Origin: Gemmatimonadaceae bacterium
GTDB lineage: Bacteria > Gemmatimonadota > Gemmatimonadetes > Gemmatimonadales > Gemmatimonadaceae
Assembly (NCBI GenBank): GCA_035533755.1
Contig: DATLTC010000009.1
Location: 248,001 to 312,000 of the forward strand
Length of the DNA stretch: 64,000 nt
Direction of reading: 5' to 3'
Shown here: piece by piece, positions 1-64,000 of the stretch
How positions within the stretch are numbered: position 1 is the first letter of the stretch
How the letters are laid out: each line of letters opens with the position of its first letter
Position numbers and translations under genes: made by a program
Notes under the pieces: model-generated
Told to the model about the DNA's origin: nothing
The model's input: the letters and a program-made list of their open reading frames with translations, nothing else
Databases searched by the model: none

Positions 1-575
1 GCGTGCCCGTGCTCGACATGACGCGGGTGTACCCGTTCGTGAAGGAGAAGGGCGCCCGCCTGCTCGGCCCCAACTGCCCGGGGCTCATCACGCCGGGACA
101 ATCCAAGGTGGGCATCATTCCCGGCCGCATCTGCACCCTCGGCCACGTCGGCGTCGTGAGCCGCTCCGGCACCCTCACCTACGAGATCGTCTACCAGCTC
201 ACCCGGGCCGGCCTCGGCCAGTCCACCTGCGTGGGCATCGGCGGCGACCCGATCAACGGCACCAACTTCATCGACTGCCTGGCGGCGTTCGAGAAGGACC
301 CGCACACCAGAGCCGTGGCGATGATGGGCGAGATCGGCGGCACCGACGAGCAGGAAGCGGCCGCGTTCGTCAAGCAGCACATGACCAAGCCCGTGGTCGG
401 ATTCATCGCCGGCCAGACCGCGCCGCCGGGCCGCCGCATGGGCCACGCCGGCGCGATCATCTCGGGATCGTCGGGCACGGCGGCCGAGAAGATCGCCGCG
501 TTCGAGGCCGCCGGCATGGGCATCGCCAAGCGCCCGATCGATTTCGTGGACCTGATCAAGGCGCGCCTCAAGTAG
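1..575 (+). CDS. sucD: Succinyl-CoA ligase (ADP-forming) alpha subunit, 3' part
   Basis: This is the C-terminal 190 or so residues of SucD, the alpha subunit of the TCA-cycle enzyme that converts succinyl-CoA to succinate with nucleotide phosphorylation. The gene starts before the window; the family is about 290 residues long, so roughly 100 residues (the CoA-binding Rossmann region) are missing. The fragment has the NCPG and SRSGTLTYE motifs and the RMGHAGAI motif, whose histidine (residue 148 of the fragment) is the phosphorylated catalytic residue. sucC would be expected just upstream. ndk follows 34 bp later on the same strand, so both nucleotide-linked enzymes may share a transcript. Confidence 0.95.
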
Positions 576-609
576 CGCGCGCCGTCACACCCAACCCCAC
601 CGTTTCCCA

Positions 610-1038
610 ATGGCGCACCATCAGACGCTGACCATCATCAAGCCCGACGCCTTCGCGGCCGGGAAAGCCGGCAAGATCATCGCCCATCTCGAAGGGCAGG
701 GGTTCGTGATCCGCGCCGCGCGCGTGATGCACCTCACCCAGGCGCAGGCCGGCGAGTTCTACGCCGTCCACCGCGACCGGCCGTTCTACGCCTCGCTCGT
801 CACCTTCATGACCTCCGGCCCGTGCATGCCCATCGTGCTCGAGAAGCCCGACGCGGTTGCGGCCCTGCGCAAGGCGATCGGCGCCACCGACCCCGCAGAG
901 GCCGAAGCGGGCACGGTGCGCAAATTGTACGCGGAGTCCAAGGAGCGGAACGCCATCCACGCCTCGGACAGTGACGAGAACGCCGAGCGCGAGTCCCGCT
1001 TCTTCTTCGCGGAGAGCGATCAGATCGCCGCCATGTAA
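610..1038 (+). CDS. ndk: Nucleoside diphosphate kinase
   Basis: Nucleoside diphosphate kinase equilibrates phosphate between nucleoside di- and triphosphates through a phosphohistidine. At 142 residues it is the normal size. It starts with the typical TLTIIKPDA strand and carries the active-site block NAIHASDS, with His117 as the phosphorylated residue, followed by ENAERE. All core positions look intact. The ATG start fits the family N-terminus. It lies between sucD and the DUF177/rpmF/fatty-acid block; the 71 bp to the next gene may hold a promoter. Confidence 0.97.
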   Translation: MAHHQTLTIIKPDAFAAGKAGKIIAHLEGQGFVIRAARVMHLTQAQAGEFYAVHRDRPFYASLVTFMTSGPCMPIVLEKPDAVAALRKAIGATDPAEAEAGTVRKLYAESKERNAIHASDSDENAERESRFFFAESDQIAAM

Positions 1039-1109
1039 CCCCACGCCAAGGCTGGCTAACTTCTCTGGTGGCGCGGACTTGTGAAGGCCTTTCCAGACGA
1101 GTAGGTTTC

Positions 1110-1628
1110 ATGGCTATGCTGTCCTTCGACATTCGGGACCTCGAGTCCAATGCGGTGGCGGTGGATACCACGCTGTCCGCCGCCGACCCGATCTGGCAGC
1201 CCGGAGATCCGGTGCCACCCGATGGCGTTCGTGTGACCGGTCGCCTCTCGGCGGCCGGCCCCGGGCGGTTCTACTGGCACGGCCGTCTCGCCGGCAGCGC
1301 GACGATGCCGTGTCGGCGCTGTTTGACCGACACCCCGGTCGCGGTGCAGGATGAGGCGCATCTCATCTTTGCCGCCACCGGCGGTGAAGAACCTGAGGAC
1401 CCGGACGTGTATATGTTCGGGCCGCGGGACAGGGAGCTCGATCTTCGCCCGGCTGTCCGGGAATTGTGGCTGCTCAATGCGCCGACGTTCGTGCTGTGCA
1501 GGGAGGACTGCAAGGGACTCTGTCCCACCTGCGGGGCCGACCTGAACGCCGGTTCCTGTGGTTGCCCCACCGCCCACGATGCGCGTTGGGACACGCTGCA
1601 CAAACTCGATTCTTCCCCCAGCACGTAG
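1110..1628 (+). CDS. DUF177 (YceD-like) protein with cysteine clusters
   Basis: This 172-residue protein belongs to the YceD/DUF177 family, whose genes almost always precede rpmF; in E. coli and plants it has been linked to 23S rRNA accumulation. The sequence shows a CRRC pair near residue 70 and a C-terminal cluster (CREDCKGLCPTCG, then CGC), which suggests metal binding. The ATG at 1110 was chosen; a second ATG lies at 1116. A promoter-like pair, TTGTGA at 1079 and TAGGTT at 1102 with 17 bp between, ends only a few bases before these ATGs, so a leaderless transcript is possible. rpmF follows 34 bp downstream. Confidence 0.88.
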   Translation: MAMLSFDIRDLESNAVAVDTTLSAADPIWQPGDPVPPDGVRVTGRLSAAGPGRFYWHGRLAGSATMPCRRCLTDTPVAVQDEAHLIFAATGGEEPEDPDVYMFGPRDRELDLRPAVRELWLLNAPTFVLCREDCKGLCPTCGADLNAGSCGCPTAHDARWDTLHKLDSSPST

Positions 1629-1662
1629 CTTTCCTTCAGACTCTCAACGATTTCATCGAGCC

Positions 1663-1845
1663 ATGGCCGTCCCGAAGCGTAGAACCTCCAAGCGCAAGAA
1701 GCGCGCCCGCAACACCCACAAGAAGGCGCCGGCAATCGCGCTCCAGAAGTGCCCGCGGTGTCAGGCAATGAAGCGCCCGCATCGGGTCTGTGACGAATGC
1801 GGATATTACGCCGGTAAACAGCGAGTCGCCGCCAAGGAAGCCTGA
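1663..1845 (+). CDS. rpmF: 50S ribosomal protein L32
   Basis: A 60-residue L32 with the conserved start MAVPKRRTSKRKKR and a basic N-terminus that binds 23S rRNA. Two cysteine pairs, CPRC and CDEC, form the classical four-cysteine zinc ribbon, so this is the zinc-containing form. Its place between DUF177 and plsX is the widely conserved rpmF-plsX-fab arrangement, which couples ribosome and lipid synthesis. Only two bases separate its stop from the plsX start. Confidence 0.97.
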   Translation: MAVPKRRTSKRKKRARNTHKKAPAIALQKCPRCQAMKRPHRVCDECGYYAGKQRVAAKEA

Positions 1846-1847
1846 CC

Positions 1848-2876
1848 TTGGCGCGGATCGCGTTGGACGCCATGGGGGGCGATCACGCCCCGCAGGCGAC
1901 CGTTGCCGGCGCCCTCCTCGCCGTCGCCGAGCTCGATCCCGCGCATTCCGTAGTACTCGTCGGCCGGTCGGCGATCATCGAGCAGACGCTGGACGAGGCG
2001 TTGCGTGGCGAGCATGCCGCGCTCGCCACGTTTCGCGACCGCCTGCGCGTCGTCGACGCCCCCGAGATCATCGAGATGGCCGAGAAGCCGAGCGCGGCCA
2101 TCCGCGCCAAGCCCAACAGTTCGATGATGGTGGGGCTGCGCATGCATGCCGAGGGCGCGTGCGATGCCTTCGTCTCGGCAGGTAACACCGGCGCCCAGAT
2201 GGCTGCGTCCATGGTCCTCCTCCGCCTGTACGAAGGCCTCAAGCGGCCCGCCATCGTCACGATCTTCCCCACGGCCGAGAAGCCCGTCGTCGTCCTCGAC
2301 GCCGGCGCGAACGTCGATTGCTCCGCCGCCGAACTCGTGCAGTTCGCGCGACTCGGCGCCGTCTATGCCCACGACATGCTCGGCCGCGCCAACCCGGCCG
2401 TCGGCCTCCTGAACATTGGTGAGGAAGCCGAGAAGGGGAACGCCGTGACCAAGGAAGCCCACGCGCTCCTCGCGCAGTCGGGCCTCCACTTCGTGGGCAA
2501 CGTCGAAGGCCGCGATCTGCCGGCCGGCCACAACCACCAGAGCGCCCTCGACGTCGTGGTATGCGACGGCTTCGTGGGCAACGCGATTCTCAAATTCTAC
2601 GAGGCCGTCGCCCCGCTCATGGTCGGACTGCTCGTCAAAGCGGGCCTGCCCAAAGACCGCATCATGGGCGCCCTCCGCCAACTCGACTACTCCGAGTACG
2701 GCGGCGCTCCGCTGCTCGGCGTCCGCGGCGTGAGCATCATCTGCCACGGCCGCTCTTCGCCCCGCGCGATCGCGAGCGCGATCAAAGTCGCCGTGCAAGC
2801 GGTGGACAACCACCTCGCCGAACACATCGGCAAGCGCCTGGCCGGTCCCGAAGGCGCCGCAGGAGCCACCGCATGA
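1848..2876 (+). CDS. plsX: Phosphate acyltransferase PlsX
   Basis: PlsX converts acyl-ACP to acyl-phosphate, the acyl donor for the membrane enzyme PlsY (also encoded in this window, at 36401). The 342-residue protein begins ARIALDAMGGDHAP, the family signature, and carries the GNTGA and LLNIGEEAEKGN blocks. Translation starts at TTG 1848, two bases after the rpmF stop; no better in-frame start exists before the conserved first strand. Its stop overlaps the fabH ATG as ATGA, indicating translational coupling. Confidence 0.96.
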   Translation: MARIALDAMGGDHAPQATVAGALLAVAELDPAHSVVLVGRSAIIEQTLDEALRGEHAALATFRDRLRVVDAPEIIEMAEKPSAAIRAKPNSSMMVGLRMHAEGACDAFVSAGNTGAQMAASMVLLRLYEGLKRPAIVTIFPTAEKPVVVLDAGANVDCSAAELVQFARLGAVYAHDMLGRANPAVGLLNIGEEAEKGNAVTKEAHALLAQSGLHFVGNVEGRDLPAGHNHQSALDVVVCDGFVGNAILKFYEAVAPLMVGLLVKAGLPKDRIMGALRQLDYSEYGGAPLLGVRGVSIICHGRSSPRAIASAIKVAVQAVDNHLAEHIGKRLAGPEGAAGATA

Positions 2877-3862
2877 AACGTCCCATCGTGTACTTCGCAG
2901 GCACCGGTCGGGGCATTCCCGAGCGCGTGATGACCAACCACGACTTCGCGGCCATCGGGGTCGAGACGTCCGACGAATGGATCGTCGAGCGCACCGGCAT
3001 CCGCGAGCGGCACATCGCCGCCGCCGGCGAGACCACCTGCACCATGGCTGCCGTCGCGGCCCGTCAGGCCATGGAGCGGGCCGGCATCCACGCGGGCGAC
3101 ATCGACACGATCGTCCTCAGCACGGCCACCACCGACCGTTTGCTGCCGTCCACGGCCGTCGACCTGCAGGCCGAACTCGGCGCTACGCGCGCGGCGGCGT
3201 TCGACATCAGCGCTGCCTGCGCCGGGTTCATCTACGGCACGACCATCGCCGAGGGGCTGATCGCCGCCGGCACGGCGCAGACGGTGCTCGTGGTGGGCGC
3301 CGAGAAGATGAGTTCGATCATCGACTGGAAGGACCGCGCCACCTGCGTCCTCTTCGGCGACGGGGCGGGCGCCGCCATCGTGCGTCCCGCCAAGCGGGAC
3401 CGCGGCGTCCTCGGCACGTTCATCCGGAGCGACGGCGCCCTCGCCAATCTGCTCTACCGCCCGGCCGGCGGTGCCGCCCACCCGTTCGACGAGCAGGTGC
3501 TGCAGGACCGCAGCTTCTACGTCAAGATGGCCGGCCGCGAAGTGTTCAAGCACGCCGTGCGATCGATGGCCGACGCCTGCGACCGCGTGCTCGACGCCGC
3601 CAAGCTCACCAGCGCCAACATCGACCTGCTCATCCCGCACCAGGCCAACAACCGGATCATCGAGGCCACCGCGAAGCACGCGAACATGCCGATGGACAAG
3701 GTCTACGTGAACGTGGACCGCTACGGCAATACGTCGTCGGCGTCCATTCCGATCGCCCTCGACGAGGCCATCGAGACCGGACGCGTGACCGAGGGCATGA
3801 CGGTGCTGCTCGTGGGCTTCGGTGCCGGCTTTACCTGGGGTTCGATGGTCATCCGGTTCTGA
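2873..3862 (+). CDS. fabH: 3-oxoacyl-ACP synthase III (FabH)
   Basis: FabH starts fatty-acid synthesis by condensing an acyl-CoA primer with malonyl-ACP. The 329-residue protein has the thiolase fold and the full catalytic triad: Cys116 in SAACAGF, His256 in PHQAN and Asn286 in GNTSSAS. The N-terminal GTGRGIPE and ETSDEWIVERTGIRER motifs are typical. The ATG at 2873 overlaps the plsX stop by 4 bp. Primer preference (acetyl or branched) cannot be read from the sequence by eye. Confidence 0.97.
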   Translation: MKRPIVYFAGTGRGIPERVMTNHDFAAIGVETSDEWIVERTGIRERHIAAAGETTCTMAAVAARQAMERAGIHAGDIDTIVLSTATTDRLLPSTAVDLQAELGATRAAAFDISAACAGFIYGTTIAEGLIAAGTAQTVLVVGAEKMSSIIDWKDRATCVLFGDGAGAAIVRPAKRDRGVLGTFIRSDGALANLLYRPAGGAAHPFDEQVLQDRSFYVKMAGREVFKHAVRSMADACDRVLDAAKLTSANIDLLIPHQANNRIIEATAKHANMPMDKVYVNVDRYGNTSSASIPIALDEAIETGRVTEGMTVLLVGFGAGFTWGSMVIRF

Positions 3863-3864
3863 CC

Positions 3865-4806
3865 GTGGACTTCGTTCTGGTCTTCCCCGGGCAGGGCTCG
3901 CAGGCGCCGGGAATGGGGCGGGAGCTGGCCGACGCCTTCCCGGCCGCTCGGATCGTGTTCCAGGCCGCGGACGACGCCCTGGGCGTCAACCTCAGCGCTC
4001 TCTGCTTCCACGGGCCCGCCGACGAGCTCACGCTCACCCACAACGCGCAGCCGGCGCTGCTCGCTCACGGCGCAGCGGTGTGGGCCGTGGTCCGAGAGGC
4101 CCTGGCGGGCCGCGTGCGGGCGGCGGGCGGACACTCGCTGGGCGAGTTCACGGCCTACCACGCCGCAGGGTCGCTGGGCCTCGCCGATGGCGTGCGCCTG
4201 GTCCGCCGCCGCGGCCAACTGATGTACGACAGCGGGGTGGCCAGGCCCGGGACGATGGCTGCAGTGCTCGGCAACACGACCCAGCCCATCGATGCCATCT
4301 GTGCGCGCGCCACCGCCGAGGCAGGGCTCGTCGTGCCGGCAAACTACAATTCGCCCGGCCAGGTTGTGATCAGTGGCGAGGCGGCCGGCGTGGAGCGGGC
4401 GATGGTCCTGGCCAAGGAACTCGGGGCCAAGCGCGCCATCAAGCTCAACGTGAGCGGCGCGTTCCATTCGCCGCTAATGGAATCTGCTTTAAGTGGACTG
4501 GCTCAAGCTATTGCCGATACACCGTTTGTAGATGCTAACTTTCCGGTGTACTCCAACGTCAGCGCGGATTCCGGGACGGCGGCCACACGGGCACGCGAGG
4601 TCCTGGTGAAGCAGCTCACGAGCCCCGTGCGCTGGACGGACGAGGTGCTCGCCATGGCGGCCGCCCACCCCGAGGCCACCTTTCTCGAGATGGGGCCCGG
4701 ATCGGTGCTCGTGGGGCTGCTCAAGAAAATTGCGCCGCAGCTCCGCGCGATGGCCTGCGGCACTCCCGCCGACGTTCAACGCCTGATGGAGCTTGTCGCC
4801 ACATGA
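3865..4806 (+). CDS. fabD: Malonyl-CoA:ACP transacylase (FabD)
   Basis: FabD loads malonyl groups onto ACP for chain elongation. The protein is 313 residues, with a GTG start two bases after the fabH stop. It shows FPGQGSQ at the N-terminus, the nucleophile Ser91 in GHSLGE and the catalytic His201 in AFHSPLM. The stop overlaps the fabG ATG. One oddity: codons from about 4475 to 4550, just after the catalytic histidine, are AT-rich and use codons rare in the neighbours (CTA, TTA, AGT, GCT, GTA), although the protein reads normally. Confidence 0.97.
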   Translation: MDFVLVFPGQGSQAPGMGRELADAFPAARIVFQAADDALGVNLSALCFHGPADELTLTHNAQPALLAHGAAVWAVVREALAGRVRAAGGHSLGEFTAYHAAGSLGLADGVRLVRRRGQLMYDSGVARPGTMAAVLGNTTQPIDAICARATAEAGLVVPANYNSPGQVVISGEAAGVERAMVLAKELGAKRAIKLNVSGAFHSPLMESALSGLAQAIADTPFVDANFPVYSNVSADSGTAATRAREVLVKQLTSPVRWTDEVLAMAAAHPEATFLEMGPGSVLVGLLKKIAPQLRAMACGTPADVQRLMELVAT

Positions 4807-5540
4807 AGATCGATCTCACCGGAAAGTCGGCGCTCGTCACGGGCAGCACGCGCGGCATCGGCCGCGCCATCGCGCAGGAGCTGGCCGGCTGCGGCGCCCG
4901 GGTGGGCGTGGTGGGGCGCGACCTGGCCAGGGCCCAGGAGGTCGCCGCGGCCATCTCGCCCGAGGCCAGGGGGTTCGCGTGCGACGTGAGCGACACGGCG
5001 TCGGTCACGGCGCTGGTGGCTGCGGCGGAGGAGGCGTTCGGCGGCCTCGACATCCTGGTCAACAACGCCGGCATCACGCGCGACAACGTGCTGTTCCGCC
5101 TCAAGGATGAGGACTGGGACGCGGTCCTCGACGCCAATCTCCGGGGGGCGTTCGCGGCCGTCCGGGCCGCGGCCCGCGGGATGATGAAGCGGCGCTGGGG
5201 CCGGATCATCAATATCGCGAGCGTCGTGGGCCTCGTGGGCAACAAGGGACAGGCCAACTATGCGGCCAGCAAGGCGGGGCTCATCGGGCTCACCAAGTCG
5301 GTGGCCAAGGAGCTGGCGTCGCGCAACGTCCTGGCCAACGTCGTGGCCCCCGGATTCATCGAAACCGACATGACGGCGGCGATGACCGCCGAGGCGCGAA
5401 CCGTCCTGTCGCAGCAGATCCCGCTGGAACGGCTGGGCACCCCGGAAGACGTCGCCGGGGTGGTGGCCTTTCTCGCGTCGGACCATGCCGCGTACATCAC
5501 CGGGCAGGTGCTCGTGGTGGACGGCGGCATGGTGATGTGA
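4803..5540 (+). CDS. fabG: 3-oxoacyl-ACP reductase (FabG)
   Basis: FabG is the NADPH-dependent ketoreductase of fatty-acid elongation. It is 245 residues, the family length, and a classical short-chain dehydrogenase: TGSTRGIG cofactor loop at residues 13-20, NNAG at 87-90, and catalytic Asn112, Ser140, Tyr153 and Lys157 (YAASK). The ATG overlaps the fabD stop. A 69-bp gap with promoter-like sequence separates it from acpP, unlike the tight overlaps upstream. Confidence 0.96.
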   Translation: MKIDLTGKSALVTGSTRGIGRAIAQELAGCGARVGVVGRDLARAQEVAAAISPEARGFACDVSDTASVTALVAAAEEAFGGLDILVNNAGITRDNVLFRLKDEDWDAVLDANLRGAFAAVRAAARGMMKRRWGRIINIASVVGLVGNKGQANYAASKAGLIGLTKSVAKELASRNVLANVVAPGFIETDMTAAMTAEARTVLSQQIPLERLGTPEDVAGVVAFLASDHAAYITGQVLVVDGGMVM

Positions 5541-5570
5541 CTGACGACCGCCCCTCGCTGTTGATAGATT
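5541..5570 (+). promoter_or_regulatory. Candidate promoter for acpP
   Basis: The gap before acpP is AT-rich compared with its surroundings. CTGACG at 5541-5546 and TAGATT at 5565-5570 are separated by 18 bp, a plausible housekeeping -35/-10 pair that would start RNA near 5577. A strong Shine-Dalgarno run, AGAGGAGAG, lies at 5592-5600. ACP is needed at much higher levels than the Fab enzymes, so an internal promoter would make sense. The match is moderate and other hexamers in the gap (TATATC at 5570) are possible. Confidence 0.35.
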
Positions 5571-5609
5571 ATATCGTTTACACACACCTTCAGAGGAGAG
5601 CCCCTTCCC

Positions 5610-5849
5610 ATGGCCGACAATGCACAGAAAGTCCGTGATATCATCGAGAAGGAACTCGGCGTGGAGCGTGAGAAGCTCACCGACGAAGCAAGCTTCATCG
5701 AAGACCTGGGCGCGGACAGCCTCGACATCGTCGAGCTCGTCATGGAGTTCGAGAAGGAGTTCAACATCGACATTCCCGATGAAGATGCCGAGAAGCTGCG
5801 GACCGTCGGCGACGCCGTGGCCTACCTGAACCAGAAGGTCAGCGGTTGA
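5610..5849 (+). CDS. acpP: Acyl carrier protein
   Basis: ACP carries growing acyl chains on a phosphopantetheine arm. The protein is 79 residues, acidic, and has the attachment site Ser37 in [12 protein letters not shown]. It serves the Fab enzymes here and supplies acyl chains to the LpxA, LpxD and PlsX steps encoded elsewhere in the window. The ATG lies 9 bp after a strong Shine-Dalgarno sequence. The stop shares one base with the fabF ATG. Confidence 0.98.
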
Positions 5850-7096
5850 TGAGGCGACGGGTCGTTGTCACCGGCGTTGGAACGATCACGCCAGTCGGCA
5901 ACGACGTGGCGGAGACCTGGCGCGCCCTGCTCGCCGGCGTGTCGGGCGCGGGGCCGATCACGAAGTTCGACGCCTCCACCTTTCCGTCGCGGTTCGCCTG
6001 CGAGGTGAAGGGGTTCGATCCGCTGCAGTACATGGATCGCAAGGAAGCCAAGCGGTCCGACCCGTTCGCGCAGTACGCCATTGCCGCGTCGGTGCAGGCG
6101 ATGACCGACGCCGGATTCGGCGACGAACTGAGCGGCGAGCTGTCCGAGCGCACCGGCGTCATCGTCGGCAGCGGCATCGGCGGGCTCAAGACGTTCGAGG
6201 AGCAGCACGATACATACCGGGAGCGCGGCGCCGGCAAGATCAGCCCGTTCTTCATCCCGATGTTCATTTCCGACATCGCGGGGGGGCTGGTCTCCATGCG
6301 CTTCAAGGCGCGCGGCCCCAACTTCTCCACGGTGAGCGCCTGCGCCACCGGCGCCCACGCCGTGGGCGAGGGGTGCCGCACCATCCAGTACGGCGACGCC
6401 GACGTCATGATCTGCGGCGGCGCCGAAGCCACGGTGACCCCGATGGCCATCGGCGGCTTTGCCAGTATGAGGGCGCTCTCCGAGCGCAACGATTCGCCGG
6501 CCACGGCGTCGCGCCCCTTCGACCTCACGCGCGACGGATTCGTGATGGGCGAGGGCAGCGGCATCGTCGTGATCGAAGAGCTGGAGCACGCGCGCGCGCG
6601 CGGCGCGCGCATCTACGCCGAGATCGTCGGCTACGGCGCCACCGCCGACGCCTACCACGTCACGGCGCCCGCGCCCGAGGGCGAGGGCGCCCAGCGGGCC
6701 ATGCGGCGCGCCCTCAAGGACGCCGGCCTCACCGCGGCCGACATCCAGTACATCAACGCCCACGGCACGTCCACGCCCGTCGGCGACGTGGCCGAGACGC
6801 TGGCCGTCGAGCACGTGTTCGGCGAGCATGCGGCCGGCATCAACATCAGTTCCACCAAGTCGGCCACCGGGCACATGCTCGGCGCCGCCGGCGCCGTGGA
6901 GTTCCTGATCACCACGCTCGCCGTGTTCCACGGCGTCGTGCCGCCGACGATCAACTACCACACGCCCGATCCGGCCATCCGCTTGAACTGCACGCCGAAC
7001 ACCGCCGTCAAGCGCGACCTGACCGTGGCCCTGACCAACAACTTCGGATTCGGCGGCCACAACGTCACGCTCGCCGTCCGCAAGTGGGAGGAGTGA
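5849..7096 (+). CDS. fabF: 3-oxoacyl-ACP synthase II (FabF)
   Basis: FabF carries out the elongating Claisen condensation. It is 415 residues from the ATG at 5849, which overlaps the acpP stop by one base (a TTG at 5846 is also open). Catalytic residues are present: Cys165 in SACATGAH, His305 in NAHGTST and His342 in TGHMLGAAG. The C-terminal NNFGFGGHN motif is intact. The gene ends the fatty-acid block; mqnE begins four bases later with its Shine-Dalgarno inside the fabF end. Confidence 0.97.
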
Positions 7097-7100
7097 TCCT

Positions 7101-8285
7101 GTGTCAGCCGCCGTCGCCCCCATCGCGCCCGTCGTCGATCGCCGCCGCGTCACCGACCGCGCGCTGCTGCCCATCGCCGACAAGGTCGAGCGCGGCGAGC
7201 GCCTGACTCCCGACGAAGGGATCACGCTGTTCCAGACCGCCGACCTGCTCGGCCTCGGCACACTCGCCGACGCCCGGAACCGCGCGCTGCACGGCGATCG
7301 CGTCATGTTCGCCGCCAATCAGCACATCAATCCCACCAACATCTGCACGCTGCGCAAGACCTGCGTATTCTGCTCGTACGCCAGGCTGCCCAAGGAAGAC
7401 GGCGCGTACCGGTACACGCTCGAGCAGGTGCTGGCCGAGGCGGACGAGGCCAACACCACGCTCACCCGCGAGTTCCACATCGTGGGCGGGCTCGACATGA
7501 AGGCCGGCCTCGCGTACTACGCCGAGATGTTCCGCGCCCTCAAGGCCCGCCATCCGCAGGTCCACATCAAGGGCCTCACCGCCGTCGAGATCGCGCACAT
7601 CGCGCGCATCGAGAAGATGACCGTGCGCGACGTCCTGATCGCGCTCCGCGAGGCGGGCCTCGACACGATGCCCGGCGGCGGCGCCGAGGTGTTCAGCCCC
7701 GGCGTGCGCGCCACGATCGCCGACAAGAAACTCGCCGGCGACGAATGGATCGGCGTCCACCGCGAGGCCCATCAGCTCGGCATCCGCACCAACTGCACCA
7801 TGCTCTACGGGCACGTGGAGTCGATCCCGGACCGCATCAATCACCTGACCATGCTCCGCGACCTCCAGAGCGAGACGGGCGGGTTCCTGGCCTACATCCC
7901 GCTGGCCTACCATCCCGACAACAACGAACTCGGCGAGACGCTGCACCGCGAGGGCACCGCCACGTCGGGCTTCGACGATCTGCGCAATCTCGCCGTGGGC
8001 CGGCTCTACCTGGACAACATCCCCCACATGAAGACCCACTGGGTGATGGTCACGCCCTTCCTATCCCAGACGGCGCTGCACTTCGGCGTCAACGACATGG
8101 AAGGCACGATGGTGCATGAGAAGATCTACCACGAAGCCGGCGCCCACACCGCCCAGGCGATGGCGCTCGACAACCTGCTCGGCCTCATCCGCGGCGCCGG
8201 CAAGATTCCCGTGGAGCGCGACTCGTTCTACCAGGTGGTGCGCACGTTCGACGGCCACGCCGCCGCCGCGGACCAGGCGGCCTAG
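7101..8285 (+). CDS. mqnE: Aminofutalosine synthase MqnE (radical SAM)
   Basis: MqnE joins 3-[(1-carboxyvinyl)oxy]benzoate to SAM, giving aminofutalosine in the futalosine route to menaquinone. The protein is 394 residues, with a GTG start preceded by GGAGGAG. It matches the family at HINPTNIC, FCSYARLP, HIVGG and MPGGGAE. The cluster cysteines are Cys82, Cys88 and Cys91, giving CX5CX2C instead of the usual CX3CX2C; the reading frame across this segment is unbroken. It is followed directly by mqnA, which makes its substrate. Confidence 0.93.
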   Translation: MSAAVAPIAPVVDRRRVTDRALLPIADKVERGERLTPDEGITLFQTADLLGLGTLADARNRALHGDRVMFAANQHINPTNICTLRKTCVFCSYARLPKEDGAYRYTLEQVLAEADEANTTLTREFHIVGGLDMKAGLAYYAEMFRALKARHPQVHIKGLTAVEIAHIARIEKMTVRDVLIALREAGLDTMPGGGAEVFSPGVRATIADKKLAGDEWIGVHREAHQLGIRTNCTMLYGHVESIPDRINHLTMLRDLQSETGGFLAYIPLAYHPDNNELGETLHREGTATSGFDDLRNLAVGRLYLDNIPHMKTHWVMVTPFLSQTALHFGVNDMEGTMVHEKIYHEAGAHTAQAMALDNLLGLIRGAGKIPVERDSFYQVVRTFDGHAAAADQAA

Positions 8286-9143
8286 ATGCGCATCGGCCGC
8301 ATTCCGTACATCAACTGCTACCCCGTCTACGGGGCGGTCGATCGCGGAATCGTGCCCCTCCACGGCGCCCTCGTCGACGGCGTGCCCACCGTGCTCAACC
8401 GCATGATGCGCGACGGCACGCTGGACGTGAGCGTGATCTCCGCCGTCGAATACGCCACCGACGCGTCGCGCTACCTGCTGCTCCCGGACCTCGCCATCAC
8501 CAGCGACGGCCCGGTGCGCAGCGTCATGATGTTCTCCAAGCGGCCGGCCGAAGCCCTCTCCGGCCAGCGGGTGCTGGTGAGCCGCAGCTCGATGACCAGC
8601 GTGGCGCTCCTCCAGCTCCTGTTCGAGAACGTCTGGCACGCCACGCCCCAGTTCGTCCCCGCCGACGCCGAGTTGTCGGACATCGCCACGTTCGGCCAGG
8701 ACGATCACGACGCGCGCCTCGTGATCGGCGACGCGGCGCTGCTGCTCAACACGCGCCTCCACGCCGGCCGCGCCGAAGCGCTCGCTCCACGCACCGACTA
8801 CCGCCACGCCTACGATCTCGGCGCCGAGTGGAAGCAGTGGACCGGGCTGCCGTTCGTGTTCGCCGTCTGGGTGGCCCAGCGCACGGCCGACGTCCAGGAC
8901 GCTCTGCGGGTGCACGGCGAACTCATCGCGTCCCGCGATTGGGGGCTGGCGCATCTCGACACCCTCGCCGCCCAGGCATCGCACGCCACCGGCGTCAGCC
9001 AGCCGGTGTGTCTCGAATATCTGTCCGGCCTCGACTACCGGCTGTCCTACGGCCACCTGGCCGGACTCACCGAGTTCTTCCGCCGTCTGGTCGCGGCGGG
9101 GCGGGTGCCCGACGGGTCGCTCGCCTTCCTCCCCGCGGCGTAG
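8286..9143 (+). CDS. mqnA: Chorismate dehydratase MqnA
   Basis: MqnA removes water from chorismate to give 3-[(1-carboxyvinyl)oxy]benzoate, the first committed step of the futalosine pathway. The 285-residue protein has the family start RIGRIPYINCYPVY and a periplasmic-binding-protein-like fold pattern, including the SRSSMTSVALLQLL segment. The ATG follows the mqnE stop with no gap. mqnC lies 11 bp downstream. mqnB and mqnD, needed to complete the pathway to dihydroxynaphthoate, are not in the window. Confidence 0.92.
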   Translation: MRIGRIPYINCYPVYGAVDRGIVPLHGALVDGVPTVLNRMMRDGTLDVSVISAVEYATDASRYLLLPDLAITSDGPVRSVMMFSKRPAEALSGQRVLVSRSSMTSVALLQLLFENVWHATPQFVPADAELSDIATFGQDDHDARLVIGDAALLLNTRLHAGRAEALAPRTDYRHAYDLGAEWKQWTGLPFVFAVWVAQRTADVQDALRVHGELIASRDWGLAHLDTLAAQASHATGVSQPVCLEYLSGLDYRLSYGHLAGLTEFFRRLVAAGRVPDGSLAFLPAA

Positions 9144-9154
9144 CAGGTATCTCC

Positions 9155-10189
9155 ATGCGCGATCTCCTCGATTTCTACACCAACGCCCCGCTGCTCGAAC
9201 TCGGCGCCGAAGCCGATCGCGTGCGGCGCGAGAAGCATCCCGACGGCATGGTGACGTTCATCATCGATCGCAATATCAACTACACCAACGTCTGCGTGGC
9301 CGACTGCGGCTTCTGCGCGTTCTATCGGCGCCCCAAGCACGCCGAGGGCTGGACGCTCTCGTACGAGCAGATCGGCGCCAAGATCGACGAAGCCAAGGAG
9401 ATGGGCGCCGTCCAGATCCTCATGCAGGGCGGCCACAATCCGTACATCCCGTTCGAGTGGTACCTCGACCTGCTGCGCTACATCAAGCGGTACCACCCCA
9501 TCCACATCCACGGATTCAGCCCCAGCGAAGTGGACTTCTTCGCCAAGCTGTTCCGCCTCGACGCGCGCGACGTCATCCGCGAGTTGATGCAGGCCGGCCT
9601 CGACTCGATTCCCGGCGGCGGCGGCGAGATTCTCGTCCAGCGCGTGCGGGACCAGGTGGCCCGGAAGAAGGCCGGCGCCGACCGCTGGCTCGAGATCATG
9701 GAACTGGCCCACCAGGCGGGCATGAAGACCTCGGTCACCATGATGTACGGCATCGGCGAGACGCTGGACGAGCGCATCGAGCACCTGCAGCGGGTGCGCG
9801 AGGTGCAGGCGCGCACGCACGGCTTCACGGCGTTCATCTGCTGGCCGCTGCAGCCGGAGAACACGCCCGCGATGTCGCACATGCCCAAGACCGACGCCGT
9901 GGACTATCTCCGCACCGTCGCCATGGCGCGCATCGTCCTCGACAACGTGCCCAATCTCCAGGCCAGTTGGGTCACGATGGGAATGAAGATCGGCCAGATC
10001 GCCCTGCGCTTCGGCTGCAACGACTTCGGCTCGTTGATGATCGAGGAGAACGTCGTCTCGGCGGCCAACACCACGTTCCGCACCACCACCGACGAGATGG
10101 AGCGGCTGATCCGCGACGCCGGATTCGCGCCGGCCCGCCGGCGGCAGGACTACTCGATCATTCCCGCGCTGGCCGAGGCGGCCGCCTAG
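9155..10189 (+). CDS. mqnC: Cyclic dehypoxanthinyl futalosine synthase MqnC (radical SAM)
   Basis: MqnC cyclises dehypoxanthine futalosine through radical SAM chemistry, after MqnB has removed the base. The protein is 344 residues from the ATG at 9155, placed just before the conserved segment MRDLLDFYTNAPLLELG. It has a canonical CX3CX2C motif (Cys47, Cys51, Cys54 in NVCVADCGFCAF), in contrast to MqnE, plus GGHNPYIPFEWY and SIPGGGGEIL. It closes the three-gene menaquinone block; ispF follows after 56 bp. Confidence 0.94.
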   Translation: MRDLLDFYTNAPLLELGAEADRVRREKHPDGMVTFIIDRNINYTNVCVADCGFCAFYRRPKHAEGWTLSYEQIGAKIDEAKEMGAVQILMQGGHNPYIPFEWYLDLLRYIKRYHPIHIHGFSPSEVDFFAKLFRLDARDVIRELMQAGLDSIPGGGGEILVQRVRDQVARKKAGADRWLEIMELAHQAGMKTSVTMMYGIGETLDERIEHLQRVREVQARTHGFTAFICWPLQPENTPAMSHMPKTDAVDYLRTVAMARIVLDNVPNLQASWVTMGMKIGQIALRFGCNDFGSLMIEENVVSAANTTFRTTTDEMERLIRDAGFAPARRRQDYSIIPALAEAAA

Positions 10190-10245
10190 GCCGCACCGCC
10201 CGTCGACAACAGTCGCGCGGAGATGTCCGCGCCCGGCCCCCCGCC

Positions 10246-10725
10246 ATGACGCGTACCGGCATCGGATACGATTCGCATCGCTTCGCTCCTCCGGGGCCGC
10301 TCATCCTCGGCGGCGTGACGATCCAGAGCGACGTGCGGTTGGCCGGTCATTCCGACGGCGACGCCGTGGCGCACGCCCTCACCGACGCCGTGCTCGGCGC
10401 CGCCGCGATCGGCGACATCGGCCAGATGTACCCCGACACCGATCCCGCCAACGAGAACCGCGACTCCGTCGAAATGCTTCGCGCCGGCGTGGCCCGGGTG
10501 CGCGCCACCGGGTGGCGCGTGCAGCAGGTGGACGTGACGATCGTTACCGAATACCCGCGTATCGGCCCCCACCGCGACGCCATGCGTATCTGCCTGGCCG
10601 AAGCGCTCGGCGTGACGCCGGCCGACGTCAGCATCAAGGGCAAGTCCAACGAGGGAATGGGGTGGGTGGGCCGCGGCGAAGGGCTCGCCTGCATCGCGGT
10701 CGCCAGCATCGTTCGCGAGGGATGA
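10246..10725 (+). CDS. ispF: 2-C-methyl-D-erythritol 2,4-cyclodiphosphate synthase
   Basis: IspF forms the cyclic diphosphate intermediate of the MEP isoprenoid pathway, which supplies isoprenyl units for the menaquinone side chain and undecaprenyl lipids. It is 159 residues, the normal size. The metal ligands are in place: Asp9 and His11 in GYDSHRF, and His43 in the DAVAHAL segment, with the SIKGKSNEGMG loop near the C-terminus. The ATG at 10246 gives the standard N-terminus. The DedA gene starts four bases after the stop. Confidence 0.96.
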   Translation: MTRTGIGYDSHRFAPPGPLILGGVTIQSDVRLAGHSDGDAVAHALTDAVLGAAAIGDIGQMYPDTDPANENRDSVEMLRAGVARVRATGWRVQQVDVTIVTEYPRIGPHRDAMRICLAEALGVTPADVSIKGKSNEGMGWVGRGEGLACIAVASIVREG

Positions 10726-10729
10726 GCGC

Positions 10730-11338
10730 GTGGGGGTGACCGCGCTGCTCGACTGGCTCGGCGCGCTGCCGCTGGGCGCCCTGTACGTGTGCCTCGCCGG
10801 CATCGCCGCCGCGGAGAACGTCTTCCCGCCGCTCCCCGCCGACAGCGTCGTCGCGTTCGGCAGCTTCCTGGCCGCGCGCGGCCATGGCTCGGCGCTCGCG
10901 GCCGTGGCCGCGGTCTGGATCGGGAATGTGGCCGGCGCCATGGGGATGTACGCGCTCGGCCGGCGGTACGGCGCCGAGCGCCTGGAACGCCGGTTGCTCG
11001 GCAACAAGGCCGAGCAGATGGAACGGCGGCTCACCGACTACTACGGCCGGTTCGGGCTGGCGGCGATCTTCTTCGGGCGGTTCGTGCCCGGCCTGCGAGC
11101 CCTCGTCCCCCCATTCGCCGGCGCGCTGCGCGTGCCGGCATTCACCGCGGCGCTCCTCATCGGCGTCGCCTCGGCCATCTGGTACGGCACCGTGAGCTAC
11201 GTGGGATTCACGCTCGGCGCCGATTGGCCCGCCGTCGTCCGCGTGCTGTCGCGGGACGGCGGCCTGATCGCCGCCGTCGCCGCCGCCGTCATCGCGGCGC
11301 TCGTGTTCGCGCGATGGATGCAACGGAGCCGGCGCTGA
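10730..11338 (+). CDS. DedA family membrane protein
   Basis: This is a 202-residue inner-membrane protein of the DedA (SNARE-associated/VTT) family. Members have been implicated in flipping undecaprenyl phosphate and phospholipids and in membrane homeostasis. Family motifs are visible: ENVFPPLPAD near residue 30, and the FFGRFVPGLRALVPPFAG block around residues 113-130, with several hydrophobic helices. The GTG at 10730 was chosen; a second GTG at 10736 is possible. Its stop overlaps the xerD ATG by one base (TGATG). Substrate unknown. Confidence 0.88.
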   Translation: MGVTALLDWLGALPLGALYVCLAGIAAAENVFPPLPADSVVAFGSFLAARGHGSALAAVAAVWIGNVAGAMGMYALGRRYGAERLERRLLGNKAEQMERRLTDYYGRFGLAAIFFGRFVPGLRALVPPFAGALRVPAFTAALLIGVASAIWYGTVSYVGFTLGADWPAVVRVLSRDGGLIAAVAAAVIAALVFARWMQRSRR

Positions 11339-12243
11339 TGGACGACGCCGCGGCCCGGGGCTTCCTGCTCGAACGGTTCAGCGACTTCCTCTCGTTGGAG
11401 GAGGGCGCGTCGCCGCGCACGCAGGAGGCCTATGCCCGCGACGTGAATCGCCTGGCGGAGTTCGCCACCGCAAAGGGCGCGCGCACGCCGGCCGATGTCA
11501 CCTCCAAGCTGCTGCGCGAATACGTGTACCACCTCAAGGATCTCGGCCTCGCGCCGGCGTCCATTCGCCGCAGCGTCTCCGGGGTGCGGACCTACTTCCG
11601 CTTCCTGCTCGGCGACGGCGTCCTGCTGCAGGATCCCAGCGAGCGGCTGGAAACCCCCAAGAAGTGGCGCACGCTGCCCGACGTGCTCTCGGTGGACGAG
11701 GTGGCCACGCTGCTCGCCGCGCCGACGATGGACGATCCGCTGTACTTCCGGGACCGGGCCATGCTCGAACTGGCGTACGGCGCCGGGCTGCGCGTGTCGG
11801 AGTGGATCACGATCGGCGTGAAGGACATCCTGATGGCCGACGGCGTGGTGCGCGTGCTGGGCAAGGGCAGCAAGGAGCGGCTCGTGCCGATCGGCCGCAA
11901 CGCGATCTCCGCCATGGCCATCTATCTGCGAGAACTGCGGCCGCGCCTCGAGCGGGGCAAGGGCCGGGGCGTGCTGTTCCTGAACGCCCGCGGGGAACCC
12001 CTGTCGCGCATGGGCGCTTGGACCATCCTCAAGAAGTACGTCGAGCGCGCGCGGATCGAGAAGCACGTCTCGCCGCACACGCTCCGCCACTCATTCGCCA
12101 CCCACCTCCTGGAGGGCGGGGCGGACCTGCGGGCGGTGCAGGAGATGCTTGGACACACCGACATCTCCACCACGCAGATCTACACCCACGTGGACCGGGA
12201 GTACCTGCGAAGCGTGCATCGGCAGTATCATCCACGGGCCTGA
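11338..12243 (+). CDS. xerD: Tyrosine recombinase XerD
   Basis: This 301-residue tyrosine recombinase is of the XerC/XerD type that resolves chromosome dimers at dif under FtsK control. The full catalytic set is present: Arg152 (GLRVSE), Lys176, His247 and Arg250 (HTLRH), His273 (LGHTDIS) and nucleophile Tyr282 (QIYTHV). The C-terminal end LRSVHRQYHPRA resembles E. coli XerD more than XerC; whether a second Xer protein exists cannot be told here. A probable dif site lies about 17 kb downstream in this window, at 29667. Confidence 0.93.
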   Translation: MDDAAARGFLLERFSDFLSLEEGASPRTQEAYARDVNRLAEFATAKGARTPADVTSKLLREYVYHLKDLGLAPASIRRSVSGVRTYFRFLLGDGVLLQDPSERLETPKKWRTLPDVLSVDEVATLLAAPTMDDPLYFRDRAMLELAYGAGLRVSEWITIGVKDILMADGVVRVLGKGSKERLVPIGRNAISAMAIYLRELRPRLERGKGRGVLFLNARGEPLSRMGAWTILKKYVERARIEKHVSPHTLRHSFATHLLEGGADLRAVQEMLGHTDISTTQIYTHVDREYLRSVHRQYHPRA

Positions 12244-12264
12244 CCAACGCTCCCGGACACGATC

Positions 12265-12846
<582 letters not shown>

Positions 12847-12885
12847 GCTTGCCCGACGCCGCGAAACCACTTGCGCGCGTTGTAT

Positions 12886-12914
12886 TTGCGTTTCTGCCGC
12901 GGCGCGCGTAAATT
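12886..12914 (+). promoter_or_regulatory. Probable promoter of the Kdo/LPS-export operon
   Basis: In the 113-bp gap between pabA and kdsB, TTGCGT (12886-12891) and TAAATT (12909-12914) are separated by exactly 17 bp. RNA would start near 12921 with a leader of about 40 nt before the kdsB ATG. Two more sites in this window share the TAAATT hexamer and 17-bp spacing (30685-30713 and 39786-39814, both on the other strand), which raises confidence. No terminator is obvious after pabA. Confidence 0.5.
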
Positions 12915-12959
12915 AGCTGGCGTGAATCTTGCGGCCGGTCGCGCGGCTTGGCGCCGCCC

Positions 12960-15391
<2,432 letters not shown>

Positions 15392-15392
15392 C

Positions 15393-16202
15393 GTGCCACG
15401 CGCCTTTCCCACCGACGCCTTCTTCCTGATCGCCGGTCCCTGCGTCCTCGAGGACGAAGCGCTCAATCTGCGCGTGGCCGACCATCTGGCGGCGCTCGCG
15501 GAACGCGTGCCTGGCGGCATCATCTACAAGGCGTCGTTCGACAAGGCCAATCGCTCGAATGCGGGCGCGCACCGCGGGCCCGGACTGGACGAGGGGCTGG
15601 CCGCGCTCGACCGCGTGCGGCAGGCCACGGGCCTGCGCATCCTCACCGACGTCCATCTGCCGGAGCAGTGTGCGCCCGCCGCCCAGGTCGTGGACGTGCT
15701 CCAGATTCCCGCCTTCCTCTGCCGCCAGACCGACCTCCTCGTCGCGGCGGGAGCCACCGGCAAGCCGGTGAACATCAAGAAGGGGCAGTGGATGCACCCC
15801 GAAGGCATGCGGGGCGCCGTGGACAAGGTGCGCGAGGCCGCCGCCACGCCTCCGGAAGTCGCGGTCACGGAGCGCGGCACCTTCTTCGGGTACGGCGATC
15901 TGGTGGTCGACATGCGCGACTTCATCCGCATGCGCCAGGCATGCGATGCGCCGGTGATCTTCGACGCCACGCACAGCGTGCAGCGGCCCGGCCAGGGCAC
16001 GGGCGGCGCCAGCGGCGGGGCGCGCGAGTTCATTCCGCCGCTCACGCTCGCCGCCGTGGGCGCCGGCGCCAGCGGCCTGTTCATGGAGACGCATCCCGAT
16101 CCCGACCACGCCCCCAGCGACGGACCGAACATGGTGCCGCTCGAGCAGCTGGACGCGCTGATCGAGCGGGCCGTGGCCCTGTGGGCGCTGGTGCGCGCAT
16201 GA
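15393..16202 (+). CDS. kdsA: Kdo-8-phosphate synthase
   Basis: KdsA condenses phosphoenolpyruvate with arabinose 5-phosphate to Kdo-8-phosphate. The protein is 269 residues, with a GTG start one base after the pyrG stop. Motifs: YKASFDKANRS, RGPGLDEGL, TDVHLPEQ, IPAFLCRQTDL and DATHSVQ. The N-terminal segment reads IAGPCVLE, with cysteine where the metal-free E. coli enzyme has asparagine (GGMNVLES). That cysteine marks the metal-dependent class, as in Aquifex. The stop overlaps the kdsC start. Confidence 0.95.
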   Translation: MPRAFPTDAFFLIAGPCVLEDEALNLRVADHLAALAERVPGGIIYKASFDKANRSNAGAHRGPGLDEGLAALDRVRQATGLRILTDVHLPEQCAPAAQVVDVLQIPAFLCRQTDLLVAAGATGKPVNIKKGQWMHPEGMRGAVDKVREAAATPPEVAVTERGTFFGYGDLVVDMRDFIRMRQACDAPVIFDATHSVQRPGQGTGGASGGAREFIPPLTLAAVGAGASGLFMETHPDPDHAPSDGPNMVPLEQLDALIERAVALWALVRA

Positions 16203-16762
16203 TCGACGCCGCCCTCGCCCGCCGCATCAAGCTGGTGGCCCTCGACGTGGACGGGGTGCTCACCGACGGCGGCATCTACCTCGGCGCCGTGCAGGGCCAG
16301 CCCCTGGAGTTCAAGCGCTACGACATCCAGGACGGACTCGGCATTCACCTCCTGCGTCGCGCGGGCCTGCGGGTGGCGATCATCACCGGCCGCGTGTCCG
16401 AGAGCGTCCGCGTGCGGGCGGCCGAACTCGAGATCGACGACGTGGCGCAGGGGACCAACGCCCAGAAGCTGCCGGCCCTCACCGCCATCCTGCAGCGCCA
16501 CCACATCGCCGCGGCCGACGTGGCGTTCGTGGGCGACGACTTCCCCGACCTCGCGGTCATGCGCGCCGTGGGCCTGCCCGTGGCCGCCGCGAATGCCGTG
16601 GCCGAGGTGCGCCGCGAGTGCGCGCTCGTGCTCACCCGGCCCGGCGGGCACGGGGCGGTGCGCGAGTTCGCCGAGGCGCTGCTCGGGGCGCGGGGCGAGT
16701 GGGAGCCCCTCTGGCAGGCCTATGTCGGTGAACGGTCGATGACGGGGGCCGGGGTCCGATGA
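16199..16762 (+). CDS. kdsC: Kdo-8-phosphate phosphatase
   Basis: KdsC removes the phosphate from Kdo-8-P. It is a cap-less HAD phosphatase of 187 residues with the nucleophile motif ALDVDGVLTDG at residues 14-24, the Thr motif IITGR and the acidic motif FVGDDFPDL. The ATG at 16199 overlaps the kdsA stop and the stop overlaps kdsD, so the three Kdo enzymes are translationally coupled. Confidence 0.95.
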   Translation: MIDAALARRIKLVALDVDGVLTDGGIYLGAVQGQPLEFKRYDIQDGLGIHLLRRAGLRVAIITGRVSESVRVRAAELEIDDVAQGTNAQKLPALTAILQRHHIAAADVAFVGDDFPDLAVMRAVGLPVAAANAVAEVRRECALVLTRPGGHGAVREFAEALLGARGEWEPLWQAYVGERSMTGAGVR

Positions 16763-17724
16763 AGCGCCCGGAGATCATCGCCCTCGGCCGGCGCGTCGTG
16801 CGCCTCGAGTCCGAAGCCCTGGCCGCCACCGAATCGCGGATCGGCGAATCGTTCGCCGACGCGGTGCATCTCATCGCCGAATCCAAGGGGCGGGTGATCG
16901 TCGCCGGCGTCGGCAAGTCGGGGTTGATCGGCCGCAAGATCGCGGCCACGCTCACGTCGACGGGTACGCCGGCGGCCTTCCTGCACCCCGTGGACAGCGC
17001 CCACGGCGATCTCGGCATCGTCGGCCGCGACGACGTGGCCATACTGATTTCGAAAAGCGGGGAATCCGACGAACTGCTCGGACTCCTCGAGCAGCTCAAG
17101 GGCCTGGGCGTGAAGCTCATCGCCCTCACCGCCGAGGGCGACTCGACCCTGGCCCGACTCGCGGACCTCTGGTTGGACGGGTGGGTACGAGAAGAGGCCT
17201 GTCCGCACGATCTCGCGCCAACGACGAGCACCACCGTCGCCCTGGCGCTGGGCGACGCGCTCGCCGTGGCGCTGCTCGAAGTGAAGGGGTTCCGGCGCGA
17301 GGACTTCGCGCGCCTCCATCCCGGCGGATCGCTGGGGCGGCGCCTGCTCACGCGGGTGGGCGACGTGATGACGCGGGATGACCTGCCCGTGCTGCGGCGC
17401 GGCGGCACGATGCGCGATGCAATCGTACTGCTCGCCGAGAAGCGCGGCATCGCCATCCAACTGGACGACACCGATCACATCGTGGGGATCATGACCGCCG
17501 GCGACCTGACGCGCATGATGGAACGTGAAGCCGATATTCTCTCCGTGACCATGGACCGCGTGCTCGTGCGGGCCCCGAAGATCGCCCGCGACGACGAACT
17601 CGCGAGTGCCGTCGCCTTCCGCATGGAACAACACGGCATCATGGCGATGCCGGTGGTCGACGCCGACGACCACCTCGTCGGCGTCGTCCACCTCCACGAC
17701 CTGATGCGGGCACGGATCCGATGA
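16759..17724 (+). CDS. kdsD: Arabinose-5-phosphate isomerase
   Basis: KdsD converts ribulose 5-phosphate to arabinose 5-phosphate, the KdsA substrate. It is 321 residues: an N-terminal SIS sugar-isomerase domain (about 40-170, with AGVGKSGLIG and ISKSGES) and a C-terminal CBS pair (about 205-321, with MTAGDLTRMM and GVVHLHDLM). This is the full KdsD/KpsF domain order. It overlaps kdsC and lptC by 4 bp each. Confidence 0.95.
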   Translation: MKRPEIIALGRRVVRLESEALAATESRIGESFADAVHLIAESKGRVIVAGVGKSGLIGRKIAATLTSTGTPAAFLHPVDSAHGDLGIVGRDDVAILISKSGESDELLGLLEQLKGLGVKLIALTAEGDSTLARLADLWLDGWVREEACPHDLAPTTSTTVALALGDALAVALLEVKGFRREDFARLHPGGSLGRRLLTRVGDVMTRDDLPVLRRGGTMRDAIVLLAEKRGIAIQLDDTDHIVGIMTAGDLTRMMEREADILSVTMDRVLVRAPKIARDDELASAVAFRMEQHGIMAMPVVDADDHLVGVVHLHDLMRARIR

Positions 17725-18272
17725 CCCGATCGCTCCTCGCGCTCCTCGCCGCCGCCGCGCTCGGCGCCACCGCCTGCAAGCCCACCGCCGCGCCGCCGGT
17801 CACGCATATGCCGTCGGTGGCCGACAGCGCCGAGCAGGTGATGTTCCAGTTCTCCTCGATCCTCACCAACCAGGGCGTGGAGCGCGGCACGATGACCGCC
17901 GACACGGCCCTCGTGTTCAACGATCAGACGGTGTTCGATTTCCGCAACGTGCGCGTGAATTTCCGGACGGTCACCGGCGAGCCCAACGGCACGATGCAGG
18001 CCGATAGCGGCCGCTACAACATGCGCACGCTGGTGCTCGAGGGCTGGGGACACGTGGTGATCACGACGCTCGACGGCAAGAAGCTCGAGACCCCGCAGTT
18101 GCGCTACAACCAGGCCACGAACCTCATCTCGAGCGACACGTCGTTCGTGCTCACCCAGGGCGACCGCGTCCAGCGCGGGATCGGCTTCAGCGCCGATCCC
18201 GATCTCAACCGGATCTCCATCCGGCGTGCCGCCGGCGGTTCGGGTGTCCTCACCACGCTGCCGGATCACTGA
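17721..18272 (+). CDS. lptC: LPS export protein LptC-like lipoprotein
   Basis: A 183-residue LptC/YrbK-like protein of the LPS transport bridge. After a short hydrophobic segment it has a lipobox-like LGATAC with Cys19, so it may be anchored as a lipoprotein rather than by a transmembrane helix as in E. coli. The body is predicted beta-strand-rich (TADTALVFNDQ, MQADSGRYNM, KKLETPQLRYN), as in Lpt jellyroll proteins. Position between kdsD and the LptA-like and LptB genes supports the call; sequence similarity alone would be weak. Confidence 0.8.
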   Translation: MTRSLLALLAAAALGATACKPTAAPPVTHMPSVADSAEQVMFQFSSILTNQGVERGTMTADTALVFNDQTVFDFRNVRVNFRTVTGEPNGTMQADSGRYNMRTLVLEGWGHVVITTLDGKKLETPQLRYNQATNLISSDTSFVLTQGDRVQRGIGFSADPDLNRISIRRAAGGSGVLTTLPDH

Positions 18273-19687
18273 TGCGCACCCGCATTTGCGCGATCCTCGC
18301 GGCCGTGGCGTGGGCCCCGGCGACGGCCGCCGCCCAGGCCACGCGCTGCAACGCCATCAACACCGATTCCACGCGGCAGATCATGGTCAAGATGCCGAGC
18401 GGCCAGTACAACACGTACCTCGGCGGCGGCGTGGTGGTGCATTGCCCGGCCAAGAAGATCAACCTCCGGGCCGACAGCATGGAGCAGTACGGCGACGACA
18501 AGCGCTTCTATCTCGTGGGGCACGTGTATTATCAGGAGCCGAGGTTCAACCTCCATTCTGATTTTCTCAACTACTTCATGACGGACGAGCGGGTCGTCGC
18601 CACGGGCAACGTCGATGCCACGATGCCCAGCGGCTCGCGCCTCAAGGGGCCGGTGGCCACCTATCTCCGCCCCATTCCCAAAACGCGCCCCCTCGCCCAG
18701 ATGACGGCCACCGGCCGCCCCACCATCACCCTCGTGCAGCAGGACTCCACGGGCAAGCCCGCCCCGCCCATGCAGGTCGTGGCCAACAACGTGTTCATGG
18801 ACGGTGACAGCCTGGTCTACGCCGGCGGGGATGTACAGATCGCCCGGCAGGAGTTCACCGCCCACGGCGACTCGATGTTCCTCGACGGCCGGCACGAGAT
18901 CATGCACCTCCTGCGTGGCCCCGAAATCCAGGGCAAGAAGGACGCCAAGCCGTTCACGCTCGTCGGCACGCTCATCGATCTGTTCTCGCGCAACCGCAAG
19001 CTGCGCCGCGTCGTGGCCAAGGGCAAAGCCGTGGCCAACAGCCAGGACCTCAAGCTCCGCGCCGACACCATCGACCTGCGACTGGAGCAGGATGTGCTCG
19101 ATCGCGCCATCGCCTGGGGCCCCGGGCGGGCGAGCGCCAGGTCCGCCACCGACAGCCTCCTCGCCGATTCGATCGACGTCGTCATGCCGGGCCAGCGCGC
19201 CCGCGAGATCCACGCCATCGGACACGCCTACGCGGAGAGCAAGCCCGACACCGTCAAGTTCCGCACCAAGGACATGGACTGGATGAAGGGCGACACGATC
19301 ATCGCCTACTTCGATACGCTCCCGGCCAAGGACACCGCGAAGTCGCCGCAGATTCGCCGGCTCGTCTCCATCGACAGCGCCAGCGCCTTCTACAACATGG
19401 CGCCGCGCGATACATCGCTCTGCGCCCCCGCCGTCAGCTACTCGGTGGGCCAGCGCATCATCGCCACGTTCAAGGAGGACGGCGGGGTCAAGAACGTCGA
19501 CGTCATCGGCAAGTCGCGCGGCCTCCTCCTCGAGCCCACGCCCGACTCGACCACCACGACCCTGTGCGGCAAGCCGCCGGCCAAGAAGCCGCCGGACAAG
19601 AAGCCGCCCGCCAAGCCACCGGGACATCCCGTCCCGCCGCCCGGCGTCGATCCGATCGTCCTTCCACCCGCCGTGCCCCGCCCATGA
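18272..19687 (+). CDS. lptA: LptA/OstA-like periplasmic protein with Pro/Lys-rich tail
   Basis: This 471-residue exported protein has a signal peptide (cleavage near AAA-QAT, about residue 22) followed by OstA/LptA-type beta repeats such as [19 protein letters not shown] and [18 protein letters not shown]. LptA of E. coli is only about 185 residues; this is closer to the long OstA-like proteins of other phyla and could span more of the periplasm. The last 60 residues are rich in proline and lysine ([14 protein letters not shown]). It shares one base with lptC and overlaps lptB. It may include the periplasmic role of LptD's N-terminal region. Confidence 0.75.
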
Positions 19688-20904
19688 GCGATTCTGCCGT
19701 TTCCGAAAAGTTCGTCGCGCTCGTCGAGCGGATCTCCCACGGCGACCGGTCCACCGCGCTCGCCCTCCACGCCCTGATCAGCGTCGCGGGGGAGGATGGG
19801 GCGGCGGCGTTCGATCGCGCCGCCGTCGTGTACCGCGACGATCACCTGGCCACCCTCCGCGCCGCCGGACGCGACGCCGAACGCGAGGCCGGTCGCCTGA
19901 GCCTGGACGAGGTCCGCGAACACCTCACCCGCTCGGTGTTCCCCAGGCTCGCCGCCGAAGGATTCATCGTGCTCCCGCCCGAAGGGCTGGCCAGCCCCGA
20001 TGCCACGATCCGCTTCACCGAATCGATATGGCGTGACATCATGGCGAGCCGCGCCGAAGTGGCCGCCGCCATGCGGCAGACCGGCGAACTCCCGACCAGC
20101 GCCGCCGAGCACGCCGGGGCCGAACCGGAGGCCGCCGCCGTCCCCGGCAACAGCACGCTCGATGCGCAGGGCCTGGTCAAGATGTACCGCCGGCGGCGTG
20201 TGGTGAACGATGTGGCCGTCCACCTGCGGCAGGGCGAGATCGTGGGGCTGTTGGGGCCGAACGGGGCGGGCAAGACCACCACCTTCTACATGATCGTCGG
20301 CCTCATCCAGCCGATGGCCGGCCGCATCCTGTTCGACGGCGTCGACATCACCAACCTGCCGATGTACAAGCGGGCGCGGCTCGGCATCGGCTATCTGTCG
20401 CAGGAGCCGTCCATCTTCCGCAAGCTGTCGGTGGAAGACAACATCCTGGCGATCCTCGAGACGCTCTCCATTCCCTCCGCCGAGCGCGAGCGGCGGCTCG
20501 AGACGCTGCTCGACGAGTTGGGCATCAAGCACCTGCGCCACCAGAAGGCATTCGCGCTCTCGGGAGGCGAACGCCGTCGCCTCGAGATCACCCGGGCCCT
20601 CGTCACCCAGCCCAAGTTCATGATGCTCGACGAGCCGTTCGCGGGCGTCGATCCGATCGCCGTCAACGACATCCAGACCATCGTCTCCCGGCTGCGCCAT
20701 CGCGGCATCGGCGTCCTCATCTCGGACCACAATGTGGAGCAGACCCTGGACATTGTGGACCGGGCCTACATCATGTTCGATGGACAGGTCAAGGTATCCG
20801 GCACCGTCCGGGATCTCGTGTTCGACGATACGGTGGCCGACATCTATCTGGGCCCCACGCTCACCGCGCGCCTGCGAGCGCGTTTCGCTTCCGCCGGCGG
20901 TTGA
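19684..20904 (+). CDS. lptB: LPS export ATPase LptB with N-terminal extension
   Basis: LptB is the ABC ATPase that powers LPS extraction with LptFG. The ATPase part (about residues 158-406) has Walker A GPNGAGKT (191-198), signature LSGGE (292-296), Walker B MMLDEP (313-318), the switch His349 and the typical [11 protein letters not shown]. coli LptB is about 240 residues; this one has about 157 extra N-terminal residues of unknown function, ending in an Ala/Glu/Pro-rich linker. The ATG overlaps the upstream stop as ATGA and the frame is open throughout, so the extension looks real. rpoN follows after 13 bp, as in many genomes. Confidence 0.92.
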
Positions 20905-20917
20905 TCCGCCTCCGCGC

Positions 20918-22411
20918 ATGAAAGCAGGTCTTCAGCAAAGCACCAGCCTGCGGCAGGAACTGAAGATCAATCCGCGCCTGTACCAGGCGATGGACCTGCT
21001 CTACATGCCGCTGCTGGACCTCCAGCAGCACCTGAAACAGGAACTCCTCAACAATCCGTTCCTCGACCTCATCGAGCCCGAGGACGACGAGAACGAGGAA
21101 GCGGAACCCGGGGAAGAGGAGAGCCCCGCGCTCGATGCCGCGGCCGAGGACGACGCCGCGGAGCACGACGCGGCCAAGGACGACGCCATCGATTGGGAGG
21201 AGATCCTCCTCGATGGGTTCGACGCGGGCGGCGCGCCGGCCGAGAGCGAGATCCGCGAACAGTACGAACCGGTCACGGTGGACCGGGGCGATCTCTCCGA
21301 TCACCTCATGGAGCAGCTCTCCCTCCTCGATCTCACCCCACGCCAGGAAGTCCTGGCCACCGAGTTCGTGGGCGACATCGCCGAGGACGGATACCTGGCC
21401 TGCACGGTCGAGGAACTGCTCGCGAGCGTGAATGAGGCGGTCCGCGCGGCCGCCGACCGCGAGGGCGAGGACCTCTCGACGCTCCCGCTGTTCACGATCG
21501 AGGAGGCCGAGGCCATGCTGCACGTCATCCAGGCGCTCGATCCGGCGGGAGTGGGCGCCCGCGACCTCCGCGAGTGCCTCCTGCTCCAGCTCCGCGACCA
21601 TCAACGGGCCGATGCGCTGCCGTACCGCCTGGTCCACGACGCCTTCGATGACCTGATCGCCCACCGCTGGCCCGAGGTCGCGCGACGCTACGGGCTCACC
21701 GTGCAGGAGGTCCAGGCCGCGGCCGACGAGATCCAGAAGCTCGATCCCAAGCCCGGCCTCCGGTTCAGCAAGACCGAAGAGCACTACATCATCCCCGACC
21801 TGATCGTCGACCGCATCGACAGCAAGTACCGGGTGTCGCTCAACGACGCCAATCTTCCACGCCTGCGGCTGAGCCGGGCCTATCAGGAAATCGCTCGCGA
21901 CAAGGGTAAATTCCAGGGGGAGAACAAGGACTTCATCGCCACCAAGCTCAATGCCGCCACCTGGATGATCCAGGCCATCGAGCAGCGGCGCCAAACCATG
22001 CTCAAGGTCATGAACTACATCGTCGAGCGACAGCACGAGTTCTTCGAGAAGGGCATCCAGCACCTCAAGCCGCTCACCCTTCGTGAAGTGGCCGAAGCCA
22101 TCGGCATGCATGAGTCCACGATCAGCCGCGTGACCAACGAGAAGTGGGTGCAGACGCCGCGGGGCGTCCTCCCGCTCAAGTTCTTCTTCTCCTCCGGCCT
22201 CACCACCACCGGCGGCGACGACGTCTCGGCCCGCGGCATCCGCGCCCAGATCGAGAAGCTGGTGCGCGAAGAATCCGCCCAGCATCCGCTCACCGACCAG
22301 GAAATCGTGGACATCCTCCAGCGCCAGGGCGTGCAGATCGCCCGCCGGACCGTGGCCAAGTATCGCGATCAGTTGGGCGTGCTCTCGGCGCGCATGCGGA
22401 AACGCGTATGA
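20918..22411 (+). CDS. rpoN: RNA polymerase sigma-54 factor
   Basis: Sigma-54 directs polymerase to -24/-12 promoters that need AAA+ activators. The protein is 497 residues. Region I is at the N-terminus (LRQELKINPRLYQAMDLLYMPLLDL), a long acidic stretch follows at about 53-90, then the core-binding domain, the helix-turn-helix (LREVAEAIGMHESTISRV) and the RpoN box ARRTVAKYR at 475-483. The lptB-rpoN order is conserved in Proteobacteria. No activator lies in the window. The stop overlaps the next gene as ATGA. Confidence 0.96.
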   Translation: MKAGLQQSTSLRQELKINPRLYQAMDLLYMPLLDLQQHLKQELLNNPFLDLIEPEDDENEEAEPGEEESPALDAAAEDDAAEHDAAKDDAIDWEEILLDGFDAGGAPAESEIREQYEPVTVDRGDLSDHLMEQLSLLDLTPRQEVLATEFVGDIAEDGYLACTVEELLASVNEAVRAAADREGEDLSTLPLFTIEEAEAMLHVIQALDPAGVGARDLRECLLLQLRDHQRADALPYRLVHDAFDDLIAHRWPEVARRYGLTVQEVQAAADEIQKLDPKPGLRFSKTEEHYIIPDLIVDRIDSKYRVSLNDANLPRLRLSRAYQEIARDKGKFQGENKDFIATKLNAATWMIQAIEQRRQTMLKVMNYIVERQHEFFEKGIQHLKPLTLREVAEAIGMHESTISRVTNEKWVQTPRGVLPLKFFFSSGLTTTGGDDVSARGIRAQIEKLVREESAQHPLTDQEIVDILQRQGVQIARRTVAKYRDQLGVLSARMRKRV

Positions 22412-23364
22412 CGGCGGCCCCCGTGGACGTCTCGGTGCTCGTTCCGGCCAAGGATGAGGCCGAGAATCTCCCGCTGTTCATGGAACAGGCCGAGGCCGCC
22501 TTCCGGTCGTCGGACGCGCGCTACGAGGTGATCGTCATCGACGACGGCAGCACCGACGCCACCTGGGCCGTGCTCCACACCCTGCAGGCGCGCTATCCGT
22601 TCCTGCGCGCCGTGCGGCACCGCGCCCAACGCGGCATCGCCGACGCCCTGCGCACCGGGTACCTGAACGCGCGCGGCGACGTGCTGGTCTTCTACCCCGC
22701 CGACCTGCAGTTCAAACCCGAGGACATCCCGCGACTCGTCCAGCCCATCCTCGCCGATGAAGCCGACATGGTCACCGGCTTCAAACAGGGCAAGTACGAC
22801 AAGGCGTTCGTCTCCCGCATCTACAACGGGCTCAGCCGGCTGCTCTTCCACGTGCCGGTGAAGGACCTGAATTCGGTCAAGGCCTATCGGCGGGAGATCA
22901 TGGACGCGCTCCCCGTGCGCCCCGATTGGCATCGGTACATGATCGTGCTCGCGGCCGCTCAGGGGTTCACGGTCACCGAGATTCCCGTCCCGCTGTATCC
23001 GCGCCACGCCGGCAAGTCCAAGTTCGGCATCTCGCGCATCCCGGTCGGCGTCCTCGACATGCTGTCCGTCTGGTTCGAACTCCGGTTCGGCAAGAAGCCG
23101 CTCCTCGCCTTCGGCATGCTCGGCGCCGCCCTGTTCGCGATCGGCGTCGTCTCCGGCATCGCCGCGCTCCTCTGGCTCTGGCTCACGGGCGAGGGACTGC
23201 GCGCCGTCTGGACGGTGATCCAGACCTGCCTGCTGCTGGGCAGCGTCTTCTTCGCCACCGGGCTCATGGGAGAGCAGATCGCCGGGCAACGGGCCGAAGT
23301 TCGCGAGTTGCGGCGCCGCCTCGAGGAGTTGGCCGTCGAACGCGACCCGAACGCGTCGCGGTAA
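22408..23364 (+). CDS. Membrane-anchored family 2 glycosyltransferase
   Basis: A 318-residue GT-A fold glycosyltransferase of the polyprenol-phosphate sugar transferase type. The N-terminal domain has [25 protein letters not shown] and the acidic motif FYPADLQF. Two hydrophobic helices around residues 232-290 anchor it to the membrane, followed by a charged helical tail ([17 protein letters not shown]). Likely adds a sugar to undecaprenyl phosphate or a glycolipid. It is the first of five lipid-sugar genes after rpoN and is coupled to it by a 4-bp overlap. Donor and acceptor are unknown. Confidence 0.85.
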
Positions 23365-23368
23365 TCGC

Positions 23369-24532
23369 GTGCGCGCCCTCTGGCTGACGCATTCGTTTCC
23401 GCGCATCGACGGGGACGCGGCGGGGAACTTTCTTCTCGGCCTCGCCGCTGCCCTCGCCGAGCACGACGTGCACGTGCACGTCCTCGCGCCGGCGGCCCCC
23501 GGGTTGAGCCGCCACGCCGTCCTGCAGGGCATCCCGGTCACCCGCTTCCGCTACGCGCCCACGCGCTTCGAGACCCTGGCCTATACCGGCACGATGGCCG
23601 AGCAGGTGGGCGCCGCGTTCTCCGCCAAGCTCGGCCTCCTCGGACTCCTCACCGCCGCCGCGCGCTGCACGTCGCGCCACATCCGCCTCGACCGCCCGGA
23701 CGTCGTCCACGCGCACTGGTGGTTCCCGTCCGGGCTCTCCGCGGCCTGGGCCGCATCGCGCGCTCACGTCCCGCTCGTGACCACCATGCACGGCACCGAC
23801 GTCCGCATGGCGCGAGCGGTGCCTGCGTCCCGCGGGGGGTTCCGGTTCGTGATGCGCAACTCGGGCGCCGTGACCACCGTCTCCACGTGGCTGGCCAAGG
23901 AAGTGCGCGCGCTCGCGCCCGGCGTGGAACCGCTCGTCGCTCCGATGCCCGTGTCCACGGCGCTGTTCACACCGGCCGACCGGCCCGCCGCCGGCTCGCG
24001 GCTGCTGTTCGTCGGGCGCGTGATGCCGCAGAAGGGCATCGACCTGCTGCTCGAGGCGCTGGCCGCGATGCGCCATCGCGTGGACCTCGATATCGTGGGC
24101 GACGGTCCCATTCGCGGCCACCTCGAGGCGCTCGCCACCGAACTGGGCATCGCCGACCGCGTGGTGTGGCATGGCGCGAAACCGCAGTCCGAACTCGTGC
24201 GCTTCTATCGAGACGCCCTCGCCCTCGTCGTCCCGTCGCACGATGAGGGGCTGGGACTGGTCGCCGTCGAAGCCATGCTCTGCGGCACGCCCGCCGTGGC
24301 GTTCGACTCCGGCGGCCTGCCCGACGTGGTCCAGGAGGGACGCACGGGACACCTGCTGGCCGAACGCACGCCGCGTGCCCTCGCGGCGGCGCTCGACAAG
24401 CTCGCGGGGGCCCCCGACCAGGCACGCGCCCTGGGCCTGCTGGCCCGCACGGTCGTCCTCGACCGGTTCTCGCCGGCCGCCGTCGCGGCCCGGTACGCCG
24501 ACCTGTACCGGAGCGTGGTGCGTGGGGCGTAA
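23369..24532 (+). CDS. Family 4 (group 1) glycosyltransferase
   Basis: A 387-residue GT-B fold glycosyltransferase. The N-terminal half has the acceptor-side pattern ([19 protein letters not shown]) and the C-terminal half the nucleotide-sugar domain: [19 protein letters not shown], then [21 protein letters not shown] with the conserved E-x7-E motif. GTG start at 23369. No membrane segment is evident. It overlaps the following membrane gene by about 11 bp. Likely acts on LPS core or another surface glycan; specificity not readable. Confidence 0.88.
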
Positions 24533-25487
24533 GGCATGGGTCCGCGCCCTGAGCGCCGTGCTCTCGATCGCGGTGGTGGCGTACGTCGGCTGGGCGATGT
24601 CCAGGAACTGGAAGGCGTACACCTCGCAACCGCTCGAGACGCACCTGCGGTGGGGGATGGTGCTGGCGTCGGGCGGCGTGATCGTCACCGCGTACGCCGT
24701 GCTCGTGCAGACGTGGCGGATCATGCTCGTGGAGTGGGGCGGGCGGCTCTCCTTCTGGCGGGCCGCGCACATCTGGAGCGTCACCAATCTGTACCGCTAC
24801 GTGCCAGGATGGGTGTGGCAGATCGGCGCCATGGGCGTGATGGCCCAGCGGGAGGGCGTGTCGCCGATCGCCGCCACGGGATCCTCGATCCTCAGCACGA
24901 TCGTCAACATCACCACCGGCTTCGCCATCGCCCTCGGCTCCGGGTCGGTGGCGCTCGATGCGCTCCATCCCGGCACCAGCCGGGTGGCGTTCGTCCTGAC
25001 CCTCGCCGCGATCGCCGGCCTCGTGGCGCTGCCCGTGGCCATGCCGGGGATTCTCGCCGTACTGCGCCGGGCGACGGGCCGCGACATCCCGGAGGCCACC
25101 GTCCCGCCGCGCGTCATCGCCTACGCCATCGTGGGCAACCTGATCGCCTGGTTCCTGTACGGACTCGCGCTCTATCTGCTCGTCATCGGCGTCCTGGGAC
25201 GGGCAACTGGCGCCCTCTCGAGCTACATCGCAGTTTATAGCGCGTCGTACGTGCTCGGCTACATCGTGGTGTTCCTGCCGGCGGGAGCTGGCGTCCGCGA
25301 TGGCTCCATGGCCGCGGCCCTGCCGGCGTTCAGGCTCATGACGGGCCCGCAGGCCCTGCTGATCGCGGTCGCGTCGCGCCTCTTGACCTCCATCCTGGAC
25401 GTCGTGCCCGGATTTCTCTTTCTCGCCGTCGACGCCTGGCGTCGCCGATCCACTTCGCAACCGAGACCGAATGCTTCGTCGCGATGA
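24522..25487 (+). CDS. Lysylphosphatidylglycerol synthase-type flippase domain protein
   Basis: A 321-residue membrane protein of the UPF0104/LPG_synthase_TM family, with about eight hydrophobic helices and the [13 protein letters not shown] motif typical of that family. Relatives are stand-alone flippase-like proteins often next to glycosyltransferases. The GTG at 24522 was chosen; it overlaps the preceding gene by 11 bp, but the exact start is uncertain. Its end overlaps the YfhO-like gene by 17 bp. It could move a lipid-linked sugar across the membrane; this is inferred from context. Confidence 0.75.
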
Positions 25488-27915
25488 GACGCTCGCGGCG
25501 CCCGTCCTTCCGGCGCCGCGCTTTGCTGCCGCCTGGGCGGCGCTCACCTACGCCCTGTGCACGCTCGTGCTCGCGTATCCGGTATTCGCGGGGCAGTTCC
25601 TCGTGAACCCCAACAGCGACCAGTACATCGCCGGATATGCGTTCCGTGATTTCGCCGCGCAGTGGCTGCGCGCCGGCCACGGGTTCCCGCTCTGGAACCC
25701 GTACATCCTGGGCGGGCTCCCGTACATCGCCGCCATGCACGGCGACATCTTCTATCCCACGTTCGCGCTGCGCATGCTCATGCGCACCGATCTCGCGATG
25801 ACGTGGGGCTTCGCCATCCACCTCTTCCTCGCCGGTCTCTTCACCTACGGGTTCCTGCGGGCCTGGGGCTTCGGGTTCTTCGCGTCGCTGTTCGGCGGGG
25901 CCGCCTACATGCTCAGCGGGCAGATCGCGTCGCTCGCGTCGCCGGGACACGACGGCAAGCTGTTCGTCAGCGCCCTGTTCCCGCTGGCCCTCTGGATGCT
26001 GCTGCGCGGCATGCGGGACGGCCGGGCGTCGGCATGGGGAGGCCTCGCGCTCACCGTCGGGTTGGCGGAGTTGAGTCCGCACCCGCAGCTCTTCCAGTAC
26101 ATGCTTCTGGGGTCGGGGGCATTCGCGCTGTATCTGGCGTTCAGCGACCACGAGGGCAGGGGGGCCCTGCCGCGCAAGGTGGCTCTCCAACGCCTGGCAT
26201 TCGCCCTCGGCGCCGTCGCGCTGGGGATGACCATCGGCGCCGTGCAATTCCTGCCCGTCAAGGAATACGTCAGTTGGTCGCCCCGCGCCGGCGGCCGCGG
26301 AGGATACGCCTTCTCCACGCAGTATTCCATGCCCGTGGAGGAGTTCTTCAACACGTATCTGCCGCAGTTCACGGGCATGCTCGACCACTACTGGGGGCGC
26401 AACGGCATCCACCTCCACAGCGAATACCTCGGCGTCAGCGTGCTCATTCTCATGGGCGCGGCGTTCGGCGCCACGGCGCGGCGCGGATTCCGGTCGTTCT
26501 GGCTGTGGACCGCCGTCGTGACGGCCTTGTGGGCCCTGGGCAGTGCGACGCCGTTCTATCACATCGTGTACGCCGTCGTGCCGGGCACGAAGTTCTTCCG
26601 GGCCCCCAGCACCATCTTCTTCATGACCAGCTTCGCGGTCGTGATGCTCGCCACCGTGGGGCTCGAGCGCGCGCTCGCGCGCCGCGTCAGCATGACCTAT
26701 GCGCTCAGCTGGCTGGGGGCCGCCGGCCTCATCACGCTCCTCGCCAGCGGCGGCATGCTCACGAACATGGCCCAGACCATCGCGGCGTCGTTTGCGGGGG
26801 CGCAGCTGTTCGAGCGCGTGCAGGCCAACAATACGGCCCTCATCCTCGGCGCATGGCGCTCGTTCATCGTCGCCGCCGTCGCGTGCGGGCTGTTGCTCGC
26901 CATCGCCCGCGACCGCATCCCGCTGCGCACCGCGGCCATCGCGTTCGTGGCCCTCGTGGCGGTGGACCTCCTGAGCATCGACCACAACTACTGGATGTTC
27001 TCGCCCCCCGCGTCGACGCTGTACGCATCCGATCCGGCCATCGCGTACATGCAGCACCAGCCCCAACCGGGCCGTGTGCTGCCGCTCGCCGCCAGCGATG
27101 CGGGCATGGCCGCCACCCGCGACCCGTACTTCCAGGGCGACGCCTTCATGGTGCACGGCATCCGGTCGGTGATCGGATATCACGGCAATGAACTCGGGGC
27201 CTACGAGCAGCTCGGGAACAAGCAGGGCCCGCAGTACGAGAATGAGATCAATCCGGAATTCTGGCGGCTGACCAACGTCCAGTACGTGTACACCAACGTG
27301 GACGCCCCGACGCTCGACACTCTCTACGCCACGCAGCTCAAGCGGCCCGACGTCACGTTCACCAGGCTGGTCGGCCCGGTGCGCAACTCCGCCGGCTCGA
27401 TGGTCTACCTGCTCAGGCCCTCGCAGAACGACCCCTTCGCGTGGGTCACGCCCGCGCTCGTCAAGGCCGCCGAGGATCAGTCGCTGCCCACCATGCTCGA
27501 CCCCAAGTTCAACCCGGCCACCGTCGCCGTGTTCGACACGTCGGCTGCCGTGACTCCGGCCAGGTTGTCGGCCCTCCCGGCGCCGCTCCCCATCACGACG
27601 TCGGTCGCCTCGTACGCGCCAGGCCACATCGTGCTCGACCTCAGTGCTCCCGCGCCCGAGGGCTCGTCGCTCGTCGTCTCCGAGAACTACTATCCCGGCT
27701 GGCACGCCACGGTGGACGGCAAACCCGATGCGTCCATCGGCCGCGCCGACGTGTCGCTCATCGGGCTCGCGCTGCCCGCCGGCGCGCGCCACGTCGAGCT
27801 CACGTTCGACGACGCCGCCTACGACACGGGGAAGAGCGTCACGCTCGTCGCCCTTGCCATCGCCCTCCTGTTGACGGGAGCCGGACTCATCGCCGATCGG
27901 ACGCACCGTGCCTGA
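25471..27915 (+). CDS. YfhO family membrane protein
   Basis: A very large (814-residue) membrane protein of the YfhO family. A multi-helix N-terminal region includes NSDQYIAGYAFRDF and FPLWNPYILGGLPY, resembling GT-C glycosyltransferases in which an early acidic loop is catalytic. About a dozen helices are followed by a periplasmic domain (residues about 515-780, with VSENYYPGWHATVDGKP) and a last helix. In Gram-positives, YfhO proteins glycosylate lipoteichoic acid using polyprenyl-phosphate sugars. The gene next door encodes a polyprenol-phosphate sugar synthase, which fits. Confidence 0.82.
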   Translation: MLRRDETLAAPVLPAPRFAAAWAALTYALCTLVLAYPVFAGQFLVNPNSDQYIAGYAFRDFAAQWLRAGHGFPLWNPYILGGLPYIAAMHGDIFYPTFALRMLMRTDLAMTWGFAIHLFLAGLFTYGFLRAWGFGFFASLFGGAAYMLSGQIASLASPGHDGKLFVSALFPLALWMLLRGMRDGRASAWGGLALTVGLAELSPHPQLFQYMLLGSGAFALYLAFSDHEGRGALPRKVALQRLAFALGAVALGMTIGAVQFLPVKEYVSWSPRAGGRGGYAFSTQYSMPVEEFFNTYLPQFTGMLDHYWGRNGIHLHSEYLGVSVLILMGAAFGATARRGFRSFWLWTAVVTALWALGSATPFYHIVYAVVPGTKFFRAPSTIFFMTSFAVVMLATVGLERALARRVSMTYALSWLGAAGLITLLASGGMLTNMAQTIAASFAGAQLFERVQANNTALILGAWRSFIVAAVACGLLLAIARDRIPLRTAAIAFVALVAVDLLSIDHNYWMFSPPASTLYASDPAIAYMQHQPQPGRVLPLAASDAGMAATRDPYFQGDAFMVHGIRSVIGYHGNELGAYEQLGNKQGPQYENEINPEFWRLTNVQYVYTNVDAPTLDTLYATQLKRPDVTFTRLVGPVRNSAGSMVYLLRPSQNDPFAWVTPALVKAAEDQSLPTMLDPKFNPATVAVFDTSAAVTPARLSALPAPLPITTSVASYAPGHIVLDLSAPAPEGSSLVVSENYYPGWHATVDGKPDASIGRADVSLIGLALPAGARHVELTFDDAAYDTGKSVTLVALAIALLLTGAGLIADRTHRA

Positions 27916-28630
27916 ACGCGCCCTGGTGGTCATTCCCACCTACAACGAGCGCGAGAACATCGCGCGCATCATCGACGCCGTCCTGGGGCAGGACCCGCGG
28001 CTCGAGGTGCTGATCGTGGACGACGGATCCCCCGATGGGACGGCCGCCATCGTCCGGGGGATCATGGAGCGTACCCCCCGCGTACACATCCTGGAGCGGG
28101 CGAAGAAACTGGGGCTGGGCACCGCGTATCTGGCGGGCTTCGCGTGGGCGCTGGAGCAAACGTTCGACTACGTGTTCGAGATGGACGCCGACTTCTCGCA
28201 CGATCCCGCCCATCTGCCGCAGTTCCTGCGCGCCATCCAGGACGCCGATCTCGTGCTGGGCTCCCGGTACCTCAACGGGCGTGTGAGCGTGGTGAACTGG
28301 CCCATCTCACGCCTCCTGCTGAGCTACTTTGCCAACGTGTACGCCCGCGGCGTGACCGGCCTGCCGGTATGGGACTCCACCGGTGGCTTCAAGTGCTTTC
28401 GCCGAACGGTCCTGGAAGCCATTGATCTGACGCGAGTTCACTCCAACGGCTACGCCTTCCAGATCGAGATGAGCTTCCGGGCCTGGAAAAAGCGATTCCG
28501 GATCGCCGAGATTCCGATTGTGTTCGTGGACCGCACCGAAGGAACGAGCAAGATGTCCAAGGCGATCGTCCGCGAAGCGATCTGGATGGTCTGGTGGCTC
28601 CGGCTCAAGTCCATCGCCGGCCGGCTGTGA
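27908..28630 (+). CDS. Polyprenol monophosphomannose synthase-like glycosyltransferase
   Basis: A 240-residue DPM1-type GT2 enzyme that moves a hexose from its nucleotide sugar to polyprenyl phosphate. Motifs: VVIPTYNERENI, VDDGSPDGT, the DXD-like EMDADFSHDP, GSRYLNG and DSTGGFKCFRR. It has no C-terminal membrane domain, like the soluble dolichol-phosphate-mannose synthases. GTG start at 27908, overlapping the YfhO-like gene by 8 bp. It likely makes the lipid-linked sugar donor for the YfhO-type transferase upstream; the sugar identity is a guess. Confidence 0.88.
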   Translation: MPERALVVIPTYNERENIARIIDAVLGQDPRLEVLIVDDGSPDGTAAIVRGIMERTPRVHILERAKKLGLGTAYLAGFAWALEQTFDYVFEMDADFSHDPAHLPQFLRAIQDADLVLGSRYLNGRVSVVNWPISRLLLSYFANVYARGVTGLPVWDSTGGFKCFRRTVLEAIDLTRVHSNGYAFQIEMSFRAWKKRFRIAEIPIVFVDRTEGTSKMSKAIVREAIWMVWWLRLKSIAGRL

Positions 28631-28664
28631 GCGCCACGGCCTCCGTGATCGAGCGGGAGAGCCG

Positions 28665-29486
28665 ATGATCCCGTCGGGCCGCGAATTCTTCAAGATGAGC
28701 GGGTCGGGCAACGACTTCGTGTTCGTGGATGCCCGAACCCAAGCCCCCGGACCACTCGATCAGGTGGCGACGATCCAGGCGATCTGTGCCCGCGGCACCG
28801 GGGTAGGGGCCGACGGCATCGTCTTCCTCGAGCAGAGTGCCGTCGCATCGGTCCGGATGCGCTATCTGAACAGCGATGGTTCGGTCGCGGCCCTCTGCGG
28901 CAACGCCACCCTCTGCACAGCCCGGCTGTTCGTGGAGTTGGGGGGGGCTCGTCCGGGGCAGCCGTTCACCATAGAATCGGCGGCCGGCGTGCTCCAGGCG
29001 GTCATAGGCCCACAAGGTCCTGAGGTCGGGATGCCGGCCGTGGCCGAAATGACCCCCGACGCACACCCCGCGCTGGCGCCGGGAGAACGGCGCATGGGGT
29101 TCGCCAAGGTGGGGATTCCGCATCTGGTGGTGCTCTGTGATGACCTGGAGCTGGTGGACGTCGCGGGTCGGGGCCGTGGGCTCCGCTTCGATCCGGGGTT
29201 CGCCGAAGGCACCAACGTGGACTTCGTGGCCCGCGGTTCCGACGGTTCCTGGCACATGCGGACCTACGAGCGCGGGGTGGAGGGCGAGACCCTGGCCTGC
29301 GGAACGGGCGCCGTGGCGTCCGCCGCGGTTCTGAGCCGCTGGGGCATCGGGGCGGCGCGCGAGACGATCGTGACCAGGTCCGGCAAGCCGCTGACCATCC
29401 GCCTCGAGACCGATCAGGACCGGGTGCTTCCGTCCTTGGCCGGCGAAGCCAGGATCGTCTACCGAGGCCAGCTGGGCGAGGTCTGA
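28665..29486 (+). CDS. dapF: Diaminopimelate epimerase
   Basis: DapF interconverts LL- and meso-diaminopimelate for lysine and peptidoglycan. The protein is 273 residues. Both catalytic cysteines are present: Cys78 in ALCGNAT and Cys212 in ETLACGTGA, with GNDFV near the N-terminus and EGTNVDF. Two small deviations from E. coli are seen: CGNG reads CGNA and the NPH loop reads IPH; other phyla vary here too. It is the last + strand gene before the convergence region; no clear terminator follows. Confidence 0.95.
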   Translation: MIPSGREFFKMSGSGNDFVFVDARTQAPGPLDQVATIQAICARGTGVGADGIVFLEQSAVASVRMRYLNSDGSVAALCGNATLCTARLFVELGGARPGQPFTIESAAGVLQAVIGPQGPEVGMPAVAEMTPDAHPALAPGERRMGFAKVGIPHLVVLCDDLELVDVAGRGRGLRFDPGFAEGTNVDFVARGSDGSWHMRTYERGVEGETLACGTGAVASAAVLSRWGIGAARETIVTRSGKPLTIRLETDQDRVLPSLAGEARIVYRGQLGEV

Positions 29487-29586
29487 CCCAGCCCACTGGA
29501 GACTGGCCGCGCACCGGGGCACCGGAGCCAGGCGCCGACAGGTCCCGAAAAGCCAACATCGTAACAAACAACATCACATAGACTGT

Positions 29587-29616
29587 GTAACTCATTGCAT
29601 ACCATTGCAATGTTAC
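29587..29616. repeat. Inverted repeat upstream of the dif-like site
   Basis: GTAACTCATTGCA (29587-29599) and TGCAATGTTAC (29606-29616) pair over 11 bp with a two-base bulge, around a six-base loop. The right half also contains the perfect 10-bp palindrome CATTGCAATG (29603-29612). It lies 50 bp left of the dif-like site in the AT-rich patch. It lacks a U-run, so it does not look like an intrinsic terminator; a protein-binding site is possible. Confidence 0.5.
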
Positions 29617-29666
29617 GCAGAGCGCCAGCCAATCTGCCCACAAGAGCCAGGCTTTTCAACAGTCTT

Positions 29667-29694
29667 AGTTGACATAATCTTTCTTATACGAACT
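29667..29694 (-). other. dif: Probable dif site (XerC/XerD recombination site)
   Basis: On the + strand, AGTTGACATAA (29667-29677), a 6-bp centre TCTTTC (29678-29683) and TTATACGAACT (29684-29694) form a 28-bp 11-6-11 site. Read on the - strand the arms are AGTTCGTATAA (XerC side) and TTATGTCAACT (XerD side); by my reading each agrees with gamma-proteobacterial dif arms (for example TTATGTTAAAT) at 9 of 11 positions. Partial symmetry continues outwards (TTAGTT and AACTAA). It lies where + and - genes converge, as expected at the terminus, and a xerD gene is in the same window. No other copy was noticed. Confidence 0.8.
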
Positions 29695-29698
29695 AACT

Positions 29699-29717
29699 TG
29701 GCGACAGACTGTCGCCA
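29699..29717. repeat. Perfect 9-bp inverted repeat adjoining the dif-like site
   Basis: TGGCGACAG and CTGTCGCCA flank a single A, giving a 19-bp perfect palindrome that starts 4 bp after the 28-bp dif-like core. As RNA it would fold with a 7-bp stem and a 5-nt loop, but no U-run follows on either strand. Its closeness to the recombination site may be chance, or it may bind an accessory protein. Confidence 0.55.
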
Positions 29718-29778
29718 CACGGGCGCCCAACTGGCCCAATGATCGGCGCAGCAGGCCTCAGCCTAGTGCCACGCGATC

Positions 29779-29812
29779 GAGGCCGCGAACGCTGGTCGGC
29801 GCTCGCGGCCTC
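29779..29812. terminator. Strong hairpin between convergent genes
   Basis: GAGGCCGCGA (29779-29788) and TCGCGGCCTC (29803-29812) form a perfect 10-bp stem with a 14-nt loop. It lies about 80 bp beyond the end of the - strand YfgM-like gene and about 290 bp beyond dapF. A U-run is lacking, so it is not a textbook intrinsic terminator, but it could stop or stabilise transcripts from either side. Confidence 0.4.
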
Positions 29813-29889
29813 AGTCCATGGCTACACGATTGTCAGAATTCCTGGCCCGGCGTTTCCATGCACGCCGTCCAGCTCAGGAGGCCCGCAGA

Positions 29890-30558
29890 CTAGCCCTTGG
29901 ACGCGGGCTTGGCCTGGACCTCACCGAGCCGCACCCGGGCTTCGGCGGCCACTCCCTGGGCCTTGGGGTCGTCCGCCAGCTTCTCCCAGATCTTCGTGGC
30001 GGTCGCCGTATCGTGCGCCGCCAGGAAGGCCCGAGCGGCTTTGGAGAGCTGGTACGCCTTGTAGTCGTCGGCCTTGGCGGCGTCGGCCGCCTTCTGGTAG
30101 GACTGTGCCGCATCGGCCGGCTTGTTGCTCTGCATCTGGCCGTCGCCGATCAGCCCGTAGATGTCCGGCATGTCCATCGACGCCGCGCTGCTGGGCAGCA
30201 GCTTCTGGAGCACCGCAATCCCGGCCTGGACCTTGCCGGCGTTGTAGTTCATCTGGGCCAGCAGCATGCCGGCCTCGATCCCGGACTGCGTATTGGAGTA
30301 CCGGTCCACGACCTTGTTCAGGTCGCTCACGGCCAACGCCGCGTTCCCCGCCCCCACCGACTGCAGCGCCGTGTTCAGCGCCCGCTCGGCATTCTGGTCG
30401 CGGATCTGGACGGACCTGGCATAGAACCAGTAGCCGGCCCCACCCGCGGCGACGACGACCGCGGAGATGGTGAGCAGGCGCGCGTTTCGCTGCAGCCACT
30501 CGATGACGCTTTCTTCGCGGTTGGTGCGGACGGGAGTCTCTACGACAGGCTCGGTCAT
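29890..30558 (-). CDS. YfgM-like TPR membrane protein
   Basis: A 222-residue protein with one N-terminal transmembrane helix (about residues 27-46, LLTISAVVVAAGGAGYWFYA) and a periplasmic TPR-like domain (about 50-205), matching the YfgM/TPR_21 pattern. YfgM in E. coli interacts with the Sec translocon and periplasmic chaperones. The ATG at 30558 was chosen because the frame upstream runs into the tRNA gene at 30578. It ends the - strand gene series facing dapF and may be co-transcribed with the tRNA. The exact role here is inferred. Confidence 0.75.
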   Translation of the reverse strand: MTEPVVETPVRTNREESVIEWLQRNARLLTISAVVVAAGGAGYWFYARSVQIRDQNAERALNTALQSVGAGNAALAVSDLNKVVDRYSNTQSGIEAGMLLAQMNYNAGKVQAGIAVLQKLLPSSAASMDMPDIYGLIGDGQMQSNKPADAAQSYQKAADAAKADDYKAYQLSKAARAFLAAHDTATATKIWEKLADDPKAQGVAAEARVRLGEVQAKPASKG

Positions 30559-30577
30559 GACGATGGTGGGTGTGAGG

Positions 30578-30651
30578 TGCCCCTGGGGTGACTCGAACAC
30601 CCGGCCAACGGTTTAGGAAACCGCTGCTCTATCCACCTGAGCTACAGGGGC
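30578..30651 (-). tRNA. tRNA-Arg (anticodon CCU)
   Basis: A 74-nt cloverleaf on the - strand: 7-bp acceptor stem (GCCCCTG with CAGGGGC), D stem GCTC/GAGC, anticodon stem GCGGT/ACCGT with loop TTCCTAA (anticodon CCT, reading AGG), 5-nt variable loop and T stem GGGTG/CACCC with loop TTCGAGT. The discriminator base is A; the CCA end is not encoded (CCT follows). It lies 20 bp before the YfgM-like gene and behind a probable promoter. Confidence 0.96.
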
Positions 30652-30684
30652 AGGTGTCACAGTCGTAAACAACCAGAATCCTTT

Positions 30685-30713
30685 AATTTACGGCGCCGGC
30701 CCCCGCCGGTAAA
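30685..30713 (-). promoter_or_regulatory. Probable promoter of tRNA-Arg and yfgM-like gene
   Basis: On the - strand, TTTACC (30708-30713) and TAAATT (30685-30690) are separated by 17 bp. RNA would start near 30678, about 27 nt before the tRNA 5' end. The spacer is GC-rich. The TAAATT -10 and 17-bp spacing match the candidates before kdsB and before the DUF512/der operon. Confidence 0.5.
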
Positions 30714-30734
30714 GCGCCCAGATGCACCGCCGCC

Positions 30735-31799
30735 CTAATGGATGCGCAGCACGTGGATCAGGCTGACGCTCGCCACGAGCAGGCCGACGAGCGATGCGCT
30801 CACGGCAAGGGTCACCCGGGAGCCCACCGCGGCCAGCCCGCGCAGTTCGACGCCCAGTCCCAGCGCCGCCATCGAAAGGACCATCAGGAACGCCGTGGCC
30901 AGCCGCATGGGCTCGATCAGCCCTGACGGCACGAGCCCCGCCGAGCGCGCGATGGCCAACGCCACGAATCCGACGATGAACCACGGCACGAAGTGGTGCA
31001 GCTTGAGGCGCTGGCCGCCGCCGGTCGAGCGGTGGCCGAGCGCCAGGATGAGCACTACGGGTCCCAGGAGCAGAACGCGCGCCAGTTTGACGAGGGTGCC
31101 CACCTGCCCCGAGAGTTCGCTGATCGGGAACGTCGCCGCCATGACCTGGGGCACGGCGTACACCGTCAGCCCGGCCACCACGCCGTACTGGTAGAGCGAC
31201 AACCCCAGCATGCGGCCGGCCATGGGCAGCAGGAGCACGAGCACGACCCCGAGGATCGCCGTGAACGCGATCGAGGACGCCACGTCCTTGCCGTCGGCGC
31301 CGATGACCGGCGCAACGGCCGCGATGGCCGAATTGCCGCAGATCGAGTTTCCGCAGGCCACGAGCAGCGACATCCGGTGGGTGAGCCCCAGCGATCTCGA
31401 GATGCCATAACTGACGAAGATGCCGATGGTCACGGTGAGCACGATCCCCACGAGCAATGCGGGCCCGGCATGCAGGAGCGCGGGAAGATCGACCGACGCG
31501 CCCAACAGCAGCACGGCGACTTCGAGGAGCGGCTTGGCGGCCAGCCGGATGCCCGGCTCCCAGCGCGCGTCCAGCGGGCGCGCCGCCCGTACGGCCACGC
31601 CAATGAGGATCGCGAGCACGAGGGCCTCGAAGAGCGCATGGCCGAGGAAGCGATTCTCGGCCGCCTGTCCAAGGTAGGCCGCCGCGGAGATGGCGAGACA
31701 GAGCAGGAGTCCTGGGGTGACGTGCATTCCCCAACGGGCGGCGCGGGCCGTGAGCGCGGGCGCGGCCGCATTCGGCGTGATGATATCGGTGGCGGTCAT
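30735..31799 (-). CDS. yeiH: YeiH family putative anion exporter
   Basis: A 354-residue polytopic membrane protein of the YeiH/UPF0324 family (annotated as putative sulfate exporters), with about ten helices. Conserved segments include LLGASVDLPALL, ACGNSICGNSAIAAVAPVIGA and LSMAALGLGVELR. The ATG at 31799 was chosen; in-frame ATGs at 31811 and 31859 exist, the latter inside the divergent control region. It is divergent from a LysR gene, the same pairing as yeiH-yeiE in E. coli, where YeiE has been tied to sulfite. Substrate unproven. Confidence 0.85.
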   Translation of the reverse strand: MTATDIITPNAAAPALTARAARWGMHVTPGLLLCLAISAAAYLGQAAENRFLGHALFEALVLAILIGVAVRAARPLDARWEPGIRLAAKPLLEVAVLLLGASVDLPALLHAGPALLVGIVLTVTIGIFVSYGISRSLGLTHRMSLLVACGNSICGNSAIAAVAPVIGADGKDVASSIAFTAILGVVLVLLLPMAGRMLGLSLYQYGVVAGLTVYAVPQVMAATFPISELSGQVGTLVKLARVLLLGPVVLILALGHRSTGGGQRLKLHHFVPWFIVGFVALAIARSAGLVPSGLIEPMRLATAFLMVLSMAALGLGVELRGLAAVGSRVTLAVSASLVGLLVASVSLIHVLRIH

Positions 31800-31835
31800 G
31801 GGCCGAAGCATGGCCGCGCGCGCAGCGGACAACCA

Positions 31836-31864
31836 TTGCCTGGATGCCATACATACCATAACGT
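31836..31864 (+). promoter_or_regulatory. Divergent yeiH/lysR control region
   Basis: The 71-bp gap holds TTGCCT (31836-31841) and TAACGT (31859-31864) 17 bp apart, a weak promoter for lysR. Only six bases separate the -10 from the lysR ATG and there is no Shine-Dalgarno, which suggests a leaderless message. Between them lies an interrupted palindrome, ATG-N2-AT-N2-AT-N2-CAT (31844-31859), a plausible LysR-type operator that would allow autoregulation and control of yeiH. Confidence 0.35.
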
Positions 31865-31870
31865 CACTCT

Positions 31871-32791
31871 ATGTCTCGTCCGGATGTCCCCGCCGCCCCG
31901 ACCGCCAACCTCGACCTCCTGGTCGTCCTCGCCGTGATCGCCCGCGAGCGTTCGTTCACCCGCGCCGCCGCGGTGCTGGGCATCAGCCAGCCCTCGATCT
32001 CGGCGCGCGTGCGACGCCTGGAGCAGCGGGTGGGCGAGCCCGTGTTCGAGCGGCTCGGACGCGGCGTGCGACTCACCCCGACCGGGGAGACCCTCCGCGC
32101 CGCCGCCGACCGCGCGCTCGCGTTGGCGCAGGACGCCGACCAGCTCTGGCACGGACTGGGCGCCCAGTCCCGGGGCTACGTGCGGCTGGCGGCGAGCACG
32201 ACCATCGCCGGCTATGTCCTGCCCGCCGCCCTCGCGGCGTTCCGCCGCACGCACCCGGATATCGAGATCGAGGTCCGGGTGGGCAACACGGCGCAGGTCG
32301 CGGCGCTGATCGGGGACGGCGAGCTCTCGTGGGGACTGGTGGAAGGTCCGGTGGATGCGACGCACCTGGTGTCGCGAACGTTTCTCGAGGACGAGTTGAT
32401 CCTCGTCGTGCCGCCCAAGCATGCGTGGACGCGCCGGCGAGCGATCAGGGCCCGCGACCTCGAGGGAGCGCCGTTCATCGCCCGCGAGTCGGGATCGGGC
32501 ACGGCCGCGATCCACGAAGCGGTGCTGGCCGGCCAGGGCGTCCGCGTGCGGCCCGTGTTGCGGATTGCCGATTCACGGGGCATCGTCGCCGCCGTGGCCG
32601 CGGGCGCCGGCGTGGCGATCGTGTCGTCCCTCGTGGCGCGTCCATTCCTGGCCTCGCGCCAGGTGGTCCATGTCGCCATCCAGGGCGTGACGATGACCCG
32701 GGCGTTGAGCGCGATCCATCGGCCCGGCCGCACCCTCGTGCACCTCGACCGCGCACTCCTGCAGGCGATCAGCGGCCCGCTGCGCAGTTGA
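31871..32791 (+). CDS. LysR-type transcriptional regulator
   Basis: A 306-residue LysR regulator and the only + strand gene in the right half. The N-terminal winged helix-turn-helix (about residues 12-70) contains RSFTRAAAVLGISQPSISARVRRLE; the C-terminal periplasmic-binding-like domain (about 95-300) would bind the inducer. Divergent position to yeiH suggests that it controls that exporter, as YeiE does in enteric bacteria. The effector may be a sulfur anion such as sulfite, but that is an analogy. It converges with apt, with 9 bp between the stops. Confidence 0.92.
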   Translation: MSRPDVPAAPTANLDLLVVLAVIARERSFTRAAAVLGISQPSISARVRRLEQRVGEPVFERLGRGVRLTPTGETLRAAADRALALAQDADQLWHGLGAQSRGYVRLAASTTIAGYVLPAALAAFRRTHPDIEIEVRVGNTAQVAALIGDGELSWGLVEGPVDATHLVSRTFLEDELILVVPPKHAWTRRRAIRARDLEGAPFIARESGSGTAAIHEAVLAGQGVRVRPVLRIADSRGIVAAVAAGAGVAIVSSLVARPFLASRQVVHVAIQGVTMTRALSAIHRPGRTLVHLDRALLQAISGPLRS

Positions 32792-32800
32792 CGCCCGGCG

Positions 32801-33325
32801 TCACACGCTGACGAGCGTCTCCAGGCGCCGCCCCGCCAGTTCGTCGCGGCCGGCCAGGAATTCCAGCGTCAACAGCACGCTCAACCCAACCACCGACGCG
32901 CCCACGCGCTCCACGAGCCGGCACGCCGCGGCGGCGGTCCCGCCGGTGGCCAGGACGTCGTCCACGATCAGCACGCGCGCCCCGGGCGCGACGGCGTCGG
33001 TGTGCATCTCGAGCGCGTCGCTGCCGTACTCCAGCGCATAGTCCTCGCGCTCGCGCGCCGCGGGGAGTTTGCCCGGTTTGCGCATCGGCACGAGGCCGGC
33101 GCCGAGCCGGAGCGCGACCGGCGCGCCGAGGATGAACCCCCGGCTCTCGATCGCCACCACGTGCGTGACGCCGTCGGCGGCGAACGGCGCCGCCAGCGCC
33201 TCGATCACGCGGCCGAAGAGCACCGGATCGAGGAGCACGGGCGTGATGTCCTTGAACATGATCCCCGGCTTGGGAAAGTCGGGCACGTCGCGAATGGCGG
33301 CCTGGATATCGACGGCGAGTGACAC
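32801..33325 (-). CDS. apt: Adenine phosphoribosyltransferase
   Basis: Apt salvages adenine to AMP with PRPP. It is 174 residues from GTG 33325, which gives a family-like start (SLAVDIQAAIRDVPDFPKPGIMFKDIT). The PRPP loop is VLIVDDVLATGGTA and the base-binding ESRGF motif is present. An alternative TTG at 33358 overlaps the acyP stop (TTGA) and would add 11 residues. It is the last gene of the - strand run that begins at DUF512. Confidence 0.94.
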   Translation of the reverse strand: MSLAVDIQAAIRDVPDFPKPGIMFKDITPVLLDPVLFGRVIEALAAPFAADGVTHVVAIESRGFILGAPVALRLGAGLVPMRKPGKLPAAREREDYALEYGSDALEMHTDAVAPGARVLIVDDVLATGGTAAAACRLVERVGASVVGLSVLLTLEFLAGRDELAGRRLETLVSV

Positions 33326-33354
33326 GGCACGTCCGGCGAAGAAGGTGACGGTGC

Positions 33355-33657
33355 TCAACGTACGACGGTGAATCGATCCGGCAAGGGCGAGCGGTCCACG
33401 CGCTCGCTCACCCGCACGGCGGTCACATCGGCGGCGGGCGGGCCCAGTCTCAGCTGCGCGGTATACGCGTCGAGCACCTCCGCGGCGGCGGCGATTTCCA
33501 GCGCCACGGATCCATCGGGCATGTTCCGCACCCACCCCACCACGCCGAGCGCGTGCGCCGTCTCGCGGGCGAACCACCGGTAGCCCACGCCCTGCACCTG
33601 CCCGCTGACCACCACGCGCCGCTCGATTCGCGCGCCGCCCGGGGCTACGGCGTCCAT
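33355..33657 (-). CDS. acyP: Acylphosphatase
   Basis: A 100-residue acylphosphatase that hydrolyses acyl-phosphates such as acetyl-phosphate or 1,3-bisphosphoglycerate. It has the signature GQVQGVGYRWFARETA, holding the phosphate-binding loop and Arg, and GWVRNMPDGSVAL with the catalytic Asn. The ATG at 33657 overlaps the end of pcm by 13 bp. PlsX/PlsY use acyl-phosphates too, but a link is not shown. Confidence 0.9.
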   Translation of the reverse strand: MDAVAPGGARIERRVVVSGQVQGVGYRWFARETAHALGVVGWVRNMPDGSVALEIAAAAEVLDAYTAQLRLGPPAADVTAVRVSERVDRSPLPDRFTVVR

Positions 33658-34304
33658 CCGTGGCGCCCGAGGAGCGGAACGAACCGGACGGCGTCGAGGT
33701 CCTGGCGCTCGAACGACGTGCCGGTGCGCGTCACCATCACGAGTGTCTGCTCGGCGCGCCCGCCCACGGGGACGAGGAGCCGTCCCCCCTCGCCCAACTG
33801 GTCGAGCAGCGGCGCGGGCACGTCGGGGGAGGCGGCGCTGACGAGGATCGCATCGTAGGGCGCGTAGTCCCGCCACCCCACCGTCCCGTCGCCCACGAGC
33901 AGCGAGACGTTCTTGGCGTCGAGCGCGCGGATGGTCTCGCGGGCGGTGTCCATCAGCGCCGCCACGCGTTCCACGGAGAAGACCTGATCCACGAGGTGCG
34001 ACAGCAGCACCGTCTGGTATCCGGAGCCGGTGCCGATCTCGAGCACCCGTTCGCGGCCGCCCAGCCGCAGGAGCTGGAGGTAGCGCCCGTGGATCGACGG
34101 CTGCGAGATGGTCTGCCCGTTGCCGATCGGGAGCGCGGTATCGTCGTACGCGCGGTGGCGAATGCCGGTGGGCACGAACGCATGGCGCGGCGTGAGCTCG
34201 AAGGCGCGGAGCACGGCGAGATCGGACACCCCCTTCTCGCGCAGGGTCTCGACGAGCCGCTGGCGCGGCCCGCGCATCTCCACCTCTACAGGTCGTGCCA
34301 CCAT
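33645..34304 (-). CDS. pcm: Protein-L-isoaspartate O-methyltransferase
   Basis: Pcm methylates isoaspartyl residues to start repair of aged proteins. The 219-residue protein shows the ALPIGNGQTISQP substrate motif and the SAM-binding VLEIGTGSGYQTVLL. The ATG at 34304 overlaps surE by 19 bp; the next in-frame ATG at 34277 sits just after GAGGTGGAG, aligns better with E. coli Pcm and may be the true start. surE-pcm pairing is a known conserved stress/repair neighbourhood. Confidence 0.93.
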   Translation of the reverse strand: MVARPVEVEMRGPRQRLVETLREKGVSDLAVLRAFELTPRHAFVPTGIRHRAYDDTALPIGNGQTISQPSIHGRYLQLLRLGGRERVLEIGTGSGYQTVLLSHLVDQVFSVERVAALMDTARETIRALDAKNVSLLVGDGTVGWRDYAPYDAILVSAASPDVPAPLLDQLGEGGRLLVPVGGRAEQTLVMVTRTGTSFERQDLDAVRFVPLLGRHGWTP

Positions 34305-35047
34305 TCGCTCGCCGTGCGCAGGATGTCGAAGTTGGTGACGTCCAGGTGCAGCGGCGTCACCGAGATATAGCCGTCCTCGATGGCACGGAAATCCGAGTCG
34401 TCCTCGCCGCTCCAGCTGATCGAACCGCCACCGATCCAGTAGATCTGACGCCCCCAGGGATCCTGCATCGGCTTGAGCGATCCTGAATAGGCCCGCCGGC
34501 CCAAACGCGTCAGGCGCACGCCCTTGACGCCCGTGGCCGGCACCGGCGGCAGATTCACGTTGAACAACGTGTGCGCGGGAAAGTGCGGCAGCGACGTGAG
34601 GTGCTTGAGCAGCGGCGTGAGCACCGGCACCTGCGCCTGGAGGTGCGACAGATCGGCGCGGAGGTCGCCGCCGGCGAACGAGACGGCGATCGACGGGATG
34701 CCGAGCGACAGCCCTTCCATCGCCGCCGCCACCGTGCCGGAATACAGCACGTCCTCGCCCATGTTGTGCCCATGATTGATGCCGCTGAGCACGAAGTCCG
34801 GGCGGTCGGGGAGCAGCGCCTCCACCGCCAGCATCACACAGTCGGTGGGCGTCCCGTCCACCTGGAACCGGCGCTCGGCCAGTTGCACGGGACGCAGCGG
34901 GTGGTGGAGCGTGAGGGAATGGCTGGTGGCGCTCTGCTCGCGGTCCGGCGCCACGATCGTCACCTCGCCGAGCGGCGCCGCGGCCTCGATCAGGCAGTCG
35001 AGACCGTGGGCGAGGATGCCGTCGTCGTTGGTGAGCAGCAGGCGCAT
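34286..35047 (-). CDS. surE: 5'/3'-nucleotidase SurE
   Basis: SurE is a metal-dependent nucleotidase and exopolyphosphatase of stationary-phase survival. It is 253 residues, with the hallmark metal site RLLLTNDDGI at the N-terminus, Ser in APDREQSATSHSLT, the GTPTDCV loop and SGINHGHNMGEDVLYSGTVAAAMEG. The ATG shares one base with the stop of the upstream MerR-like gene. pcm follows with an overlap. Confidence 0.96.
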   Translation of the reverse strand: MRLLLTNDDGILAHGLDCLIEAAAPLGEVTIVAPDREQSATSHSLTLHHPLRPVQLAERRFQVDGTPTDCVMLAVEALLPDRPDFVLSGINHGHNMGEDVLYSGTVAAAMEGLSLGIPSIAVSFAGGDLRADLSHLQAQVPVLTPLLKHLTSLPHFPAHTLFNVNLPPVPATGVKGVRLTRLGRRAYSGSLKPMQDPWGRQIYWIGGGSISWSGEDDSDFRAIEDGYISVTPLHLDVTNFDILRTASEWWHDL

Positions 35048-35409
35048 CAGGCGTCCGCCTCGCCGTCGAGCAGCTGGTGCAACTCGCGCAGCGCCACCTC
35101 GATCGACGCCAACGACTCGACGTTGAGCGCCCCGTAGGCCAGGTCGCGCAGCTCGCCCGATCGGCGATGTTCCTCCACCTTCTGGCGGGCCCCGTCGATC
35201 GTGTATTTCTCCACGTATAGCAGGTGCTTCACGAGGAGCACGAGCTCCACTTCGCGGCGCTGGTACACGCGGTTGCCGGACCGGTTCTTGGCCGGGTTCA
35301 GGAACTTGAACTGGCTCTCCCAGTAGCGCAGCACGTGCGGCTTGAGGTCGGTGAGATCGCAGACCTCGCCGATCGAGAAGAATTCCTGCACGGGATCGGG
35401 TGCGTTCAT
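35047..35409 (-). CDS. Small MerR-like DNA-binding protein
   Basis: A 120-residue protein with a MerR-type winged helix at residues 10-78: FFSIGEVCDLTDLKPHVLRYWESQF, then RVYQRREVELVLLVKHLLY. The rest is a short helix likely to dimerise. There is no effector domain or cysteine metal site, so the signal is unknown; it resembles the stand-alone MerR proteins seen near gpsA/surE in other phyla. It overlaps gpsA (ATGA) and surE (TGATG), so it is made with phospholipid and repair enzymes. Target unknown. Confidence 0.85.
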   Translation of the reverse strand: MNAPDPVQEFFSIGEVCDLTDLKPHVLRYWESQFKFLNPAKNRSGNRVYQRREVELVLLVKHLLYVEKYTIDGARQKVEEHRRSGELRDLAYGALNVESLASIEVALRELHQLLDGEADA

Positions 35410-36401
35410 CGATCTTGCTCCGCGCGCAGTTCGCGCGCCATCAGTTCCTGCACGGCGGCTCGGGCCGAGTGTCCTTCGAACAGAATGCGATACGCCATCG
35501 CGGCGATCGGCATCTCCACGCCCTCGCGCTGGGCCAGCGCCACGGTGCTGGCCGTGGTCTCCACGCCTTCGGCCACGGTGTGCTTGCCGACGAGCACCTC
35601 GGCCAACGAACGTCCCTCCCCGATCTCCACGCCGAGCGTCCGGTTGCGGCTGAGGGCCCCGGTGCACGTGAGCACGAGGTCGCCCAGGCCGGCGAGTCCG
35701 GCGAACGTGGCCGGATTGGCGCCGAGTGCCACGCCCAGCCGCGTCATCTCGGCAAGGCCGCGCGTGATGAGCGCGGCGCGGGAATTGTGTCCCAGCCCTA
35801 CCCCGTCGTGAATGCCGGTGGCCACGGCCATCACGTTCTTGAGCGCCCCGCCGAGTTCCACGCCGACGATGTCGTCGTGCGTGTACACACGGAATCGCTT
35901 CCCGCTGAGCGCGTCCTGGACGCGCCTCGCGGCATCGGGCGCCCGGGAGGCGGCGACGATCGCGGTCGGGAGTCCGCCCGCGACCTCGGCGGCGAAGCTC
36001 GGCCCGGAGATCGCCACCACGTCGTGGCCCGGCAATTCGTGTTCGATAATCTCCGACATCAACGCCAGCGATCCGCGCTCGATCCCCTTGGACGCCACGA
36101 CGAGGATCGCACCCGGCCGGACGTGCCCGGCGCCGGCGATCGCGATCTGGCGGAGATGCTGCGCCGGCGTGGCGTACACCACCAGTTCGGCCCCCTCCAA
36201 CGCCTCGGCGAACCCATGCGTGGCGCGTATGCGGTCGGGCAGCACGGCGCCCGGCAGGAACACGGGATTCTCGTGACGCGCGTTGATCGTGGCCACGACC
36301 TCGGGCTCGTACGCCCAGAGGCGGACGTCGTGGCCGTTGTTGGCGAGCAGCTGCGCCAGAGCCGTCCCCCACGCGCCGGCCCCGATCACGGCGCACTGCA
36401 T
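35406..36401 (-). CDS. gpsA: Glycerol-3-phosphate dehydrogenase (NAD(P)+)
   Basis: GpsA reduces dihydroxyacetone phosphate to sn-glycerol 3-phosphate, the backbone for phospholipids. The 331-residue protein has the Rossmann loop VIGAGAWGTALA, the SGPSFAAEV motif, the catalytic Lys in GALKNVMAVATG and the LAGLGDLVLTCT block. It follows plsY with a one-base overlap; PlsY uses its product, so the two act in sequence. Confidence 0.96.
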   Translation of the reverse strand: MQCAVIGAGAWGTALAQLLANNGHDVRLWAYEPEVVATINARHENPVFLPGAVLPDRIRATHGFAEALEGAELVVYATPAQHLRQIAIAGAGHVRPGAILVVASKGIERGSLALMSEIIEHELPGHDVVAISGPSFAAEVAGGLPTAIVAASRAPDAARRVQDALSGKRFRVYTHDDIVGVELGGALKNVMAVATGIHDGVGLGHNSRAALITRGLAEMTRLGVALGANPATFAGLAGLGDLVLTCTGALSRNRTLGVEIGEGRSLAEVLVGKHTVAEGVETTASTVALAQREGVEMPIAAMAYRILFEGHSARAAVQELMARELRAEQDR

Positions 36402-37087
36402 CAGCGCCCCCTCCAGACCAGCCAGCCGGTGGCGGCCGCGAGCACGGCGGCGGAGAGCGCGAGGGCCGCCGGAATGCGCAGCGAGCCGAGTCTGGAGAAC
36501 CGATGCTCCTCGCCGCTGCGCAGCCGCGCCATGTTCGGACGGTGCGTCCAGAACACGAAGGACGACGCCACCACGCTCACGGCGAGCAGCGGACTGCGAA
36601 TGCCCGCGGCGGCGGCAACGATCACCGGCAGCGAGGCCGCGGCCGCCAGCGAGGCGAGCGACACGTACCCGCTGCTGCCGAGCGCCGTGACGAACACGGC
36701 CAGGGCGAGGAGCGTGGGCACCGGGGCCAACGCCAGGAACACCCCGCACGCCGTCGCCACGCCCTTCCCGCCCTTGCCGAACCGCAGCCACACGGGGCGC
36801 ACGTGGCCGACGATGGCGGCCGTGCCGTAGAGCACGGCCAGCAGCGACGGGTCGATGGTCCCCGTCGTGACGCGCGGGAGGAGCGCCACCGGCAACGCCC
36901 CCTTGATCATGTCCACCGTGAACACGAGCAGCCCGACGTTGAAGCCGAGGACGCGCACCACGTTCGTGGCGCCCAGATTGCCCGAGCCATGGGCGCGCAA
37001 GTCCACGCCGCGCGCCCTGCCGGCGAGATAGGCCGCCGGGATCGAACCCGCCGCGTAGGCGATCAGTACGCCGAGCAGCGGATGCAC
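36401..37087 (-). CDS. plsY: Glycerol-3-phosphate acyltransferase PlsY
   Basis: PlsY moves the acyl group from acyl-phosphate (made by PlsX) to glycerol 3-phosphate at the membrane. It is 228 residues, with several helices and the three family motifs: GSGNLGATNVVR, GHVRPVWLRFGKGGKGVAT and a C-terminal segment with THRPNMARLRSGEE. It lies 1 bp downstream of der and overlaps gpsA. The order der-plsY-gpsA is also common in Firmicutes. Confidence 0.95.
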   Translation of the reverse strand: MHPLLGVLIAYAAGSIPAAYLAGRARGVDLRAHGSGNLGATNVVRVLGFNVGLLVFTVDMIKGALPVALLPRVTTGTIDPSLLAVLYGTAAIVGHVRPVWLRFGKGGKGVATACGVFLALAPVPTLLALAVFVTALGSSGYVSLASLAAAASLPVIVAAAAGIRSPLLAVSVVASSFVFWTHRPNMARLRSGEEHRFSRLGSLRIPAALALSAAVLAAATGWLVWRGR

Positions 37088-37088
37088 G

Positions 37089-38396
37089 TCAGCTCGCCTT
37101 GCGCCGCATCACGACACGCAGCGGGTTACCCGTGAACCCCCAGGTCTCGCGGAAGCCGTTGTGGAGGTAGCGCACATAGTGCTCTTCGACGAGATCGGGG
37201 TGGTTGCCGAACACGGCGATCGTGGGCGGCGCCACCTCGACCTGCGTGGCGTAATTCAGCTTGACCTCGAACCCGGCCGCCTGCGGCGGTTGCAGGCGGG
37301 CCAACAACTCCTGGAGCCGCGCGTTGACCTGCGCCGTGGTGATGCGCTTCTTGCGCTCTTCCTCCACGGTGAGCAGCAGATCGAGCAGGCGCTGGATGCG
37401 CTGGCCGGTGAGCGCCGACGTGAACAGGAAGGGCACGAACGTGAGATAGGGCGCCTTCTCGCGGCAGCTCTTCTCGAACCGCGCCGCCGACTTGTCGTCC
37501 TTCTCGGCCAGGTCCCACTTGTTGACCACGATGATGAGCCCGCGGCCGGCATCCCAGGCCATGGTCGCGATCTTGAGGTCCTGATTGTGCAACCCCTCGA
37601 CGGCGTCGATCACCAGCACGCAGATGTCGGCGCGCTCGATGGCGCGCCGGCTGCGCAGCGACGAGTAGAACTCGATCCCGTCCTCGATCTTGGTCTGGCG
37701 GCGCAGGCCGGCCGTGTCGATGAACACGAACGAGCGCCCGTGGAACCGCATCGGCGTGTCGATCGCATCGCGCGTCGTGCCCGCTTCGTCTGACACGACC
37801 AACCGCTCCTCACCAAGCAGCCGGTTCACGATCGACGACTTGCCGACGTTGGGGCGGCCAACGACCGCCACCTTGAGGGAGTCGTCCTCGCCCGCGTCAC
37901 CGGGCGGCAGACGGTTCACGATCACGTCGAGCAGATCGCCGGAGTTCTTCCCGTTGAGCGCCGATACGGGCACCGGATCGCCCGCCCCGAGTTCGTAGAA
38001 CTCGTAGAAGTCGGTGGCCCGGGGATCGTCCACCTTGTTGGCCACGAGGAGCCACGGCTTGCCGCTCGACCGCAGCAGCTCGGCCACCCGGGCGTCGCTG
38101 GGATGGAGACCGGCGAGCGCGTCGACGACGAAGACGAGCAGGTCCGCCTCGCCGATCGCCACCTCCACCTGCCGCCGGATCTCGCGGTCCATCGGCATGC
38201 GCGGGTCGTCGGTGAGGCCGCCCGTGTCGACCAGCCAGAACCCCCGCCCATTCCACTCCGCGCGGGCAAAGTGCCGATCCCGCGTGGTGCCCGCCTCTTC
38301 CGAGACGATGGCCGTGTGCGACCCCATGATGCGGTTGAACAGTTGCGACTTGCCAACGTTGGGACGGCCGACGAGCGCGACGACGGGAATGCTCAT
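37089..38396 (-). CDS. der: Ribosome-assembly GTPase Der (EngA)
   Basis: Der is a double-GTPase needed for 50S maturation. The 435-residue protein has two G domains: first GRPNVGKS (residues 10-17) with DTGG and NKVD; second GRPNVGKS near 180 with DTAG and NKWD, then the KH-like C-terminal domain ending in RVVMRRK. The ATG at 38396 overlaps the DUF512 stop as ATGA. The C-terminus is normal. Confidence 0.97.
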   Translation of the reverse strand: MSIPVVALVGRPNVGKSQLFNRIMGSHTAIVSEEAGTTRDRHFARAEWNGRGFWLVDTGGLTDDPRMPMDREIRRQVEVAIGEADLLVFVVDALAGLHPSDARVAELLRSSGKPWLLVANKVDDPRATDFYEFYELGAGDPVPVSALNGKNSGDLLDVIVNRLPPGDAGEDDSLKVAVVGRPNVGKSSIVNRLLGEERLVVSDEAGTTRDAIDTPMRFHGRSFVFIDTAGLRRQTKIEDGIEFYSSLRSRRAIERADICVLVIDAVEGLHNQDLKIATMAWDAGRGLIIVVNKWDLAEKDDKSAARFEKSCREKAPYLTFVPFLFTSALTGQRIQRLLDLLLTVEEERKKRITTAQVNARLQELLARLQPPQAAGFEVKLNYATQVEVAPPTIAVFGNHPDLVEEHYVRYLHNGFRETWGFTGNPLRVVMRRKAS

Positions 38397-39694
38397 GCGG
38401 CGTGGACTCCCGCCCGGGTGGCCGTCCCTTCGCGCGCCAGGACGTCGATGAAATCGTACGACGGATACACCGGCATGGGCAACTCCTCGCGGACCGCCAC
38501 GAACCGCTCGTCGTCGAGGAACACGCCGTCGTCGTTGATCGTCTCGGCGGGAATGAGCGCCAGGTCGAGATCGGCGCGGCCGCTCAGGGCCTGCCGGATG
38601 TCGGCACCGACGAGGAGGCCTGCCGTGGTCGTGGTGGGTCCGAACAATGAGTTCTCCATGACGATCATCTCGAACGTGGCTCCGGTATGCGCCGTGAGTT
38701 GGTCGAGCAGTTCCGGCATCAGGGCACGCATCGACACACCGGTCACGATGCCGATGCGCCGTCCATCGAGCCGCGGTAGCCCGGCCAATCCGTCGCGCAC
38801 GCGCGCGCGCAGCGCCGTCACCGCCCCTACCCCGTTCTCGATCTGGACGTAGTCGCCGTAGTGCGCCTCGCCCGGAAGCGGGCGTCCGGCCAGCAGGTAG
38901 AGTTCGTCCGAGCCGAACACCCAGGGATCGCCGCGCTCGGCCGTGCCGCGCGTCGACCACCGCAGCACATGGTCCAGCAGACGCCCCGACATCGTGGCGT
39001 CCATCGACTGGCCCGTGTATAGATGCGAGAACTGCGTCAGCCCCACCGGCACGATGGCCACCGAGAGCACCGCGTCGCCGAGCGCCCAGAGGTCAGCCAG
39101 CGACTGCTCGAGGACGTCGCCGTCGTTGAGGCCGGGCACGATCACCATCTGCGTGTGGAATTGAATCCCCCCCGCGGCCAGGCGCGTGAGCTGCTCCATC
39201 ACGTTCGGGACGCGCGGATTGTTCAGCATCACCTTGCGGGCTTCCCACGGGGTGGCGTGCACCGACACGTACAGCGGCGACAGGCGATACTCGAGAATTC
39301 GCGCGATGTCGCGGTCCTTGAGATTGGACAGCGTGGCGAAGTTCCCGTACGCGAACGACAGCCGGTAATCGTCGTCGCGCACGTAGAGCGGCTTCCGCAG
39401 CCCCTTGGGCAGCCCCTCGATGAAGCAGAACTCGCAGCGGTTGGCGCAGCGGCGGACCGTCGGCGGCTCGAGCTCCACGCCGATCGCCTCGCCCTCCGGC
39501 CGTTCGATCTCGAATTCCACCGTCTCGCCATCGGGCTGCCGGGCCTCGATCACGAGCTCATCGTCGGCGGTCAGGAATTCCCAATCGAGAAAATCGTCCA
39601 GGTCGCGCCCGTTCACGCGGACGAGTTCCGTGCCGGGCATCATGCCCAGCTCGTCGGCGATGCTTCCGGGATTGACCTTGGAGACTCTGACCAT
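38393..39694 (-). CDS. DUF512 protein: PDZ-like and radical-SAM-like domains
   Basis: A 433-residue protein of the DUF512 family. It has an N-terminal PDZ-like domain (about residues 1-60, SKVNPGSIADELGMMPGTELVRVNG), a CX3CX2C motif in RRCANRCEFCFI near residue 83, a TIM-barrel-like middle, and the DUF512 C-terminal region. Family function is unknown. In clostridia the gene also sits immediately upstream of der, so a link to ribosome assembly or RNA modification is plausible. It is the first gene of the operon that runs on to apt and has a good promoter 92-120 bp upstream. Confidence 0.87.
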   Translation of the reverse strand: MVRVSKVNPGSIADELGMMPGTELVRVNGRDLDDFLDWEFLTADDELVIEARQPDGETVEFEIERPEGEAIGVELEPPTVRRCANRCEFCFIEGLPKGLRKPLYVRDDDYRLSFAYGNFATLSNLKDRDIARILEYRLSPLYVSVHATPWEARKVMLNNPRVPNVMEQLTRLAAGGIQFHTQMVIVPGLNDGDVLEQSLADLWALGDAVLSVAIVPVGLTQFSHLYTGQSMDATMSGRLLDHVLRWSTRGTAERGDPWVFGSDELYLLAGRPLPGEAHYGDYVQIENGVGAVTALRARVRDGLAGLPRLDGRRIGIVTGVSMRALMPELLDQLTAHTGATFEMIVMENSLFGPTTTTAGLLVGADIRQALSGRADLDLALIPAETINDDGVFLDDERFVAVREELPMPVYPSYDFIDVLAREGTATRAGVHAA

Positions 39695-39785
39695 CGGAAC
39701 ACCATGGCGAAGGGGGAGGAACGCGACTCAGCCCACATCCCCAGCAACGGACCGTCGAGGCGCACGACCGCGCCAAGCTTCATGC

Positions 39786-39814
39786 AATTTAGGAGATCGA
39801 TGGTCGGAAATCAA
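39786..39814 (-). promoter_or_regulatory. Probable promoter of the DUF512-der-plsY-gpsA operon
   Basis: On the - strand, TTGATT (39809-39814) and TAAATT (39786-39791) are spaced by exactly 17 bp, the best promoter match in the window. RNA would start near 39779, giving a leader of about 85 nt. The terminator of the upstream TPR gene at 39859-39882 lies just before it, so a fresh transcript start is expected here. Confidence 0.6.
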
Positions 39815-39858
39815 GAAACCACCGCGACTTCCGATCACGTAGACGCGTGACAAAGCGA

Positions 39859-39882
39859 AGGGCCCGCCGTTGGGCGGGCCCT
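39859..39882 (-). terminator. Intrinsic terminator after the secreted TPR gene
   Basis: AGGGCCCGCC (39859-39868) and GGCGGGCCCT (39873-39882) form a perfect 10-bp stem with a 4-nt loop. On the - strand it starts about 29 bp after the TPR gene stop and is followed by TTCGCTTTGT, a modest U-rich run. It separates that gene from the DUF512 operon. Confidence 0.8.
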
Positions 39883-39910
39883 CGCGACTCATAGTCAGAC
39901 GGCGCCGGCG

Positions 39911-41494
39911 TCAGTCCAGCGGCGCGTACTTGAATGCCGTGATTCCCGGGGCGGTGACGGTCATGGAGAATTGGCCCGTCGATTGCCCGCTCACCGGACC
40001 CACGGTGGTCTGCTGCGACGCCACCACCTTCCCGTCCTTGTCGAGGAAATCCACCTTCAGCGTGAACGTCTTGTCGGACGCCGTGTTGTTCTCGATCACG
40101 CCGGCGAGAGTGACCTTGTTGGCGACGTCGCTGAACTCGGAGAACCGCACCCGCACCGGCATGCTGTCGGTGGCGATGTTGGCCTTCACGGCCAGGTCGG
40201 TGTAGAACCGGTTGGAGTCGGCGGTGATCGTGGCCGAATCGGTCAGCACCTTCTTGAGCTTCGCGTCCTTGGTCTTCGCAAACCGGGTCACGATGTCCCG
40301 GTTCATGTCGCCGTACTTCTTGGCCAGTCCGGCGTACGTGAGCGTCGCCACCCGGCCGTTGTCGCCGTCGGGATCGACCTCATGCAGCCGGGTCACGAGC
40401 GCCAGCGCCGTATCGTAATGCTGGGCCTTGAGCTCGAAGATCGTGAGATTGGCGAGCGCATCGCGGTGATACGGGTTCATCTCGTATGCGGCGTGGAAGA
40501 GCTTGAGCCCCGCCGCGGCGTCGTCGGCCTTGGATGCCCACACGCCCGCCTGGACCAGTTCGTTGAACGTGTAGGCCGAGGGGTTCTGCAGTTGCGGCTG
40601 GTACGTGGCGCGCGCGGCCGCCGTGTCGCCCATCGCGAGGTAGACCGTCACCAGGCCCGATCCGGCCTGGCCCCGGTAGGCGGACTTGACGGTGGTGTCC
40701 TTGACCAGCGTCTCGAACGCGGTCCTCGCGACGCCCAGATACTTCTGCTGGTTGGGCGACGCGTTGGCACCTGCCGCGGCCGCCAGGTTGCCCAGGTTGA
40801 GCAGCGACTGGGTGCGCACTTCTTCGTAGGCCGAGTCCTTGGCGGCGGCGATGGTGCGCTGGAACAGGTCGATGGCCGAATCGGTCTTCTGGCGGCGGTC
40901 GGCGACCTGGGCCATGACCATCCAGCCATAGGGCGCCCGCTTGTTGAACAGGAGCGACAGGCGGGCGTGGGCGTCGGCGGAGTCGAGGCTGCCGGCGTTC
41001 AGTTCCTGGATCGCGCCGTTCACGAGGTTGATCCAGGCTTTCTGACTGCGCCACTTGAGCGTCTCGACCTCGCACTCCGGCATGGCGGTCTCGACCGCCC
41101 CGAACGCCGAATCGATGGCGGCGGGCAGGTTCACCATGCTGTCGGGATTGGTGGCGTAGCCAATGGTCCCGCGCTTCGCGGTGAGCGGCACGTTGGGCTG
41201 GACCGTCCACAGGACGAGGAGCTTGCCCAACTCGTAGGCGTGGCCGATCGGGTTCTCCACGGCGCCGGTGTTTTCGGTGAGGATGTGCACGGCGGACGCG
41301 AGCTTCTTCTGCTCGTCGGCCGGTGCCGCGCCCTGGGTGCCCGCCACCTGGGAAATCGTGAGATAGGCGCGCGCGACTTCGGATGGCTTGCCTTCGTCAA
41401 TCGTGCACTGCTTGGCCTCCTGTGCCGCTGCAGGCAGTGCCAGCATCGTGGCGAACACGAGCGAGGTGATGGCCGTCGACCGGAAGACCAGCAT
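39911..41494 (-). CDS. Secreted TPR protein with FxLYD-like C-terminal domain
   Basis: A 527-residue exported protein. Signal peptide: LVFRSTAITSLVFATMLALPAAAQ, cleaved near residue 25. Several TPR-like helix pairs fill residues about 45-400 (for example AYEMNPYHRDALANLTIFELKAQHYDTAL). The last 90 residues form a beta-rich domain resembling FxLYD (VTLAGVIENNTASDKTFTLKVDFLDKDGKVV). Such proteins are often periplasmic scaffolds; no enzymatic motif is seen. It has a clear AGGAG site six bases before ATG and its own terminator. Function unknown. Confidence 0.8.
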   Translation of the reverse strand: MLVFRSTAITSLVFATMLALPAAAQEAKQCTIDEGKPSEVARAYLTISQVAGTQGAAPADEQKKLASAVHILTENTGAVENPIGHAYELGKLLVLWTVQPNVPLTAKRGTIGYATNPDSMVNLPAAIDSAFGAVETAMPECEVETLKWRSQKAWINLVNGAIQELNAGSLDSADAHARLSLLFNKRAPYGWMVMAQVADRRQKTDSAIDLFQRTIAAAKDSAYEEVRTQSLLNLGNLAAAAGANASPNQQKYLGVARTAFETLVKDTTVKSAYRGQAGSGLVTVYLAMGDTAAARATYQPQLQNPSAYTFNELVQAGVWASKADDAAAGLKLFHAAYEMNPYHRDALANLTIFELKAQHYDTALALVTRLHEVDPDGDNGRVATLTYAGLAKKYGDMNRDIVTRFAKTKDAKLKKVLTDSATITADSNRFYTDLAVKANIATDSMPVRVRFSEFSDVANKVTLAGVIENNTASDKTFTLKVDFLDKDGKVVASQQTTVGPVSGQSTGQFSMTVTAPGITAFKYAPLD

Positions 41495-41568
41495 CGGAAT
41501 CTCCTAGAAATTTCGTGTGCAACAGCGAGTTGGGGGTCCCCGTCGGGGCACGCCCCGGGGGAAGGGGG

Positions 41569-42741
41569 TCAGTCTCGGTCCGCCTCGGAAGCGGCCTCCA
41601 AAAATATATCCCGTAGGGGACGCCCTGTCGCCAGGGCCACCCGTTCAACGTCCGCATACTCCGGTTTAGTCCGCCGGGTGCCGTCGGCCAGCATCGCCAC
41701 CTTCACCTTGATGGTGTGTCCGGCGACGGTCACGCTCCGGAATTCGCGGGGTACCGCGTGCCGCTCCACGACGGTGCGGCGGATACCGGTCGTCGTGGTC
41801 TCACGAAATAGTACGCGCTCCACGGCGCCGGCGCTGGCGGGCGCACAGAGGACCTCGATCCGTGCCCCCGGCCGCCCCTTCTTCATCACGGTCGGGATGA
41901 TCACGACGTCCAACGCCCCTTCCGCGCGCACCCGGTCGGCGGCGCCGGCCAGGTACTCGCCGGTCATGTCGTCCAGGTCGCAGGCAAGTTGCACGAGGTG
42001 CTCCACTTCGAGCCCGTCGCGTTGCTCCGCCTCGCCGAGGATGATCCGGAGCGCATTGGCGCGACGGGGGAATTCCTTGGTCCCGGCGCCGAACCCGCTG
42101 CGCACCGGGGTATAGGGCCCCACCAATGGGCCGGAGGCCAGGACCCGGACGAGCGCCGCGCCGGTGGGGGTGACCAGTTCACCGGATTCGGGCGGTCCGG
42201 GCACTACCCGCAGACCTTCGAGCAGGCGCAGCGTGGCGGGCGCCGGCACCGGGAGCCGGCCGTGCGCGGCGTCCACGTACCCGTCGCCCACGCTGATCGG
42301 GTTGCAGTAGATGCGCGTCACGCCGAGGAGATCGAACCCCCACACCGAGCCCAGTACGTCGAGAATGGCGTCCACGGCGCCGACCTCGTGCAGGTGGACG
42401 CGGTCCACCGTCGTGCCGTGGATACTCGCTTCCTGCTCGGCGATGGCGGTGAAGGCGGCGTCCGCCCTGGCCTGCACGTGGGGCGGCGCCTCGGAGCGGG
42501 CCACGATCTCGCGGATCTGGCGCAGATGGCGCCCGTGCGGCTGCGGTGGAATATCGAAGTCCACTTTGGTGCACGTGATCGCCGCGCGATCCACGTCGCG
42601 GATGCGCACGGTCACGCCGTCGAGGCCGAGCCGTGCCGGGAGCGCGCGCAGCCAGTCGGGATCGAGCCCGACCGCGATCAGGGCCCCCAACGTCATGTCA
42701 CCCGAGATCCCACTGAAGGGATCGAGAATTGCGATCGGCAT
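41569..42741 (-). CDS. larC: LarC-like nickel insertion protein
   Basis: A 390-residue LarC-family protein. LarC inserts nickel into the nickel-pincer nucleotide cofactor of lactate racemase and related LarA enzymes. Motifs: DPFSGISGDMTLGALI at the start, HLHEVGAVDAILDVLG, and the C-terminal domain with EHLVQLACDLDDMTGE and RETTTTGIRR. It is one continuous frame, not split as in Lactobacillus, where frameshifting joins LarC1 and LarC2. No larA, larB or larE is nearby. It lies 1 bp after the threonine synthase stop. Confidence 0.9.
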   Translation of the reverse strand: MPIAILDPFSGISGDMTLGALIAVGLDPDWLRALPARLGLDGVTVRIRDVDRAAITCTKVDFDIPPQPHGRHLRQIREIVARSEAPPHVQARADAAFTAIAEQEASIHGTTVDRVHLHEVGAVDAILDVLGSVWGFDLLGVTRIYCNPISVGDGYVDAAHGRLPVPAPATLRLLEGLRVVPGPPESGELVTPTGAALVRVLASGPLVGPYTPVRSGFGAGTKEFPRRANALRIILGEAEQRDGLEVEHLVQLACDLDDMTGEYLAGAADRVRAEGALDVVIIPTVMKKGRPGARIEVLCAPASAGAVERVLFRETTTTGIRRTVVERHAVPREFRSVTVAGHTIKVKVAMLADGTRRTKPEYADVERVALATGRPLRDIFLEAASEADRD

Positions 42742-42742
42742 C

Positions 42743-43888
42743 TTAGAACCGGTATGAAGCGCCACTGCCCGTATTGAACACCACGACCTCGGCGTCGCGC
42801 GGAATGCGCCCGGCCGCCGCCAGCTGCTCGGTCACGGCGAACGCGCACCCGCCCTCCGGGCACACATCGATGCCCGACGCCTTGGCGAGCCGCGCGGTGG
42901 CGGCGCGGATGGCATCGTCGCTCACGGCGTGGGCATGGCCATCGCTCTCCCGCAGGGCGCGGAGGATCAGGCGGTCGCCCAGCGGCCCGGGCACGCGGAG
43001 TCCGCTGGCATAGGTCTGGGGATCCTGCCACGGCGTGGCGCGGTCGGCGCCGTCGTGGAAGGCGCGCACCATCGGCGCGCACCCCTCGGCCTGGGCGACG
43101 ATCATGTGCGGGAAGGCCTCGGAGGGCGACAGCCAGCCGTACGCCTTGAGTTCCGCGAACACCTTCCACATGCCGATCAGTCCGGTGCCGCCGCCGGTGG
43201 GATACACGATGTGCGTGGGGAGCCGCCACCCGAGCTGTTCCGCCACCTCGATGCCCATCGTCTTCTTGCCTTCGATGCGGTATGGCTCGCGGAGCGTGGA
43301 AACGTCGAAATACCCACTCTCGGCGGCAAAGGCCTTGGCCTGCTTGCCGGCGTCGCCGATGTGGCCGTCCACCAGGCGGAGGTCGGCGCCGAGGGCGGCG
43401 ATGGTATCGAGGATGGGCTTGGGCGTGGTGGCCGGCGCGTAGACGCGCACCGGTAGCCCCGCGGCGGCCGCGTACGCGGTGAGCGCGGCACCGGCGTTGC
43501 CCGCGGTAGGCACCACGAGGCCAGGCACCTTGTGGCCGGCGGCGCGCGTGACCGCGGCGCTCATTCCGCGGGCCTTGAACGACGCGGTGGGATTCAGGCC
43601 CTCGTCCTTGACCCACAGCCGACGCACCCCGATCTCGCGCGCGAGCGCCGGGAACTCCTGGATGGGCGTCGTGCCCTCGCCGAGCGATACCGGTTCCTCG
43701 TCGGCCAGCACCGGCATGATCGCGCGGTAGCGCCACATGTCCCACCGGCTGGCGATCGCATCGCGGCGCGGCGCGGGCATGTCGTAGCGCACGAGGTACG
43801 GCTGCCCGCATTCCGGGCAGACGGTGGCCAGGCTGTTGCCGGGCGCCTGGTGAGAACAGGCCGAGCATTCCAGATGCCAGTGCGTCAC
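42743..43888 (-). CDS. thrC: Threonine synthase
   Basis: A 381-residue PLP enzyme of the threonine synthase family, which makes threonine from O-phosphohomoserine. An N-terminal zinc-ribbon-like segment (CSACSHQA and CPECGQPY), SLGEGTTPIQEFP, the PLP lysine in NPTASFKARGMS and a phosphate loop in PTGGGTGLIG support the call. Related diaminopropionate or cysteate synthases cannot be fully excluded. GTG start at 43888, overlapping the uvrC stop as GTGA. Confidence 0.87.
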   Translation of the reverse strand: MTHWHLECSACSHQAPGNSLATVCPECGQPYLVRYDMPAPRRDAIASRWDMWRYRAIMPVLADEEPVSLGEGTTPIQEFPALAREIGVRRLWVKDEGLNPTASFKARGMSAAVTRAAGHKVPGLVVPTAGNAGAALTAYAAAAGLPVRVYAPATTPKPILDTIAALGADLRLVDGHIGDAGKQAKAFAAESGYFDVSTLREPYRIEGKKTMGIEVAEQLGWRLPTHIVYPTGGGTGLIGMWKVFAELKAYGWLSPSEAFPHMIVAQAEGCAPMVRAFHDGADRATPWQDPQTYASGLRVPGPLGDRLILRALRESDGHAHAVSDDAIRAATARLAKASGIDVCPEGGCAFAVTEQLAAAGRIPRDAEVVVFNTGSGASYRF

Positions 43889-45750
43889 GACGATTCCTCG
43901 GGAAGGGTGGGCGCCGCCGGCTCCGCCGGAGGCGCGGTGGGTGATGCATGGTGGAGCGCTGCCAGGATACGCTCGGCCGAGTTCGTGCTGAAGCCCGGCA
44001 GCGCGGCGATCGTTGCCGGGTCGGCGTCGCGGATCCCCTGCAACGATCCGAAGGCCTGCAGGAGTTGGCGGCGCTTGGTATCGCCGACGCCGGGTATGTC
44101 GAGCAGCGCCGAGGTGACCGTGCGCGCGCGCCGACGTTCGCGCTGGAAGGTGACCGCGAACCGATGGGCTTCGTCGCGGGCCTGCTGGAGCATGCGCAGC
44201 GCGGGCGACCGCCTGGGGAGGCGCAACGATTCCGCGCGGCCGAGCACGAAGATCTCCTCGTCCCGCTTGGCCAGGCTGATCAGCGGCATCTCGCCGAGGC
44301 CCAGTTCCACCAGCGCGTTATGGGCGGCGCCGAGTTGCCCCTTGCCGCCGTCGATCACGGCCAGGTCGGGCAGCGCTTTCTCGTCCTCGCGGCGTCGGGC
44401 GAAATAGCGCGTCACCACCTCGTGCATGGAGGCGAAATCGTCGATGCCGTCCACCGTCTTGACCTTGAACTTGCGATACTCGGCGCGATGGGGGCGCCCG
44501 TTCTGGAACCAGACGCACGACGCCACCGTGTCGGTGCCCTGGGCGTGGGAGATGTCGAAGCACACGAGCGTGCGGGGCAGCTTCTGGAGACCGAGCTGCC
44601 GCTGCAACTCATAGACGGGGTCGCCGGCCCGCTCGGTGGTCTCGTCGCCCTCGAGCAGCGCCTCCTCGAGCATGTGGCGCGCGTTCTGCTCGGCCAGCGT
44701 GACCAGTTCGCGCCTCGGCCCACGTTGCGGCACCGACATGCGCACGGCGCCGAGCGAGGCCGCCACCAACTCGGGGTCGTCGCAGGAGAACGGCAGGAGC
44801 AGGTCGGCGGCCCGTTCCTCGAGCGGGAGGTATCCACCCACCAGATACGCGGAGAGCACGGCGGCATCGCTCTCGCCCTCGACGTGTTCCGCGAACTGGT
44901 GCTCGCGCCCGAGCAGCTTGCCCGATCGGACCCGCAGCAGCACGACGCACGCGTCGTCGCCGTCGCGCGCGAACCCGATCGCGTCGCGGTCCCCGCCCTC
45001 CACCTCGAGGACGACCGTGGGCTCCTCCATCTGCCCCAGATGCTTGAGCGTGTCGCGCAGCTCGGCGGCGCGCTCGAAGTCCAGCGCGTCGGCGGCGGCA
45101 TCCATGCGCGCGCGCACCCGGCGCACCACCTCGTCGGCGCGGCCATCGAGGAACACGAGCACCTCGTCGATCATCGCGCCGTAGTCCTCGCGCGTCTGCA
45201 GCCCCACGCACGGCGCCTTGCACCGCTTGATGTAGTAGTCCAGACAGGGCCGCTCGGGCATCTGGCGCGGCATGTCGTAGTTGCACGAGCGGACGGTGAA
45301 GATGCGCTTCACCACGTTGAGCGCGCGCCGCATCGCCCCGACGTCGGTGTAGGGTCCGAAGTATCGGGCGCCGTCGTTGAGCAGGCGCCGCGTGACGAGC
45401 ACGCGCGGGAACGACTCCTGCACCGTCACCTTGATGTAGGGGTACGACTTGTCGTCGCGGAGAACGACGTTGTACTTGGGGCGGTGTTCCTTGATCAGGT
45501 TCGATTCGAGGACGAGCGCCGCCGTCTCGCTCGGCACGACGATCGTGGCGAGGTCGGCCACCTGGCGCATCATCATGCGGGTCTTGGGGCTCTCGATGCG
45601 GTCGGCGGCGAGGTAGCTCCGCACGCGGGACCGCAGCCGCTTGGCCTTGCCCACGTACAGCACCTCCCCCTGAGCGCCCTTCCAGAGGTAGACGCCCGGA
45701 GACTCGGGGAGATGACTCACCCGATCGAGAATGCTCGCCGGAGGTGGCAC
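43885..45750 (-). CDS. uvrC: Excinuclease ABC subunit C
   Basis: UvrC makes the two incisions in nucleotide excision repair. The protein is 621 residues from GTG 45750. Domains: GIY-YIG nuclease (about 13-95, GVYLWKG and YVGKAKRLRSRVRSYL), UVR motif (DALDFERAAELRD, near 210), RNase H-like nuclease (CFDISHAQGTDTVAS, DGGKGQLGAA) and helix-hairpin-helix pair (LDIPGVGDTKRRQLL) at the end. A perfect TATAAT ends six bases before the GTG and no Shine-Dalgarno is present, hinting at a leaderless start. Confidence 0.95.
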   Translation of the reverse strand: MPPPASILDRVSHLPESPGVYLWKGAQGEVLYVGKAKRLRSRVRSYLAADRIESPKTRMMMRQVADLATIVVPSETAALVLESNLIKEHRPKYNVVLRDDKSYPYIKVTVQESFPRVLVTRRLLNDGARYFGPYTDVGAMRRALNVVKRIFTVRSCNYDMPRQMPERPCLDYYIKRCKAPCVGLQTREDYGAMIDEVLVFLDGRADEVVRRVRARMDAAADALDFERAAELRDTLKHLGQMEEPTVVLEVEGGDRDAIGFARDGDDACVVLLRVRSGKLLGREHQFAEHVEGESDAAVLSAYLVGGYLPLEERAADLLLPFSCDDPELVAASLGAVRMSVPQRGPRRELVTLAEQNARHMLEEALLEGDETTERAGDPVYELQRQLGLQKLPRTLVCFDISHAQGTDTVASCVWFQNGRPHRAEYRKFKVKTVDGIDDFASMHEVVTRYFARRREDEKALPDLAVIDGGKGQLGAAHNALVELGLGEMPLISLAKRDEEIFVLGRAESLRLPRRSPALRMLQQARDEAHRFAVTFQRERRRARTVTSALLDIPGVGDTKRRQLLQAFGSLQGIRDADPATIAALPGFSTNSAERILAALHHASPTAPPAEPAAPTLPEESS

Positions 45751-45756
45751 AGGTGA

Positions 45757-45762
45757 ATTATA
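45757..45762 (-). promoter_or_regulatory. TATAAT -10 element just before uvrC
   Basis: A perfect TATAAT lies on the - strand in the 37-bp gap between murJ and uvrC, with six bases (TCACCT) before the GTG start. RNA made from it would begin at or next to the start codon, giving a leaderless message. The -35 position is GC-rich and does not match, so activity is uncertain. Confidence 0.4.
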
Positions 45763-45787
45763 TCGTTCGCGGGCCGGGCGCGGCGCG

Positions 45788-47410
45788 TCAGCGCCGCGGG
45801 CGCAGCCGGCGGCCGAATCCGGCCAGAATGCCGTGCGCTTCGGGCACGCGCAACAGCATGGCGCCACCAAGATACGCCGCGCCGTACATGGCGATCACGG
45901 CGAGGCCGGCCACCATCCGGCGCCAATCCGCCGTGTAGCGCTGCACGAGCACGGCCAGCGCCGCGCTGGCCACGGCCAGCGCCCAGAGGGTGATCGTGAA
46001 CCGACCGGTGAGTCCGGTCGGGCCGATGCGCGCATTGAGGCGGCGGCGCAGCAGCGTGAACTCGACCCACGCCGCGATGCCGGCCGAGGCCGAGAGCCCC
46101 GCCGCGCCCCAGTGCGCATCGAGCCCGGCCCAGCGGGGCACGCCGAACGCGAAGGTCGCGCCGAGCACCGCAGTGAGCGCCACGCGGATCACCGCGAACC
46201 GCAGCGGCGTGCGCGTATCGCGGAGGGCGTAGTAGGTGGACGAATACAGGCGTCCCAACGTGCCGGCGAGCAGCCCCACGGCCGATCCGCAGAGCACCGC
46301 CCAGGTATATACGGCGTCGGTGGCGGTGAAGTGGCCGTGCTCGTACACCAGGCGGATGAGCACGTCGCCCAACGCGACGAACGCCACCGCCGACGGCACG
46401 ACGAGGAACGCGATGCGCCGGAGGCCGGCGTCGATGCGCGGACGCAGCATGCCGCCCGCCTCGTGCTCCTCGGCCGTGGCCCGCGACATCTCCGGCAACT
46501 CGGCCACCGAGATCGCGGCGCCGAACATGCTCACCGGCAGCATGTAGAGCGTGGTGGCGAAGCCGAACACCGCCACCATCCCGTACGGCAGGTAGCTGGT
46601 GAGGATCTGGTCGATGTAACTGCTGATCTGGACCACGCCGCGGCTCACGAACGCCGGGCCGAAGTTGCGGAGAATCTCGCGCACGTTGGCGCTGGTCGTC
46701 TCGAGCGCCACGCGCAGCCGCGGCGCCACCTTCCGCACGGCCGGCAGCTGCACCGCGAACTGGAGCATGCTGCCGCACACCGACGCCCAGGCCATGACGG
46801 TGACCACGTGCGCCTTGTCGGGCATCGATCCCCACCACACGAGCGCCACGATCAACGACAGGTTCCAGGCCATCGGGGCCGTATAGGCGATCAGGAACTT
46901 GCGGTGGCTGTTCAGCACGCCGAGGCACCACGCCGACAACGTCAGGAAGCCGGCCCCGGGAAACAGGATCCGCGTGAGCGCCACCGTCAGGTCCCGGCGC
47001 TCGCCGGTGAACCCGGGCGCGATGGCGTAGATCAGCAGCGGCGCCGCGAGCACGCCCGCCAGCACGAAGACCGCGATCGTCAACCCGAGGATCGCCGCCA
47101 CGGCGCCGGCCACGCGATCGGCCTCGTCGTCGTCCCCGGCGCCGAGCAGCCGCGCATACACCGGGACGAAGGCCGCCGACAGCGCGCCCTCCCCGAACAG
47201 ATTCTGCAGGGTATTAGGAATCCTGAATGCCGCCGTCCAGGCCTCCGCCGCCACGCCCGTGCCCAGGTAGCGCGCGATCAGCGAATTGCGGACCAACCCC
47301 AGGAGCCGCGACCCCAGCACCCCCATCGACACGAGCGCCGCCGCCGCCCCCGTGTGGCGCCGCGGCGCACGGTGGTCCTCGAGCGCGTCGCCGCGCGCGT
47401 CAGCGGCCAC
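45788..47410 (-). CDS. murJ: Lipid II flippase MurJ
   Basis: MurJ flips lipid II across the inner membrane for peptidoglycan synthesis. The protein is 540 residues with about 14 helices of the MOP fold. Conserved stretches: GSRLLGLVRNSLIARYLG, AFRIPNTLQNLFGEGALSAAFVPVY with the central arginines, and ELPEMSRATAEE. The GTG at 47410 was chosen because the ATG at 47326 would cut the first helix; it overlaps the bshC stop by 11 bp. uvrC follows 37 bp later. Confidence 0.93.
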   Translation of the reverse strand: MAADARGDALEDHRAPRRHTGAAAALVSMGVLGSRLLGLVRNSLIARYLGTGVAAEAWTAAFRIPNTLQNLFGEGALSAAFVPVYARLLGAGDDDEADRVAGAVAAILGLTIAVFVLAGVLAAPLLIYAIAPGFTGERRDLTVALTRILFPGAGFLTLSAWCLGVLNSHRKFLIAYTAPMAWNLSLIVALVWWGSMPDKAHVVTVMAWASVCGSMLQFAVQLPAVRKVAPRLRVALETTSANVREILRNFGPAFVSRGVVQISSYIDQILTSYLPYGMVAVFGFATTLYMLPVSMFGAAISVAELPEMSRATAEEHEAGGMLRPRIDAGLRRIAFLVVPSAVAFVALGDVLIRLVYEHGHFTATDAVYTWAVLCGSAVGLLAGTLGRLYSSTYYALRDTRTPLRFAVIRVALTAVLGATFAFGVPRWAGLDAHWGAAGLSASAGIAAWVEFTLLRRRLNARIGPTGLTGRFTITLWALAVASAALAVLVQRYTADWRRMVAGLAVIAMYGAAYLGGAMLLRVPEAHGILAGFGRRLRPRR

Positions 47411-48983
47411 CGGTCGCTCCACCGCGTGGCGTGCCCCGCACGACCCCGGCCGCGTACGCGTCCGCGGCCTCTCGCATGCCCACCCAGAGCCCCTCCCCGT
47501 GACGCGCCAGGAACGGGAGGAAGTTGAGCGTCCGCTCCTGCCGGTGACCCTCCGGCCAGATCGACGCCCGCGCCAGCCGCGCATCGCGCAGCGCGTCGCT
47601 GCCCCGCCGCTTCGCCGCCGCCAGCAGCCGCCGCTCCAGCCGTTCGATGCGGAACCCCATCTGCCGCTCCGCGCCCTGCACCACCTCGGGCCGGAGCAGC
47701 GCGCCCCCCTCGGCCGCGGCATCGCGCGCGCCCAGCGCCTCCAATCCGCCGCGCATCGCGGCGCGGAGATCATCGAGGGCGCGTTGCACGTCCTGGGGGA
47801 CTGCGGCGCGGGCGGCCCGCGCCTCCAGCGCCGCGCCGTCCTGCAGATCGTCGAGCCCGGCCCCCAATCGCGCCAGGGCGCGATCCACCGCGGGCTCGAC
47901 GATGGTACACGACCACCGCGGCACCGCCAACGGCTGCGCGGCGCCCAGCGCGTCAGCCACCGCGGAAACCTGCGCGAAGTACGACAACTCACCAGGCCCC
48001 GCCAGGTACGCCACCGTCGGGAGCACCGCACGTTCCATCACCGGCCGTAGCAGAACGTTCGGGCTCAGCGCTTCCGGCCGCGCGGACCGCCCAACCGCCG
48101 CCGCCTCCGCTACGGGGACGCGCCGTTTGCGCCCGCCCTCATGCACGAACACCGTCGACAGCCCGGCCACATCCGCCACCTGGGGCGCGTAGCCGCCCGC
48201 CGTGAGCCAGGCGTGGCGTGCGTCGAGTGCGGCCGCCACCTCGCCCGCCCGGTCGAGCGCCGAATGCAGCACGTCGGCTCCGACCTGGCGCACCGCCGCG
48301 TGAGACGCGTCGAGCACGGCGATCCCGAGGGGTTCGAGCAGCGCCCGCAGCAACGCCACGTACGCCGCGCCGACGGTGGCCCGGCCGCTGTATGACGACG
48401 CGGCCGCCGTGTACGCCCGTTCGTACGCCATCGAGCCGCAGGCCTCGCGCAGCCGCCCGAGTTGGGGCCGGACATCGCCAAGCGCCGCCAGCGTCATCGG
48501 AGTACCTGCCGCGGGCTCGTCGGCGGCCACCAGCCGTTCCACGCGCCCGTCGACGATCACGTAGGTGTAGCTCGCCTCGGCGTGGTCGGCGTCGTCGGTC
48601 GCCGCCCAGAACACCGGCGCCATCGGCACGCCCGTCTCGCGCTCCAGCGCATCCGCCATGGCCAGCGCGCCGAGCGCCTTGGCCCAGGTATAGACCGGAC
48701 CTCCGAACAACCCGGCCTGCTGTCCGGTGGTGACCACCGCGCCGCCCGCGGCCGCCACCCGTTCCAACCGATCGAGCGCGGCGCCGCTCGCGCCGAACGC
48801 ATCACGCAGCGCGGGCAACCAGCCGCGCGACGCGCCTGCCGCCACTTCACGCGCCCGCGCGCGCCAGGCGTCGGCGCTGACCGGCGCCCGGACCGCGATG
48901 CGGGCGTCCAGCGAGCCCGCCTGCACGGCACGCGCGAGCGCGGACCCGCCCAGCGGCTCGGTGATGACGCGCGGAGCACTCAT
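47400..48983 (-). CDS. bshC: Putative bacillithiol cysteine ligase BshC
   Basis: BshC is the presumed cysteine-adding enzyme in bacillithiol synthesis. The protein is 527 residues with the family motifs TTGQQAGLFGGPVYTW, WAATDDADHAE, RPVMERAVLPTVAYLAGPGELSYFAQ and LNFLPFLARHG at the end. bshA and bshB are not in the window. The ATG overlaps the end of a possible 27-residue upstream frame. The gene lies between rlmH and murJ. Actual bacillithiol production is an inference. Confidence 0.9.
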   Translation of the reverse strand: MSAPRVITEPLGGSALARAVQAGSLDARIAVRAPVSADAWRARAREVAAGASRGWLPALRDAFGASGAALDRLERVAAAGGAVVTTGQQAGLFGGPVYTWAKALGALAMADALERETGVPMAPVFWAATDDADHAEASYTYVIVDGRVERLVAADEPAAGTPMTLAALGDVRPQLGRLREACGSMAYERAYTAAASSYSGRATVGAAYVALLRALLEPLGIAVLDASHAAVRQVGADVLHSALDRAGEVAAALDARHAWLTAGGYAPQVADVAGLSTVFVHEGGRKRRVPVAEAAAVGRSARPEALSPNVLLRPVMERAVLPTVAYLAGPGELSYFAQVSAVADALGAAQPLAVPRWSCTIVEPAVDRALARLGAGLDDLQDGAALEARAARAAVPQDVQRALDDLRAAMRGGLEALGARDAAAEGGALLRPEVVQGAERQMGFRIERLERRLLAAAKRRGSDALRDARLARASIWPEGHRQERTLNFLPFLARHGEGLWVGMREAADAYAAGVVRGTPRGGATGGR

Positions 48984-49137
48984 GGCGCGACGGCCGCAAC
49001 CGCAGTCACGACGGACGGCGGGGGCACGCGGCGGGAAATCTGGTACGGACGGCGGGCGAACATGGACACCAAGATAGCCACACGCGGGAGACCCAAGCCA
49101 CAGCGGCCCGAGCGGCGACGCGGCGCGGCCCGAGCGG
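48984..49137. other. Intergenic gap with direct repeat and possible leader frame
   Basis: This 154-bp gap between rlmH and bshC (both -) holds a 13-bp direct repeat GCGGCCCGAGCGG at 49103-49115 and 49125-49137. A short - strand frame from ATG 49063 to 48980 (27 codons, start MFARRPYQIS) has its stop overlapping the bshC ATG as ATGA. It could be a leader peptide or a chance frame. No convincing promoter pair is seen. Confidence 0.3.
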
Positions 49138-49599
49138 TCATTTGTGGTACGGTTCCCCCCGAACGATCGTCCCGGCGCGATAGAGCTGTTCGGCGAGCAC
49201 CAGCCGCGCCATCTCGTGGGGGAGCGTCCAGGGCGCGAGGGCCAACTGCTTGACCGCGGCGTCGCGGAGCGCCGGGGCCACGCCGAACGCGCCTCCGACC
49301 ACGAACGCGACGTCGCGGGCCCGCTCCCTCGCCTGCTGCAGGAACAGCGCGAAGGCAGCCGAGGTCATGCGGTCGCCGTGCTCGTCGCACACCACCACGT
49401 CGGCCCCCTTCACCTTGGCGGCCAGGCGCTCGCCCTCGCGGGAACGAACGAGGTCCGGGGACGCCGACCGCGCCGGCTCCTCCCGGACCTCGTGTACTTC
49501 GAGCGGCCAGTACCGCGCCGCCCGTGCTTCGTAAGACTCGATCGCCGCCGCAAGCCCCGCATCCCGCGGCCGGCCGACGACGGCGACGATGACCTTCAT
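49138..49599 (-). CDS. rlmH: 23S rRNA pseudouridine-1915 N3-methyltransferase
   Basis: RlmH methylates pseudouridine 1915 in helix 69 of 23S rRNA. The protein is 153 residues, a SPOUT-class methyltransferase with a deep trefoil knot: VVCDEHGDRMTS, FVVGGAFGV and the C-terminal LALAPWTLPHEMARLVLAEQLYRAGTI ending GEPYHK. All are conserved. It follows glutamate dehydrogenase after 22 bp. Confidence 0.96.
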   Translation of the reverse strand: MKVIVAVVGRPRDAGLAAAIESYEARAARYWPLEVHEVREEPARSASPDLVRSREGERLAAKVKGADVVVCDEHGDRMTSAAFALFLQQARERARDVAFVVGGAFGVAPALRDAAVKQLALAPWTLPHEMARLVLAEQLYRAGTIVRGEPYHK

Positions 49600-49621
49600 G
49601 CCGAGCGGGCTCGGCCGTGAA

Positions 49622-50929
49622 TCACGCGTACACGCCGCGGAGCCGGTGCACGGTGGCCACGCGGCTGATCGACAGCATGTACGCCGCCGTGCGCATGTTC
49701 ACCTTGTGCGTGAGGGACAGGCGCAACACATCGGCGAAGCTGTTTCGCATGATGTCGGTGAGGCGCTCGTTCACCACGTCCTCGGTCCAGAAGTAGCCGC
49801 CGCGGTCCTGCACCCATTCGAAGTACGATACCGTCACGCCGCCGGCGTTGGCCAGGATGTCGGGGATCACGAACACCCCCTTCTCGTCGAGGATCGTGTC
49901 GGCGTTGGCGGTGGTCGGACCGTTGGCGCCCTCGCAGATGATCTTGGCACGGATCTGACCGGCGTTCTTGCTGGTGATCACGTTCTCGAGCGCTGCCGGC
50001 ACCAGCACGTCCACGTCGAGCGTCAGCAGCTCGTCGTTCGTAATCGCGTCGCCCCCCGTGAACCCCTCGAGCGACTTGTGGTCCCGCACGTGCTTGATCG
50101 CGGCGTCGATGTCGATGCCGCCCTTGTTGTGGTAGGCGCCGGTGCGGTCGCTGATCGCCTGGACCTTGCACCCCTCGCGCACCAGGAGCTGCGCCGCCAC
50201 CGAACCCACGTTGCCGAAGCCCTGCACGGCCACGGTCGTGCCCTTGATCGGCATGCCCAGATGCTTGAGCGCTTCCTTGGTGACGATCATGCACCCGCGC
50301 CCGGTCGCCTCGCGACGGCCGAGCGAACCGCCCATCTCCACCGGCTTGCCGGTGACCACTGCCGTGACCGTGTGGCGCATGTGCATCGAGTACGTGTCCA
50401 TCACCCACGCCATCACGCGCTCATTGGTGTTGACGTCGGGTGCCGGGACATCGGAATCGGGCCCCAGCGTGCTCATGATGCCCGAGGTGTACCGGCGCGT
50501 GAGGCGCTCCAGCTCGCCCACGCTCATGCTCAACGGGTCGCAGATCACGCCGCCCTTGGACCCGCCGAACGGCAGGTTGACGACGGCACACTTCCAGGTC
50601 ATCCAGGCCGCGAGCGCCTTCACCTCTTCGAGGTTCACGCGCATGTCGAACCGGATGCCGCCCTTCGCGGGCCCGCGCGACGTGTTGTAGAGCACGCGGT
50701 ATCCGGTGTATACCTCCACCTCGCCGTTGTCCATCATCACCGGAATCGAGATGATGATCTGCTTCTCGGGATGGCGCAGCACCTTGTACAGCCCGGGTTC
50801 GAGATCGAGCAATTCGGCCGCGCGATCGAACCGTGACATCATCCCCTCAAAAGGATTCTCCTCGTCGAGAAAGCGGTCCTTGTCGGGGCGAACGATTCTA
50901 TCGGTAGGCAGTCTGAGATCAGTTGCCAT
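49622..50929 (-). CDS. gdhA: Glutamate dehydrogenase (Glu/Leu/Phe/Val family)
   Basis: A 435-residue hexameric-type amino acid dehydrogenase, probably glutamate dehydrogenase linking 2-oxoglutarate and ammonia to glutamate. Substrate/catalytic lysines: Lys89 in [10 protein letters not shown], Lys113 and Lys125 in [17 protein letters not shown]. The cofactor loop is [14 protein letters not shown]. Leucine or phenylalanine dehydrogenase activity cannot be excluded. The ATG at 50929 lies 22 bp after lpxK without a clear Shine-Dalgarno; it is odd at the end of a lipid A operon. Confidence 0.92.
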
Positions 50930-50951
50930 GGGATTCGGAAAGAAACCGGCG

Positions 50952-51986
50952 TTATCCGGCGGTTGGAGGGTTGGAGCGGAGCCTCGCCAGGGTTGCTTCG
51001 AGCACCTCTTCCATGTGTTCCATCCCCAGTTCAATGCTCAGCCGTTGTGAAACATACCATAGCGGCACGCGGCCGGGCCACCGCGACGAAATCTTCACCG
51101 CGTCCTTGAGCGTGCACAGGGCCAGATCGCCTTCCGCAGCCGCGGCCGAAGCACCGGCCAGATCGGCATCCGTGAACGCGTGATGGTCCGGGAAGGCGTG
51201 AAGCTCCACTTCGGCGCCGAGCGCGCGCAGCTGGTCGGCCAGGATACCCGGCTCGCCCACTCCGGTCACCAGCACCACGCGCCGGCCCCGCAGCGCGTCG
51301 AGCGGCAGGGACGCACCTCCGTTCACCCGCTCCAGCGACGCCGGCGCCAGGCTCACCACCGCACCGGGGGCGTCCGAAATCTTGGCCGCCTGCGCCATCA
51401 CCGCCGCGGCCTGCTCCAGCGAGGCGGTCTTGCGGGTGACGACCACCAGTGACGCCCGGCCGAGTGCCCCGACCGGTTCCCGGTACGGGCCCGCCGGCAG
51501 GAGTCGCCGGGCCTGCAGCCCGCGTTCCGCCGCCACCAACACCAGATCCGCCACGCGGCCGATCCGCCGGTGCTGGAACGCGTCGTCGAGCACGGCCACC
51601 GTGGCCCCCTCTGCCCTGGCCCGGCGAAGCCCCGCCGCGCGGTCGGCATCGCACACCACGGGCACCCCAGGATTGAGCCGCTCGTGTACCAGGGGTTCGT
51701 CCGCGCCGTATCCGCGAAGGACGACCGCAGGCCGCGCGCCGCGGCGGGACAGTTCCGCCACCAGCCAGGCCGTCACCGGGGTCTTGCCTGTCCCGCCCAC
51801 CGTGAGGTTGCCCACGCTGATTGCGGGAATGGCAGCGGGAATCACCGCCAGCATTCCGCAGTCATACAGCCCATTCCGGACCGCCGACGCCGCCCGATAG
51901 ACCAGCTCGGCCGGCCAGAGCGCGGCCCGCGCAAGCCGAGCCGCCGGACCGCGCCCGAACCAGACCCGAGCCACGAGCGACCTCAA
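50952..51986 (-). CDS. lpxK: Tetraacyldisaccharide 4'-kinase
   Basis: LpxK phosphorylates the 4' position of the lipid A disaccharide. The protein is 344 residues; an N-terminal helix is followed by the P-loop [14 protein letters not shown], unusual for the family in its length, then RGYGAD and [10 protein letters not shown]. The TTG at 51986 overlaps the acyltransferase stop (TTGA); an in-frame GTG at 51974 is the alternative. It follows LpxB and the LpxJ-like gene, in pathway order. Confidence 0.94.
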
Positions 51987-52666
51987 CCTGGCTCCCCCGC
52001 TGCCCCCGCCGCGCTCACAGCCGGGCCGCCCGCCGCCGCCACCGCGGCCTCCAGGGCGGCCAGAAACCGCGGTGTTTGGGCTGCCAGGCTGCCAGGATCG
52101 CCCGTTGGTGGCGGTATGGGATCACCGTACGCGATCGTGACGCGGGCGAAGGGCTTGGGAATTGCAAATCGATCCCAGCTTCCCAGGTGCCAGGCCCGCG
52201 ACACATGGGCGCCGAACGGAATCACCGGACAGTTCGCGCGTTGAGCCACGAGGAGGGCGCCGGGAGCAAAGCTGTGGTTGGGGCCGCGCGGACCGTCGGG
52301 GGTGATCCCCACGTCGTACCCCGCTTGGAGCTCGCGAACCATCGCCACCAGTGCCCGGCTGGCCCCGCGCGACGACGAGCCGCGGACCAGCCGGTAGCCG
52401 AGCGCCTCGGCAACGCGCGCGATGATCTCGCCATCACGGTGTTCGCTGATCAGCACGCTGATGTTCTGGCGCCGGTGGACCCAGAGATGCGGCAACAGCT
52501 GGCCATGCCAGATGACGATCACCACCGGCTGCTTGGTGCGGCGCGCTTCACGAAGCGCGGCATCGTTCACGTAGCGCACGCGCCAGGTACGTCCGAGCAG
52601 TCCCACGATCACCAGCCCGGCGCGCACGATCCACCGCATGCGCCAGTCGTCGTGGGTGGCGCTCAT
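51983..52666 (-). CDS. DUF374 lysophospholipid acyltransferase, LpxJ-like
   Basis: A 227-residue acyltransferase of the DUF374 family, with one N-terminal helix and motifs VVIVIWHGQLLPHLW, ISEHRDGEIIARVAEALGYRLVRGSSSRGAS and ITPDGPRGPNHSFAPGALLVAQ. DUF374 includes LpxJ of Campylobacter and Helicobacter, which adds a secondary acyl chain to lipid A. Its position between lpxB and lpxK suggests the same role, replacing LpxL/LpxM, which are absent here. The ATG overlaps the lpxB stop. Confidence 0.85.
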   Translation of the reverse strand: MSATHDDWRMRWIVRAGLVIVGLLGRTWRVRYVNDAALREARRTKQPVVIVIWHGQLLPHLWVHRRQNISVLISEHRDGEIIARVAEALGYRLVRGSSSRGASRALVAMVRELQAGYDVGITPDGPRGPNHSFAPGALLVAQRANCPVIPFGAHVSRAWHLGSWDRFAIPKPFARVTIAYGDPIPPPTGDPGSLAAQTPRFLAALEAAVAAAGGPAVSAAGAAGEPG

Positions 52667-53787
52667 GCGGCCCCCGCCGCGGCCAGCGTCGCCGCCATGT
52701 CGGCCACGCGCCCGGCGGCACCCGGCGTTCCCAGGGCCGCGCGGACGTCTGCCAGCCCCAGCAGCATTGCCGCGCGCTCGGGGCTGTCGGTGCGCAGGAG
52801 AGGCTCCAGCGCGTCGGCCACGGCGGCCGGCTGCAGGGCGTCCTGGACGAACTCCGGGGCCACGCTCCGGCCCGCCACCACGTTGACGAGCCCGATGTGC
52901 GGGATCTTCACCAGCCGCTTGGCCAGGGCGAAGGTGATCGCGCTCGTCCGGTACGCCACGACGAGGGGGCACCCCGCGACGGCGGCTTCGAGCGTCGTCG
53001 TTCCGCTCTTGCACATCGCCGCATCGGCGGCTCGTAGCACGGTGAACGAGGCGGAGTGCACCATGGGGAATGGACACTTGGCCGGGTCGAGGGCCACGGT
53101 CGGCGCCACGCTCACGACGACCTGGAGTCGCGGATCGCGGCGGCGCAGTTCGTCGGCCACCCGCACGAAATCGTCCAGGTGGCGAAGGATCTCCTGCTCG
53201 CGGCTGCCCGGGAAGAGGGCCAGCACCGGCGCGTCGTCGCGAAGACCCAGCGTGGCACGCGCCGCGGCCCGGTCGGGCATGTGGGCGGCGCCATCCAGCA
53301 GTGGGTGTCCAACGAACGTGGCATCGATGTGGTGGGCGGCCAGCAACTCCTGTTCGAAGGGCAGGATGACCGCCGCGCGCGTCACCCATCGCGCGAGCTT
53401 GTCCAGCCGTCCCGCGCCCCACGCCCACACCTGGGGCGTGATGTAGTACAGCACGGGCACGCCGGCGCTGGCGGCGATCTTCGCGATCTTCATGTTGAAG
53501 CCGGGGTAGTCGATGAGCACCACGAGCGCCACCTGGCCGCCGCGGATGCGCGCCTCGAGCCGGCGCAGCAGCGCCCAGTGCCTGGGCAGGTGGCGCAGGA
53601 CCTCGACGAACCCCATCACGGCCATCGTATCGGCGTGCTCGAGCAGCGTCACGCCGGCGTCGCGCATCCGGTCGCCGCCGACGCCCACCAGCGCGAACGG
53701 CGCCCCGCGGGCGGTCAGTTCGCGCGCGACGCCGGACGCATGCAGGTCGCCGGACGCTTCTCCGGCGACGAACAGCACCTCACGCAC
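52663..53787 (-). CDS. lpxB: Lipid-A-disaccharide synthase
   Basis: LpxB joins UDP-diacylglucosamine and lipid X to the beta-1,6 disaccharide. The 374-residue protein is a GT-B transferase (family 19). Motifs: FVAGEASGDLHA, IDYPGFNMKIAK, YYITPQVWAWG, FVGHPLLD, LFPGSREQEI and the donor site CKSGTTTLEAAVAGCPLVVAYRT. It overlaps the GnnA-like gene by 8 bp and the LpxJ-like gene by 4 bp. Confidence 0.96.
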   Translation of the reverse strand: MREVLFVAGEASGDLHASGVARELTARGAPFALVGVGGDRMRDAGVTLLEHADTMAVMGFVEVLRHLPRHWALLRRLEARIRGGQVALVVLIDYPGFNMKIAKIAASAGVPVLYYITPQVWAWGAGRLDKLARWVTRAAVILPFEQELLAAHHIDATFVGHPLLDGAAHMPDRAAARATLGLRDDAPVLALFPGSREQEILRHLDDFVRVADELRRRDPRLQVVVSVAPTVALDPAKCPFPMVHSASFTVLRAADAAMCKSGTTTLEAAVAGCPLVVAYRTSAITFALAKRLVKIPHIGLVNVVAGRSVAPEFVQDALQPAAVADALEPLLRTDSPERAAMLLGLADVRAALGTPGAAGRVADMAATLAAAGAA

Positions 53788-54781
53788 GCGTGCCGACCCC
53801 GGCGCCCTTGAGCGCCGGCAGCGTGCGTTCGATCTCGCGAACGATGCGCAGCGCCACGGCGAGCGCCTCGCGTCCGTCCTCGCCGCTCACCATCACCGGC
53901 GACTCGCCGCGCACCGCCTGCAGGAAACTCTCGAATTCCAGCCGCAGCGGTTCGCCCTCCGGCGCCTCGAGCGGGACGCGCTCCACGAACGCCTCCACCG
54001 ACGCCGACGCCTTGGCCAGCGCCGCCATGTCGACGTCGGTGCGCAGCCGATAGAACTCGCCGTTGCCGGCCGCCAGATCGAGCGACAGGTACCCGCTGCC
54101 CTGGAAGATGCGCAGCTTGCGCGTGCGGTCGCGCGACACGCGGCTGGCGGTGATGTTGGCCACGGCGCCCGACGCGAATTCCAGCCGCGCGTTCGCGATG
54201 TCCACGAACGGCGTCAGCACGGGAATCCCGACCGCGGTCAGGCCCGCCACGGGCCCGCCGACGAGCGTGCGCACGAGGTCGATATCGTGGATCATCAGGT
54301 CGAGGACCACGGCGACGTCCGAGCCCCGCGGATTGAACGGCGCCAGGCGATCGCTCTCGATGAACCGCGGCGCATCCACGTACGGGAGCGCGGCGCGGAT
54401 GGCCCGATTGAACCGCTCCACGTGCCCGGTCTGGATGAGCGCGCCGGTGCGCGCGGCGATGCGCACGAGGTCGTCGGCCTCGTCGAGCGTGGCGGCGATG
54501 GGCTTCTCGATGAGCAGGTGCTTGCCCCGCTCCAGCGCCACCTTGGCCACCGCGTGGTGGGCCGGCGTGGGGACGACGATCGTCGCCGCGTCCACCTCGT
54601 CGAGCAACGCCTCGACGCTGTCGAACGCCCGCACGCCGAGTTCTCCCACCACGTGGGCCGCGCGGTCGGCCTTCGCCTCGTAGAAGCCGGCGAACGCCAC
54701 CCCGGGCATGTCGCGCAGGATGCGCACGTGATGGAACCCGAGCGCTCCCGCTCCGATCACTCCGACACGAATATCCCTCAC
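53780..54781 (-). CDS. Gfo/Idh/MocA oxidoreductase, GnnA-like
   Basis: A 333-residue NAD(P)-dependent sugar oxidoreductase: Rossmann loop VGVIGAGALGFHH, EKPIAATLDEADDLV with the family EKP motif, and a C-terminal substrate domain (TGHVERFNRAIRAA). It sits between lpxA and lpxB with overlaps on both sides. In Acidithiobacillus ferrooxidans GnnA occupies the same slot and oxidises UDP-GlcNAc at C3, followed by the GnnB transaminase, to give amide-rich lipid A. No gnnB is present here. GTG start at 54781. Confidence 0.85.
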   Translation of the reverse strand: MRDIRVGVIGAGALGFHHVRILRDMPGVAFAGFYEAKADRAAHVVGELGVRAFDSVEALLDEVDAATIVVPTPAHHAVAKVALERGKHLLIEKPIAATLDEADDLVRIAARTGALIQTGHVERFNRAIRAALPYVDAPRFIESDRLAPFNPRGSDVAVVLDLMIHDIDLVRTLVGGPVAGLTAVGIPVLTPFVDIANARLEFASGAVANITASRVSRDRTRKLRIFQGSGYLSLDLAAGNGEFYRLRTDVDMAALAKASASVEAFVERVPLEAPEGEPLRLEFESFLQAVRGESPVMVSGEDGREALAVALRIVREIERTLPALKGAGVGTRA

Positions 54782-55554
54782 ACCACCACCCCGCGGTCGC
54801 TGTCTTCGAGGAACTGGAGGAACCGCACGACTTCCGGAAACTGTTCGAGCTCGGTCTGGGCCCGCGCCTTGGCCTGCGACACATTGAGCTCCGACTTGAA
54901 GAACATGCGATACGCCTTCTTGAGTTCGCGCAACACGGGTTCCGGAAAGTTGTTGCGCTGGAGCCCGATGCTGTTCAGCCCGTAGAGCTTGATCGGGTTG
55001 CCCACCGCCTTCACGTACGGCGGCACGTCCTTGGCGATGCGCGAGCAGCCACCGATGAACGCATAGGCGCCGATCTTCACGAACTGATGCGCGGCGCTCT
55101 GGCCCGACACGATCGCGCGATCATGGACCGTGACGTGCCCCGCGAACTGCACGGCGTTGCCGAGGATGACATGGTCCCCGACGTGGCAATCATGCGCCAG
55201 GTGCACATACGACATCACGAAACAGTTCTTGCCCACGGTCGTGTGATACGACTGCGTGGTGGCGCGATTGATCGTCGAATACTCGCGGATCACCGTATCC
55301 TCGCCCACCTCGACCGTCGTGTACTCGCCCTTGTACTTCAGATCCTGCGGGTCGCCGCCCAGCACCGAGCCGATGCCGATCTTCACGCGCGGCGCGAGAA
55401 ACACGTTCTTCTCGAGCACCACGCGGGCCGCGAGCTTGCAGCCGTCGCCGATCGTGCATCCCTCGCCCACGATCGCCCAGGGCCCGATCTCGACGTCGGC
55501 GCCGATCTTGGCATCGGGCGAGATGATCGCCGTGGCATGGATGGCGGCGCTCAT
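54778..55554 (-). CDS. lpxA: UDP-GlcNAc acyltransferase LpxA
   Basis: LpxA adds a hydroxyacyl chain from ACP to the 3-position of UDP-GlcNAc (or UDP-GlcNAc3N), the first lipid A step. The protein is 258 residues: a left-handed beta helix of hexapeptide repeats from residue 1 to about 190, then a helical C-terminus. The catalytic histidine lies in [11 protein letters not shown]. If the neighbouring GnnA-like enzyme supplies an amino substrate, this enzyme would have to accept it. The ATG overlaps the lpxC/fabZ stop. Confidence 0.96.
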
Positions 55555-56819
55555 CGGTCGCGTACCATGGCGCCCATCTCCGCCTCGGCCACGATCTCGC
55601 CGTCCACCTTGGCCACGCCCTTCATCTTGCACATCGTGCCCCGGATATGGAGCATGTCGAGCTCGAAGCGCAGTTGATCGCCGGGCCGGACCGGCCGCCG
55701 CCACTTCACGTGATCCAGCGACGTGAAATACACGACTTTGTTGTGCGAATCGGGCAGGGCGCCCATCAGCAGCAGCCCGCCCACCTGCGCCATCGCCTCG
55801 ATGATCAGCACGCCGGGCATGATCGGATGCCCGGGAAAATGCCCCTGGAAGAACGGCTCGTTGATCGTGACGTTCTTCAGCCCCACGATGCGCTTCCGCG
55901 GCTCCATCTCGAGCACCCGGTCCACGAGCAGGAACGGGTATCGGTGCGGCAGCACCTTGATGATATCGTCAATCTGCAGCACAGTCGTCTCCTTCTTGAG
56001 CGCCGCGCGCATCGCGCGGACGAGTCGCACGGTCCCGCGATGACTCGGCTTCACGGCCACCACCCGCGCGCGGACGCGCGCGCCGGCGAGCGCCAGATCT
56101 CCCACACAATCCATCGCCTTGTGGCGCACGAATTCATCGGGCCACCGCAAGGCGTTCTCCACCACCCCTGATTCGTCGAGCACGACGACGTTCTGCGTCG
56201 ACGCCCCCTGGATCAGGCCCATGGCGCGCAGCGACTCCACCTCGCGGGTGAACCCGAAGGTCCGTGCCTGCGCCAACTCCCGCACGAAGACGTCGGCATC
56301 GATGCGCGACGCCCAGCGCTGGCGTCCGATCAGCGGATGCGGAAAGTCGATCGTGACATCCAGCTCGAGTCCGGGCGCCGGGTACGCCTCGTACACCGAC
56401 TCACCGTCCACCACGCGCACCGGCTCCTGCAACTCCCAATACTGCGCGATTCCCGGCTGCGGCGCGATGCCGGCCCGGGTGAGCGCGTCCACGAACGGCG
56501 CCGCGCTCCCGTCCACGATCGGCGGCTCCGGGCCGTCCAGCTCGATGGTCAGGTCGTCGATGCCCAACGCCCCAACGGCCGCCAGCACATGCTCCACCGT
56601 GTGCACCGACTGCGGATCGTGCCCCAGTTGCGTGCGCCGATCGGTGAGGACCGCCGTATCCACGCTCACGGGGATGGTTGGCGCGCCCGGCAGATCGGTG
56701 CGGCGAAACACGACCCCCTGTCCGCTGGGCGCCGGCTGGAACGTCAGGCGGGACACCACGCCGAGGTGCAGCCCGACGCCTTCCACCGACTGGGCCCCCC
56801 CGATCGTGCGCCGCCTCAC
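55551..56819 (-). CDS. lpxC/fabZ: Bifunctional LpxC deacetylase / FabZ dehydratase
   Basis: A 422-residue fusion. Residues 1-275 are LpxC, the zinc deacetylase that commits UDP-acyl-GlcNAc to lipid A: ligands His77 (HTVEH), His233 and Asp237 ([10 protein letters not shown]), and His260. Residues about 283-422 are FabZ, the hydroxyacyl-ACP dehydratase: [12 protein letters not shown], His327 in QGHFPGHP and Glu341 in LIIEAMAQ. Such fusions are known in Bacteroidetes and some other phyla; they tie lipid A and fatty-acid flux together. GTG start at 56819 overlaps the lpxD stop. Confidence 0.95.
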
Positions 56820-57883
56820 ACGTCCTCCGACTTCTCGAGCAGTCGTTCGATGCGGCGCATCAGCCCGGCGACCTTGAACAGCGCGGCCTGGGCCCGCAGG
56901 GCGTCCTTGTGCGGACGCGCCGGATATCCGGACCAGGTCTCGCCCGCCGGGATGTCGCCGAAGACGCCCGCCTGCGCGGCCACCGTGGCGCCTTTGCCGA
57001 TCGTGTGGTGCCCCGCCACGCCCACCTGCCCCGCCAGGATACACCCGTCCTCGATGTGCACCGAGCCGGCCACCCCCACCTGCGACATGAGCAGACACAA
57101 CCGTCCGATGCGGACGTTGTGCGCCACCTGGACGAGGTTGTCGATCTTCGTGCCGGCGCCGACGATCGTGTCGTCGATGCTCCCGCGGTCGATCGTGGAA
57201 TTGGCGCCCACCTCGACATCGTCCTCGAGAATGCACCCGCCCACGTGCGGGATCTTGTCGTGCTTGCCGTCGCGGAACACGTAGCCGAACCCGTCCGATC
57301 CGATGCGCGCCCCGGAGTGCACGATCACGCGCCGTCCCAGCCGGGCGTTCGCGTAGACCGTCACGCTGGGGTAGAGATGCACGTCGTCCGCCAGGTGCAC
57401 GCCGGCGCCCACGAACGTCTGGGCGTCGATCGTCACCCGGTCGCCGAGCACCGCGCCAGACTCGATCACGGCGTAGGGGCCCACGCTCGGCGCGGCCCCC
57501 ATCGTCACGCCCGATCCGATGACCGCCGTGGGATGGATGCCCGGCACCCGTTCCGGCATCCGGTAGAAGCGCGGGATCAACGAGAGCAACGCGTCGTGCG
57601 GCTTGTCGACGACGATGCGCGCCGCCGCACCCGACGGCAACGTGGACGTCTCCGCCGACACGAGGATCACGGCGGCCGACGATCCGGCCATCAGCGCGGC
57701 GTACTTGGCCGACCCGCAAAAACTCAACTGGGTGTGGCTCGCCCTATCGAGCGCCGCGATCCCCCGCACCTCGGCCGCCCCATCACCGATCAGCGTCCCG
57801 CCCACGAGCTGGGCAATAGCACCGGCGGTGAGGACGCGAGCGCCCTCACCGCCACGATCGTTCGGAGCCGTTCCTGACGTCAC
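56816..57883 (-). CDS. lpxD: UDP-3-O-acylglucosamine N-acyltransferase LpxD
   Basis: LpxD adds the N-linked hydroxyacyl chain after LpxC. The protein is 355 residues: N-terminal uridine-binding domain (about 18-100), then a long hexapeptide beta helix ([15 protein letters not shown] onwards) with the catalytic His in [10 protein letters not shown], and a C-terminal helix. GTG start at 57883 overlaps the skp stop as GTGA. Typical lipid A order skp-lpxD-lpxC/fabZ-lpxA. Confidence 0.95.
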
Positions 57884-58467
57884 TCGAGCGGCGAATCTTT
57901 GGGCTTCTTGACCGCCTTCGCCGACGAGTCGCTCTTCGCCGCAGCCGCGATCTTGAGCCGCGCCACCACCTTGTCGGTGATGTCCAGATTCTTGTCGCCG
58001 TCCACCACCGCCGACTGGTCGAGAATCAGGGAGTAGCCATTCTCCTCGCGGATCTTGTCGAGCATGTCCCGCACCGCCTGCATGACCGGGCCCATCAATT
58101 CGGTCTGCCGCGCCTGCGCCTGCTGATTCAGCTGGTTCTGCCGATCCTGATACTCCTGCTGCTTGGCCTGGATCGCCTTCTGGCGCGCGTCCTTGGCCGC
58201 TGCGGTGAGCGTCGGCTCCGCCTTCTGGTAATCGGAGATCATGGTCTGGATCGTGGTGGTGAGCTTGTTGAGCTCATCGCCCCACGCGGCGGACTCCTTG
58301 TTGTACGTCGACTCGGCCGCGGCCCGGCCCGGCGCCACGTCGAGCAGCGCCTGCGTGTTCACGTAGACGATCTTGGGCTGCGGAACCGGTTGCTGCGCGC
58401 GACCTGGGGCCGCGGTGAGGGCAAGACCGACGGCCACCAGGGCCGTCGCACGAACGATGGATTGCAT
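57880..58467 (-). CDS. skp: OmpH/Skp family periplasmic chaperone
   Basis: A 195-residue Skp/OmpH chaperone that holds unfolded outer-membrane proteins for BamA. A signal peptide (cleavage near GRAQ, residue 24) precedes [16 protein letters not shown] and a long Gln/Lys-rich coiled coil (about 65-140) that forms the tentacles; the C-terminus is Lys-rich. The ATG at 58467 is 11 bp after the bamA stop. Confidence 0.93.
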
Positions 58468-58478
58468 GAACGCTCCGA

Positions 58479-60917
58479 TTAGTAGAACTGTCCGAATTTG
58501 AAGTGCACCTGCCATGCGGGCGCCCTCCGCCCTTGGGCATCGGTCCGATCGAGGCCGTACCCCAGATCAACACCCAACGGGCCGAGCGGCGTCACTACCG
58601 AGCCGCCGAATCCGACGCCGCGGAACAGGCGCGTCGGATTGAAGTCACTCGGCGTCGCATAAACGTTGCCGGCATCGTAGAAGGCGTCCAGATACAACTG
58701 TTGATTCACTCGCAGCCCGAGTTCCGCCGTGGCGCTGAAGAACGCGTTGCCGAACGACGCGCGCTGCGCCTGGTACTGGTTGGTCTGCGAGATGTAGCCC
58801 TGCGGCGTGATCGAGAACTCGCTGTAGCCGCGCAGCGGTTCCCCGTACTGCACCCCACCCATGGCGAACGACTGCGAGACGAAGAACGGTCCCGGATCGC
58901 CGAACAGCGCGCCCCAGCGCGTCGAGAGGCCCGCCACCACCACCATCGGCTGCGAGGCCAGCGTGCTGCCGCCGATGGTGCCCAGTGTCGCATAGGAACG
59001 CATCTCGCCCGTGTACCGTTGGTACGACGCCGAGCCGCCCAGCGGGCCACCGTTGAATTCGGCTTCCACGGACTGGTGGACGCCGGACGTGGGGAACGGC
59101 ATGCCCAGCCGCGTATCGCGGTCGAGCGTGACGCCCACCGTGGACCGGAAGCAGCTCGTGGCCTGGCCGCTGCCGTTACTGCACGTGGGGATGGTTCCCA
59201 CGAGCCCATAGTTGCCGTACTTCACCGACTCGCCGCCGTAATTCACGAACAGGCGGGTCCACCGGGAGCCCGCCACCGGGAAGCCGAACCGGATCTGGCC
59301 GCCCGTGGTCGTGCTCTGGCCGATGTTCTGGATCGTGAACCGCGACTGCGAGTGGTAGGCTGTGATCGAGCCCGAATACTGCGATTCCTGAATGGCCGGG
59401 TCGGTGTACGAGATGCTGAAGTCGTTGATGTACTGCCCCTTCTGCCACTGCACCGAGCCCTTCTTGCAGCGCCCGAACAGGTTCGGCTGATCGAACCCGA
59501 TGAACCCGCCGATGCCCGTGCCCTGTCCCACCGACGCGCCGAAATTGATGTTGCCGGTGCGCTTCTCCTTCACATGGAACGTGATGTTCACATCGCCCTG
59601 GTTATTGGACGGCTCCACGCTCGGCTCGGGCAGGGGCGAATCGAAGAACCCCAGGTTGGAGATGTTCTGGTAGCTCTGCATCAGGCGATCCTTGTTGAAT
59701 ACGTCGCCCGGAACCACCATCAACTGCCGCCGGATACAGGTCTCGTCGGTGATATCGTTGCCGGTGATGTTCACGCGGTTGATGATCGCCGGCGAGCCTT
59801 CCGAGATCTCCCACCGCAGGTTGACCTTGGCCACCGAGTCGCCCTGGATGTCGCGCTCCACCACCGGGTTCACGCGCGCGTAGATGTAGCCTTCATTCGC
59901 GTACGCGTCCTGGACGTGCGAGGTCGCGTCGTCCCACGCCGAGCGGTTGAAGATCGTGGCATCCTGCTCGACGCCCGGATGGAGCAGGCCCTTCAGGGTC
60001 TGCATCATCGTCCTCGAGTGCGGCGTGAACGGGTACATCTTGGCGATTTCCTGGCTCGTGAACTGTCGGCTGCCCTCGACCGAGAACTCGCCCACGTGAT
60101 ACTGTCGGCCCTCCTTCACCTGCAGGTCGACCAGCGCCTTGCCACGCGCCCGATCGAGGATCGTCGTGTCCTTCACCACCTGCATGTCGATGAGGCCGCG
60201 ATCGGCGTAGAGTCCGGGAATGCGCTCGGTGATGTCGCTGGCCAGCGCCGCGTCGTCGAGTTCGCCCTTGTGCCAGAAGAAGAACCCTTCGGGCTTGGTC
60301 TGCATCGCCGCCACGATATCGTTGGCCGACACCACCTTGTTGCCTTCCACCTTGATGCCCGACACGGCGGTGCGCCGGCCCTCGTCCACGTGGAAGAGCA
60401 CGCGAGCCGACGTGCTATCCACGTACGTCGTCTCGGCCCGCACCTGGGCAAAGGCGTAGCCCTTGGCCTGATAGAGCGAATCGATCTTCACCATCGACCG
60501 CGCCACCTGCTGCGGATCGATCGGGCGCCCGATCAGCAGATCCACCTGATCGCGCACCGAGCCGATGGATACCCGCTCCGGGCCCGCGACGTCGACGTCC
60601 ACCAGCACCGGGCGTTCCTTGAGCAGGAACACCAGCACCGACTTGCCGTTCGGGCGCGGCTCGCACATCGCCCGCACGTCATCGAACTGCAGGGTGCCGT
60701 ACAGCGCCTTGATCGCCCGCTGCAGGATGCGGTAGTTGAGCGGCGAACCGGGCGTGATCCCGGCGTCGCCGGCCAGGATCGCATCCCCGAGCCGCGTATT
60801 GCCGCGGAACAGCACCGAATCGGGCTGTGTGCACGCACCGGCCGTCCCGGTGTCCTGGGCAACGGCCGCCGACGCCGTCACGAGGATGGCGATGAGAGGT
60901 AAAACCAGTCTGCGCAT
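58479..60917 (-). CDS. bamA: Outer membrane protein assembly factor BamA
   Basis: BamA folds and inserts outer-membrane beta barrels. The protein is 812 residues: signal peptide (LVLPLIAILVTASAAVAQ), five POTRA-like repeats (about 30-450, for example ISEGSPAIINRVNITGN), and a C-terminal 16-strand barrel ending in FGQFY, with the terminal aromatic typical of OMPs. Motif RGVGFGGSV lies near the end. AGGA precedes the ATG. It heads the envelope operon running to gdhA, behind the clpC terminator. Confidence 0.95.
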   Translation of the reverse strand: MRRLVLPLIAILVTASAAVAQDTGTAGACTQPDSVLFRGNTRLGDAILAGDAGITPGSPLNYRILQRAIKALYGTLQFDDVRAMCEPRPNGKSVLVFLLKERPVLVDVDVAGPERVSIGSVRDQVDLLIGRPIDPQQVARSMVKIDSLYQAKGYAFAQVRAETTYVDSTSARVLFHVDEGRRTAVSGIKVEGNKVVSANDIVAAMQTKPEGFFFWHKGELDDAALASDITERIPGLYADRGLIDMQVVKDTTILDRARGKALVDLQVKEGRQYHVGEFSVEGSRQFTSQEIAKMYPFTPHSRTMMQTLKGLLHPGVEQDATIFNRSAWDDATSHVQDAYANEGYIYARVNPVVERDIQGDSVAKVNLRWEISEGSPAIINRVNITGNDITDETCIRRQLMVVPGDVFNKDRLMQSYQNISNLGFFDSPLPEPSVEPSNNQGDVNITFHVKEKRTGNINFGASVGQGTGIGGFIGFDQPNLFGRCKKGSVQWQKGQYINDFSISYTDPAIQESQYSGSITAYHSQSRFTIQNIGQSTTTGGQIRFGFPVAGSRWTRLFVNYGGESVKYGNYGLVGTIPTCSNGSGQATSCFRSTVGVTLDRDTRLGMPFPTSGVHQSVEAEFNGGPLGGSASYQRYTGEMRSYATLGTIGGSTLASQPMVVVAGLSTRWGALFGDPGPFFVSQSFAMGGVQYGEPLRGYSEFSITPQGYISQTNQYQAQRASFGNAFFSATAELGLRVNQQLYLDAFYDAGNVYATPSDFNPTRLFRGVGFGGSVVTPLGPLGVDLGYGLDRTDAQGRRAPAWQVHFKFGQFY

Positions 60918-60941
60918 GGAGATCCTAAATATACACAATGC

Positions 60942-60977
60942 GGCCGGCCCGGCCCCCCCAGGGGCCCGGGGCCGGCC
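60942..60977 (-). terminator. GC-rich hairpin after clpC
   Basis: A very GC-rich imperfect stem of about 15 bp (GGCCGGCCC at 60942-60950 pairs with GGGCCGGCC at 60969-60977, continuing inward with small bulges). On the - strand it lies 13 bp after the clpC stop and is followed by TTGTGTATATTT, a U-rich run. It fits an intrinsic terminator separating clpC from bamA. Confidence 0.7.
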
Positions 60978-60989
60978 GGTGAGTACCGC

Positions 60990-63482
60990 CTACGCCTTGG
61001 TGCTGCCCGCCAGCACGCGGAAGTCGAGCTTGGTGCCGTCCGCCGAGACATCTACTTCGAGCTCTTCACCGCGCGAGAACTCGCCCATCAGGATCTTCTC
61101 CGAGAGCGGATCTTCGATGAACCGCTGAATGGCGCGCTTGAGGGGGCGGGCGCCGTAGCTCTCATCATACCCGTGCTGGACCAGGAAGTCCGTGGCCGCG
61201 TCGGTGAGGGTCAGCGTCAACTCCTCCTCGCTCAGCCGTTTGCGCACGTCGCGCAGCATGATCTGGACGATCTGCGCGATGTGGGTGCGATCCAGCGGAT
61301 GGAACACGATCACGTCGTCCAACCGGTTGAGGAACTCGGGGTTGAACGTAATCTTGAGCTCCTCGCGCACGCGTTCCGCGATGCGATCGAAATTCGACTG
61401 GCCGTCTCCGGTCGCGAAGCCCAGCGTCTTGCCCTTGGTGATGTCCCGGGCGCCGACGTTGGACGTCATGATCACCACGGTGTTCTTGAAATCGATCACC
61501 CGGCCGTAGTTGTCGGTCAGGTGGCCCTCGTCCAGCACCTGCAACAGGATGTTGAACACGTCCGGATGCGCCTTCTCGATCTCATCGAGCAGGATCACGC
61601 TGTACGGCTTGCGCCGCACGGCCTTGGTGAGCGTGCCCGACTCCTCGTATCCCACGTACCCCGGCGGGGCGCCGATCAGGCGCGACACGGAGAACTTCTC
61701 CATGTATTCGCTCATGTCCACGCGGATCAACGCCTGGGGATCGGCAAACAGGAACCGGGCCAGCGAGCGCGCCAACTCCGTCTTGCCCACGCCCGTCGGC
61801 CCGCTGAAGATGAACGACCCGATCGGCCGGTTGGGGTCCTTGAGGCCGGCGCGGCTGCGCCGGATGGACCGCGCCAGGGCCCGGATCGCCTCGTCCTGGC
61901 CGATCACGGACTGGTGCAGCTCGTCCTCCATGCGCAGCAGGCGCGTGGTTTCCGCCTCCTGGAGCCGCGTCACCGGGATGCCCGTCCAGCGGCTGACGAT
62001 GAACGCCACTTCCTCTTCCCCGAGCACGGGCCGGTGGGACTGGCGCCGCTTTTCCCAGGCTTCCTGCTTCTGGCGGATCTCACCCTGCAGTTCACGCTCG
62101 GTGTCGCGGAGGCTGGCCGCGCGCTCGAAATTCTGATCGCGCACCGCCGCTTCCTTGTCGCCGCTGACCTTTTCGAGTTGGCCCTTCAATTCCGCCACTT
62201 CGGGCGGCGGCGCCTGGGCGGCGAGCCGCGCCCGCGCGCCCGCTTCGTCGATCACGTCGATGGCCTTGTCGGGCAGGAACCGGTCGGTGATGTAGCGCTC
62301 CGACAGCTTGGCCGCCGCCGTCAGCGTGGTGTCGGGGATCGTCACGTGGTGGTGGTCTTCGTACTTCTGGCGCAGCCCCTTGAGAATCTCGATCGTCTCG
62401 TCCACCGTCGGCGGGTCGACGATCACGGTCTGGAAGCGGCGCTCCAGCGCGCCGTCCTTCTCGATGTACTTGCGGTACTCATTGAGCGTGGAGGCGCCCA
62501 CGCACTGCAGTTCGCCGCGCGCCAGGGCCGGCTTGAGCATGTTGCTGGCGTCGATCGCGCCTTCGGCGGCGCCGGCGCCCACCAACGTGTGCAACTCGTC
62601 GATGAACAGGATCACGTTCTTGTTCTGGGCGATCTCGTTCATCACCGCCTTGAGCCGCTCCTCGAACTGGCCGCGATACTTGGTGCCGGCGATCACGGCC
62701 GCCATGTCGAGCGACAGGACCCGGTGGTCGCGCAGCGATTCGGGGCACTCGCCGTTCGCGATCAGCTGGGCCAGGCCCTCGACGATCGCCGTCTTGCCCA
62801 CGCCGGGCTCACCGATCAGCACCGGGTTGTTCTTCTTGCGGCGCGTGAGGACCTCCATCACGCGCTCGATCTCCTTGCCCCGGCCGATGGTCGGGTCGAG
62901 CTGCCCCTCGGCCGCCAGCTGGGTGAGATCGCGGCAGAAATGGTCCAGCGCCGGCGTTTTGGACTTCTTGTCGCCCTTGGGAGCGGTCGTCGGCGGCGGC
63001 TGGCCCACGCCCTGCTGCGCCGTGGCCCCGGCCTGTACGTCGGTGCCGAGGATGCGCAGCGTCTCCGCGCGCGCCGCTTCGAGGCTCACGCCCGCCTCGG
63101 TCAGCACCTGGGCCGCGATGCCCTTCTCTTCCCGCAGGAGCCCGAGCAGCAGGTGCTCGGTGCCCACGTAGCTGTGGTTGAGTTCCCGTGCTTCGGCCAT
63201 CGCCAGCTCGAGCACCTTCTTGGCGCGGGACGTATACGGCAGATCGGGACCGGTGGCCTGTGCCGCCTTTCCCTTGCGGACCGTCTCCTCGATCTTCTGC
63301 TGCACCTCGTCGAGTTCGACGTTCAGGTTCTGCAGCACCGTAGCCGCCACCCCCTCACCCTCGCGGATGAGGCCGAGCAGGATGTGCTCCGTGCCGACGT
63401 ATTCATGATGCAGGCGCGCGGCTTCTTCCCGCGCCATCGCGAGGACTTTCCTGACCCGCTCGGTGAAGTTGTAGCCGTTCAT
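60990..63482 (-). CDS. clpC: ATP-dependent Clp protease ATPase ClpC
   Basis: ClpC unfolds substrates for ClpP. The protein is 830 residues: double Clp-N repeat (about 1-150, two VGTEHxLLGL copies), AAA+ domain 1 (Walker A GEPGVGKT), the middle domain with a UVR segment ([14 protein letters not shown]), and AAA+ domain 2 ([10 protein letters not shown]). The UVR/M-domain marks ClpC rather than ClpA or ClpB. McsB, which tags substrates with phosphoarginine for ClpC in Gram-positives, is encoded 28 bp upstream. Confidence 0.96.
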
Positions 63483-63510
63483 CGTACCCTCGAGTCCGGC
63501 CGGAACAACG

Positions 63511-64000
63511 TCACTCGATCGATCCGGCTTCCGTTTCGAGCGCGTTCCGCACGTACCGCGCGCGCGCCTGACATGCTTCGCTTTCGCTGAGCGGCCGTCC
63601 CTCGGCGTAGGCCAGGTGTGCGGCTTGGGAGAAGATCAGGAGCTTGTTGAGCGTGTATACACTGAGCCCGCGTATCAGTTTCAGCCCCGCCGCCAACCGG
63701 ACGCCGCTGAGGAAGTTCATCGCCTCGTCGAACGTGAGGCTCCGGGCATAGCGGAGGGTACCGAACGCGCGCCACAGTTTGTCCTCTATAATATAACCGG
63801 CGTCCCGCCAGAGCACACGCCTCGCTTCCTCCTCCCGCTCCACCACGTGCCCCACCACGCGGAGCATCTGGTCCAGCAGTTCCTCCTCGGAGCGTCCGAG
63901 CGTGGTCTGGTTCGAAATCTGGAAGAAATTGCCCACCACCTCGCTGCCTTCCCCGTACAGGCCGCGGTAGGTGAGCCCCATCTGCTGCAGCCCCGCCAGC
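63511..64000 (-). CDS. mcsB: Protein-arginine kinase McsB, 3' part
   Basis: The C-terminal 160 or so residues of an ATP:guanido phosphotransferase of the McsB type; the 5' part lies beyond the window end. [25 protein letters not shown] is the conserved nucleotide-binding segment, followed by a helical tail with [22 protein letters not shown]. McsB phosphorylates arginines of damaged proteins to mark them for ClpC-ClpP. It lies directly upstream of clpC. mcsA and ctsR, its usual partners, would lie outside the window if present. Confidence 0.92.

Follow-up and report, generated by a model that had tools for sequence, protein, structure and literature searches.

The question raised by positions 29667 to 29694 of the window (by which we mean the entire stretch of 64,000 nucleotides analysed here) is whether this 28-mer, taken to be a probable dif site by a sequence-only reading, is indeed the chromosome dimer resolution site of a Gemmatimonadaceae genome, and what accompanies it. 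The plus strand is AGTTGACATAATCTTTCTTATACGAACT, i.e. AGTTGACATAA TCTTTC TTATACGAACT, and the dif reading runs along the minus strand, where it comprises the XerC arm AGTTCGTATAA (29684..29694), the 6-bp centre GAAAGA (29678..29683) and the XerD arm TTATGTCAACT (29667..29677). The layout is 11-6-11 (28 bp), a 6-bp centre being flanked by 11-bp arms that are similar to those of XerC and XerD, as that reading had described, and the outward symmetry it had noticed is likewise present: the inverted repeat continues for 2 bases beyond each arm, yielding 13-nt arms which are 77% complementary and 6 nt apart. The reading had also credited each arm with 9 of 11 positions shared with gamma-proteobacterial dif. 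When the minus strand is compared with what we take to be the dif sequence of E. coli, this is correct for the XerD arm (9/11) but not for the XerC arm (8/11); the plus-strand reading attains only 7/11 and 7/11. With what we likewise take to be B. subtilis dif, the minus-strand values are 8/11 for the XerC arm and 10/11 for the XerD arm. In its own genome (3.25 Mb, a 98% complete MAG) the 28-mer occurs exactly once when up to 3 mismatches are allowed, and a reversed control had no match there.

The site is widely conserved. A degenerate form of it was matched in 43 of 60 relatives. Across 298 genomes of the phylum, a relaxed core was found in 241, almost always as a single copy, and controls gave close to no matches. 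Within the genus of the window, the sites of three further genomes (G001, G002, G003) have an unchanged XerC arm, and their XerD arm is TTATGTAAACT, the form with A instead of C at position 7 that prevails in family f1, to which the window's genome (G000) belongs. The C variant is unusual, yet it recurs elsewhere (G159, G260, G175). The XerD arm of families f2 and f3 is TTATGTTAAGT rather than TTATGTAAACT, so that the arm has changed between families. The sequence of the centre varies among relatives (GATGTA, GAAATG, TATGTA, GATATG, TACATG), its length of 6 bp being set by the search pattern itself. The earlier remark that little has been described of dif in such organisms is fair: a single Gemmatimonadetes genome received a dif prediction from Kono et al. 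2011 (PMC3025954), an equally computational assignment in the same phylum, whereas the site is here followed through 298 genomes.

Conservation extends to the position of the site between genes. It lies within a 403-bp intergenic stretch (29487-29889), flanked on the XerD side by dapF, encoding diaminopimelate epimerase (28665..29486, plus strand; TIGR00652, 193.7 bits), and on the XerC side by a convergent gene for a TPR protein (29890..30558, minus strand; PF09976), the start of which was set below a tRNA gene. The AT-rich patch at a reversal of gene direction, to which the sequence-only reading had pointed, is thus real, the GC content dipping to 0.43-0.46 around the site versus ~0.69 in the surroundings. 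The tRNA gene (tRNA-Arg, 30576-30651) is 0.9 kb from dif and was the sole match in an Rfam scan. Throughout families f1 and f2 the arrangement glycosyltransferase - dapF - dif - TPR gene is kept, often with apt next; almost all loci of these two families have dapF no further than 1.5 kb from dif, and it adjoins dif in 65 of the 80 matches listed from an independent collection. Two hairpins were observed in the same intergenic stretch. The first, a perfect one formed by TGGCGACAG and CTGTCGCCA (29699-29717), starts 4 nt past the XerC arm; three other genomes of the genus retain one half of it, AGACTGTCG, and not the hairpin, and we have therefore rejected it as a part of dif. The second, a strong 14-bp hairpin at 29779-29812, is located 3' of the TPR gene and is probably its terminator.

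A dif site is expected where the polarity of the chromosome switches. In a complete relative (G024; a single contig of 4,636,964 bp) the cumulative GC skew climbs as far as 1,925-1,930 kb and then declines, with dif at 1,930,285, and the strand counts of GGGNAGGG flip at dif from 12/2 to 1/11; on the window's own contig (C9) the counts of this motif are low. Octamers picked on the complete relative alone for their leading-strand bias, and then applied to contig C9, switch polarity at 279-284 kb, i.e. 1-7 kb from dif at 277,667 (277.7 kb). The GC-skew maximum of C9, however, is located near 165-170 kb, ~110 kb from dif. Hence, of the coincidence with the skew switch that had been proposed as a check, the skew of the complete relative provides an exact instance and the octamers a close one, while the skew of the contig itself deviates. 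The latter is weak and noisy and constitutes a mild objection to dif at the terminus; the gap of ~110 kb, spanning 165-278 kb of C9, possibly stems from an insertion or rearrangement that occurred recently beside the terminus. Since the octamers of C9 flip at 279-284 kb and the skew of the complete relative turns at dif, dif marks the polarity switch.

The proteins acting at dif are encoded as well: (i) xerD, noticed before in the same window, is at 11314..12243 on the plus strand and scores 352.7 bits with TIGR02225, above the cut-off of 329.6, (ii) XerC is encoded on contig C19, with TIGR02224 as best model and 330.4 bits, just below the cut-off of 335.15, and (iii) FtsK with its gamma domain is encoded on contig C100. 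Computed observations cover the 28-mer and its conservation, the location at the terminus, all three proteins and, for the complete relative, the polarity of the signals; positions 29667-29694 are almost certainly the dif of a Gemmatimonadaceae chromosome, which bears out the interpretation first offered. It might be objected that attachment sites of integrated elements mimic dif and that a tRNA-Arg gene is near, so that the 28-mer might belong to an integrated element or plasmid (IMEX, cer/psi type). The 28-mer is, however, present in a single copy, the genes on both sides of it are ordinary, it is at the terminus according to the skew of the complete relative and the C9 octamers, and the same housekeeping genes neighbour it across the order; this synteny largely refutes the attachment-site explanation, which we consider extremely improbable.

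As a dif site, the 28-mer is ordinary. It shares with the dif-XerCD-FtsK systems of E. coli and B. subtilis the 11-6-11 architecture, the single copy at the terminus and the set of XerC, XerD and FtsK gamma; its XerD arm is nearly that of B. subtilis, and converging GGGNAGGG signals, as in the known systems, are seen in the complete relative. By analogy with these systems, recombination at this dif would be expected whenever an odd number of crossovers has fused two sister chromosomes. FtsK, steered by converging signals of the GGGNAGGG type, would join the two dif copies at the division septum, and its gamma domain would activate XerD; strand exchange across the 6-bp centre, first by XerD and second by XerC, would then resolve the dimer. 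Two features set the Gemmatimonadota site apart from dif of E. coli and B. subtilis, namely a gene neighbourhood kept over an order and, in most relatives, a phased element beyond the XerD arm which resembles DnaA boxes.

The general view is that dif requires nothing beyond its 28 bp, XerCD and FtsK. The element beside the XerD arm, which the sequence-only reading had overlooked, is a motif matching TGTGGNNAA with at most one mismatch, found at an offset of 5/6 and/or 15/16 nt outward from the XerD arm in 34 of 35 dif sites, that of the window included. The 35 loci come from families f1, f2 and f6 and were picked regardless of the motif; at other offsets within 300 nt the background amounts to 11 matches in 10,360 positions. 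In the window the inner box TGTTGAAAAG is at 29652..29661 on the minus strand, 5 nt past the XerD arm, and the genus retains the inner copy only, two sister genomes reading TGTGGAAAAG and TGTGGATAAG there. Where there are several copies, a spacing of 10 bp, or one turn of the helix, separates them; three copies occur in some genomes (e.g., G057, G059, G245). Across the phylum, TGTGGNNAA boxes also occur at dif in further genomes and in part of families f3 and f4. On the XerD side they were found in 0 of 20 dif sites of family f5 and in none of family f7. Four of the 20 f5 sites (L042, L043, L049, L050) have an outward box, TGTGGAAAA or TGTGGAGAA, 9-11 nt past the XerC arm. An exact-pattern scan for core, spacing and box over 84,980 species yielded at least 80 loci; among the matches listed, 77 of 80 are assigned to Gemmatimonadota, most of them by title, one 'unidentified bacterium' has the same gene neighbours, and just three are without sign of the phylum. 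Hence, dif in Gemmatimonadales and two related families appears, judged from sequence, to be extended on its XerD side by one to three TGTGGNNAA boxes phased at 10 bp.

The constant presence of dapF on the XerD side, in the order, suggests another explanation, namely that the boxes are the 3' end of dapF, acting as a terminator or regulatory element, and are close to dif through synteny alone. The distance between dapF and dif, however, ranges from ~58 to >900 bp among loci, as opposed to the fixed 5/6 and 15/16 nt between boxes and dif, and in family f6 the boxes stay with dif although no dapF match is found within 1.5 kb of it. We reject this explanation on the spacing and regard it as very improbable. 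Protein-binding sites beside a Xer core are familiar from plasmids: cer employs ArgR and PepA, and psi PepA and ArcA, as accessory proteins. The boxes described here are candidates for such sites; unlike the accessory sequences of cer and psi, they are chromosomal, 5-16 nt away on the XerD side, and of another motif. Similarly, datA and DARS (PMC4585315) consist of phased DnaA-box-like repeats outside oriC, whereas the Gemmatimonadota boxes are directly at dif, at a fixed spacing to the XerD arm. In the open-licence literature we found no report tying box clusters of the datA/DARS type to dif, and no prior report of a DnaA-box-like or other accessory element at dif; the main text of Kono et al. 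2011 (PMC3025954) does not contain the word 'flank', and no accessory motif was noticed in it. As far as we could find, the DnaA-box-like companion of dif is thus undescribed.

Which protein, then, reads the boxes? Of 25 genomes examined in the phylum, 21 have a TGTGGNNAA box ahead of dnaA, mostly as TGTGGAAAAGT or TGTGGATAAGT at ~-65 to -90. The classical DnaA box, TTATCCACA, reads TGTGGATAA on the opposite strand. In most of the 25 genomes the box in front of dnaA conforms to TGTGGA(A/T)AAG(T), and the boxes at dif have TGTGG..AA in common, with base 7 varying. Because a matching box sits in front of dnaA, DnaA is the leading candidate for the reader of the dif boxes. Three observations count against it: (i) base 7 is A or T at dnaA and often G or C at dif, (ii) the genomes of families f5 and f7 have DnaA yet lack the XerD-side box, so that, contrary to what a general role of DnaA at dif would predict, a box is not seen wherever DnaA and dif co-occur, and (iii) phyla other than Gemmatimonadota possess DnaA without such a box. 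If DnaA did bind beside XerD, it would constitute an accessory factor linking dimer resolution or termination to the state of the initiator. We tentatively suggest that DnaA may bind beside XerD at dif and gate or assist dimer resolution or termination, a proposal to which we give somewhat less than even weight.

The genus of the window calls for a separate remark. We did not find dnaN in its four MAGs (G000, G001, G002, G003), nor domain IV of DnaA in the three examined for it (G000, G001, G002), and the dnaN gap is systematic within the genus; dnaN was also not found in four other genomes (G148, G193, G218, G236), and domain IV likewise not in those of them examined for it. Since dnaN is essential and yet missing from the same genomes, the gaps probably arise from binning at the origin region, and we have dropped the idea that a loss of DnaA explains the absence of the outer box in the genus. 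In several Gemmatimonadota genomes (e.g., L257:8178-10142, minus strand, and G024:C1:1693232-1694875) we encountered a protein in which two DnaA-type AAA+ domains stand in tandem and domain IV had no match. Its gene adjoins CheR-like and roadblock-like genes in an apparent motility or signalling operon, and it was rejected as an initiator.

FtsK offers itself as another reader. Its gamma domain contacts XerD, so that a position beside the XerD arm would be favourable for a signal, and the fixed spacing would suit loading signals similar to KOPS. Yet the polarised signals around dif in the complete relative are of the GGGNAGGG type, the boxes read towards dif are pyrimidine-rich, which is opposite to KOPS, and they are at most weakly polarised around dif (left 5/2, right 0/2); families f5 and f7, moreover, have FtsK gamma and lack the XerD-side box. 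We thus disfavour FtsK loading signals as an unlikely identity of the boxes. A further protein of Gemmatimonadota, either a Xer cofactor or a polar replication-fork barrier, might instead bind them, their likeness to DnaA boxes then being due to chance. The restriction of the boxes to the lineage, the differing base 7 at dif and at the dnaA promoter, and the GC skew of the complete relative, which turns exactly at dif as a fork barrier would produce, are all in accord with such a protein. On the other hand, the dif boxes closely match the box that is conserved ahead of dnaA, and no candidate accessory protein turned up; we consider such a protein a realistic possibility, albeit one that we would not bet on.

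The conserved arrangement dapF - dif - TPR gene provides a reliable marker of the terminus for genomes of Gemmatimonadales, which are mostly uncultured. Beyond this practical use, the helically phased, DnaA-box-like flank suggests an accessory factor in chromosome dimer resolution that has so far escaped recognition, and the combination of dif with a DnaA-box-like element points to a possible direct link between the initiation and the termination of replication. If DnaA indeed proves to be the protein that binds beside XerD, the replication cycle of Gemmatimonadota would have its beginning and its end coupled by one and the same protein.
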